This document shows positions 1 to 37,671 of a stretch of 37,671 nt of DNA, in pieces; within the stretch, counting starts at the first letter, position 1, and each line of letters starts with the position of its first letter. The stretch comes from Chloroflexota bacterium (lineage in GTDB: Bacteria > Chloroflexota > Dehalococcoidia > Lucifugimonadales > JACPCL1). The position numbers and the translations under genes were made by a program. The stretch is taken from assembly GCA_016202485.1 (NCBI GenBank), contig JACQOP010000039.1, positions 1 to 37,671 of the forward strand, in the 5' to 3' direction. Below the pieces are notes generated by a model, which did not search any database, was not told the DNA's origin, and saw only the letters and a list, made by a program, of their open reading frames with translations.

Positions 1-2
1 GC

Positions 3-308
3 CGCACCCTGCGCCAGGCCCTGTACGACCTCACCGACCACTACAAGGAGCACCTGGAACAGCTCCTGTGGACCAAGTGGGACCAGCGCATCGCCCGCAG
101 CGAGGCCAAGCGCGCCCTATCTGACCTGCAAGGGGCTAGGGCGCGGTTTATCGCACTCCTCTCCGACCTCCAGGACAACCAGCTAGACGCACGGGCAACG
201 GCAACCGCCAATAACGCCACAGCCCGGGAAGTGGTCTTGCATGCCCTGGAAGAGGAACGCACGACTATGGAGCTTATCGGCAACGCTCTGAAGAGCGCAG
301 CAAGCTAG
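3..308 (+). CDS. DinB-like superfamily protein, 5'-truncated by window edge
   Basis: A reading frame is open from the first complete codon at base 3 to the TAG at 306-308, and its start lies outside the window. The visible 101 residues are helical and polar. They begin RTLRQALYDLTDHYKEHLEQ, which resembles the RRLLHRIETHHRDHIQHLL segment of the next gene, so the two are probably tandem paralogues of the DinB/DUF664 four-helix fold. This family includes metal-binding thiol-dependent enzymes, but no substrate can be named here. The His of the HYKEHL segment would be a typical metal ligand. A gap of 55 bases separates it from the downstream gene on the same strand, so they are probably co-transcribed. 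It was found by translating the edge by hand. Confidence 0.6.
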   Translation, partial: RTLRQALYDLTDHYKEHLEQLLWTKWDQRIARSEAKRALSDLQGARARFIALLSDLQDNQLDARATATANNATAREVVLHALEEERTTMELIGNALKSAAS

Positions 309-363
309 ACACTAGGGGCGAGGTCTCCTCGCCCAGGGCACGCAGAAAAACTTGGAGGGTCCT

Positions 364-840
364 ATGGACACCGAAGTCCGCAAACTCATCGCAAAGCTGG
401 AAGCCCAGAGGCGCGAGGCCATGGACCTGCTCCTGTCCCTCTCCGACGAGCAGCTTGGCCTCTCCTATACCGACCGTCCCGGCGGCGAGGAAGGCGCTTT
501 CACCATCCGCCGGCTCCTCCACCGCATTGAGACCCATCACCGGGACCATATCCAGCACCTGCTCAAGGTGCGCCGCAATATCGGCAAACCCGTGGACGAG
601 ACCACCCGGAGCCTCATAGAGATGCAGGCCGCACGCACCGAGCTCCTATCAAGCCTTATCGGCCTCACCGACGATGACCTGAAGATAGACGTGTCCGAGG
701 GCAACGAGCTGGGCAACTTGCAGCCCCGCGCAGGCCAGGAGCCGGAGTACACCATCAAGCGCATTGTGGAGCACGTAGTGGATATGGAGGAGATGCGCCT
801 GGGCCATATCCGCCAGGCCCTGGAAGGCGGCAGCCGTTAG
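364..840 (+). CDS. DinB-like superfamily protein
   Basis: This 158-residue protein is rich in amphipathic helices. It has a histidine-rich helix (HRIETHHRDHIQHLL, about residues 52-66) and a late HVVDMEEMRLGHI helix near residue 137, the usual layout of a DinB-like four-helix bundle. Such proteins bind a divalent metal through three histidines and act in thiol transfer or as uncharacterised stress proteins. The ATG at 364 was chosen because GGAGGG at 354-359 is a good Shine-Dalgarno; the in-frame TTG at 352 would overlap that site. It follows the truncated paralogue on the same strand. The family assignment is by resemblance only, and the biochemical role is unknown. Confidence 0.65.
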   Translation: MDTEVRKLIAKLEAQRREAMDLLLSLSDEQLGLSYTDRPGGEEGAFTIRRLLHRIETHHRDHIQHLLKVRRNIGKPVDETTRSLIEMQAARTELLSSLIGLTDDDLKIDVSEGNELGNLQPRAGQEPEYTIKRIVEHVVDMEEMRLGHIRQALEGGSR

Positions 841-852
841 GCCAGGGGCAGC

Positions 853-1266
853 CTAAAGGGCGCTCTCTACCTTCAGAGGCACATGGGCCGCCATCTGGTC
901 AAAATGGCGGTCCCGGTGCAGCAAAACCACATCTTCCGAGAGCGCTAGGGCGGCGATGACGATGTCAGGTGTCGGCACTGTCACGCCCGCTCTCCTTAGT
1001 TGAAAGCCAAGGTCAAAGGCCTCTTCCCACGTCGCATCATGCAGGGGTAATTGCCGGAGAGAAGCTAGAAAGCGTCCGAGGCTTTGCCATTCCTCCCGAG
1101 TGCGCGTTCCTCGGAGGAGTTCCAGCTTGATCAAAGGCATCGTTGCTGCCAGGTCTTCTGCGACGAGGCGGCTGACTCTCCGGCTCAAGGGGGCATCGCC
1201 CTGCCGGGGCAGCAGGACTTCTAGCCACACTGAGCTATCTATCAGGACGCGTTCGGCACGAATCAT
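853..1266 (-). CDS. vapC: VapC-type PIN-domain ribonuclease toxin
   Basis: This 137-residue protein has the PIN-domain pattern. It opens with VLIDSSVWLE (Asp10), followed by a conserved acid in the second helix (Glu49 in LELLRG). TPDIVIAALAL supplies Asp101 and LLHRDRHFD supplies Asp119. These four acids bind Mg2+ in VapC toxins, which cut RNA, often initiator tRNA or rRNA. Length is normal for the family. The start overlaps the end of the upstream VapB-like antitoxin gene by 32 bases, the usual translationally coupled antitoxin-toxin order. All catalytic acids are present, so the toxin is probably active. Its RNA target cannot be inferred. Confidence 0.9.
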   Translation of the reverse strand: MIRAERVLIDSSVWLEVLLPRQGDAPLSRRVSRLVAEDLAATMPLIKLELLRGTRTREEWQSLGRFLASLRQLPLHDATWEEAFDLGFQLRRAGVTVPTPDIVIAALALSEDVVLLHRDRHFDQMAAHVPLKVESAL

Positions 1267-1459
1267 CTCGCAATTGCTCCAGCATCTCAGGAGTCAGTTC
1301 CAAGTCCCACGTGCCGAAAGTTAGGCGGAACTCTTCCAGCCTGCGCTTCCGGATCCCCTCCCGCATCGCCGCCTCAATCGTTTCTCTGATCCCCTTGGTG
1401 CCAAACTCTTTCTTGGCATCTTCCAAGAGGTCGTCATCTATGACCACTGTGCGCCGCAT
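1235..1459 (-). CDS. vapB: VapB-type antitoxin (partner of VapC)
   Basis: This 74-residue protein starts MRRTVVIDDDLLEDAKKEFG, a ribbon-helix-helix style N-terminus typical of VapB/DUF2191 antitoxins that bind operator DNA as dimers. The C-terminal half (FGTWDLELTPEMLEQLRDD) should wrap the toxin. It lies directly upstream of vapC and overlaps it by 32 bases, so the two form one unit that is probably autorepressed by the VapBC complex. A second, closely related antitoxin gene sits just upstream on the same strand. The C-terminal tail after LRDD (SCRTRPDR) diverges from the paralogue and lies in the overlap with vapC. Confidence 0.88.
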   Translation of the reverse strand: MRRTVVIDDDLLEDAKKEFGTKGIRETIEAAMREGIRKRRLEEFRLTFGTWDLELTPEMLEQLRDDSCRTRPDR

Positions 1460-1498
1460 GTTCCACCTCTGCTTCCATAGTATAGAAATAGCATACCG

Positions 1499-1711
1499 CT
1501 ATTCGTCCTCTCCATCCTCCCGCATTTTCTCCAGCTCTTCAGCAGTCAAGCCCAGGTCCCATGTACCCAAAGACCGCCGCACTCGCTCCAGTTTCCGCTT
1601 GCGAATGGCTTCCTTCATCGCGGTCTCAATCGTCTCCCGGATGCCTTTGGTGCCGAACTCCTTCCGGGCCTCTTCCAACAGCTTGTCGTCTATCACCACC
1701 GTGCGCCGCAT
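1499..1711 (-). CDS. Second VapB-type antitoxin, tandem paralogue without its own toxin
   Basis: A protein of about 70 residues beginning MRRTVVIDDKLLEEARKEFG, nearly the same sequence as the antitoxin at 1235-1459 (shared MRRTVVIDD, KEFGTKGIRETIE, and GTWDL followed by LT). The start at 1711 was chosen because it matches the paralogue and is preceded by GGAGAGG seven bases upstream; an in-frame extension to 1747 has no homologous sequence. No PIN-domain gene follows before the next antitoxin, so this copy is an orphan from a duplication. It may cross-neutralise the neighbouring VapC, act as an extra repressor, or be an anti-addiction copy. Which of these holds is not visible from sequence. 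Confidence 0.82.
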   Translation of the reverse strand: MRRTVVIDDKLLEEARKEFGTKGIRETIETAMKEAIRKRKLERVRRSLGTWDLGLTAEELEKMREDGEDE

Positions 1712-1786
1712 GGATACGCCTCTCCAATACACATTACTACTATGCATTCAGTATACGCATTCGCCCCTATCCCTTCAAGGAACGCT

Positions 1787-2539
1787 TCAGCCCCCAGTTA
1801 TCACTTCTCGCGCCCGACGCGGATAGTTGGTCATGAAGCCGTCCACCCCCAGTAGCGCCAGGGCGCGGATGTCCTCCACGCTGTCCGCCGTCCAGGGGAT
1901 GACCAGCAGTCCCGCGGCATGGGCTTCCCGCAGCCCGTCGGGGCGCATATCGTGGACCGCCGGATGCAGTACCGTCGCGCCCGCGGCCTTTGCCAGGGCC
2001 ACGTGGTCAATCACGTCCCCCCGGTAACACACGCCCGTCAGCAGCTCCGGCTCCCGGTTCTTGAACCGGCGCATGGCTACGTGGTCAAAGGACAGTATCT
2101 CATGCTCCCCCAGGACGCGCGCCCGCTCCAGCACCCCTGTCACCGACGCCTCTATCCCACGGTACCGGTGCGGGATATTCTTTACCTCAATCAGCAGCGG
2201 CAGCTTTCTCCTGGCCCAGGCTACCACCTCCTCCAGCATAGGAATCCGCTGTCCGGCAAAGCGCCGGTCAAACCAGGCGCCGGCATCCAGCCCCTTCAGC
2301 TCCGTCAGGGGCATACTCCGCACCAGGCCCCGCCCATTGGTGGTGCGGCCCAGCTCGTCATCGTGGAACACCACAGGAAAGCCATCCGAAGTGAGATGCA
2401 CGTCCAGCTCAATAGCGTCGGCCCCTTGCTCCAGGGCCAGCTCAAAAGCGGCCATGGTATTCTCCGGCGCTTCTCCCGATGCTCCCCGGTGGGCAATAAC
2501 CAGGGGCCGCCGGTGGTCCAGCAAGTCTGTGATCGCCAT
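1787..2539 (-). CDS. ugpQ: Glycerophosphodiester phosphodiesterase (cytoplasmic, UgpQ-like)
   Basis: This 250-residue GDPD TIM-barrel enzyme hydrolyses glycerophosphodiesters to glycerol-3-phosphate and an alcohol. The catalytic His17-Arg18 pair lies in VIAHRGASGEAPENT with Glu26-Asn27. The metal ligands Glu44 and Asp46 are in AIELDVHLT, and the second catalytic His59 is in VVFHDDELGRTTNG. LPLLIEVKN and the late FMTNYP are also typical. There is no signal peptide, so it should act in the cytoplasm on imported or turned-over phospholipid head groups. Length fits the UgpQ type. It is transcribed alone, divergent from the methyltransferase gene with a 228-base gap, and is followed by the antitoxin genes on the same strand. 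Confidence 0.93.
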   Translation of the reverse strand: MAITDLLDHRRPLVIAHRGASGEAPENTMAAFELALEQGADAIELDVHLTSDGFPVVFHDDELGRTTNGRGLVRSMPLTELKGLDAGAWFDRRFAGQRIPMLEEVVAWARRKLPLLIEVKNIPHRYRGIEASVTGVLERARVLGEHEILSFDHVAMRRFKNREPELLTGVCYRGDVIDHVALAKAAGATVLHPAVHDMRPDGLREAHAAGLLVIPWTADSVEDIRALALLGVDGFMTNYPRRAREVITGG

Positions 2540-2767
2540 AGCCAGTCCTCCCTCCAGGCGCTGGGCGGATTATACTCTAACCCGCCCTGTACCCTTCTGC
2601 TCCCTTGCCCCTTGCGTGTACCCCCTGTCATCCCGCCCTTGCCCCCCTCACCCCCAACGACGTATCATCAATGCAGACAGCCACCCAGCACTGTCATGCC
2701 CTTGTAACCCACGGAATTGTTTCCACAAAAAATAAAAACAACTCCCGCCCCATCATAAAGGACCCCT

Positions 2768-3574
2768 ATGGAACGGTATGTCCAGGCCAACCTCCAGCAC
2801 TGGAACGAGGTCACCCCCCTCCACGTCGGCTCCCGCTTCTATGACGTGGAGGGCTTCAAAGCAGGCCGCCGCTCCCTCCATGCCATTGAGCTCGTGGAGT
2901 TGGGCAACGTAACCGGCAAGAGCCTCCTTCATCTCCAGTGCCACTTCGGCCTGGACACCCTTTCCTGGGCCCGCCTGGGAGCCAGGGTCACCGGCGTGGA
3001 CTTCTCCGGCGCCGCCGTCACCCAGGCCCAGATGCTCAGCTACGAAGCCAACATCCCCGCCGCCTTCATCTGCTCCAACCTCTACGACCTGCCCAAGGTC
3101 CTAGACACCCAGTTTGACATCGTCTTCACTTCCTACGGCGTCCTCTCCTGGCTCCCCGATATCCGGCGCTGGGGCGAAATCGTCGCCCGCTATACCAAAC
3201 CCGGCGGCACCTTCTACATCGCCGAGATTCACCCCATCTCCTATATCTTTGACGACGACGCCGCTGCCGGCCCGCCCGCTGTGAAGAACCCGTACTTTTA
3301 CTCCCCAGAACCTGAGAAGTGGCAACCCGCCGGCTCCTACGCCGACCGCGCCGCCAAAGTCCTCAACCCTACCTACAACTGGAGCCACAGCCTCAGCGAC
3401 ATCGTCAACGCCGTTATTAACGCCGGGCTGCGTCTGGAATTCCTCCACGAGTTCCCCTACACCGTCTACCAGCAGTTCCCCTTCATGGAGCAGGGGGCCG
3501 ATGGCTTCTGGCGGCTGAAAGGCTACGAGACTTCCATCCCCCTCCTGTTCTCTCTGAAGGCCACCAAGCCCTGA
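2768..3574 (+). CDS. Class I SAM-dependent methyltransferase
   Basis: A 268-residue protein with a Rossmann-type SAM-binding core. Motif I is LLHLQCHFGLDTL (about residues 53-65), an atypical glycine-poor form seen in one subgroup of this superfamily. It is followed by VTGVDFSGAA with the acidic ribose-binding Asp. The motif after strand 4 is FDIVFTSYGVLSWLPD, and KPGGTFYIAEIHP forms strand 5. The C-terminal half is rich in Tyr, Trp and Pro and probably binds the acceptor, which is not predictable. AAAGGA lies just upstream of the ATG. The stop TGA shares its A with the ATG of the next gene, so the two are translationally coupled. Confidence 0.85.
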   Translation: MERYVQANLQHWNEVTPLHVGSRFYDVEGFKAGRRSLHAIELVELGNVTGKSLLHLQCHFGLDTLSWARLGARVTGVDFSGAAVTQAQMLSYEANIPAAFICSNLYDLPKVLDTQFDIVFTSYGVLSWLPDIRRWGEIVARYTKPGGTFYIAEIHPISYIFDDDAAAGPPAVKNPYFYSPEPEKWQPAGSYADRAAKVLNPTYNWSHSLSDIVNAVINAGLRLEFLHEFPYTVYQQFPFMEQGADGFWRLKGYETSIPLLFSLKATKP

Positions 3575-4275
3575 TGCACCCGGTCAGACCCACAGCCCAG
3601 GCCATCCTCCAGCGCCTCCATTCCCTGGCCAACCCCGCCAGCGTGGAGGGCATGGCCCGCTTCGGCCTCAGCAGCCGCAACACCTTGGGCGTCTCTGTCA
3701 ACACCCTCCGCCGGCTTGCCAGGGAGATAGGCCGGAACCATCCCCTGGCCCTGGAGCTATGGGACTCCGCCATCCACGAGGCCCGCATCCTCGCTGCTAT
3801 CATTGACGACCCCAGGCAGGTCACCGAGGCCCAGATGGACCGGTGGGCCTCCCAGTTTGACTCCTGGGACATATGTGACGGCGCCTGCTATGGCCTCTTT
3901 GACAAAACCCCCTACGCCCACAAGAAGGCTGCCGAGTGGAGCAGCCGGCAGGAAGAGTTCGTGCGCCGGGGCGCCTTTGCCCTTATGGCCGGCCTGGCAG
4001 TCCACGACAAGAAGGCCGCCGATGCCCCCTTCCTGGCTTTCCTACCCCTTATCCAGCAGGCCGCCAGCGACGACCGCAACTTCGTCCGCAAGGCCGTCAA
4101 CTGGGCATTGCGCCAGATTGGCAAGCGTAACCTGGCCCTGAACGCCGCCGCCATGCACCTCGCCCAGGAACTGAAGGCCTCGCCTTCCAGGGCCGCCCGC
4201 TGGGTCGGCTCCGACGCCCTCCGGGAGCTGGCCGGCGCCGCAGTACAGTCCAGGTTGGCCTCCAGAGACCCGTAG
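3574..4275 (+). CDS. DNA alkylation repair protein (AlkD-like HEAT-repeat fold)
   Basis: This 233-residue, largely helical protein resembles the DNA-alkylation-repair family (PF08713; AlkC/AlkD glycosylases). Supporting segments are RFGLSSRNTLGVSVNTLRRLAREIG, the central DSWDICDGACYGLF, the KAAEWSSRQEEFVRRGAFALMAGLAVHD helix pair, and DDRNFVRKAVNWALRQIGKRN. The last contains the Trp/Arg surface characteristic of this family. The family removes N3- and N7-alkylated purines without base flipping. Its ATG overlaps the upstream methyltransferase stop (ATGA-type junction), so the two are co-expressed. Many members are not proven glycosylases, so the exact activity is uncertain. Confidence 0.85.
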   Translation: MHPVRPTAQAILQRLHSLANPASVEGMARFGLSSRNTLGVSVNTLRRLAREIGRNHPLALELWDSAIHEARILAAIIDDPRQVTEAQMDRWASQFDSWDICDGACYGLFDKTPYAHKKAAEWSSRQEEFVRRGAFALMAGLAVHDKKAADAPFLAFLPLIQQAASDDRNFVRKAVNWALRQIGKRNLALNAAAMHLAQELKASPSRAARWVGSDALRELAGAAVQSRLASRDP

Positions 4276-4436
4276 GAACGCCCATAGGAACGGATAGAGG
4301 GGCGGACCTGCGTAGAGGCCCCCCTGCCTTAGACACAGCCTTGCCCGATAATTGCTTTCATATATCAGGGGAGAAGAGGCAAACTCCCCCCGATGAGGAG
4401 AAGAGTCGGGGTCGGGCAAAGCCCTCAGACACAAAG

Positions 4437-4464
4437 AACAGAGACGCCCACCAGCGTCTCTGTT
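4437..4464 (-). terminator. Rho-independent terminator of the acpP operon
   Basis: A perfect 11-bp inverted repeat (AACAGAGACGC at 4437-4447, GCGTCTCTGTT at 4454-4464) encloses a six-base loop, CCACCA. On the minus strand the stem is followed by CTTTGTGT, a moderate U-rich tail. It lies between the convergent ends of the alkylation-repair gene (4275) and acpP (4489). It most likely ends the fabD-nusB-acpP transcript and may serve both directions. Confidence 0.75.
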
Positions 4465-4488
4465 ACGCACCTGCAAGGCCCTCAAAGG

Positions 4489-4749
4489 CTACGTGTCCTG
4501 GACCCCTTTGCCTTTGAGATAGTCCACAGCGGACTGGACCTTCGTAATCTTCTCGGCATCCTCATCGGGGATTTCAACGGGGTCGCCGTCCTGCGAGAAC
4601 TCCTCTTCAAAGGCCATGATCAACTCCACCAGGTCCAGGGAGTCGGCGTTCAGATCATCAATAAAGGATGCCTCAGGGACAACGCTGCTCTCGTCTACGC
4701 CCAGGCGGTCGGCGACTATTTTCTGCACGCGTTCAAGGACCGTTGGCAC
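4489..4749 (-). CDS. acpP: Acyl carrier protein
   Basis: This 86-residue acidic four-helix protein carries growing fatty acyl chains on a phosphopantetheine arm. The arm attaches to Ser37 of the [12 protein letters not shown] motif. The N-terminus ([16 protein letters not shown]) and the IPDEDAEKI helix III segment are typical. Compared with the usual EEEF-x-x-EIPDE junction there is an insertion (SQDGDPV) in the loop before helix III. It is the last gene of the yceD-rpmF-fabD-nusB-acpP block, 39 bases after nusB, and is followed by a strong hairpin terminator. In many bacteria acpP sits with fabD, which loads malonyl groups on it. Confidence 0.97.
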
Positions 4750-4788
4750 GGCATTACCTCCTTATGTAGGTCACTAGAAGCTGGTTGG

Positions 4789-5223
4789 TTATTCAGAGTC
4801 AGCGGCTTCCGTTTTGGCAATTGCTCCCAAGACACCGTTGATGAACCGCTGCGAGCCGTCGCTGCCAAAGGTGCGGGCCAGCTCCACAGCCTCGTTGATT
4901 ATAACCCTTATCGGGGCATCCTTGCCCATCCTGATTTCGTATATTGCCATGCGGAGGATGTTTCTGTCCACTACCGAGAGCTGGTCCACGGGCCATGTAG
5001 GCGCGTGAGCCGCAATGAGGGCGTCCAGTTCTGGCAAGTGCTCCCGCACCTTTCGTGCCAGGTCACGGGCAAAAGCCTGGCTGGGCGCATCCAGATCCGC
5101 TTCAGCAAGGACCCAGGTAAGGCTCTGCCCAAGGGGATGGCCTGTGGCGTCCACTTCGTACAAGGCCTGCAGGGCAATCCGGCGCGCCCGGCGACGGGGA
5201 CTGACGGCCTTTGGCTCTCCCAT
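4789..5223 (-). CDS. nusB: Transcription antitermination factor NusB
   Basis: A 144-residue all-helical protein with the NusB hallmarks: RRRARRIALQALYEVD at the N-terminus (basic, RNA-binding), LSVVDRNILRMAIYEI in the middle, and APIRVIINEAVELARTFGSDGSQRFINGVLGAI at the C-terminus. NusB with S10/NusE binds boxA RNA and helps antitermination and assembly of rRNA transcripts. Length is usual. It lies between fabD (26 bases upstream) and acpP (39 bases downstream) on the same strand, mixing fatty-acid and ribosome-related genes in one operon. Confidence 0.96.
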   Translation of the reverse strand: MGEPKAVSPRRRARRIALQALYEVDATGHPLGQSLTWVLAEADLDAPSQAFARDLARKVREHLPELDALIAAHAPTWPVDQLSVVDRNILRMAIYEIRMGKDAPIRVIINEAVELARTFGSDGSQRFINGVLGAIAKTEAADSE

Positions 5224-5249
5224 AGTAGCGCCCCTGGCAACCTTGTGCC

Positions 5250-6263
5250 TTAGGTGGCCCCAGAAGAGGCTTCATTGTGCTGGAACGTGGCCAGGCTCCT
5301 GGCAGAGACAAGGTCATTTACATTTGCTACTTGGACACTGCTGGCAATGCGCTTGACCATGCCCGTCAGCACCTTCCCAGGCCCAAACTCTATGAAGTTG
5401 CCCACGCCGGCGCCCACCATGTAGCTAACGGACTCCTGCCAGCGCACACATCCGCAGAGTTGCTGGGCCAGCTCGTCTTTGATCTCCAACGCCGCCGTGA
5501 CAGGCTTGGAGGTGCAGTTGGCAACTATTGGGACGAGGGTGTTGTGGAAGGTGACCTTGCCAATAGCTTTCAGCATCCCCTCCAGGGCCGGCCCCATCAG
5601 ATAGGAGTGGAAGGCCCCGCTGACCTTGAGGGGAATCGCCCGGCGGGCTCCCCGCTCCGAGGCCAGTTGTACGGCCCGGGCAATGTCCTCCTGGGAGCCG
5701 CTGATGACCACCTGTCCGGGAGAGTTAATGTTGGCTATTTGAGTATTGGTCTCCTGGCACACTTCTTCCAGGGGAGGTAGCTCCATGCCTATAATGGCCG
5801 CCATGGCCCCCGGCTGCAAGTCGCACGCCTCCTGCATCAGGCGGCCCCGCTCCCGCACCAGCCATACGGCGTCAGCCGTTTCCAGCACCCCTGCGGCAGC
5901 CAGCGCCGTGTACTCGCCCAAACTATGGCCGGCCATGAAGGAGGCAAGGGTCTCCAAAGGGCGTTCTACCTGCTCCCTGGCGGCGGCAAGACAGGCAAGG
6001 CTGACGGTGAGGATAGCCGGCTGCGTGTTGATGGTGCGTTCCAGCTCATCAGCCGGGCCGTTGAACATGAGACTGGAGAGGGAAAAGCCGAGGGCTTTAT
6101 CGGCGTCGTCAATGATACGTCGGGCCGCTGGAGAGTCGGTGTACAGGTCCCTCCCCATGCCGACCTCTTGGGCCCCTTGACCAGGGAACAGATATGCTGT
6201 GGGTGTGGAGAAAAGGTCATCGGCCCCGTTTCGTGACGAGTTCGCAGGTGTTGCCACTGCCAT
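5250..6263 (-). CDS. fabD: Malonyl-CoA:ACP transacylase
   Basis: This 337-residue enzyme transfers malonate from CoA to ACP. The nucleophile Ser114 is in AGHSLGEYTA, the oxyanion segment is FPGQGAQEVGMG, Arg141 in RERGRLMQEA binds the carboxylate, and His219 in VSGAFHSYLM is the catalytic base. The sequence before the conserved YLFPGQGAQ is about 23 residues, longer than usual. GGAG abuts the ATG at 6263 with no spacer, whereas the in-frame GTG at 6257 has the normal six-base spacing, so translation may begin there. It is the central gene of the yceD-rpmF-fabD-nusB-acpP operon. Confidence 0.96.
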   Translation of the reverse strand: MAVATPANSSRNGADDLFSTPTAYLFPGQGAQEVGMGRDLYTDSPAARRIIDDADKALGFSLSSLMFNGPADELERTINTQPAILTVSLACLAAAREQVERPLETLASFMAGHSLGEYTALAAAGVLETADAVWLVRERGRLMQEACDLQPGAMAAIIGMELPPLEEVCQETNTQIANINSPGQVVISGSQEDIARAVQLASERGARRAIPLKVSGAFHSYLMGPALEGMLKAIGKVTFHNTLVPIVANCTSKPVTAALEIKDELAQQLCGCVRWQESVSYMVGAGVGNFIEFGPGKVLTGMVKRIASSVQVANVNDLVSARSLATFQHNEASSGAT

Positions 6264-6330
6264 CTCCTTTCCTGCGGTAAACCGAGGGGGTGGACACGTT
6301 TATCCAGATGAAGGCCTGACACAGCCGAGA

Positions 6331-6531
6331 CTACGTCTGGTCCGACTCCTCAGGGTTCATGGAGATGACCTCCCGGCCGCCGTAGTAGCCACAGGTAGGA
6401 CACACGGTATGAGGAGGCTTCGGGCTCCGGCACTGGGCACAGGTGGTAATGGCCATCGGTGGTTTCTGAAAATGACTCCAGCGCCAGCCTTTCCTGGAGC
6501 TGGAGCGCTTCTTCTTTGGATGTGGGGGCAT
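6331..6531 (-). CDS. rpmF: Ribosomal protein bL32
   Basis: A 66-residue basic protein with the L32 layout: MPPHPKKKRSSSRKGWRWSH at the start, then a zinc ribbon CAQC...CPTCGYYGGREV. All four cysteines are present. The ATG at 6531 was chosen because family members start at this point and GGAG sits eight bases upstream; a longer in-frame extension to 6588 runs into yceD and has no L32 character. The gene overlaps neither neighbour after this choice: yceD ends at 6546. The yceD-rpmF pair is a widespread arrangement. Confidence 0.95.
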   Translation of the reverse strand: MPPHPKKKRSSSRKGWRWSHFQKPPMAITTCAQCRSPKPPHTVCPTCGYYGGREVISMNPEESDQT

Positions 6532-6545
6532 GGAATGACTCCGTC

Positions 6546-7076
6546 TTACTTTTTGGTGGTGGATAGCAGGCCCAAGAGCGTTGCCCATCGGGGATCAACC
6601 ATCTCTTGGGGACAGTCACAGGAGGTTTCATTCAGGTCCTTGCCGCAGTGAGGACAGATCCCGGCGCAGTTAGACTGGCACAGGGGCTTCATTGGAATGG
6701 CAAGGATGATGTCCTGGCGGACCACTTCCTCAATGTCCAAGATGTGGTGAGTGTCAATAGTGGTGTCAGCCTCTGCTCCATCGGGAAGGGCCACCGGGAC
6801 ACCGGTGGTGACATCTACAGTTGGGTGATAGGTCTCGTTGAAGAGGAACGGCAGGGTGGTATCGTAGGGCCTGAGGCACCGGCTGCACGTACACACCACC
6901 CGGGCCTGCAGGTTGCCCTTGACCCAGACGCCTTCGTTTATCCGCACAAGAGTAATAGACCCCCAAAGACGCTTGACTTGGGCGTCCTCCAAAGCAAGGG
7001 ACGTCTCGTCCACCTGGTGGCGTTGAGAACCCCCCACCGGACCTTTAAGCAGGCCAGCAACGTTAAACTGCATCAT
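6546..7076 (-). CDS. yceD: YceD/DUF177 family 23S rRNA accumulation protein
   Basis: A 176-residue protein of the DUF177 family, known to affect 23S rRNA levels and nearly always found upstream of rpmF, as here. It has a central CTCSRCLRPY CxxC pair and a C-terminal cysteine cluster (C..NCAGICPHCGKDLN....CDC), probably a zinc site, as in Gram-positive and Chloroflexota members. WATLLGLL near the end is the conserved DPRW-type tail. Two ATGs are adjacent at 7076 and 7073; no strong Shine-Dalgarno is visible and the nearest AGGAG is about 19 bases upstream. It is probably the first gene of the operon running to acpP. Confidence 0.9.
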   Translation of the reverse strand: MMQFNVAGLLKGPVGGSQRHQVDETSLALEDAQVKRLWGSITLVRINEGVWVKGNLQARVVCTCSRCLRPYDTTLPFLFNETYHPTVDVTTGVPVALPDGAEADTTIDTHHILDIEEVVRQDIILAIPMKPLCQSNCAGICPHCGKDLNETSCDCPQEMVDPRWATLLGLLSTTKK

Positions 7077-7367
7077 GCACCGGTACGACCGCTAGGCTCC
7101 TATAAGGACGCGCACAAGAAGCGGCCTCTTGGAGTTTCAAGGGACCGATACGCTTCGGAAAGGAAACACAGAAACAGATGGAACACAGCAAATACGCACA
7201 GATACAATAATAAGTACTCTATTTAGTAAGTATACTTGAGAGAGCGGAGGGTTGTCTACGTTGCTTGCGTTACGGCCCTCCCCTCCTTCTGGATCAAGCG
7301 ATTAACTCCGGCGCTCAGGCGCAAGGGAATGCTCTACAATAGATCTAGCTAACCCATAGGAGTCCCC
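7077..7367. other. Divergent intergenic region between yceD and tsaD
   Basis: This AT-richer gap of 291 bases must carry the promoters of two divergent transcripts. The best visible pieces are TACAAT at 7335-7340, which could be a -10 for tsaD without a recognisable -35; the symmetric AAGTATACTT around 7228-7237, which reads TATACT on both strands; and ATAGGAG at 7357-7363, the tsaD Shine-Dalgarno. No RNA gene or open frame of interest is seen. Confidence 0.4.
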
Positions 7368-8396
7368 ATGCTCATCCTTGGCATTGAAACCTCATGTGAT
7401 GAGACTGCCGCCGCACTGGTGCAGGACGGCCTCCGCCTGCGCTCAAACATCATCGCCTCCCAGGTGGAGCTACACGCCCATTATGGCGGTGTGGTGCCGG
7501 AAGTGGCGTCGCGCCAGCACATGCTCCAGATGGTGCCCGTGGTGGAGCGCGCCTTGCACCAGGCCGGCGCTTCCTGGGACAACGTAGACGCCATAGCCGT
7601 TACCTACGGCCCCGGCCTGGCAGGCTCCCTGATGGTAGGCGTGAATATGGCCAAGGCCATCGCCTACGCCCGGCGGCTGCCCCTCTACGGCATCAACCAC
7701 CTGGAAGGCCACGTGTATGCCGCCTGGCTGGAGGGCCACCGGCCCGACCTCTCCCCTGGGTTTCCCCTTGTATGCCTTGTGGCCTCAGGCGGCCACACGG
7801 ACCTGTTGCTCATGGAGGACCACGGCCACTACCAGCTTCTGGGCATGACAAGGGACGACGCCGCCGGCGAGTCCTTTGACAAGGCGGCCCGCCTCCTGGG
7901 CCTCGGCTTCCCCGGGGGCCCCGCCATCCAGCGCGCCTCCCAGTCCATCCCACTCCACACCGTGCGCCAGCAACTGCCCCGGGCCTGGATGCGGGGCACC
8001 CTGGACTTCAGCTTCAGCGGCCTCAAAACGGCGGTGCTCCACAAGGCGCAAGAGCAGGGGCTTGAAGGCGGCGCCAGCGCCGGACGCCAGCAGGAAGTAG
8101 CAGAGCTGGCTTCCGCCTTCCAGGAGTCGGTGGTAGAGGTGCTGACCGTCAAGACCCTGGAGGCGGCGGCCCAGACTGGAGCCAAAGGCATTATCCTGGG
8201 CGGTGGCGTCACCGCCAATGCCCGCCTCCGGGAGCGCCTGCACGCCCAGGCCGGCGGCTTGCCGGTGTTCATCCCTTCGCCCGGCCTGTGCGTGGACAAC
8301 GCCGCCATGATCGCCGCCTGCGCCTACTACCACGCCGGCCGCCGCCAGCCCGATGGCTACGACCTGGATGTAGTACCCTCCCTGAAGCTGGGGTAA
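7368..8396 (+). CDS. tsaD: tRNA N6-threonylcarbamoyladenosine synthase subunit TsaD
   Basis: This 342-residue ASKHA-fold protein transfers threonylcarbamoyl from TC-AMP to A37 of ANN-decoding tRNAs, together with TsaB and TsaE (not in the window). The start LGIETSCDETAAALV is diagnostic. HAHYGGVVPEVASRQH follows, the metal ligands are His111 and His115 in NHLEGHVYAAW, and the C-terminal CVDNAAMIA supplies the metal-binding Asp. SFSGLKTAV and ILGGGVTANARLR are also conserved. ATAGGAG lies five bases before the ATG. Its stop directly abuts the stop of tenA on the other strand with no base between them. MtaB, encoded at 13938, modifies the same nucleoside further. Confidence 0.97.
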   Translation: MLILGIETSCDETAAALVQDGLRLRSNIIASQVELHAHYGGVVPEVASRQHMLQMVPVVERALHQAGASWDNVDAIAVTYGPGLAGSLMVGVNMAKAIAYARRLPLYGINHLEGHVYAAWLEGHRPDLSPGFPLVCLVASGGHTDLLLMEDHGHYQLLGMTRDDAAGESFDKAARLLGLGFPGGPAIQRASQSIPLHTVRQQLPRAWMRGTLDFSFSGLKTAVLHKAQEQGLEGGASAGRQQEVAELASAFQESVVEVLTVKTLEAAAQTGAKGIILGGGVTANARLRERLHAQAGGLPVFIPSPGLCVDNAAMIAACAYYHAGRRQPDGYDLDVVPSLKLG

Positions 8397-9050
8397 TTAC
8401 GGCCACGCCTCCCCTTTGTAGGCCATCTCCCAGAACAGATACTCGTACCGAAGGGCGGCGCGGAAGACCTGGCGGGCGCTGGCCTGACCCACTGGCGGAA
8501 TGCCGTCAACAATGGCCTTCATCGCCGCCACAAAGTCCCCCAGGGCCTGGTCGGCGTGGATGTCTATCCACTCCTGGTACATGCGGCGCCGTGGCCGTGC
8601 CCCTGTCTTGGTCAGGCGCGTCGCCCAGTCGTAGTACGTCCACTCCGTCACCAGCAGCCCCGTAGCGATGTCCTGGAAGCTCCCGTCGTAAGCGGTGGCC
8701 ACCAGGAAGTTAGCCATGTTTTGCCCCGTGGGCAGCGGCTCGGCGGAGTGGTAGGTCTCCGGCGGGACCCCTAGCTCCTGGAAGGCCCGGAAGAACAACT
8801 CCTTCTCAGCATTGAGGATGGTGTGCAGGAATGGCGAAAAGGGTTGGGCCGCTTCCAATGTGGGAGCCTTGCTCACCGCTTGGCCCAGCACCTTGGCCAG
8901 CGCCCCCAGGAACAGGTAGTCCTGGAGGAAGTATCGCTGGAACTTCTCCAGGGGCAAAGAGCCGTCGCCCATCTCCCGCACGAACGGGTGGGTTACCATG
9001 CGTTCCCACAGGTCGTGGTTAGCCTGCCGGAGGTCGTCTGAAAAGGGCAT
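8397..9050 (-). CDS. tenA: TenA-family thiamine-precursor salvage hydrolase (Cys-less type)
   Basis: A 217-residue helical protein of the TenA family that hydrolyses aminopyrimidine degradation products of thiamine to HMP. Asp44 (FLQDYLFL), the LLVTEWTYYDWA helix, the W-x-D-x-HADQALGDFV segment and Glu/Trp near the C-terminus (RYEYLFWEMAY) fit the family. Where classical TenA has LLPCYW with catalytic Cys135, this protein has LLVTEW (Thr135-Glu136). It therefore belongs to the cysteine-less group, often called TenA_E, thought to act on amino-HMP. It is the last gene of the thiZ-thiX-thiY-tenA operon under a TPP riboswitch, which supports a salvage role. Confidence 0.9.
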   Translation of the reverse strand: MPFSDDLRQANHDLWERMVTHPFVREMGDGSLPLEKFQRYFLQDYLFLGALAKVLGQAVSKAPTLEAAQPFSPFLHTILNAEKELFFRAFQELGVPPETYHSAEPLPTGQNMANFLVATAYDGSFQDIATGLLVTEWTYYDWATRLTKTGARPRRRMYQEWIDIHADQALGDFVAAMKAIVDGIPPVGQASARQVFRAALRYEYLFWEMAYKGEAWP

Positions 9051-9079
9051 CAGGTGCTCCAGATACTCAGCATTGGCGG

Positions 9080-9107
9080 GTAGGGGCGCAGCATCCCGCG
9101 CCCCTAC
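9080..9107. repeat. GTAGGGGCGC palindrome between thiY and tenA
   Basis: A perfect 10-bp inverted repeat (GTAGGGGCGC at 9080-9089, GCGCCCCTAC at 9098-9107) with an eight-base loop, AGCATCCC. No U-run follows on either strand, so it is not a classical terminator. A related hairpin with AGGGGCGTC/GACGCCCCT arms occurs at 35889-35916, which suggests a dispersed palindrome family. Its position inside the thiamine operon could stabilise or attenuate the mRNA before tenA. Confidence 0.7.
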
Positions 9108-9119
9108 GTCTGAGGGGTG

Positions 9120-10133
9120 CTACATCGCCTCTTCTATAAAGCGATTGGTGAAGGCCGCTTTGCCGTCCACGGCCCGATCCACCAGGCCGTGCTCCAGCAT
9201 CCACTCGGCGAAGGCTACCCATTTCCCTTCCGTCTGCCAGCCGAAGGGGCTGTTCCCTTCAATCCACAAGGGGGCCAGCAGTTCCACACCGGGCCGCTCA
9301 ATGGCCTCGTCAATCTCTGGGGCCGCCTGTTTCAGCAAATCAATGGCCTTCTGGGGGTCCGCCACCGCCTCCTGATAGCCCTTCATGACGGCGCGGACAA
9401 ACCGCTGGACCAAATCGGATTGCTGCTCAGTCTTTGCCCTGCTGGTGACTACCACAATCTCGTAAAAGTCAGGGATACCCCAGTCCTCAAAGCGCAGGAC
9501 ATTCACCGGGAAGCCCTGGTTTTGAGCGGAGATAGACTCGTGTACCCAGTATGCCCCCGCAATGGCGTCTACCTGGCCGCTGATGAGGGCGGGCACCAGG
9601 TCAAAGCCTACGTTTACAAGGGTCACATCACTGAGGGACAGGCCCTCCTGCTTGAGCATAGTGTCCAGGAACGCCTCGTCTGTCGGCACCCCTGGAACGC
9701 CAATCTTCTTACCTTTCAGGTGGCTTGGCCGCTCTATGCCCGAGGACTCCAGGGCCATCACGGAGTTCAACGGGTGTTGCACCAGGGCAGCCACGGACAC
9801 CACGGGCACCCCTTGGGCCGCGGCAAACAGCACCTCGTTCTGGTAGCTTAGCCCAAAATCGTCCTGTCCTGCCCCCACCGTGGCAAGCACCGTGGAGGGG
9901 TCGTCAGGGGTGTAAATGGTGACGTCCAGCCCTTCCGCAGCAAAGTACCCCTTCTCTTTGGCAATGAAAAGGCCGCTGTGGTTGGACCAGGGGAACCAGT
10001 CCAGAGCGATGCGCACCTTTACCGTAGTGGCTGCCGTGGTGGAAGTTGGCGTAGCCGTGGTTTGAGCGCCGCCGCAGGCGGCTGCCAGCAGCGCCAGCAC
10101 TAGGGGAAATACCATGAACACCCTGGGGTTCAT
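9120..10133 (-). CDS. thiY: Pyrimidine thiamine-precursor-binding lipoprotein (ThiY/NMT1-like)
   Basis: A 337-residue substrate-binding lipoprotein of an ABC importer. A hydrophobic signal (VFMVFPLVLALLAAAC) ends at lipid-anchor Cys20, followed by a Thr-rich linker. The NMT1/THI5-like domain opens with IALDWFPWSNHSGLFIAKEKGYF, the hallmark of proteins binding formylamino-HMP or HMP. The frame stays open for over 700 bases upstream, but AAGGAGG five bases before the ATG at 10133 and the signal peptide fix the start; the upstream part overlaps thiX in another frame. The TPP riboswitch and tenA downstream support thiamine-precursor import. Confidence 0.92.
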   Translation of the reverse strand: MNPRVFMVFPLVLALLAAACGGAQTTATPTSTTAATTVKVRIALDWFPWSNHSGLFIAKEKGYFAAEGLDVTIYTPDDPSTVLATVGAGQDDFGLSYQNEVLFAAAQGVPVVSVAALVQHPLNSVMALESSGIERPSHLKGKKIGVPGVPTDEAFLDTMLKQEGLSLSDVTLVNVGFDLVPALISGQVDAIAGAYWVHESISAQNQGFPVNVLRFEDWGIPDFYEIVVVTSRAKTEQQSDLVQRFVRAVMKGYQEAVADPQKAIDLLKQAAPEIDEAIERPGVELLAPLWIEGNSPFGWQTEGKWVAFAEWMLEHGLVDRAVDGKAAFTNRFIEEAM

Positions 10134-10138
10134 ACAAG

Positions 10139-10145
10139 CCTCCTT
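10139..10145 (-). promoter_or_regulatory. Shine-Dalgarno AAGGAGG that fixes the thiY start
   Basis: A consensus AAGGAGG (minus strand) sits five bases upstream of the ATG at 10133. It separates the real lipoprotein start from the long open extension in the same frame that runs antisense-free over thiX. Confidence 0.85.
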
Positions 10146-10180
10146 ACGTTTCTTCCTCAATAGGTTGTTCCACTGCAACT

Positions 10181-11047
10181 TCATAGTCCTGCCTCCTCCT
10201 CTCTGGACTGGCGCGCCCGGTAGTGCCAGGGCAGGGCTACGCGCTCTAGCAATACCACTGTGAGGAACAGCAGGATGCCCATGAGGGCCAGCAGAAACAC
10301 CGCCCCAAAGGAGCGCACCGTCAGGAACAGGGGTACCGACACCCGCGTCAGGTAGCCCAGGCCGGCGCTGGAGCCCACCCACTCCCCTACCACCGCACCG
10401 ATGACGCTGAAAGTCACTGCGACCTTTGTCCCAGAGAAGAGGAAGGGCATGGCGCTGGGGACCTGGACCTTGCGGAAAATCTGCCAGCGACTTGCCCCCA
10501 GGGTGCGCATCATGTTCACCATATCCAAGTCTACGGAGCGCAGCCCGTCCATGACATTGACCACGATGGGAAAAAAGGTAATGAGGACCACCACGACAAC
10601 CTTTGGGGCCAGCCCGTAGCCAATCCATACCAAAAGGAGGGGCGAGATCACGATGACTGGGATGGTCTGGGAGGCGATCACCAGAGGATAGACCGTGCGT
10701 TGGAAGCCCCGGAAGAAGGCCATGAGCGTAGCAAGAAATACCCCCAACAGAAAAGCCACCCCAAAGCCGATCAGGGCCTCTCCCAGGGTAACCCAGGCAT
10801 GACGCAGGAACAGAGCACGGCTGGCCACCAGTTCCTTGGCCACAGCATAGGGGGCAGGCAGCTTCCACGCAGGTATCTCAAAGAGGAGGACCGCTCCCTG
10901 CCAGAGGCCGAGGAGGAGGGCCAGGGCTGCCACCGGCCTGGCCCACGCCAGCACAAGGCGCTGCACCCTCGTCGCGTCAGAACGGTCTTTGCGGGCGGCT
11001 CGGCCTTTCTCCATAGGTGGCGTCACGGCTTCCGGCGCTACCTCCAT
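10181..11047 (-). CDS. thiX: ABC transporter permease for thiamine precursor (ThiX-like)
   Basis: This 288-residue inner-membrane permease has about six hydrophobic segments, the first at residues 38-58. The ATPase-docking EAA loop reads MMRTLGASRWQIFRKVQVPSAMPFLFSGTKVA (about residues 185-216), the BPD_transp_1 signature. A charged N-terminal 30 residues precede TM1. It overlaps the end of the ATPase gene by ten bases and is followed by thiY, so the three form a complete importer. By family alone it resembles SsuC/TauC/ThiX permeases; the TPP riboswitch and the THI5-like binding protein choose thiamine precursor as substrate. Confidence 0.9.
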   Translation of the reverse strand: MEVAPEAVTPPMEKGRAARKDRSDATRVQRLVLAWARPVAALALLLGLWQGAVLLFEIPAWKLPAPYAVAKELVASRALFLRHAWVTLGEALIGFGVAFLLGVFLATLMAFFRGFQRTVYPLVIASQTIPVIVISPLLLVWIGYGLAPKVVVVVLITFFPIVVNVMDGLRSVDLDMVNMMRTLGASRWQIFRKVQVPSAMPFLFSGTKVAVTFSVIGAVVGEWVGSSAGLGYLTRVSVPLFLTVRSFGAVFLLALMGILLFLTVVLLERVALPWHYRARQSREEEAGL

Positions 11048-11853
11048 GGCTCCTCCTGAACCCCGGTGCTCTCCTTCCCCAGGGCTGCAAGGAGCTGGGC
11101 CTTGTAGGTGATGAAGGGTTCCTGCGTCACCACCAGATGGGTACGGGGGCGTGGTAAGTCCACAGCCAGCATCAGCCTCACCCGCCCAGGTCGGGCGCTG
11201 AACAGGTATACCCTATCCGAGAGGAACAGGGCCTCCTCCACGTCGTGGGTTACCAGCACAATCGTCTTGCGGAAAGCTGACCACAGCTCCAGAAGCCACT
11301 CCTGCATCTGGGCCCGGGTCAGCGCATCCAGGGCGCCGAAGGGTTCGTCCAAAAGCAGCACATCCTTTCCGGTGAGCACAGCCCGCAGGAATGCAGCACG
11401 CTGCCGCATACCGCCGGAAAGGGCGTAGGGGTACTCTCGCTCAAACCCCTTCAGGCCAAAACGCTCCATCAACTCCAGTGCCCGGGAACGGGCTTTGACC
11501 TTGGCTATCCCCTGCACCTCCAGGCCCAGCAGCGTGTTATCCAGGACGGTGCGCCAGGGCAGGAGCAGGTCCTTCTGGTGCATATAGCCTACCTGGCCCA
11601 GGGGCCTGCGGGCCTCCACACCGTTGAGCCAGAGAGTACCCCCACTCGGCTCTTCCAGACCCGCAATGATGTTGAGCAGTGTACTTTTACCACAGCCGCT
11701 GGGGCCAATGACGCTGACAACCTCCCCTTCCTGGGCATAGAAGTCCACGCTCTCCAGCACGGGAAGGGTGCGTCCCTTGTAGACAAACTCCTTGCTGATA
11801 CCATGCAAGGCTATCTTGGCCGAGGCTATTCTATCGTCCGTTGCGGTAGTCAT
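11038..11853 (-). CDS. thiZ: ABC transporter ATPase for thiamine precursor (ThiZ-like)
   Basis: This 271-residue ABC ATPase shows Walker A GPSGCGKST (residues 50-58), a Q-loop in YMHQKDLLLPW, signature LSGGMRQR, Walker B VLLLDEPFGALD and switch His in LVTHDVEEA. It energises the ThiXY importer. It is the first gene after the TPP riboswitch. The ATG at 11853 is preferred; an in-frame TTG at 11868 is the alternative. Neither has a Shine-Dalgarno, because the terminator U-tract (UUUGUUG) and a pyrimidine-rich UCCUGUCCU run straight into the start codon. That is unusual beside the strong sites of neighbouring genes. The 3' end overlaps thiX by ten bases. Confidence 0.9.
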   Translation of the reverse strand: MTTATDDRIASAKIALHGISKEFVYKGRTLPVLESVDFYAQEGEVVSVIGPSGCGKSTLLNIIAGLEEPSGGTLWLNGVEARRPLGQVGYMHQKDLLLPWRTVLDNTLLGLEVQGIAKVKARSRALELMERFGLKGFEREYPYALSGGMRQRAAFLRAVLTGKDVLLLDEPFGALDALTRAQMQEWLLELWSAFRKTIVLVTHDVEEALFLSDRVYLFSARPGRVRLMLAVDLPRPRTHLVVTQEPFITYKAQLLAALGKESTGVQEEPWR

Positions 11854-11869
11854 AGGACAGGACAACAAA

Positions 11870-11900
11870 TTGGGCCGCCAAGCGGGGACTGGCGGCCCAA
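11870..11900 (-). terminator. Riboswitch expression-platform terminator upstream of thiZ
   Basis: A perfect 11-bp GC-rich inverted repeat (TTGGGCCGCCA at 11870-11880, TGGCGGCCCAA at 11890-11900) with a nine-base loop. On the minus strand it is followed at once by UUUGUUG. It lies between the TPP aptamer and the first gene, so TPP binding should favour this terminator and switch the operon off. Confidence 0.85.
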
Positions 11901-11917
11901 AAATATCATCGCCAAGA

Positions 11918-12017
11918 CCATATCCCTACGCTGGCATTACCCAGATCAGGTTCTAAGAAGGGTCGCCCCGATAGGTCGGGGCCTCTCAGCCTGGCTCTTA
12001 CCAAGCTCCCCTCCGGT
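11918..12017 (-). promoter_or_regulatory. TPP riboswitch (THI element)
   Basis: Read on the minus strand, the conserved blocks of the TPP aptamer appear in order: GGGGAGC near 12005-12012, GGCTGAGAGG, a GC hairpin (CCCCGACCTATCGGGG), ACCCTT, then GAACCTGATCTGGGTAATGCC and AGCGTAGGGA. These are the pyrimidine- and pyrophosphate-binding arms. The aptamer is followed by a perfect terminator hairpin and the thiZXY-tenA operon. This fixes thiamine pyrophosphate as the regulator and supports the precursor-transport assignment. Confidence 0.97.
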
Positions 12018-12110
12018 CACATATTCAACTCTAAGAGCGTATTCTAGAGACACAGGAGGCAGACGTCAATGGCTCCCTTGCCACTCCCCTTGCTTCCTCA
12101 TGACGGAGCG

Positions 12111-13820
12111 CTACTTGCCATCCAAGTTGTAGGCATTGGCCATGTACTGGCGCACCATCCGGTGGGTATTGAAGAAAGAGCCGTTGAGGGCAATGGCCGA
12201 ACGCATCACCCCGGCGTAGCCCATAGGACGGGTGTAGTACAGGGGCAAGACCACGTACTCCAGCTTGTCATACAGTGAACGGGCCTCGGCCTCGGCTGGA
12301 GCAGGAATGCTGCTCTCATCGCCTATGGCCCAACCCGTGACGCCTTCCACCCAGCCTTCCACCCACCAGCCATCCAGAATGCTGAGGCTGGGGACGCCAT
12401 TCAGGGCGGCTTTCATCCCACTGGTGCCAGAGGCCTCCAGCGGTCTCTGGGGGTTATTCAGCCACAGGTCCACCCCGCTGGTCAGGAACTGGCCCAGGCC
12501 TACATCGTACTCCTCCAGGAAAACTACCTTCACAGCGTCCCCAAGGCTGCGGGAGGCGTCTATGATGCGCTTGATCATGGCCTTCCCACCTTCATCCCTG
12601 GGATGGGCCTTGCCGCCGTATACCAGTTGCACCGGCCCCACGCGGTCAACGATGCGTCGCAGCCGGTCCTCATCGCTGAAGAAGAGATCATGACGTTTGT
12701 AAGGCGTGGCCCGCCGGGCAAAGCCAATAGTAAAGGCGTTGGGGTCCAGCCGCACCTCGGTGCGGCGCTCCACTTCAGCCAAGAGCGCCTTCTTGGTCTT
12801 CCCATGGGTACTCCATATCTCGTCCAGGGAAATACCCGCCGCGTAGCGTAGGTAGTGGTTATCGTATCTCCACTCTGGGATGTGACGGTCGTACAACTCC
12901 TGGTAGGGGCGAGAGGTCCAGGTGGAGGCGTGGACCCCGTTGGTAATAGCGCTGACGGTAGAGCCAGGGTACATGGCCTGGGCCGTCTCCCGGTGGCGCA
13001 TGGCCACGCCGTTCACAAAGCGAGAGAAGAACAGGGCCAGGTAGGTCATATCCAGGGAGTTCTGGGACAAGGCGTCTACGCGGGCCAGGGGTTCCACCGC
13101 CTCCGGGCCCAGGACCTCGGTCACCAGGCCCAGGGGAAATCGGTCATGGCCGGCTGCCACAGGGGTGTGGGTAGTAAAGACACACCGCTTCCGTACCGCC
13201 CCTATCTCCGCTTCACTGATGTCTGCCAGTCCCTGCCCTTCCAATTCTTCCCCCAGCAAGGCCAGGGTGAGCAAGGCAGAGTGCCCCTCATTCATATGAT
13301 AGGTCTGGATGTTATGGTATCCCAGGGCACGGAGGATGGCCACGCCCCCCATTCCCAGAACCACTTCCTGGCATAGACGGTACCGGCTGTCTCCTCCATA
13401 CAGGTAGTCGGTCAACCCCTGGTCCCAGGTCGTGTTCTCAGCAAGAGCAGTATCCAGGTAATAGACCTCCACCTCCTTACCAGTGACGCCCCGGACGGTC
13501 CGATGCCAGGGGCGTATCAACACATGGCGGCCTTCAATGGCAACGGAGACGCGTGGGGGCAGCGGCTCCAAGAATTCCTCCGGCGACCAGATTGCCGGGC
13601 TATCCGACTGGTGGCCGTCGGCGTCTATATGCTGTCGGAAATACCCTTTGCGGTGGAGGAGTGTGACGGCTGCCATAGGGACGCCCATGTCGGCGGCAGC
13701 CCTCAACGTATCGCCGGCAAGGATACCCAGGCCTCCACTATAGGTGGGCATGGCCGGGAGCAGGCCAATCTCCATGGAGAAATAGGCAATGGTAGTATTG
13801 TTAAGAGCAGGTTGGGTCAC
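12111..13820 (-). CDS. glgP: Alpha-glucan (glycogen) phosphorylase, short GT35 type
   Basis: This 569-residue enzyme releases glucose-1-phosphate from alpha-1,4-glucans. The N-terminus IAYFSMEIGL...YSGGLGILAGD, YHMNEGHSAL, the ITNGVHASTW loop, ARRATPYKR and the PLP-binding Lys470 in EASGTSGMKAALNG are those of the shorter phosphorylase form, which lacks the N-terminal regulatory part of E. coli MalP or GlgP (about 800 residues). The start is a GTG at 13820 with only a weak GGTGAT upstream. A TATAAT that reads symmetrically (ATTATAAT, 13900-13907) lies in the 117-base gap to the divergent mtaB. No other glycogen gene is in the window. Confidence 0.95.
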   Translation of the reverse strand: MTQPALNNTTIAYFSMEIGLLPAMPTYSGGLGILAGDTLRAAADMGVPMAAVTLLHRKGYFRQHIDADGHQSDSPAIWSPEEFLEPLPPRVSVAIEGRHVLIRPWHRTVRGVTGKEVEVYYLDTALAENTTWDQGLTDYLYGGDSRYRLCQEVVLGMGGVAILRALGYHNIQTYHMNEGHSALLTLALLGEELEGQGLADISEAEIGAVRKRCVFTTHTPVAAGHDRFPLGLVTEVLGPEAVEPLARVDALSQNSLDMTYLALFFSRFVNGVAMRHRETAQAMYPGSTVSAITNGVHASTWTSRPYQELYDRHIPEWRYDNHYLRYAAGISLDEIWSTHGKTKKALLAEVERRTEVRLDPNAFTIGFARRATPYKRHDLFFSDEDRLRRIVDRVGPVQLVYGGKAHPRDEGGKAMIKRIIDASRSLGDAVKVVFLEEYDVGLGQFLTSGVDLWLNNPQRPLEASGTSGMKAALNGVPSLSILDGWWVEGWVEGVTGWAIGDESSIPAPAEAEARSLYDKLEYVVLPLYYTRPMGYAGVMRSAIALNGSFFNTHRMVRQYMANAYNLDGK

Positions 13821-13937
13821 AGATCACCAGAGACGCAGCAATTGAAGCAAGTCCTTTCCCAGCACATGGGACATTCATAAGCCCCTTTCAAGACTGCCCA
13901 TTATAATAGCATAGGGAATACTGCAAGGCCTTTGTCT

Positions 13938-15239
13938 ATGAGCGAATCTCGCCGTCCTACCGTTTATATCCAGACCCACGGCTGCAAACTAAACCAGGCG
14001 GACACCCAGGCCCTGGCAAGCCAGTTCCTGGAGGCAGGGTACACCCTCGCCAGCAAGCCAGAGGGGGCCGACGTCTCGGTGGTGAATACCTGCACCGTCA
14101 CCCACGTGGCCGATTCCAAGGCGCGCCAGGCGTTGCGGGCCGCCCGCCGGGCCAGTCCCGGCGCCCTGGTCGTAGCCACGGGCTGCTATGCCCAGCGCGC
14201 GCCTGACCAGCTTGCCCGCCTGCAAGCAGTAGACCTGGTGGTAGGCAATGCGGGGAAGGAAGAGCTTGTAGCTCAGGTGGGCAGGGCCCTAGGTGTTGAG
14301 GCTCCTGCTGCTGCCGTCATAGAAACTGGAACGGAAAAAGCGGCAGGCTTGCGTACGCGAACCATGGTAAAGATCCAGGAAGGATGCAACCAGGTATGCG
14401 CCTACTGCATTGTGCCAAAGGTCCGTGGAAGGGAGCGCAGCATCCCCCCCGACCTGCTGGTGGAGCAAGTACAGCGCCGAGTATCCGAGGGATACCGTGA
14501 AGTGGTGCTCACTGGCTCCCAGTTAGGTACCTACGGTTTTGAGCTAAATAAGGCATCGCTGGGGCAGCTCATCACCTGCATCCTCCTAGAGACGGAAGTG
14601 GTACGCCTGCGGGTCTCCTCCCTGCAGGCCCATGAAGTCACCCCCGATCTGCTAGAGCTGTGGACTGACCCAAGGCTATGCCCCCATTTCCACCTGCCGT
14701 TGCAGAGCGGCTCGGCAGCAGTGCTGGCGCGGATGCGCCGCCGCTACACGCCACCCCAGTATGAAGCGGCAGTTGCCCTGGTCCGGAACAAGGCGCCTGC
14801 CGCCGCAGTGACGACGGACGTGATTGTGGGTTTCCCAGGGGAAACAGAAGAGCAGTTTGAGGAGACGTACCAGATCTGCCGACGGCTAGCCTTTGCAGGG
14901 CTGCATGTGTTCCCCTATTCCCCCCGCCCGGGGACCAGCGCCGCCCACTTCCCACAACAGGTGCCGGATGAGGAAAAGGGTGAACAGATGAGCCGGCTGC
15001 TGGCCCTGGGGAAGGAACTTGCAGCCCGCTTCCGGGATGGGGTGCTGGGGACCATTCGGCCCGTGCTATGGGAGAGCAGCCGCCACGCAGGGGAAACCCC
15101 AATGTGGTCCGGCCTCACAGACAACTATGTCAGGGTCGCCGCTTTCTCCCACCGAAGGCTGCACAACCAACTCACACCCTTCCGCTTGGAACGCCGGGTG
15201 GGGGAAATGGTCTGGGGTAAGGTGATACAGGAAGCCTAG
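13938..15239 (+). CDS. mtaB: tRNA t6A37 methylthiotransferase MtaB
   Basis: A 433-residue radical-SAM methylthiotransferase that converts t6A37 to ms2t6A37 in tRNA. The N-terminal UPF0004 domain binds one 4Fe-4S cluster through Cys16 (THGCKLNQAD), Cys52 (NTCTVTHVAD) and Cys83 (TGCYAQ). The radical-SAM cluster is Cys150/Cys154/Cys157 in EGCNQVCAYCIVPKVRG. The short C-terminal region would be a TRAM-like domain. THGCKLNQ and VTHVAD point to MtaB rather than MiaB. The ATG at 13938 was chosen; an in-frame TTG lies six bases upstream, with AAGG as a weak ribosome site. Its substrate nucleoside is made by TsaD, also in the window. Confidence 0.93.
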   Translation: MSESRRPTVYIQTHGCKLNQADTQALASQFLEAGYTLASKPEGADVSVVNTCTVTHVADSKARQALRAARRASPGALVVATGCYAQRAPDQLARLQAVDLVVGNAGKEELVAQVGRALGVEAPAAAVIETGTEKAAGLRTRTMVKIQEGCNQVCAYCIVPKVRGRERSIPPDLLVEQVQRRVSEGYREVVLTGSQLGTYGFELNKASLGQLITCILLETEVVRLRVSSLQAHEVTPDLLELWTDPRLCPHFHLPLQSGSAAVLARMRRRYTPPQYEAAVALVRNKAPAAAVTTDVIVGFPGETEEQFEETYQICRRLAFAGLHVFPYSPRPGTSAAHFPQQVPDEEKGEQMSRLLALGKELAARFRDGVLGTIRPVLWESSRHAGETPMWSGLTDNYVRVAAFSHRRLHNQLTPFRLERRVGEMVWGKVIQEA

Positions 15240-15550
15240 ACCTTCGGCAGGTTCTGCGGCGTACCTTCAATAAGCAGCACACGTTCAATATGTTCGCCCT
15301 GGATGAGGTTATTGAGGGTGGCGCGCAAGGCCTGGACATGAGTGTTTTGGGCGGCGTGATCAGCGTCCTCTTGGGAGCGCCAAACCGCAATACGCCCCAA
15401 TTCCCCTGGGACCGACTCTGGTTTGTACTGAAAGCCCAGGATGTAGCCGGGCAACCGGGCGTAGGTGGCTTCTAGGTCGTCCAAGGCCTTCTCAACTCGC
15501 TGGGTCATGCCGGCTTGGGGATGCACAATAGTCTGCCGCGCAATGGGCAT
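15236..15550 (-). CDS. ABM-type dimeric alpha/beta-barrel protein
   Basis: A protein of about 104 residues with the pattern of antibiotic-biosynthesis-monooxygenase (ABM) or EthD-like ferredoxin folds: an early HPQAGMTQRVEKALDDLEATYARLPGYILGFQY and a central IAVWRSQEDADHAAQNTHVQALRATLNNL. Such proteins are small dimers, sometimes heme- or quinol-acting, often of unknown role. The ATG at 15550 has AGGGG eight bases upstream; an in-frame TTG at 15568 is less likely. Its stop overlaps the convergent mtaB stop by sharing a CTAG. A 21-base gap separates it from the upstream metallohydrolase gene, so they are probably one transcript. Confidence 0.65.
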   Translation of the reverse strand: MPIARQTIVHPQAGMTQRVEKALDDLEATYARLPGYILGFQYKPESVPGELGRIAVWRSQEDADHAAQNTHVQALRATLNNLIQGEHIERVLLIEGTPQNLPKV

Positions 15551-15571
15551 GGTCTTTCCCCTTTTCAAATG

Positions 15572-16408
15572 CTAGAAATCCACCGGCTTAAATTTGATGG
15601 TACCCCTGCGTTTCTCAAGATACCCAGCCCTGGTATCTAAGCCGTGGCAAAAGACCATAAGCCACCCACACTGTTCTGCCTCGGCAACCAGTTCCTTTTT
15701 GATACTAAGGGAGTCCTCAGGATAGGTATCAGTGGCAGGAATACACGAGGCTTCTAAGTGATGCACGGTGGGGACCAGGTCCCCTAAATAGGCCACACGC
15801 TCGCCGCCATGATTGACAATAACAATCTGGTGGCCATGGCAGTGGCCGCCGGTGAGGCGTACACGAACACCGAGTCCCACTTCAGCATCGCCGTCCAGGA
15901 GCGTAAGCTGCCCACGGCTCTGTAAGGGCGCGAAATCCTCCTGGTGGTAGTGATTGCAGGCGCGCTCATTAGGATTAACGGCATCCTCCCAGGCCCGGCG
16001 CTGGACAAAATAGGTGGCGTTGGGAAACGTGGGAACAGCCTCGCCGGAACGGTCCAGACGCGTGCAACCCCCGGAGTGCTCCTGGTGGAGGTGCGTAAGG
16101 ACCACTGCCGTAATATCCCGTGTCGTTAAGCCCATACCCCGTAAGCTCTTCAGCAAGTTACTGCGGGTCAGGCCGTAATGCTCTTTTGTCGCGTCAGGAT
16201 CTTTCCCACCCAGACCCGTGTCCACCAAAACGCAGCTATCGCCGTTACGGATGATAAGGCAATTGAGACCTAGACTGATACGATTGCGCCGGTCTGGGGG
16301 AGACAGTTGCTCCCACGTGGCTCTGGGAAGCTGTCCAAAGATGGTGCCGCCGTCGGCCTTAATGGTGCCATCGCTAATGAGGGTGAGGGAGGAGGAAACT
16401 GGTTTCAT
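15572..16408 (-). CDS. Metallo-beta-lactamase-fold hydrolase with HxHxEH motif
   Basis: A 278-residue MBL-fold protein. LIIRNGDSCVLVDTGLGGKD is the N-terminal strand with the conserved Asp. The main metal motif reads THLHQEHSGG (His106, His108, Glu110, His111), with Glu where the family has Asp. Later ligands are in LTGGHCHGHQ, VAYLGDLVPT and MVFCHGLD. The layout resembles the lactonase/glyoxalase-II-like branch, but no substrate is evident. The ATG at 16408, with AAGGG nine bases upstream, fits the conserved start; an upstream extension to 16513 looks non-coding. The ABM-like gene follows after 21 bases. Confidence 0.85.
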   Translation of the reverse strand: MKPVSSSLTLISDGTIKADGGTIFGQLPRATWEQLSPPDRRNRISLGLNCLIIRNGDSCVLVDTGLGGKDPDATKEHYGLTRSNLLKSLRGMGLTTRDITAVVLTHLHQEHSGGCTRLDRSGEAVPTFPNATYFVQRRAWEDAVNPNERACNHYHQEDFAPLQSRGQLTLLDGDAEVGLGVRVRLTGGHCHGHQIVIVNHGGERVAYLGDLVPTVHHLEASCIPATDTYPEDSLSIKKELVAEAEQCGWLMVFCHGLDTRAGYLEKRRGTIKFKPVDF

Positions 16409-16866
16409 GCTGCTGTACCCTTCGTCTACATTGGAACAGGGCGTAAAGAAGGTATGACATAACGACCGCACAAACGCGGTAGCGGACCTGGGACACAAGC
16501 CAGCATGCGCCAAAACGGGACGAGACTACCCCGCTGCGCAGGGACGTAACCAACCGGTGGTTTGGCATTTGGCAGCTTGACATTTCGGCTGATCCCCTGG
16601 GGTTTCTGGGGGCGTCGTGGCCTGTCATTGGAACTGCCGGAGTATTTGCGACGGGTTTCACAATAGCATGAGGCTTTGGGAGCATGTCAAGTAACAGATG
16701 TGCTATTCCCGTGTAACAAATACATTTCAATAAGGTATAGTAACAGTATATATGAGCGAAAAGCAAGGCCCCCCCAATATTTTGTGTTTTAATGAGGAGA
16801 CCGTACAATGGCATGTGGAACAGGCTAGTCCGTCAGGATTATGCCTGTAAGATGAAGGAGGGCAGC
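16409..16866. other. Intergenic region between divergent hydrolase genes
   Basis: These 458 bases contain no convincing gene. The left part has a perfect TTGACA at 16577-16582 without a matching -10. The right part is AT-rich and holds a plausible promoter at 16713-16741. A tiny frame at 16808-16828 (ATG GCA TGT GGA ACA GGC TAG), preceded by GAGGAG at 16793-16798, would encode six residues and could be a leader peptide or chance. Confidence 0.4.
16713..16741 (+). promoter_or_regulatory. Candidate sigma-70 promoter for the alpha/beta hydrolase
   Basis: GTAACA (16713-16718, four of six to TTGACA) and TATAGT (16736-16741, five of six to TATAAT) are 17 bases apart in an AT-rich stretch, about 125 bases before the hydrolase ATG. 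No experimental support is visible. Confidence 0.4.
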
Positions 16867-17697
16867 ATGACTATAGCCACACCAACAGACCGTAATTTCA
16901 CTGCAGGAGACCTGCGACTGCACTTCCTGGACTGGGGCAACAACGGAGCGATACCCTTGGTCCTGCTGCACCACGTCAGCAGCAATGCCCACACCTGGGA
17001 CTTCTTTGCCCGCCAGATTTCCGACCGGTACCGCATCCTGGCCCTGGACCTGCGCGGCCACGGAGACAGCGCCTGGGCCGGCGAAGGGAACTACACCACT
17101 GAACACTATGCCTCCGATGTAGCCGCCCTGGTAGAACACCTGAAGCTCCCTCAGGTGATCGTACTTGGCGGATCCCTGGGCGGCCGCGTTGCCTTGGTTT
17201 ATGCAGCGCAGCACCTCGAAAATACGGCAGCATTGATTATGGAGGATGTAGGCGCGGTACGACCGCCCTCCCTCTCTCAGGGCTTTGCAGATCGGGTGGC
17301 CGTCGGAGACCCACAGTTTGCGACCGTGGAAGAATGGGCAAGACAGATGCAAGGCGCCAACCAGCGGACCCCTCCTCACGTCTTCCAGCACCTGGCCTTA
17401 CACAGTACCAAACGCCTGCCCAATGGACTGCTCGGGCTGAAGCGCGACACGGCCATCCAGAGAGACTTCGTACCCCTGGAACTGTGGCATTACGTAGAAC
17501 AGGTTACCTCACCTTTCTTGCTGATGCTCGGCTCTGAAAGCGCCATCGTGGGGGAAGACCAGCAAGCCCGCTTCCAGCAGCTCCAGCCGGCGATGGAGAC
17601 CGTTACGGTGCAAGGAGCGGGACATCACATCGTGCACGACAAACCCGAGGAGTTTGAGGCAATCGTGCTCAGCTTCCTAAAGTGCCACGGGTTGTAA
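16867..17697 (+). CDS. Alpha/beta-fold hydrolase
   Basis: A 276-residue alpha/beta hydrolase. The oxyanion segment is LVLLHHVSSNAHTW (about residues 31-44), DLRGHGDS follows, the nucleophile Ser103 lies in VLGGSLGGRVAL, and the catalytic His is in VQGAGHHIVHDKPEEF near the C-terminus. The acidic member probably lies in the LLMLGSESAIVGED segment. The family includes esterases, C-C hydrolases and haloperoxidase-like enzymes; the substrate is unknown. The ATG at 16867 was chosen because GAAGGAGG lies just upstream; a 25-residue extension in frame is unlikely. No signal peptide, so it is cytoplasmic. Confidence 0.88.
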   Translation: MTIATPTDRNFTAGDLRLHFLDWGNNGAIPLVLLHHVSSNAHTWDFFARQISDRYRILALDLRGHGDSAWAGEGNYTTEHYASDVAALVEHLKLPQVIVLGGSLGGRVALVYAAQHLENTAALIMEDVGAVRPPSLSQGFADRVAVGDPQFATVEEWARQMQGANQRTPPHVFQHLALHSTKRLPNGLLGLKRDTAIQRDFVPLELWHYVEQVTSPFLLMLGSESAIVGEDQQARFQQLQPAMETVTVQGAGHHIVHDKPEEFEAIVLSFLKCHGL

Positions 17698-17718
17698 TAG
17701 GTCTGTGAGAGACCAGGC

Positions 17719-18396
17719 CTAGGAAGCAAGCTTCTGCAAGACCTGATTCCAGAAGTCAGCGCTCTTGACTCCGTAGCCTTCTCTGAAGGTGATGACTCCA
17801 GACTCGTCCACGCCAATCTTTGTGGACTGAGTGGTGATGCTGTAAGCAGGCAGCATCCCAGATGGGGCCTCTGCCACAGGCCAGGGGTAACCCTGGGCTT
17901 GCTTGTAGGCAACGAGGTCTGACAGCTTTTCTGTGGGGTCAATGCCGATGGCAATGAAGTCCACCTTGTCCTGGTACCCGGGATAAATGTCTTTTAGCGA
18001 CCGTAACTCGGCGCGGCAGACCGGTCACCACGTGGTGAAGAAGTAGAGGACAACAGGCCTCCCATCCTCTCGTAGGGATGCGAGGCTGGCGCTCTGCCCG
18101 CTGTCCAGCGTCAGGATGAAGTCCGGCGCCCTTTCGCCCACCTTGGAGCCGGTGGGGGGCAAAGGAGAAGGGGTTGGCGCCGCCTCTGCCTCAGAAGGGG
18201 TGGGCTGTGCAGCGTCTTCTCCTGCTGGCGCTGCTGGGGATGGAGTCTCTGCCTGGCCAGCCGCCAGGGAAGGGGTGGAATCGCTGGGGGTACTGGCCGG
18301 CGCGCCGCAGGCCACAGTCGCCAGCACCCCCACCGTCAGCAGGAGGGCACGGGCGTGGCTGGACATAATAGAAAACAGTCGCCTGCGTATGCTCAT
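17719..18396 (-). CDS. TlpA-like thioredoxin-fold lipoprotein, predicted selenoprotein (in-frame TGA at 18025-18027)
   Basis: The frame runs from ATG 18396 to the stop at 17719 with a single TGA at codon 124. Residues 1-30 form a lipoprotein signal (RRRLF..., then ALLLTVGVLATVAC, Cys30). A Pro/Thr/Ser/Glu-rich linker reaches about residue 90. The thioredoxin domain then begins GERAPDFILTLDSGQ. The text around the TGA reads VVLYFFTTW-[TGA]-PVCRAEL, so the TGA replaces the first Cys of the WCxxC active site and Cys127 is the second. Downstream sequence (YQDKVDFIAIGID) stays homologous and in frame. TGA is an ordinary stop in neighbouring genes. I read the codon as selenocysteine (U124-x-x-C127). 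The usual cis-Pro before the last strands appears replaced (ITTQSTKIGVD). Alternatives are a nonsense mutation or a sequencing error. AAAAGGG lies close to the ATG. A CcdA-like donor is encoded at 22420. Confidence 0.8.
17997..18014 (-). promoter_or_regulatory. Candidate bacterial SECIS hairpin
   Basis: Read on the minus strand, bases 11-28 after the TGA form GCGCCG-AGUUA-CGGUCGC: three plus three G-C pairs, one bulged U (position 18000) and a five-base apical loop whose second base is G. Sixteen bases separate the TGA from the loop. From memory of bacterial SECIS models, an upper stem of at least three pairs, a G among the first two loop bases and a spacing of roughly 16-37 bases are expected, and all are met. 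In E. coli fdhF the bulged U is on the 5' side; here it is on the 3' side. Alternative pairings exist (GACCG with CGGUC). Confidence 0.5.
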
Positions 18397-18531
18397 ATCC
18401 CTTTTACGTTGGGCCGACAGGGGTAGTTCCATTCCTCTGGTCGCGCTCAAGGGGGACCTGGGACCCAACCTCTTTCATTGCCTAACACCACACCTGAAGC
18501 TCTACCCTCCGCTTCCCAAGAAAGCTGCTGG

Positions 18532-19773
18532 CTATTCCAGCCCCGGTACAGGAAAGCTGGAGGTCAGGTCCACCACCCGGCGGCGGATGGTGTCCTCCAC
18601 GTTCCCATCGCTGGGATGAGTCAGCGTTTCCACAATGAGGTTGCCCACCTCTATCATCTCTTCGGGTCCAAAGCCGCGGCTGGTAAGGGCCGGCGTGCCC
18701 AGTCTCAGGCCGCTGGTCACCCGTGGCGGCTTGGTGTCAAAGGGGATGGCGTTCTTGTTGGCGGTGATGTAGACGCGGCCCAGAGCGTCCTCGGCCTGCT
18801 GGCCGGAAAGGCCAAGGGGCGTCACGTCCACCAGCATCAGGTGGTTGTCGGTGCCGCCAGAGACGATGCGCAGGCCGCCCTCCTCCAGGGCCTTGGCCAG
18901 AGTTCTGGCGTTCTCCACGATGTTCTTGCCGTACCGGGCAAACTCTGGGGTAAGGGCCTCCTTGAAGCAGACCGCCTTGGCTGCAATCGTATGCATCATA
19001 GGCCCGCCCTGGGAGAAGGGGAAGACGGCGCGGTCCACCTGGCGAGCAAGGGCCTGGGTAGACAAGATCATAGCCCCGCGAGGGCCGCGGAGGGTCTTGT
19101 GGGTGGTGGTCGTAACCACCTGTGCATGGGGGATACAGGAGGGGTGGACGCCGGCGGCGATGAGGCCGGCGATGTGTGCAATATCCACCATCAGGATTGC
19201 TCCAACCTCATCGGCAACGCGGCGGAAGCGTGGAAAGTCTATGAAACGGGGGTAGGCCGTTGCGCCGGTAACAATGAGCTTGGGGTGGTGCTCGTTGGCC
19301 AGGCGCTCCACCCCGTCGTAATCAATGAGCTCGGTTTCCCGGTCCACGCCGTAGGAGACAAACTTGTACAGGTTGCCGGAAAAGTTCACCTCGCTGCCGT
19401 GGGTCAAGTGGCCCCCCTGGTCCAGCCTCATGCCCAGCACCGTGTCTCCTGGCTTCAGAAGGGCAAAGTAAGCCGCCATGTTGGCCTGGGAGCCGCTGTG
19501 GGGCTGGACGTTGGCGTGCTCTGCGTGAAAGAGCTCCGTGGCCCGCTCAATGGCCAGGCTTTCCGCTACGTCCACGTACTCGCAGCCTCCATAGTAGCGC
19601 CGGCCCGGATAGCCCTCTGCGTACTTGTTGGTCATGACGGAACCCTGGGCCTCGCGCACCGCCTTGCTGACGTAGTTCTCCGAGGCTATAAGCACCAGGT
19701 TGCGGCGCTGGCGCATCTCCTCGTTTTTGATGGCCTGGGCAAGCTCTGGGTCAAGGGAAGCAAGGTCTGGCAT
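18532..19773 (-). CDS. glyA: Serine hydroxymethyltransferase
   Basis: This 413-residue PLP enzyme interconverts serine and glycine while charging tetrahydrofolate with a one-carbon unit. The PLP Lys226 is in [15 protein letters not shown], preceded by [13 protein letters not shown] and [25 protein letters not shown] and the C-terminal [15 protein letters not shown] are diagnostic. Length is normal. The start ATG has AGGAG about ten bases upstream. A perfect 12-bp hairpin lies at 19797-19825 in its leader. The predicted selenoprotein gene follows 135 bases downstream on the same strand. Confidence 0.97.
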
Positions 19774-19796
19774 GTGGGGTGGCTCCTGTTAGAAGG

Positions 19797-19825
19797 CCAG
19801 GGGAGAGCATATGGCTCTCCCCTGG
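19797..19825 (-). terminator. Strong hairpin between the dual-OB gene and glyA
   Basis: A perfect 12-bp inverted repeat, CCAGGGGAGAGC at 19797-19808 and GCTCTCCCCTGG at 19814-19825, with loop ATATG. On the minus strand it follows the stop of the gene at 19891 and precedes the glyA start by 24 bases. No clear U-run follows, so it could be a weak terminator of the upstream cassette or a leader element of glyA. Confidence 0.5.
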
Positions 19826-19890
19826 GTGTATGGGGGGAGGAGGACAACGGTTTTGCTCACCGTCAGTGTACGGAGCGGGCACAAGGGATG

Positions 19891-20577
19891 TCAAACGCCT
19901 GGCAGCACAATGACGGCGGCTACCAGTTTATAGCGTCTTCCATTCTCTAATGGGCGTTCAGCGAGACTGATCGTGAATAACAACTTGTCTGCGGAAGTCA
20001 AGCCACCTACATGGCGAGGGTATTCTCCAGATTTCAGGTGCGCCAAACGCTGCTGCCAAAATGGATCTGTAACTACAGACTCGTTCCAGTAAGGATAACG
20101 AATCTGAAATTTCACACGTACCTGTCTCTCGCCCCTAAAACCGCGAATGATGACCCATCTTATGTCAAGGGGTTCAACAAGGGCTAGTGAATTTTTCAGG
20201 GCATTACCCTGAATGTAATTATAGTCAATGAAATCAGTCCCAGTGCCGAAAATAGTAAAGCTACTGGCCATAAATGGTTGAAAGAACCTATACGCTTCAT
20301 TTGGGGAGTACCTGCCGACTTTGTTCCATTTTCTGGACCCTATCAACCAATTCTCAGGCTGGTGGGGTTGCGGCTGAGCAGTGGTTATATCTGCCCTGAC
20401 TATGTCAAGGAGTATCGGCTCTTCATTGTTGGGGTATAGGTAGTGGAGCGGATGAAGTTCCCCGTACTGCAGATCACTCACCGGCCTAATCCATCCCGAG
20501 CCATCCGTCCGTATGCCAGCGATGCAACGACCTCCGTATTTGATTGAGTTAGCCAGGCATACGAACTCAACTTCCAT
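19891..20577 (-). CDS. Dual-OB-like domain protein in DUF488 cassette
   Basis: This 228-residue protein is beta-rich. It opens MEVEFVCLANSIKYGGRCIAGIR and GSGWIRPVSD, a pattern I recognise as the dual OB-fold family often found beside DUF488 genes. The remainder (WLIGSRKWNKVGRY, LALVEPLDIRWVIIRGFRGERQVRVKFQIR) fits a second OB unit. OB folds usually bind nucleic acid, but no activity is shown for this protein. Two 60-base stretches counted by hand (20101-20160 and 20221-20280) are 47% and 40% GC, lower than neighbouring genes, which suggests acquisition by transfer. It follows two DUF488 genes on the same strand with a 27-base gap. Confidence 0.6.
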   Translation of the reverse strand: MEVEFVCLANSIKYGGRCIAGIRTDGSGWIRPVSDLQYGELHPLHYLYPNNEEPILLDIVRADITTAQPQPHQPENWLIGSRKWNKVGRYSPNEAYRFFQPFMASSFTIFGTGTDFIDYNYIQGNALKNSLALVEPLDIRWVIIRGFRGERQVRVKFQIRYPYWNESVVTDPFWQQRLAHLKSGEYPRHVGGLTSADKLLFTISLAERPLENGRRYKLVAAVIVLPGV

Positions 20578-20604
20578 CCTACTCTCCTACCTGGTTCACC
20601 GTCA

Positions 20605-21051
20605 TTAGAGATGGACGATCTCCAGTGGTCCCCATTTCCCTTGCAGGTACTCCAGCACCAACCGCCGGTGGCACTTCTCCGCTGTCCGCTCGCTGCAAAG
20701 GAGAACCGCTGGGACGCCAAAGATGTCCGGAGAGAGGCGTTCCTCAATGCGCCGCTCCTCCATGAGCGCAAAAAAGGCCTCTTCATAGGCTTGCCAGGAG
20801 CCTTTGCGCTTCTTGTACGCGTCCAAAATATCCTGTGTGGGCGCAAGCAAAGGCTCGTGCATGTATTCTATGTTGCAGAGCCGTTTGAGAAAGTAGGGGA
20901 GGTCCTCTCGCTTGGTGAAGCTGGCAAGCTGGGACTTATTGTTGAGGCGGATATCAATAAGACGGCGGATACCCGAAGCCTTCAGGAGTTCAAAGAAGTC
21001 TTCGGCCCGCCTTTTGGTGAATCCTATGGTATAGGTTTTGCAGACCGCCAT
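20605..21051 (-). CDS. DUF488 family protein (second of a tandem pair)
   Basis: A 148-residue DUF488 protein. TYTIGFTKRRAEDFFELL and RRLIDIRLNNKSQLASF form the first strand-helix units, and AVLLCSERTAEKCHRRLVLEYL carries the conserved C-S-E...C-H-R-R motif. Family function is unknown; the fold is thought to be Rossmann-like, and the conserved Cys/His/Arg suggest an active or metal site. It overlaps the preceding DUF488 gene by 28 bases and is followed by the dual-OB gene, so the three are one transcription unit. The two DUF488 proteins differ too much to be a recent duplication. Confidence 0.85.
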   Translation of the reverse strand: MAVCKTYTIGFTKRRAEDFFELLKASGIRRLIDIRLNNKSQLASFTKREDLPYFLKRLCNIEYMHEPLLAPTQDILDAYKKRKGSWQAYEEAFFALMEERRIEERLSPDIFGVPAVLLCSERTAEKCHRRLVLEYLQGKWGPLEIVHL

Positions 21052-21584
21052 GCTTTGTACTCGCCTGGTGACTCAAACAGCGTAAGCTGGGGCTCCCGCT
21101 GGTCCACTTGCTGTTCAAAATGAGAGAGGGTGGCTTCTGTCTGGAGGGAGCCGTCGCCGCGGATGTGGACTACCTCTATACCAGCCCCGATCAGGACATG
21201 GCCAATAAGCAACCGGCGATGGCAGTTGATGGGGGCTTCTTCGCTGCACATGATGGCAATGCGATAGCTCTTCAGACCCAGCTTCAGCCGCTCAATACCA
21301 TGGGAGAAATTGGGAGATTGAGCAACCTGATCGTACAGCACGCGGCGTTTCGCATCGTAAAAGCCGGCGCCGGAAGGCCTGCCGCCCAGCTCTTTTCCCA
21401 TGTAAAGGTATTTCACACCCATCGGGGGAAGAGCAGCCTTAAGTTCCTTTTCGTTGAACTGTGCAGCGTACGTGGAAACTGGGCTGGAGCGCACGTCTAC
21501 CAGCGCTTCAATCCCATGCTTACGAAGCAGTTGGACAAACGTGTCCAACTGCTGATTAGAATGGCCTATGGTATAAACAATCAC
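21024..21584 (-). CDS. DUF488 family protein (first of a tandem pair)
   Basis: A 186-residue DUF488 protein with the full family pattern: MIVYTIGHSNQQLDTFVQLL, ALVDVRSSPVS, YLYMGKELGGRPS, and RIAIMCSEEAPINCHRRLLIGHVL. It is the more canonical of the two copies (the LGGRP motif is kept). The C-terminal 35 residues (TEATLSHFEQQVDQREPQLTLF) are helical and may contact the partner protein. Its end overlaps the next DUF488 start by 28 bases. It is the first gene of the DUF488-DUF488-dual-OB cassette. Confidence 0.9.
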   Translation of the reverse strand: MIVYTIGHSNQQLDTFVQLLRKHGIEALVDVRSSPVSTYAAQFNEKELKAALPPMGVKYLYMGKELGGRPSGAGFYDAKRRVLYDQVAQSPNFSHGIERLKLGLKSYRIAIMCSEEAPINCHRRLLIGHVLIGAGIEVVHIRGDGSLQTEATLSHFEQQVDQREPQLTLFESPGEYKAWRSAKPIP

Positions 21585-21623
21585 GTCCTGCCTACTTGCC
21601 CGCTAAAGTATAGCACATACATC

Positions 21624-22217
21624 CTACATCTGCACCGGTTCAATAAGGGTATAATCGCCGTCTTTGCGCCGGTAGATGACATTGTGCTGGCCTGTCTCGC
21701 TGTTCATAAAGAGGAAGAACTCGTGTCCCAACAACTCCATCTGCACGGCAGCCTCTTCAACAGTGATTGGCTTCATAGGGAAGCGTTTGACGCGGACCAC
21801 GTGGCCCGAAGGGGTAGCTACCGCTTCATCCTCTCCATCCTCAGCAACTAGCGCAGGAGCGTCTGAGGTGCGGATGGACTCCGTGGCGCTGCCTCCTTGG
21901 GCGCGCAGGTTCGTGAAGCGGCGGCCCTTGAAACGCCGGATCTGGTGCTCCATTACCTCCGTCGCAGCATCGGCAGCAGCATTGACCGTGGGGGCGCGTT
22001 CCTCCGCACGTAGGAGGGTGCCGCCAAGGTTCAGCGTAATCTGCACAACAACCTGGTGCTGGGCCGAGCGGGTCTGCTCCCTGCGGGCCTCCAGTTTTGC
22101 CTCGGCAGGGCCGTTATACTCCCTGAGCTGGCGCTGGATCGGTTGAAACTTCCGCTGGAGGTAATCCCGGGTGGTACTGGAAAGCTGCAGGTTTCGCGTA
22201 GTGATGGCTAGTTCCAT
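21624..22217 (-). CDS. hpf: Ribosome hibernation promoting factor, long form
   Basis: A 197-residue protein with an N-terminal HPF/RaiA domain (MELAITTRNLQLSSTTRDYLQRKF...) that blocks the 30S decoding region. A linker is followed by the C-terminal dimerisation domain (VVRVKRFPMKPITVEEAAVQMELLGHEFFLFMNSETGQHNVIYRRKDGDYTLIEP, residues about 139-194), found only in long HPF and driving 100S ribosome dimers. The conserved FPMKPM-like and NVIYRRKDG segments are clear. AAGG lies six bases before the ATG. It is divergent from the CcdA-like gene with a 202-base gap. Confidence 0.96.
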   Translation of the reverse strand: MELAITTRNLQLSSTTRDYLQRKFQPIQRQLREYNGPAEAKLEARREQTRSAQHQVVVQITLNLGGTLLRAEERAPTVNAAADAATEVMEHQIRRFKGRRFTNLRAQGGSATESIRTSDAPALVAEDGEDEAVATPSGHVVRVKRFPMKPITVEEAAVQMELLGHEFFLFMNSETGQHNVIYRRKDGDYTLIEPVQM

Positions 22218-22419
22218 AGTGACCTTCTTTGGGCTAACGGAGTCCTTTCATTGTAGGGAGAGGCAGGAGAAAGACGCAAGGTGGGAAGGATCGGCCCCAT
22301 GAAGCGGGGGCAGCCAGTATAATAGGTGTGCTGCCTTTCCTCAAGAGGAGGGGTGAAGTTCTGACAGGGGTCGTTTCTCATCATATTGAAAGCACAGAGA
22401 CCCAGAGGTTAGGACCAGG

Positions 22420-23121
22420 ATGCTGGATATACCAATAGCTTACGCCTTCAGCGCCGGAATGGTGGCGACCGTGAACCCCTGCGGGTTCGTGATGCTCCCG
22501 GCCTATGTTGCTTACCAGCTTGGCCTGGGCGACGAGACCGTACACCCAGTGAAGCGCATTGCAAAAGGGCTGGCCATGGGCCTTGTGGCAACCCTGGGCT
22601 TTGTGGTGCTGTTCGGTGCGGTAGGAGTGGTGATTGCGGCAGGAGGACGGGTGCTGATCCGGCTCTTCCCCTATGGGGGACTTGCCATCGGCATAGGTCT
22701 GATTGCCCTGGGACTCTACCTCTTGCTATCAGGCAAGCATCTGGGGCTAATGGTCGCCAGCCGTATCCAGGGGCCAAAGACCTTGCACGGGGCAGGACAG
22801 TTCTTCCTCTTCGGGATCGCCTACGCCCTGGCGTCCTTGAGCTGCACCCTGCCCATTTTTCTTGTTGTCGTTGGCAGCGCCCTTGCAGCAGGCGGCTTTA
22901 TGCCCGGGTTCGTCCAGTTCATCAGCTACGCTCTGGGCATGGGCCTGGTGCTGGTGGGTGTGACACTGGCGGTGGTGTTCTTTAAGACCGCAGTAAACCA
23001 GGGGGTACGTCTACTTCTGCCTTACGTGGAGCGGATTGGAAACGTAGCCCTCATAGCAGCAGGCGCCTACCTGGTGTATTACTGGACGGTCGGCAAGGGC
23101 AGCCCGCTGTTGTTCTCCTAA
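22420..23121 (+). CDS. CcdA-type cytochrome c biogenesis/thiol-reducing membrane protein
   Basis: A 233-residue membrane protein with six hydrophobic segments, matching the DsbD transmembrane/CcdA family. The two conserved membrane cysteines are present: Cys21 in VNPCGFVMLPAY and Cys142 in LASLSCTLPIF. The family carries electrons from cytoplasmic thioredoxin across the membrane to exported thiol proteins such as TlpA or ResA. That makes it a candidate reductant for the predicted TlpA-like selenoprotein encoded 4 kb away. The start has AGAGG/AGGACC upstream but no strong Shine-Dalgarno. It is transcribed alone and is convergent with the GlmL-like gene. Confidence 0.88.
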   Translation: MLDIPIAYAFSAGMVATVNPCGFVMLPAYVAYQLGLGDETVHPVKRIAKGLAMGLVATLGFVVLFGAVGVVIAAGGRVLIRLFPYGGLAIGIGLIALGLYLLLSGKHLGLMVASRIQGPKTLHGAGQFFLFGIAYALASLSCTLPIFLVVVGSALAAGGFMPGFVQFISYALGMGLVLVGVTLAVVFFKTAVNQGVRLLLPYVERIGNVALIAAGAYLVYYWTVGKGSPLLFS

Positions 23122-23252
23122 TCGTTGTGGTGTCAGGCTCTGGCTTACGCCACTTCTCAGCAACTCGTTCTGCTGTGTGAGGTCTATCGGACCGCCTGGT
23201 GTCACCTCCCGGGTGGCCCCTGGCAGAAAACCCACGTCCTATGTCAGATAGC

Positions 23253-23278
23253 CTGTGCCAGGGAATGCCCGGGCACAG
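23253..23278. terminator. Hairpin between convergent ccdA-like and glmL-like genes
   Basis: CTGTGCCAGGG (23253-23263) and CCCGGGCACAG (23268-23278) pair over 11 positions with one mismatch around the loop AATG. It sits between two convergent stops, where a bidirectional terminator is expected, but there is no U-run on either side. Confidence 0.4.
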
Positions 23279-23296
23279 TCCCCCAGTGCTGCTCTG

Positions 23297-24715
23297 CTAA
23301 TCGGCGGGGGAAGCGGGCACGGGCGCCGCAACCAGGGAGCGTTTCATAACGCGCAAGGCAGTGCGGGGATGCACCGTAGCAAGAAGGCCGCAGGCGTACA
23401 TGATGTAGTTACTGTCCACGTACAGCTCGGGATGCAGCGGGCGCAAAGAGCTAGCATTCGCCATATCATAGAGGCAGGCATGGAGGGGAAGGCTGGGAGA
23501 AGAACCATGGGCAAATATCCCTCCCGTACCAATCAATGCCTTCACTGGCGTCAGGTCTTTGCCAATCTGTACGGCGCCACGGGTTGCATCATCGTAGGCG
23601 ATGATGCCGGCGTGACGGTCCATGGCCATCCAGGCGGCGGCGCTGGCCATGGCATGGTCCATGTCTTGTTCCGCAACAGTGTTGGGGAGGGCATTTGCGT
23701 GCGTTGAAAGATACTCCCCCCGTAACCGGGCTTCATTGCCGGTTAAAGGGCCGACGATGGCATTGGGCATCATCACCCGGTAGCGGCCCACCGCCTCTAT
23801 CAGGGAAAGGGCACTAACTCGTAAGCCCAGGTCGCCCTCCACGGTGCGCTTGGCAAAGGGCTCAGGCAACCCGCTCAGAGGGATGCTCGTGTCCGTAGGG
23901 TCGCCCTCGCAGGCGGAGTGGACATCAGTAGTGGCCCCCCCAATGTCTATGACAACCGTATCCCCCAGGCCAGGTTCATCATCCACCCCCTTGGCCAGCA
24001 ACTCGCCAATAGTGAGCACCGCCATAGGCGTCGGCATGACAACGTTACCCACATACCTTGCCGCCTGGTCCAGCCCCTTGGCCCTGACAATGTGGCGGAT
24101 GAAGACATCCTGAATGACCTTGCGGGCCGGCTCAACGTTGAGGATATTCAGGGCTGGCATGACGTTGTCGCAAGGGTAACTGGGCTGGCCCGCCTGCTGG
24201 AAAATCTGGCACACCTCTGTCGTGACATCTGCATTGCCGGCCACTACAACCGGAGCATTGGTCTTGGATGCAGCGATAGCACGGGCATTATGAAGAATGT
24301 TGTCGTAGTTTCCGTGGTCCACGCCGCCAGCCAGGAGAATAATGTCTGGGTTGGCCTGCTCCAGCTCGCGGATACCGCGGAAGTTCAGCAAACGGTCCGT
24401 GACTGCAACGACCTTTGCACCGGCGCCCAGGGCCGCACGGTTGGCTGCCTCTGCCGTAAGCCGGCCTATGAAGCCAACAGCCACCATGCGCAGTCCGCCG
24501 GCGGCGCTGGAGGACGCAAGGCGCAGCACAATCTCCTGCTCTTGGATACCGGTCTGGTCCTTCAGGAGCTGGGTGGCGCGCAAGAGGCCCTGGGTCACAT
24601 CGGTGTCCACGGTGCTGGGCGACTGGGCGCGGCCGACAAAACGCTCCTCTTCCAGGTCAATGGCGGTAGCTTTCGTATACGTGCTGCCAAAGTCAATAAG
24701 AAGGGCTATGGCCAT
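23297..24715 (-). CDS. glmL: GlmL/MutL-type actin-like ATPase (mutase accessory protein)
   Basis: A 472-residue protein of the GlmL/MutL family (PF13941), unrelated to the mismatch-repair MutL. It starts LLIDFGSTYTKATAIDL, an ASKHA phosphate-1 motif, and has TVVIDIGGATTDVHSA as the second ATPase motif. NPDIILLAGGVDHGN and ALIGTGGIFAHG are family landmarks. In clostridia it lies with glutamate mutase or ornithine aminomutase genes and is thought to help reload the B12 enzyme. Here no mutase gene is adjacent, so the partner must be elsewhere in the genome or the protein has another client. It is convergent with the CcdA-like gene. Confidence 0.88.
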   Translation of the reverse strand: MAIALLIDFGSTYTKATAIDLEEERFVGRAQSPSTVDTDVTQGLLRATQLLKDQTGIQEQEIVLRLASSSAAGGLRMVAVGFIGRLTAEAANRAALGAGAKVVAVTDRLLNFRGIRELEQANPDIILLAGGVDHGNYDNILHNARAIAASKTNAPVVVAGNADVTTEVCQIFQQAGQPSYPCDNVMPALNILNVEPARKVIQDVFIRHIVRAKGLDQAARYVGNVVMPTPMAVLTIGELLAKGVDDEPGLGDTVVIDIGGATTDVHSACEGDPTDTSIPLSGLPEPFAKRTVEGDLGLRVSALSLIEAVGRYRVMMPNAIVGPLTGNEARLRGEYLSTHANALPNTVAEQDMDHAMASAAAWMAMDRHAGIIAYDDATRGAVQIGKDLTPVKALIGTGGIFAHGSSPSLPLHACLYDMANASSLRPLHPELYVDSNYIMYACGLLATVHPRTALRVMKRSLVAAPVPASPAD

Positions 24716-25220
24716 TGGCGTCTCGTGTGACAGTGCGGCGCAGTGCTTTTAGAGTAGCAGGTGCAAGGCATTGAGGAAAGATGATGGACAGTTTTGTTAC
24801 TTGAATGAAACGTGTGTGCCCTCCCGGGCCAGTTGGGGCTTACGACGCTGGGGCCAGGATAACAGAAGAGCAAGGGACAGGAAAGGTGCAAATGGCAGGT
24901 ATAACAGATTCATGGAGGGCCATTCCCCTTGCCTACTCCTTTGGCTTAGGCGTTACGCCGTCACAGCGGGTGGGCAATGCTCTTTCTGAGAGCGTGTGTT
25001 GTGACAGGACAGGCAATTGTACGCTCCCTCCATCTAGGTAATTTGGACGCCAGTTTCTGCCCTTTTGAGGGGGATGCACTGCCTATCTTATTCAGGCAAC
25101 CTAGAAGTGCATACCCGTCGCCTCCAGGAGGCCCCCCTATGCCGGTCATAGGCTTTGATAGGGGTATGCACAGTCCTTTGGTGCTGAGTAAGTACCTACA
25201 ATCTATTTGAGGAGGTTTCC
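24716..25220. other. Long intergenic region before the lipoprotein gene
   Basis: These 505 bases separate the divergent GlmL-like and lipoprotein genes. I see no convincing protein gene in the left two thirds. The right part, 25071-25171, holds the nested inverted repeats described as a separate candidate structured RNA. GAGGAGG at about 25210-25216 is the lipoprotein Shine-Dalgarno. TACAAT at 25197-25202 could be a -10 but lacks a spaced -35. Confidence 0.5.
25074..25171 (+). promoter_or_regulatory. Candidate structured RNA with alternative pairing upstream of a lipoprotein gene
   Basis: A perfect 10-bp stem joins GTGCATACCC (25107-25116) to GGGTATGCAC (25162-25171). Inside it are two more perfect hairpins: GCCTC/GAGGC with loop CAG (25120-25132) and CCTATG/CATAGG with loop CCGGT (25136-25152). 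Together they make a three-way junction of 65 bases. Upstream, ATGCACT (25074-25080) is also complementary to AGTGCAT (25106-25112). The first half of the long stem can therefore pair either way, as in a switch. It ends 49 bases before the lipoprotein ATG. It matches no riboswitch consensus I can recall. Confidence 0.5.
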
Positions 25221-25700
25221 ATGACAAAGCTGAGACGCTACATACTCTCAGGAGGCTTGGTTTTGGTCCTGGTCTTTACCGCCGCCGCCTGTGCAGAACC
25301 TCCGGAGGGTGAACCTGGGCCCACTGACGGCACTACGGACGGTTTCTTTGACACCACGCCGTCTCCATCGGATGGGTTCACTGATACGACGACGCCTCCA
25401 GGCGCCGACACGACACCCGAGGTTTCACCCGGTCCTACTGACGGTGGCGAGGTAAGCGGCCCGATTTTGGACGTGGATGCAACCTTGAACACCATCACTA
25501 TGTTTGACGAGAATGCCGTGCAACTGGACCTGACCGTTGATCCAACGACGGTCATTACCGTGGACGGCCAACCGGCAACGCTGGCAGACCTGGAGATTGG
25601 CATGAACGCAATGGTCACCTATGACCCAGAAAGCAAGGTTGTCATGACCATAGAGGTGAAAGGTGCAGAGGGGGAAACGCCGACGCCAGGCGCTAGCTAG
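25221..25700 (+). CDS. Lipoprotein with low-complexity linker and DUF5666-like C-terminal domain
   Basis: A 159-residue exported protein. The signal YILSGGLVLVLVFTAAAC ends at Cys24, the likely lipid-anchor site. Residues 25-75 are a Pro/Thr/Asp/Gly-rich linker with repeated TDG/TTP units. Residues about 78-150 form a small beta-rich domain (GPILDVDATLNTITMFDENAVQLDLTV..., TVDGQPATLADLEIGMNAMVTYDPESKVVMTIEV) that resembles DUF5666-type domains. No function is known. GAGGAGG lies just before the ATG. The transcript leader carries the candidate structured RNA, and a clear hairpin terminator follows at 25758. Confidence 0.8.
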   Translation: MTKLRRYILSGGLVLVLVFTAAACAEPPEGEPGPTDGTTDGFFDTTPSPSDGFTDTTTPPGADTTPEVSPGPTDGGEVSGPILDVDATLNTITMFDENAVQLDLTVDPTTVITVDGQPATLADLEIGMNAMVTYDPESKVVMTIEVKGAEGETPTPGAS

Positions 25701-25757
25701 ATAACGGGCAGGACCATTCCAGTCTTCTAACTGCCGCCAAGTGCAAAGGTGCACTGA

Positions 25758-25785
25758 TAGGAGCGACCCTGAAGGGTCGCTCCTA
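25758..25785 (+). terminator. Hairpin terminator after the lipoprotein gene
   Basis: A perfect 12-bp inverted repeat (TAGGAGCGACCC at 25758-25769, GGGTCGCTCCTA at 25774-25785) with tetraloop TGAA, followed by CTGCATTTT. It lies 58 bases after the lipoprotein stop. The arms resemble the GGGGCG palindromes elsewhere in the window, so it may also belong to a repeat family. Confidence 0.7.
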
Positions 25786-25992
25786 CTGCATTTTCGGGTC
25801 CCCTAGAAATGCGGCAAGAGACGCCTCTCTGTCGCAACAGTAGTGAAATGATTGTCAGGAGAGCTGATTTTTTCATGCAATGGGGGGCGTGTGTCCTATT
25901 GAAAAGACTCATTTGTCAGGGATTCTGCATGTAGGGAATTGAAGAGATTGTCCTCCTGTGTTAGACTCCCCTTTCGGACTGGAGAATATCCA

Positions 25993-27231
25993 ATGAGCCC
26001 AAGGTCTATGACCTCACAGGTCTACGATTTCTTTGAGCATCCCCATACCTTGGCAGCCAAGCTGGTACGGGGAGCTATTTTTTCCCTCATTCTAGGCTCC
26101 GTAGCCTTCCTTACCATTGAGTTCAGCTTTCCCGAGGTATTTCATAGGTACTCAGAATTCTTCAGGTGGGCCGAATATGGCATCCTGGGGACCTTCACTC
26201 TGGAATACCTCCTGCGGTTCACCACTGCCCCAAGAAAGTGGAATTTCGTCCGCCAGCCCTACAACATCATTGACCTCGTGGCCATCGTACCCGGACTTTT
26301 GGCCCTGGCTCTTCCTCTTTTCCTGAACACCAGCGAAGTCAGGATATTGCGCCTCCTGCGGCTGGTGCGGTTCAGCCGTATCATGCGCTCCCTGCGCCTC
26401 CTGCGCTTTGAATTCTTTGGCAAGGTCTTCCAGCTCAATAACACCATCTTGCAGGCCATTGCCCCTATTATTCTCTTTTTTCTTGTGCTGAAGGGTGTAA
26501 TTTGGATGGTGGAATACTTCGGGTTCTGGTTCTCTGAAGCCAGCCTGGGAGAGTTGTTTGCCGTCATCGGCTTTGCTCTTGGTATCGTCCTTTCCCAGAA
26601 AGTGGCCGCTTCCTATGAGAAGTTCCTCCAAATGCACGAATCCCAGGTCCAGATCGCCGGCATCCTGTCCTCCCTGGCAGTCTTCCTGAATCAGTTTGAA
26701 CCTGGCCAGGGCACACGGCTGACACGCACCTGGGCACAGGCGTTCCTGGAGGCGCTTCAGCAGGGCCATACCCAGTCCTCTACCCTGGCGGTCGCCAGCC
26801 AGGAACTCTATAACACCATCGCCGCCCAGCAGCCACACCCAGCATACCTGGGAAGCGCCTACCTTGACCTGATGAAGACCTCCCGGTATACCATGTTCAA
26901 GCGAAACTACCTGACCCCCCGCCCCTATGATTCCCTCCTGCAGCAGTCCACAGTCCTTTACATATTCATGCTGGCCCTATTTGTCCCAGGGTGGGTTGGG
27001 CTGGTCTCCGTAGCCGTTGCTACCTATGTGCTCTATGGGATGTACCACCTCACTCAGGACCTGGACAGCCTCATGGGGGGAGAGTTCCGGCTTATCACCG
27101 TCAGCTTTACGGACTTGCAAGCCATTGCTGCCGGCACGGACGTCCAGTCCGCAGTCCGAGGACCAGAAGATGATTACCCCGTCCCGGCAGAGCGCCACCG
27201 AGAGCCCGAAGGCATGGCAAGGACAGGCTGA
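25993..27231 (+). CDS. Membrane protein: Kv-type voltage-sensor domain fused to a bestrophin/DUF4239-like domain
   Basis: A 412-residue membrane protein. Residues 27-138 form a four-helix voltage-sensor-like domain: S2 ends FTLEYLLRF (Glu71), S3 begins NIIDLVAIVPG (Asp94), and S4 has Arg at 117, 120, 123, 126, 129, 132, 135 and 138, every third residue. Potassium channels would follow with a pore loop and TVGYG; none is present. Residues about 185-375 instead look like a bestrophin/DUF4239-type unit (GFALGIVLSQKVAASYEKFLQMHES, then paired hydrophobic segments at 320-349 and TQDLDSLMGGEFRLI). The ATG at 25993 has GGAG eight bases upstream; a TTG at 25939 is less likely. Voltage-gated anion flux is possible but unproven. 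Confidence 0.7.
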   Translation: MSPRSMTSQVYDFFEHPHTLAAKLVRGAIFSLILGSVAFLTIEFSFPEVFHRYSEFFRWAEYGILGTFTLEYLLRFTTAPRKWNFVRQPYNIIDLVAIVPGLLALALPLFLNTSEVRILRLLRLVRFSRIMRSLRLLRFEFFGKVFQLNNTILQAIAPIILFFLVLKGVIWMVEYFGFWFSEASLGELFAVIGFALGIVLSQKVAASYEKFLQMHESQVQIAGILSSLAVFLNQFEPGQGTRLTRTWAQAFLEALQQGHTQSSTLAVASQELYNTIAAQQPHPAYLGSAYLDLMKTSRYTMFKRNYLTPRPYDSLLQQSTVLYIFMLALFVPGWVGLVSVAVATYVLYGMYHLTQDLDSLMGGEFRLITVSFTDLQAIAAGTDVQSAVRGPEDDYPVPAERHREPEGMARTG

Positions 27232-27366
27232 GGCCGGCATACCGCACACATGAGGAAAACCAGACGCTGCGCCCTTTGGATAGGCTCTGGCATCTAACCT
27301 ACCCTAGCCAGTTGGATGTCAGGCGATTATACTTTCCCCTATCCCACCGTCCACCTGAGGGTCCAT

Positions 27367-28665
27367 ATGAAAGAACTTCCCAAGCTGCCGTTTCAGGGCG
27401 TCCCCACAGACCCCGCCACCCTCTTTGCTGATTACCAGCAGGCCCGCAAGGTCACCGAGGCCATCTGCGCCCCTCTGGAGATTGAAGACTACATGGTCCA
27501 GGCCATGACCGATGCCAGCCCCGCCCGCTGGCACCTGGGCCACGTCACCTGGTTCTTTGAGACCTTCATCCTGAAGGAGTACACGCCCGGCTACAAGCCC
27601 GTCAACGACGTGTACGCATATCTCTTCAACTCCTATTACAACAGCGCCGGCCCCCAGTTCTACCGGCCCCATCGCGGCCTCATCTCCCGGCCCACCGTTA
27701 AACAGGTCTATGACTACCGTAAGCAGATTGATGAGCACATGGCGGACCTCATTGAAACTGCTCCACCCCACCTAATGGAAGGCCTTGTGGGGTCCCTCAT
27801 CATCCTGGGCGTCAATCACGAGCAGCAACACCAGGAACTCCTCGTGACTGACATCAAGTACAACCTCTCGGTGAACCCCTTGCACCCGGTCTATCAGAAG
27901 GTGAACATACCCAGCCTACCCCCAGCAGCCCCCCTGCGCTGGGTGCATTTTGAAGGCGGCCTCCACACCATCGGCCATGACGCCCAGGGGTTTGCCTTTG
28001 ACAACGAATGGCCCCGCCATCAGGCCTACGTTGCCCCCTTCCTCCTCGCCTCCCGCCCCGTGACCAACGCCGAGTTCATGGAGTTCATTGAGGCCGGCGG
28101 CTATGAGCGGGTGGACCTGTGGCTCTCCGCAGGGTGGCGCACCATGAAGGAGCAGGGCTGGCAAGCCCCCCTGTACTGGGAGAAGCATGACGGCCTGTGG
28201 TGGCACCACACCATGTCAGGCTTTCTGCCCGTGGACCAGAACGCCCTCCTCTGCCACGTCAGTTACTACGAAGCCGACGCCTACGCCCGCTGGCGGGACA
28301 AACGCCTGCCCACAGAAGAAGAATGGGAATTTGCTGCCCTGCGCCAACCCCTTCAGGGCAACCTCCTGGAGTCCGGCCTGTACCACCCCCTCGGTGGGAC
28401 GTCACCCAGGGCCGGCCAGGAGCTGGAGCATATGTTTGGCGACGTGTGGGAGTGGACCAAGAGCGCCTACCTCCCCTACCCCGGGTTCCAGCCCCTCCAG
28501 GGAAGCGTGGGCGAGTACAACGGCAAGTTCATGGTCAACCAGATGGTCCTCCGTGGCGGCTCCTGTGCAACGCCCCTGTCCCACATCCGGCCAACCTATC
28601 GCAATTTCTTCCCGCCCGACGCCCGCTGGCAGTTCTCTGGAGTCCGCCTGGCGGACGATGCGTAA
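27367..28665 (+). CDS. egtB: Ergothioneine biosynthesis protein EgtB (sulfoxide synthase family)
   Basis: This 432-residue non-heme iron enzyme joins hercynine (trimethylhistidine) to a thiol donor as a sulfoxide. The N-terminal DinB_2 domain supplies iron ligands in RWHLGHVTWFFE (about His56/His59) and NHEQQHQELLVTDIKYN (His151, His155). The C-terminal half is an FGE-sulfatase domain with RLPTEEEWEFAA, GDVWEWTKSAY, VLRGGSCATP and RPTYRNFFPPDARW. GAGGG precedes the ATG at 27367; an upstream in-frame ATG at 27316 adds 17 unconserved residues. The stop TAA overlaps the egtD ribosome site, so the genes are coupled. No EgtA, EgtC or EgtE gene is present, so the thiol donor may be cysteine or another thiol. 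Confidence 0.93.
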   Translation: MKELPKLPFQGVPTDPATLFADYQQARKVTEAICAPLEIEDYMVQAMTDASPARWHLGHVTWFFETFILKEYTPGYKPVNDVYAYLFNSYYNSAGPQFYRPHRGLISRPTVKQVYDYRKQIDEHMADLIETAPPHLMEGLVGSLIILGVNHEQQHQELLVTDIKYNLSVNPLHPVYQKVNIPSLPPAAPLRWVHFEGGLHTIGHDAQGFAFDNEWPRHQAYVAPFLLASRPVTNAEFMEFIEAGGYERVDLWLSAGWRTMKEQGWQAPLYWEKHDGLWWHHTMSGFLPVDQNALLCHVSYYEADAYARWRDKRLPTEEEWEFAALRQPLQGNLLESGLYHPLGGTSPRAGQELEHMFGDVWEWTKSAYLPYPGFQPLQGSVGEYNGKFMVNQMVLRGGSCATPLSHIRPTYRNFFPPDARWQFSGVRLADDA

Positions 28666-28669
28666 GGGA
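28664..28669 (+). promoter_or_regulatory. Shine-Dalgarno AAGGGA overlapping the egtB stop, fixing the egtD start
   Basis: AAGGGA uses the last two bases of the egtB TAA and lies six bases before a GTG at 28676. The competing ATG at 28658 has no ribosome site. This supports the GTG start and translational coupling of egtB to egtD. Confidence 0.7.
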
Positions 28670-28675
28670 ATTTCT

Positions 28676-29644
28676 GTGTCCTACTCTCTAGACGTGTTCC
28701 TGGAACCCTATGCCTTCAAGCAGAACCTGGCAGCCGATGTGCGCCGGGGCCTCACAGCACCACAGAAATACCTCCTGCCTAAGTATTTCTATGACGACGC
28801 CGGCTCAAAGCTCTTTGACCGCATCACGGAGCTGCCAGAGTATTACCTTACCAGGACAGAGCAACACCTCTTCTCGTCAGTGAAGCCCCACATCCTCAAG
28901 GCAACGCGCCCCCAAGAGGTCGTGGAGCTGGGCTGCGGCAACGGCGATAAGTTCCGCTGGCTCTTGCACGCTGCCAGGGACAGGGAAATCTCCGCCTACA
29001 TTCCAATGGACATGAATGCCGGCCTGGTGGAGTCCGTGGCCAGGGACCTCGTACGGGACTACCCATTCCTAGCGGTCCACGGAATCGTTGGAGACTTTGA
29101 AACGCACCTGGCCCACATCCCACCGCCAAAAGGCCGCCGCCTGGTCACCTTTATGGGCAGCACCATCGGCAACCTGGGCCCGGAGCAACGCAAGGGCTTC
29201 ATTGCTCAGCTACGGTGCCTCCTGGACGAAGGAAGCCATGCCCTGATAGGTCTTGACCTGGTGAAAGACGCAGGAATGCTGGAGGCAGCCTACAACGATC
29301 AGGCGGGGGTGACTGCTGATTTCAACCGGAACATCCTGCTTGTCCTGAATAGGGAGCTTGCCGGCGACTTCCGGCCTGAAACCTTTACCCATCACGCCTT
29401 CTTCAATAGAGAAGCCAGCCGCATAGAAATGCACCTGGTCTCCCGGAAAGAGCAGCAGGTGCGCCTCGCCGCTCTGGAAATGCAGGCAGCATTTCAGAGT
29501 GACGAGACCATCTGGACGGAAAGCTCCTACAAGTTCACCGTTGGTATGGTGGAAGAGATGCTGGCGGCAGGCGGTCTGCGATTGGAGCAGTGGTATACCG
29601 ATGAGGCAGGCTGGTATGCGTTGGCCCTCATTGGGACAGCCTAG
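28676..29644 (+). CDS. egtD: L-histidine N-alpha-methyltransferase EgtD
   Basis: A 322-residue SAM-dependent enzyme that trimethylates histidine to hercynine, the first step of ergothioneine synthesis. PQKYLLPKYFYDDAGSKLFDRITELPEYYLTRTE (residues 29-62) is diagnostic. The SAM motif is VVELGCGNGDKFRWLL (82-97) and the FMGSTIGNLGPEQR loop follows. AYNDQAGVTADFNRNIL and ESSYKFTVGMVEEML are typical of the C-terminal part. The frame is open far upstream through egtB in a different phase, but the GTG at 28676 has AAGGGA six bases before it and gives the normal family length; ATG 28658 would add six residues. Product feeds EgtB, encoded just upstream. Confidence 0.94.
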   Translation: MSYSLDVFLEPYAFKQNLAADVRRGLTAPQKYLLPKYFYDDAGSKLFDRITELPEYYLTRTEQHLFSSVKPHILKATRPQEVVELGCGNGDKFRWLLHAARDREISAYIPMDMNAGLVESVARDLVRDYPFLAVHGIVGDFETHLAHIPPPKGRRLVTFMGSTIGNLGPEQRKGFIAQLRCLLDEGSHALIGLDLVKDAGMLEAAYNDQAGVTADFNRNILLVLNRELAGDFRPETFTHHAFFNREASRIEMHLVSRKEQQVRLAALEMQAAFQSDETIWTESSYKFTVGMVEEMLAAGGLRLEQWYTDEAGWYALALIGTA

Positions 29645-29690
29645 CTGCTGCCCATAGCTGCCATGACAGCCCAGATGTACAAGGAGAGTC

Positions 29691-29939
29691 ATGCAGGAGC
29701 CAATAAGAGTGTACGGTGCAGAGACCTGTGCGGATACACAACGCTCTCGCCGGCTTCTAGAAGCCCATCACGTACCATACACATGGATAGACGTGGACAC
29801 AGACCAGGCCTCAGAACAGCTCATCAGAGGCTTGAACAAAGGGGCCCGCGCCACACCCACCATCGTCTTTGCCGACGGCACAGGAATGATTGAGCCGTCA
29901 GACGAAGCCCTGGCAAGGAAGCTGGGCCTTCTTTCCTAG
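29691..29939 (+). CDS. Glutaredoxin-like protein with CxxT active site
   Basis: An 82-residue thioredoxin-fold protein, IRVYGAETCADTQRSRRLLEAHHVPYTWIDVD, then ATPTIVFADG with the cis-Pro and a C-terminal EALARKLGL helix. The active site is Cys-Ala-Asp-Thr, a monothiol C-x-x-T. It belongs with the NrdH/mycoredoxin-like glutaredoxins that reduce mixed disulfides of low-molecular-weight thiols. Its residues align without gaps to the middle domain (144-219) of the response-regulator fusion at 31410-33071, which has lost the Cys. It lies 46 bases after egtD on the same strand and converges on the histidine kinase gene. Confidence 0.85.
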   Translation: MQEPIRVYGAETCADTQRSRRLLEAHHVPYTWIDVDTDQASEQLIRGLNKGARATPTIVFADGTGMIEPSDEALARKLGLLS

Positions 29940-29949
29940 CAGGCGAAGA

Positions 29950-31380
29950 TTATTTGGAGCCGAAGTCTAGGGGCAGGACCACCTTGAAAGTCGTTCTCCC
30001 TGGAACAGAGTCCACTTTGATCTCGCCCTTGTGCTTGAACGTCACGATGTTATAGCTGATGTCCAGTCCCAGGCCCGTCCCCTTTCCCAGCGGCTTTGTG
30101 GTGAAAAAGGCGTCAAATATCCTGGGAAGAACGTGGGGCGGAATGCCTGGGCCGTTGTCTTCCACCTCTACCACCACACTCCCCTCCGCCGTATACGTGC
30201 GCAGCCGGATCTCCCCCTGTCCATCAAGAGCATCCGTCGCATTGTCTATGAGGTTCGTCCATACCTGGTTCAGCTCGCTGCCATACCCCTGGATTTTTGG
30301 CAGGTCAGGGCTGTATTCCCGTTTGACCTGGATGCCCCCCTTCAGCTTGTGGCGCAAAATCAGAAGGGTGTTGTCCAGCCCTTCATGGATGTCCACCTCC
30401 TGCACAGGAGCCTGGTCCAGATAGGAATAGGACTTCAGTGCGCGAACAATGTCGGAGATTCGCGTTGCCCCCTGGCCTATCTCGGTCATCAGGTTGTGGA
30501 CGTTGTAGACGCTGATAAGCCGGCGCAGGACAGCCTCTAGATGGCCCTCCTGAAAGGTCTCGCCCAGCTCTGCCAGCTCCTCCTGGCCAAGAGCAAGGTT
30601 CACAAGGTCAGGGGCAAGCTCCCATCCATCGGGCACCCCTTGGTCTTCCAGCCACTGCTCCAGCTCGTATGCCTTGTCGCTGCGGCTAAGCGCATCCATC
30701 TCAACATAGGCAGTCGCCCTCGTCCGGGCTAACTGGGTGAACGGCTGTAGCACATGGCGCTGAGCTTCTGTAAGGCTCATCATATCCAGACGCCCTTGCG
30801 CCTCTCCGTAGTGGGCCACCGCCTCCCGGAGCTGCTCCGCGCCCCGTTTCACCGCCGCCGCGGGATTGTTTAGCTCGTGGGCCACCCCGGCAGTCAGCGT
30901 CCCAAGCTGGGCCATCTTCTCGCTCTGGCGGAGCACGTTCTCCGTGGACCGCCACCGTTGCAGCACGGTGTGCATCACCGCTTTCGCTGCGGCGGTGCTT
31001 ATGTCCAGCAAGTGGTCAAACTGCTCCTTGTGTATGGCGTAGAGCACCGACTCACGACTGGCGCGCACGGTGGCGGTCCGGGGCATCTGTTCCAGGAGGG
31101 CCATTTCGCCAAGGATGTCGCCCGGCTCGTTGCGCAAGGACAAAAGCACCTGCCGCCCCCCCGTCTCTTTCAGTACCTCCAGCTCCCCGCTCTTCAAAAT
31201 ATAGGCCTTGTCCCCAGGTTCCCCTTCCTTGCACAACACTTCCCCAGGGGACAGGCACACTTCCTCCGCAGACTCACACAAGCGCTCCAAGTCCTCCTCA
31301 GGCAGGCTGCTAAACAGAGGCACCTTCCTTAGGAATTCGTGCGCCAAAGTATGCTGGCAGTTGTCGGTCAAGCTATTCAT
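29950..31380 (-). CDS. Cyclic-nucleotide-binding sensor histidine kinase
   Basis: A 476-residue cytoplasmic kinase without membrane segments. Residues about 18-130 are a CNB domain: the phosphate-binding cassette reads GDILGEMALLEQMPRTATVRA (87-107, Glu92 and Arg101), matching cAMP-binding CAP/PKA-type sites. The HisKA region has His168 in AGVAHELNNP. An unusual 130-residue helical insert lies between this and the ATPase domain, which has NQVWTNLIDNATDAL (N box), DNGPGI (G1), FDAFFTTK (F box) and GKGTGLGL (G2). AAAGGG lies five bases before the ATG. It is the last gene of the operon with an adenylate cyclase and its likely response regulator (29 bases upstream). Confidence 0.93.
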   Translation of the reverse strand: MNSLTDNCQHTLAHEFLRKVPLFSSLPEEDLERLCESAEEVCLSPGEVLCKEGEPGDKAYILKSGELEVLKETGGRQVLLSLRNEPGDILGEMALLEQMPRTATVRASRESVLYAIHKEQFDHLLDISTAAAKAVMHTVLQRWRSTENVLRQSEKMAQLGTLTAGVAHELNNPAAAVKRGAEQLREAVAHYGEAQGRLDMMSLTEAQRHVLQPFTQLARTRATAYVEMDALSRSDKAYELEQWLEDQGVPDGWELAPDLVNLALGQEELAELGETFQEGHLEAVLRRLISVYNVHNLMTEIGQGATRISDIVRALKSYSYLDQAPVQEVDIHEGLDNTLLILRHKLKGGIQVKREYSPDLPKIQGYGSELNQVWTNLIDNATDALDGQGEIRLRTYTAEGSVVVEVEDNGPGIPPHVLPRIFDAFFTTKPLGKGTGLGLDISYNIVTFKHKGEIKVDSVPGRTTFKVVLPLDFGSK

Positions 31381-31409
31381 GGCGGCCCTTTATGTATGGT
31401 TCCCTTCAA

Positions 31410-33071
31410 TCATACCGTTGCCAGGTACTGGTGAACAAGGCTCACGGCTATAGCGCCCTCTCCGACAGCAGAGGCAACCCTGCGGACCACACCATTACGC
31501 ACGTCTCCGGCGGCAAAGATGCCGGGGACGCTGGTCTCCAGCAAATAAGGGTCGCGGTTGGGCTTCCACCCCTTGGGACGCTGCCCGTTCTTCACAAGGT
31601 CAGGGCCGGTAAGGATCAGCCCCGCAGGGTTTCGCTCCACAACCCCGGCCACCAGGTCCGTGTGAGGGCTGGCGCCAATGAACACAAACACCGCTGAGGC
31701 GGGCGCCGTGCTCTCAGCCCCGTCAAGCCTGTTCTTGAGGGTAATAGTCTCCAACTTGCGCTGTCCGCCCACCGCGCTGACTTCTATATTGGTCCGGACC
31801 TCTATGTTCGGGGTCTTGTGTATCTGGTCTACCAGATAGTGGGACATGCTTTCGGCTATGGAGCCGCCGCGCACCAGCATGGTGACCCTGCTTGCATACT
31901 GGGCAAGAAAGATAGCCCCCTGCCCTGCCGAGTTGGCGCCCCCCACCACAAAGACGTGTCCCCCTTTGTAATAGGCCGCCTCCGTCATGGCAGCGCCGTA
32001 GTAGACACCGGCCCCCGTAATGGCCTCGGCTCCTGGCACCATCAGCTTGCTCACCGTAACCCCCGTGGCAATAATCAAGGCACGGGACACCACCTCGGAG
32101 CCGTCATTGAGCGTCACAATGCGATTGGGGTCTTCCACACGTACCTTCACCGCTTCCAGCCCCGTCAGGATCTCAGCGCCGAACCGGCGGGCTTGAATGG
32201 TCGCCCGCTGGGCCAGGTCGCTGCCGCTTAGCCCGTTGGGGAACCCAAGGTAGTTCTCAATGCGGGAAGAGGTGCCAGCCTGCCCACCCGTGGCCTGGCT
32301 CTCTATCATGGCAGTGCGCAGGCCCTCGGAGGCCCCATACACGGCAGCCCCCAGTCCTGCAGGGCCTGCGCCGACAATGACAATATCGTACAGGGGCTGG
32401 TTCGCGTGGGTCTGCAAGCCCACTTTTTCTGCAAGGCTTCTGGTGTCCGGCTCAATGAGCACGTCCCCATCGGGCAAAAAAATCACCGGAAGGCGGTGCT
32501 GGCCTTGGTTGACCTCCTCCACCAGCAGCCTCGCCTGCTCATCCTTCTCCACGTCCAGCCACTGGTAGGGAATGCGGTTGCGGGCCAAGAAGTCCTTGAC
32601 GTTGTGGGAGGCGCTGGACCACTGGGTTCCTGCCACCCTGATGCCCTCGTAGGGTAAGGGAGTGGCTGCAGCCCAGACGGACAGCAGGTCGTCAAGGACG
32701 GGATAGAGGTTCTGCTCTGGCGGGTCCCAGGGCTTCATCAGGTAGTAATCAAGCCCAACGTCGTTGATGCTCCGGATTGCCGCCTCTGTATCGGCGTAGG
32801 CGGTCAGCAGGACTTTTTTTGCCTCTGGGTAAAGGCGCTTGGCCTCCGCCAGGAACTCAACCCCCGTCATCGCCGGCATGCGCTGGTCCACCAGGAACAG
32901 GGCAATGGGGTCATTGCGGCGCTTGAACTCCTTCACCGCCGCCAGCGCCTCCTTACCAGAAAATGCCTTGACAATCCGGTACTCGCGGCGAAAGTGGGAC
33001 CGCAAGTCCCGCTCTACGGCGTTCACCACCTGGGGCTCATCGTCAACTGTCAGGATAATGGGCGTAACCAT
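31410..33071 (-). CDS. Fusion: response regulator receiver - glutaredoxin-like domain - TrxR-like FAD oxidoreductase
   Basis: A 553-residue three-domain protein. Residues 1-130 are a REC domain (Asp10, Asp11, phospho-acceptor Asp62, Thr90, Lys113). Residues 144-219 are a glutaredoxin-like fold in which the active-site Cys is Ser (QWSSAS). Residues 226-553 are a thioredoxin-reductase-like flavoprotein: IVIVGAGPAGLGAA for FAD (GxGxxG 234-239), VVGGANSAGQG for NAD(P)H (about 376-384), and GIFAAGDVRNG at the C-terminus. Where TrxR has CATC, this protein has YYGAAM (about 358-362), so no redox dithiol remains. It therefore cannot reduce thioredoxin in the classic way. Phosphorylation by the adjacent kinase (31380) probably controls the FAD domain. 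Confidence 0.92.
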   Translation of the reverse strand: MVTPIILTVDDEPQVVNAVERDLRSHFRREYRIVKAFSGKEALAAVKEFKRRNDPIALFLVDQRMPAMTGVEFLAEAKRLYPEAKKVLLTAYADTEAAIRSINDVGLDYYLMKPWDPPEQNLYPVLDDLLSVWAAATPLPYEGIRVAGTQWSSASHNVKDFLARNRIPYQWLDVEKDEQARLLVEEVNQGQHRLPVIFLPDGDVLIEPDTRSLAEKVGLQTHANQPLYDIVIVGAGPAGLGAAVYGASEGLRTAMIESQATGGQAGTSSRIENYLGFPNGLSGSDLAQRATIQARRFGAEILTGLEAVKVRVEDPNRIVTLNDGSEVVSRALIIATGVTVSKLMVPGAEAITGAGVYYGAAMTEAAYYKGGHVFVVGGANSAGQGAIFLAQYASRVTMLVRGGSIAESMSHYLVDQIHKTPNIEVRTNIEVSAVGGQRKLETITLKNRLDGAESTAPASAVFVFIGASPHTDLVAGVVERNPAGLILTGPDLVKNGQRPKGWKPNRDPYLLETSVPGIFAAGDVRNGVVRRVASAVGEGAIAVSLVHQYLATV

Positions 33072-33128
33072 ACACGAACTCGTAACCCCTCACACTCAGA
33101 TTACCTGGCCCCTGCAGCAGGTCGGCGG

Positions 33129-33455
33129 TCAGGACCGTTCCCCTCTGCGGCTCCGCCCCCTTCTACGTGCCGTCCTGAGCGTCGGCGCTTCACCCACAAC
33201 AGCATCATCCACGTAGCACCATATCCACTCCTCATCGGGTTCAAAAGACTGCACCAGGGGATGCCCCACGGTCCGGAAGTGGCCGCTGGCATGCTTGTTC
33301 TTGGAATCGTCGCAGCAACCCACGTTGCCGCACGTGAGACACATGCGCAGGTGCACCCACCTGTCCCCAATGGCCAGGCACTGTGCACACCCCTGGGCGT
33401 TCGGAGTCACATCCTGCACCGCATCCCCATGCTCGCAGTCTATTTCAATGGCCAT
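33129..33455 (-). CDS. UBP-type zinc-finger protein
   Basis: A 108-residue protein with a UBP zinc-finger pattern: CEHGDAV (Cys7, His9), CAQC (Cys23, Cys26), CLTCGNVGCC (Cys39, Cys42, Cys47/48), then H..GH..VGHPLVQSFEP with three His. WIWCYVDDAVVGE follows. In bacteria this domain is found next to or fused with response-regulator/TrxR-like proteins; a role in binding a C-terminal Gly-Gly or another peptide end is conceivable but unproven. AAGGAGG at 33460-33466 sits four bases before the ATG at 33455, which rules out the longer open frame upstream that overlaps the cyclase. The C-terminus is Arg-rich. Confidence 0.88.
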   Translation of the reverse strand: MAIEIDCEHGDAVQDVTPNAQGCAQCLAIGDRWVHLRMCLTCGNVGCCDDSKNKHASGHFRTVGHPLVQSFEPDEEWIWCYVDDAVVGEAPTLRTARRRGRSRRGERS

Positions 33456-33526
33456 TATTCCTCCTTGGATAGTCCAATGCCCCCCTAAGAGGGCCGTGCG
33501 CTGCCTTCTCCCAGCAACCCTTAGCC

Positions 33527-34300
33527 TCACGAGTCCAAACGCATCACCCGGATCACGACCGGCTGCTCCCGGCCACGGACGCTGACAGTCCGCTGCTCCA
33601 GGCTCGGATACCGGTCCGCCACGTACTGGTAAATGGTGTCGCTCAACACTACCTCTCCCCCCTGGGCCTCCGCCTGCAGCCGGGCAGCCGTGTTGACGGT
33701 GTCTCCCAGGACCGTGAAGTCGTGGACACCGCCACTGCCGATCTTGCCCACAAAGGCGGTGCCTGTGTGGACAGCAACACCCAGAGGCAGCCAAGGGGCC
33801 TGCGTGCTGCCATAGCCCACGGCCCTGAGTAACCCTTCCGCAGCCAGGACTGCGTCCTTCTGGAAGGTCGGGGCCCGGGCAGGAAGAAAGAAGGCCATCA
33901 CCTCATCCCCCAGCATCTTGTCAATGATGGCCCTGTGGTCCACCAGCACGCTCGTCGCTGCAGCGTAGAAGCGGTTCAGCAGCCCGGCGAAGGCCCCTGC
34001 CCCCATATGCTCCCCCAGCGCAGTGGAGCCACGCACGTCTGCAAACAGCACAGCAATGTCCACCTCTGCGCCCCCTACGGGCAGGATGTCATCACACAGG
34101 TTGCACATGTTAGGGTTCTTGCGGGAAGGCCCCCGTTTCCCTAGCCGGGCAACCACACCACCTACTCCTCCAAAGGGAGTGCTGCACACCAGGCAGCGAG
34201 GGTTGCTGGGCAACACCGCAAGGCGGGAACGGTGTCCCTTGGTCAGGACATCCCGCCACACGGCTTCAATCTCCGGCGATACGTTTTGCTGGTTTGCCAT
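33527..34300 (-). CDS. Class III adenylate cyclase with CxxC-CxxC N-terminal region
   Basis: A 257-residue class III cyclase. Metal-binding Asp88 (LFADVRGST) and Asp132 (DKMLGDEVMAFF), substrate Lys128, and HDFTVLGDTVNTAARLQ with Asp194, Asn203 and Arg207 are all present. Lys/Asp at the base-selecting sites predict ATP, so cAMP is the product. The N-terminal 75 residues have two CxxC pairs (Cys36/39 and Cys66/69), possibly a zinc or redox site that senses the cell state. No membrane segment is seen. It heads a four-gene minus-strand operon whose last gene carries a cAMP-type binding domain. Confidence 0.92.
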   Translation of the reverse strand: MANQQNVSPEIEAVWRDVLTKGHRSRLAVLPSNPRCLVCSTPFGGVGGVVARLGKRGPSRKNPNMCNLCDDILPVGGAEVDIAVLFADVRGSTALGEHMGAGAFAGLLNRFYAAATSVLVDHRAIIDKMLGDEVMAFFLPARAPTFQKDAVLAAEGLLRAVGYGSTQAPWLPLGVAVHTGTAFVGKIGSGGVHDFTVLGDTVNTAARLQAEAQGGEVVLSDTIYQYVADRYPSLEQRTVSVRGREQPVVIRVMRLDS

Positions 34301-34414
34301 GCTGCACCCCCCACAAGGCCTTGATGTATGCGCATCAAGAGGCCAAAAGCTGACTTAGCATAATCCTTGTGGGAATGCGTGACAAGCACCCGCCCCGTTC
34401 CTATCCCGGCGGCC

Positions 34415-35425
34415 TTATCCCCTCGGCAGCGCAAGCATCAGCGCATCCAACGCCAGGCGGGTGTTGACATTGGCCTCCAGCCTCTCCATTGTAGCCAGGA
34501 GCTCCTGCGCCACTGTACAGGCCTGCTGCGGTGTGTAGCGCCCTGCCCGCTCCTCCAGGGATGCCAGCCAGTCGGTGTTGGCGGCAAGCTGCGGCGCCCC
34601 CTGGCGCACGACGAGCACGTCCCGCCACCAGCCAAGCCACAGGGCCAGGGTCTCCAGCACAATTGCCCTGTCCCGGGCGAAGCGCCCTGCCAGTTCCTGG
34701 GCCACCTGGAACCGGCGCTCCAACCCCTGGTCCAGGAGCTCCAGCAGCTCCTCCAACCCCCCTTGCCTCGCCTCCAGCACCTTGGGGTCCCGGGCCGCCG
34801 CCAGCGCCCAGCCCAAGCGCCCGCCGGAGAGCCTTGCCAGCAACGTTGCATCCTCCGGCGCAACGCTATGCTCTTCCCTGAGCTGCCGGGCAATGGCCTC
34901 CTGGGATAGTGGCCGCAGCTCCAGCCGCTGGCAGCGAGAGCGCACCGTGGGCAGCAAGTCCTGGTCAGACCCCGTCAGCAGCAGCAAAGTAACCCGAGGA
35001 GGCGGCTCTTCCAGGGTCTTCAGCAGCGCATTGGCCGCCTCGTCGTGCAGCTTCTCGGCAGGGTCCAGGATAAATACCAGCATTCTGCCTTCGTATGGCC
35101 CCAGGGCGGCCCGCTGCTCCAGCGCCCGTACCTGGTCAATAGCAATGACCGTCCGCATCCGCCCCGTCTCCGGGTGGGGCGTCATCGTCGCCACCTCCAC
35201 GTCCGTATGCAGCCCGCGGGCAATGCGCTGGCAGGACCGGCACTGCCCGCAGGGGGGGTCCTCCCCTGTGCAGTTCAGCGCCCGCGCAATGTCCAAGGCG
35301 AGGGTGGACTTGCCCGACTGGGGCGGGCCGGCAATGATGAAGGCATGGGCCATCTCCCCCCGGGCCATACTCCTGCCCAGGGCGGAGGTGATATGCTCCT
35401 GGCCGATGATGCTCCAGTTAGGCAT
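34415..35425 (-). CDS. holB: DNA polymerase III delta-prime-like subunit
   Basis: A 336-residue clamp-loader AAA+ protein. The N-terminus is NWSIIGQEHITSALGRSM with Walker A GPPQSGKST (residues 33-41). A zinc-binding CTGEDPPCGQCRSC (Cys52, 59, 62, 65) follows, then FILDPAEKLHDEAANALLKTLEEPPP and the SRC arginine finger (VRSRCQRLEL). Walker A is intact, as in DnaX or Gram-positive delta-prime, whereas E. coli delta-prime has lost it. The ATG at 35425 fits the family start, although no Shine-Dalgarno is visible; in-frame ATGs further upstream (35476, 35557) run into repeat-rich DNA. The C-terminal half is the helical lid and collar. Confidence 0.9.
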   Translation of the reverse strand: MPNWSIIGQEHITSALGRSMARGEMAHAFIIAGPPQSGKSTLALDIARALNCTGEDPPCGQCRSCQRIARGLHTDVEVATMTPHPETGRMRTVIAIDQVRALEQRAALGPYEGRMLVFILDPAEKLHDEAANALLKTLEEPPPRVTLLLLTGSDQDLLPTVRSRCQRLELRPLSQEAIARQLREEHSVAPEDATLLARLSGGRLGWALAAARDPKVLEARQGGLEELLELLDQGLERRFQVAQELAGRFARDRAIVLETLALWLGWWRDVLVVRQGAPQLAANTDWLASLEERAGRYTPQQACTVAQELLATMERLEANVNTRLALDALMLALPRG

Positions 35426-35527
35426 GTTGCTTGTCAGTGCGCGGTGAGGGCGCAACTTCCCCCGCGCAGTTGTCATTGCTACGAAAATACGAGTGCACTC
35501 CAGGAAGAGCGGTAGCCATGCTGTCAT

Positions 35528-35629
35528 GTCCCGATAGAACCGGGACGAGGTGGTCAAACCACCCTTGCTGTCTGCAGCCTTTGCCTCGCGAAGTCCCGAT
35601 CCTGTTGAGGGTCCCGAAATAGTCGGGAC
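35528..35629. repeat. GTCCCG/CGGGAC inverted-repeat cluster
   Basis: GTCCCG (35528-35533) pairs with CGGGAC (35541-35546). GGTGGT/ACCACC (35549-35554/35558-35563) forms a second hairpin with loop CAA. GTCCCGA occurs at 35593-35599 and 35611-35617, with its complement TCGGGAC at 35623-35629. The last two form a 7-bp hairpin with loop AATAG. Five half-sites within 100 bases suggest a dispersed repeat or a protein-binding region rather than a simple terminator. Confidence 0.6.
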
Positions 35630-35888
35630 ACCTCTCAGTGGTCAGCCGTTGGGCAAAGGGCTACGGTAGCAGCCCGCCCTCCTGCTATTGCGAACAGCTT
35701 CTCATCCTTGAGGGTGTCAGTGACTAGTGGCATGAAAGATTCTGAGCGAGGTCGTCGGACGATGCACGCCATCCCCTGCGCCAGCCGAGCGAAGCACCCC
35801 TCATCGGCCAGTCCTCCGGCCACGGCCACGGCAGTGGCCCCCCCTTCCTACTATGCTCCGGCAATGCCGAAGTTCTATCATGCACGAA

Positions 35889-35916
35889 AGGGGCGTCCCT
35901 GTTCCAAGACGCCCCT
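35889..35916. repeat. AGGGGCGTC palindrome
   Basis: AGGGGCGTC (35889-35897) and GACGCCCCT (35908-35916) form a perfect 9-bp stem around CCTGTTCCAA. It shares the GGGGCG core with the palindrome at 9080-9107 and lies just past the end of the HAD gene on its downstream side, so it could also help end that transcript. Confidence 0.6.
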
Positions 35917-35953
35917 ACAATAATCCAATCCGCCTGCTGGAACAAGCGCCTCA

Positions 35954-36466
35954 CTACACAGCCGCCCGCTCCGCCTGGGCCGCCAGCTTTTTGACCGCCG
36001 CCGCCAGTTCCCCCATGTCCCCAATAGCCACGTCGGCATGGCGGGCATCCCGGCTGGAATGGGCGGTGAACCAGATAGTCTTCAGACCAACAGCCTTGGC
36101 CCCAGCAATATCAGTGACATAGTTGTCCCCCACCATGATGCACTCCTGGGGCTGGAGGCGCAGCTTCCAGAGGATACCTTCAAAGAACCGGGGGTCGGGT
36201 TTCTCCACCTCCAGTTCTCTCACCGTAAACACGTGGCGGATGTAGGGGTCCAGGCCAACCTTCTCCAGGACCAGGCTCAGCGCCGTGGACTCCGGCCCCC
36301 GGGCATTGGAGGCGATGCAGCACAGGTACTGCTGGTGCAGGTCTTTCAGCGCCTGCGTGACCCCAGGGACCACTTCCATTGTAGGAGAAGTGGCCGAGGG
36401 CCTGCGAGTCAGGGGGATCTCCCGCATAAGGGTGTTCCCCCAGTCAAAAGCAATGGCTTTGATCAT
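35954..36466 (-). CDS. HAD-superfamily protein with DxGxT motif
   Basis: A 170-residue HAD-fold protein. Motif I is AFDWGNTL (nucleophile Asp8), with Gly10 replacing the second Asp that acts as acid/base in phosphatases. Motif II Ser/Asn is in CCIASNARGP, motif III Lys in LEVEKPDPRFF, and motif IV is CIMVGDNYVTDIAGAKAVG with two Asp. The cap is very small. Loss of the second Asp argues against an ordinary phosphatase and may point to dehalogenase-like or slowed chemistry, or a non-catalytic role. It lies between lysA (upstream) and the repeat region; no substrate can be inferred. Confidence 0.85.
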   Translation of the reverse strand: MIKAIAFDWGNTLMREIPLTRRPSATSPTMEVVPGVTQALKDLHQQYLCCIASNARGPESTALSLVLEKVGLDPYIRHVFTVRELEVEKPDPRFFEGILWKLRLQPQECIMVGDNYVTDIAGAKAVGLKTIWFTAHSSRDARHADVAIGDMGELAAAVKKLAAQAERAAV

Positions 36467-36569
36467 CCCCCCACCTCTCGGCTGTATATAGTAGGGCTAT
36501 TGTACCTGATTTTTGCGCTGAAGGGAGAGGGGGAAGGAGAGATTTTCCTAAGAGACCAGAGATTTTGCT

Positions 36570-37671
36570 CTATCCCACATCCGCCGCCATCAGGTCCTGG
36601 TACGTCTCCCGACGGCGGATAAGCCGCGCCTTGCCCCCGCTGACCATCACTACCGCCGGCCTCGGCGCCATGTTGTAGTTGCTGGACATGGGGATGCAGT
36701 ACGCCCCCGCCGCGGGCATCGCTATCAGGTCCCCCGCCTGCGAGGGAGCCAGGGCAACGTCCTTCACCAGGATGTCCCCCGACTCGCAGAACTTGCCCGC
36801 GATGGTCACCACGTCCGTGGCAAGCTGGCCCATGCGGTTCGCCACAAAGGCCTCGTACTGCGCCTCGTACAGCGCAGGCCGGATGTTGTCCCCCATGCCG
36901 CCGTCCACGCTTACGTACGTGCGGACCCCCGGGATCTCCTTGCGCGCCCCAACGGTGTACAGGGCCACGCCGGCTGGCCCCACAATAGAGCGCCCGGGCT
37001 CTATGACGAAGACCGGTTCCTCTGCAAACCCCAGCTCCCGCAGGCCGCCTTTGAATGCCCCCAGCAGCGCCTCCGCATACTGGGCGATGGTCGGCGGGCG
37101 CTGGTCCCGCAAGTAGGCGATGCCAAAGCCGCCCCCTGCGCCAAACTCTGCCAGCTTCAGCCCGTACTCCCGCATCTGCGCCGCAAAGCCCAGGGTAATA
37201 CCGATGGCCTCCTGGTACGGCTCCACCTCATAGAGCTGCGACCCGATGTGGCAGTGCAGCCCCTGCAGCCGCAGTTGCCGCGACCCCAGGGCCTGGCGCA
37301 CCGCCCGCTCGGCGTCCCCCGTAGCGATGGAGAACCCGAACTTGCTGTCCAGGATGCCCGTGGTAATCTTGGCGTGGGTATGGGGGTCCACCCCTGGCGA
37401 TACCCGTATTAGAATGTCCTGGGTCTTCCCCCTCTGAGCTGCCAGCTCCTCCAGCAACCCCAGCTCGTGGAAGCTGTCCACCACAATGCGGCCCATGCCC
37501 CAGTCCAGGGCCTCCTGCAGCTCCTGGGCGCTCTTGTTGTTGCCGTGGAAGTACACCCGCTCCTTGGGCATCCCCCCGGCCCGGGCCAGCGCAAGCTCCC
37601 CACCGGAGACCACGTCCATGCCCAGGCCCTCTTCCGCCAGCAGCTTCGTCAGCGCCAGGTTGGAGAAGGCC
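36570..37671 (-). CDS. lysA: Diaminopimelate decarboxylase, N-terminus outside window
   Basis: The frame is open to the right edge of the window, so the start and the PLP lysine lie beyond it; 366 residues are visible. The first visible segment, AFSNLALTKLLAEEGLGMDVVSGGEL, is a hallmark of the alanine-racemase-fold decarboxylases. GLHCHIGSQL, EPGRSIVGPAGVALY and the active-site CESGDIL followed by AGAYC and SSNYN are those of LysA. The enzyme makes L-lysine from meso-diaminopimelate as the last step of the pathway. It was read on the minus strand; the HAD gene follows 103 bases downstream. Confidence 0.94.
   Translation of the reverse strand, partial: AFSNLALTKLLAEEGLGMDVVSGGELALARAGGMPKERVYFHGNNKSAQELQEALDWGMGRIVVDSFHELGLLEELAAQRGKTQDILIRVSPGVDPHTHAKITTGILDSKFGFSIATGDAERAVRQALGSRQLRLQGLHCHIGSQLYEVEPYQEAIGITLGFAAQMREYGLKLAEFGAGGGFGIAYLRDQRPPTIAQYAEALLGAFKGGLRELGFAEEPVFVIEPGRSIVGPAGVALYTVGARKEIPGVRTYVSVDGGMGDNIRPALYEAQYEAFVANRMGQLATDVVTIAGKFCESGDILVKDVALAPSQAGDLIAMPAAGAYCIPMSSNYNMAPRPAVVMVSGGKARLIRRRETYQDLMAADVG

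Follow-up and report, generated by a model that had tools for sequence, protein, structure and literature searches.

The targets of response regulators characterised so far are mostly DNA, c-di-GMP or protein partners. Response regulators in which a receiver (REC) domain is joined to a thioredoxin reductase (TrxR) are on record as "Mycobacterium-like", as an architecture only (PMC5847659), and the fusion protein described here falls in the same architecture class, with a REC domain that carries a phospho-acceptor Asp and a TrxR-like domain. Beyond that record, we show a conserved set of partners, namely a histidine kinase with a cyclic-nucleotide-binding (CNB) domain, a nucleotide cyclase and a UBP-type zinc finger protein, and find both CxxC motifs lost throughout the family. 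Plasmid records label REC-TrxR proteins merely "FAD-dependent oxidoreductase", and no functional work on the kinase-fusion pair was found in a full-text search of the openly licensed literature. Low-Mr thioredoxin reductase and AhpF have the FAD/NAD(P)H fold and Gly-rich motifs in common with the fusion, and AhpF also has N-terminal thioredoxin-fold domains; the fusion differs from both in the REC domain at its front and in the absence of CxxC from either redox domain, which makes thiol chemistry impossible. FFTR and DDOR, TrxR-like flavoproteins with altered sites, keep the CxxC and lose the NADPH site (PMC9025218), whereas the fusion family presents the opposite case, with the NAD(P)H motif kept and the CxxC lost. 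Like the TrxR-fold ferredoxin-NADP reductases, these proteins re-use the fold for other electron routes, as the fusion appears to do.

The window analysed here is a whole contig of 37,671 bases from a Chloroflexota bacterium, part of a 1.87 Mb assembly that is 77% complete. Consistent with the initial annotation, ORF calls place four genes on the minus strand, in the order cyclase, UBP, fusion and kinase with gaps of 71, 57 and 29 bases, and Pfam matches bear out each domain that it had named (Table 1). The UBP gene starts with the ATG at 33455 behind a Shine-Dalgarno sequence, AAGGAGGAAT. No terminator-like sites were found on the coding strand within the gaps of the cassette; the one promoter-like match in the region compares with 1.1 expected by chance in shuffled sequence. 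The four genes are likely to form one operon. Its nucleotide composition does not stand out.

Table 1. The cassette, its domains and its flanking genes, in window positions
Feature	Positions	Strand	Remarks
egtB	27316-28665	+	convergent with cassette; associated neighbour
egtD	28682-29644	+	convergent with cassette; associated neighbour
Mycoredoxin-like glutaredoxin, CADT motif	29691-29939	+	convergent, 10 bases from kinase stop; associated neighbour
CNB-domain histidine kinase	29950-31380	-	476 aa; Pfam cNMP_binding 4.9e-22, HATPase_c 9.1e-25
Cyclic-nucleotide-binding domain of kinase	31003-31254	-	phosphate-binding cassette GEMALLEQMPRTATV intact (E92, R101)
REC - pseudo-glutaredoxin - TrxR-like flavoprotein fusion	31410-33071	-	553 aa, cysteine-free
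TrxR-like FAD/NAD(P)H domains	31413-32405	-	aa 223-553; CxxC site is GAAM (aa 359-362)
Glutaredoxin-like domain	32406-32651	-	aa 141-222; catalytic CxxC replaced by S152-S-A-S155
REC domain	32688-33071	-	aa 1-128; acidic pair D10/D11, phospho-acceptor D62 (codon 32886-32888), T90, K113
UBP-type zinc finger protein	33129-33455	-	108 aa; Pfam zf-UBP 4.1e-14
Class III nucleotide cyclase	33527-34300	-	257 aa; Pfam Guanylate_cyc 1.2e-13
Sigma-70-like promoter match TTGTCA-17-TATGCT	34357-34385	-	just upstream of cyclase; sole match in region

We favour, at a probability of roughly 55%, the reading of the cassette as a two-component system whose output is a flavoprotein, in which a CNB-gated kinase supplied with cAMP by the cyclase would control non-thiol electron transfer, the UBP protein being an accessory. 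The arrangement of the neighbourhood, its domains, its intact catalytic residues and its loss of cysteines can be read from the sequence directly, and comparative genomics lends good support to the logic of the pathway as far as phosphotransfer.

The folds of the "REC-Grx-TrxR" protein stood up to Pfam analysis (Response_reg 6.4e-15, Glutaredoxin 2.5e-5, Pyr_redox_2 1.6e-33), but the thiol chemistry that this name implied did not. Aligned with a glutaredoxin of the same genome, the site that reads TRWCGDCH there is TQWSSASH in the fusion, where serine replaces both catalytic cysteines and the residues match neither CxxC nor CxxS; aligned with the genome's true thioredoxin reductase, CATC becomes GAAM. 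These substitutions are general, as 117 of 127 fusion homologues have Ser and 8 have Ala at the first position of the glutaredoxin site, the TrxR site is YYGAA-like in all 127, and cysteine occurs at either CxxC site in none of them. One could still envision a REC-regulated thioredoxin or glutaredoxin reductase acting in a thiol redox relay, since the fusion has thioredoxin reductases as its nearest solved structures and NCBIfam matches, and a mycoredoxin-like middle domain. However, the score of the fusion against the thioredoxin reductase model TIGR01292 (235.9) is under the cut-off (343.45), and the genome encodes a separate, ordinary thioredoxin reductase with CATC. Because both CxxC motifs are absent and the 553 residues include not one cysteine, the protein is unable to carry out dithiol exchange; direct dithiol chemistry is refuted, and we give this alternative, and with it the glutaredoxin/TrxR-type thiol relay that the earlier naming implied, almost no credence.

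What the fusion retains is equally consistent across the family. The REC residues D10/D11, D62, T90 and K113 are kept in 122 to 126 of the 127 homologues, and the proposal that Asp62 occupies the phospho-acceptor position holds, with Asp there in 126. The FAD/NAD(P)H Gly-rich motifs, VGAGPAGL and VVGGANSA, are present with invariant Gly columns, and R401 and D523 are also conserved. In an AlphaFold2 model (pLDDT 87.7), the TrxR part resembles the flavin-reducing conformer of Lactococcus TrxR (5mh4, TM 0.93) more than the flavin-oxidising one (5mjk, TM 0.62), a preference that may reflect training bias. The output is likely to be flavin/NAD(P)H chemistry under phosphorylation control, and we infer either a flavoprotein in which electrons from NAD(P)H travel via FAD to an acceptor other than a thiol, or a sensor of flavin/NAD(P)H state. 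In the former case, phosphorylation of the REC domain would alter the activity or the oligomeric state of the pseudo-glutaredoxin/TrxR-like part, and the FAD would most likely hand its electrons directly to the acceptor, be it oxygen, a quinone or a carrier protein.

In the latter case, the thiol-free flavoprotein would have no catalytic output and would report the NAD(P)H/flavin redox state, with feedback through its REC domain to the kinase or other two-component systems. The loss of both thiol sites throughout a family that retains its flavin/NAD(P)H motifs and REC residues would suit such a sensor, as would the kinases with REC-PAS-PAS or REC N-termini that lie beside some fusions and resemble a multi-input phosphorelay; moreover, a conserved adjacent electron-acceptor gene was not found in most loci. 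However, the NAD(P)H and FAD sites appear complete, and canonical REC phosphorylation residues next to a single orphan kinase are more simply explained by a terminal output, so we regard a pure sensor as unlikely, though the most serious of the competing explanations.

The kinase itself has the features expected of its class, with an H box and an HATPase_c domain (N, G1, F and G2 boxes; 9.1e-25). Its predicted phospho-accepting residue is His168, within AHELNNP, and the H box is kept in all 86 homologues (HELNNP exactly in 85, HEINNP in one). The kinase has no REC domain and the fusion no kinase domain, and it is probable from the comparison of loci that the two are cognate. His168 would be autophosphorylated under the control of the N-terminal CNB domain, and transfer of the phosphate from there to Asp62 of the fusion is a strongly supported prediction.

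To place the cassette among its relatives, we collected 80 from a scan of a genome collection and more from 400 genomes of the same phylum, and removed those with more than 85% identity, leaving 90 loci including the window; proximal genes were defined as those within 3 kb of the fusion, with the 3-7.5 kb distal zone as an internal control. The co-occurrence in other genomes that the initial annotation had called for was found, with proximal versus distal counts of 57 to 0 for CNB domains, 83 to 5 for kinase cores, 14 to 2 for cyclases (binomial p = 8e-4) and 11 to 1 for UBP zinc fingers (p = 0.002). Of the 35 Chloroflexota genomes in which the kinase match is strong, 32 have that kinase no more than about 1 kb from the fusion. 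The closest relatives of the fusion are predominantly from Chloroflexota, and the sampled relatives span 13 phyla (Chloroflexota, Thermomicrobiota, Cyanobacteriota, Actinomycetota, Deinococcota, Acidobacteriota, Gemmatimonadota, Pseudomonadota, Myxococcota, Thermodesulfobacteriota, Spirochaetota, Bacteroidota and Latescibacterota), a spread read from taxonomy and record titles and based mostly on metagenome bins, in which individual phylum assignments may be wrong. Kinase and fusion are therefore the conserved core of the system, and cyclase and UBP are optional, though enriched nearby. The idea that source, sensor, relay and output are encoded together accordingly survives across phyla for the kinase-fusion pair but not for the full set of four.

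The exact four-gene order, with the small CxxC cyclase, was found in the window alone, and strict conservation of that order is rejected: the CxxC cyclase homologues of several other Chloroflexota lie away from the fusion. This, together with the absence of the REC fusion from close relatives within the class, might suggest four genes that merely happen to be neighbours and share no function. Such an explanation seems to us very improbable, given that all three partners are enriched proximally across phyla and that several loci tie the parts together more closely. In Streptomyces fungicidicus, the fusion, a kinase with a CNB domain and a UBP gene follow one another with a 4-base overlap at each junction; in one genome (L180), UBP, CNB and kinase form a single ORF; two related Chloroflexota (L063 and L067) have the series UBP-cyclase-fusion-CNB kinase on a single strand, the cyclase being of a different type; and a further locus (L061) has all four parts with the cyclase divergent. 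Among the genomes listed, the window's own order yielded no match to the fusion, and its class yielded three, all lacking REC; because matches are so scarce and those present are without REC, the cassette may have been acquired horizontally. Separately, two related genomes (L205 and L206) have a UBP-CNB kinase pair distant from the fusion, with a cyclase divergent beside the pair in L205. Apparent long fusions of a histidine kinase to Grx-TrxR (L118 and L119) were rejected, as their N-terminal parts are domain-free and resemble out-of-frame translation.

The UBP protein, which would be an accessory of the kinase, is the sole zf-UBP found in its genome. Its zinc ligands are present, in a Cys/His pattern aligned to 2ida and to human ZnF-UBPs. 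The closest known counterpart is a stand-alone bacterial zf-UBP (PDB 2ida; E 7.8e-33), a clear homologue deposited as a hypothetical protein with no function assigned. At the position of the Arg in the USP16 motif CGRNS, the cassette protein has Asp49. In USP16 and HDAC6, this Arg binds the C-terminal carboxylate of ubiquitin. With the pocket Arg replaced by Asp, a ubiquitin-type function is rejected.

The cyclase has a full catalytic set, comprising the metal-binding Asp88 and Asp132, Asn203/Arg207 and the substrate-type residues Lys128/Thr196, a pair that we take to be the adenylate-type pairing of class IIIb enzymes; from these residues, the enzyme is predicted to produce cAMP from ATP. The CxxC pairs attributed to it were recovered at residues 36-39 and 66-69, and C36/C39 and C66/C69 could form an N-terminal zinc ribbon. 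Outside the catalytic domain, these small CxxC...CxxC cyclases (33527-34300 of the window; L072) belong to a family that Pfam does not name. On the side of the kinase, the pocket Glu (E92) and Arg (R101) are both present in the CNB domain, making cAMP from the neighbouring class III cyclase a plausible ligand that we infer with moderate confidence; the Thr that follows the Arg (R101-T102) is presumably compatible with cGMP as well.

It is nevertheless conceivable that the cyclase is a chance neighbour and that the CNB kinase and REC flavoprotein use another ligand or none. The small CxxC type adjoins the fusion only in the window and in one other locus (L072:9443-10615), most loci have no cyclase nearby, and the CNB Arg is gone in about half of the cyclase-free clusters, being lost in cyanobacteria, actinobacteria and many Chloroflexota kinases, which leads us to reject a cAMP pocket universal to the kinase family. 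The genome also encodes two further cyclases and three further CNB proteins, and cAMP would thus not be private to the cassette operon. These points are opposed by the eight-fold enrichment of cyclases near the fusion and by the repeated recruitment of different ones, with at least eight state changes in adjacency by parsimony on the fusion tree. The recruited enzymes, variously upstream, downstream or divergent, include, besides the small CxxC type, a zinc-ribbon-cyclase-AAA-TPR protein (L063, by Pfam) and those like it in length and sequence (L043, L048, L058 and L067), a cyclase-AAA-TPR protein (L188) and the cyclases of four other loci (L061, L073, L179 and L202). In addition, the pocket Glu and Arg are intact in every cyclase-adjacent CNB kinase (8/8 clusters) as compared to 19/42 cyclase-free clusters (p = 0.005; p = 0.008 with the window removed); on the tree, the contrast reduces to four independent pairs, for which a sign test is not significant and, at n = 4, powerless. 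The correlation is suggestive of a cAMP link, and we consider an unrelated cyclase doubtful, somewhat more so than a pure redox sensor. Under the favoured reading of a CNB-gated system, cAMP would be one input among several to the kinase-fusion core, because many relatives have a degenerate CNB pocket, and REC or REC-PAS-PAS sensors occur in other kinases beside the fusion.

A related arrangement is found at six loci of Chloroflexota (L122, L123, L124, L126, L131 and L132), where a CNB domain is fused directly to the same Grx-TrxR output, again with the glutaredoxin CxxC lost. These CNB-Grx-TrxR proteins differ from the cassette in having no REC domain or kinase step, and one of the six lies 19 bases from a cyclase. 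The pocket Arg is absent from their CNB domains, and their ligand may therefore not be a cyclic nucleotide.

The genes convergent with the cassette include egtB and egtD, of the ergothioneine pathway. In L063 and L067, egtD and egtB are likewise convergent just past the kinase, and in an Acidobacteriota bin (L052), egtD and an egtB-like gene lie directly downstream of the fusion; among the 12 fusion-bearing Chloroflexota genomes with egtD, that gene is adjacent to the fusion only in the window. The link between ergothioneine and the cassette is thus occasional but repeated (the window and two other lineages), and fits a role in redox defence. A bestrophin-like neighbour was rejected as part of the system, with no homologue near the other sampled fusions. 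Elsewhere in the same genome (L003, at about 1519-2577 of G000:C69), the genes for a CRP-like CNB regulator and a second glutaredoxin (WCGDC) lie divergently, making another pairing of a glutaredoxin with a cyclic-nucleotide sensor. In L116, the fusion is preceded upstream by an ORF of about 188 aa, VOC/glyoxalase-like as judged by eye, whose family occurs at 12 loci.

Taken at its fullest, the proposal is a route from cAMP to flavin, in which the cyclase would feed a cAMP-gated kinase and phosphorylation of the Asp would switch NAD(P)H-flavin electron transfer in a thiol-dead Grx/TrxR flavoprotein, tied to ergothioneine-based redox defence; we advance this complete version only tentatively. 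If it is true, the cassette would represent a class of two-component output for which we found no characterised member. In a widespread family, whose sampled loci come from 13 phyla, phosphorylation would be coupled to a flavoprotein that resembles a thiol reductase yet is unable to be one, and annotation of the fusion by its fold is misleading for this reason. From cyclase through kinase to flavoprotein, the neighbourhood offers a series of testable links, and it suggests a direct tie between cyclic-nucleotide signalling and the NAD(P)H/flavin redox state of bacteria.
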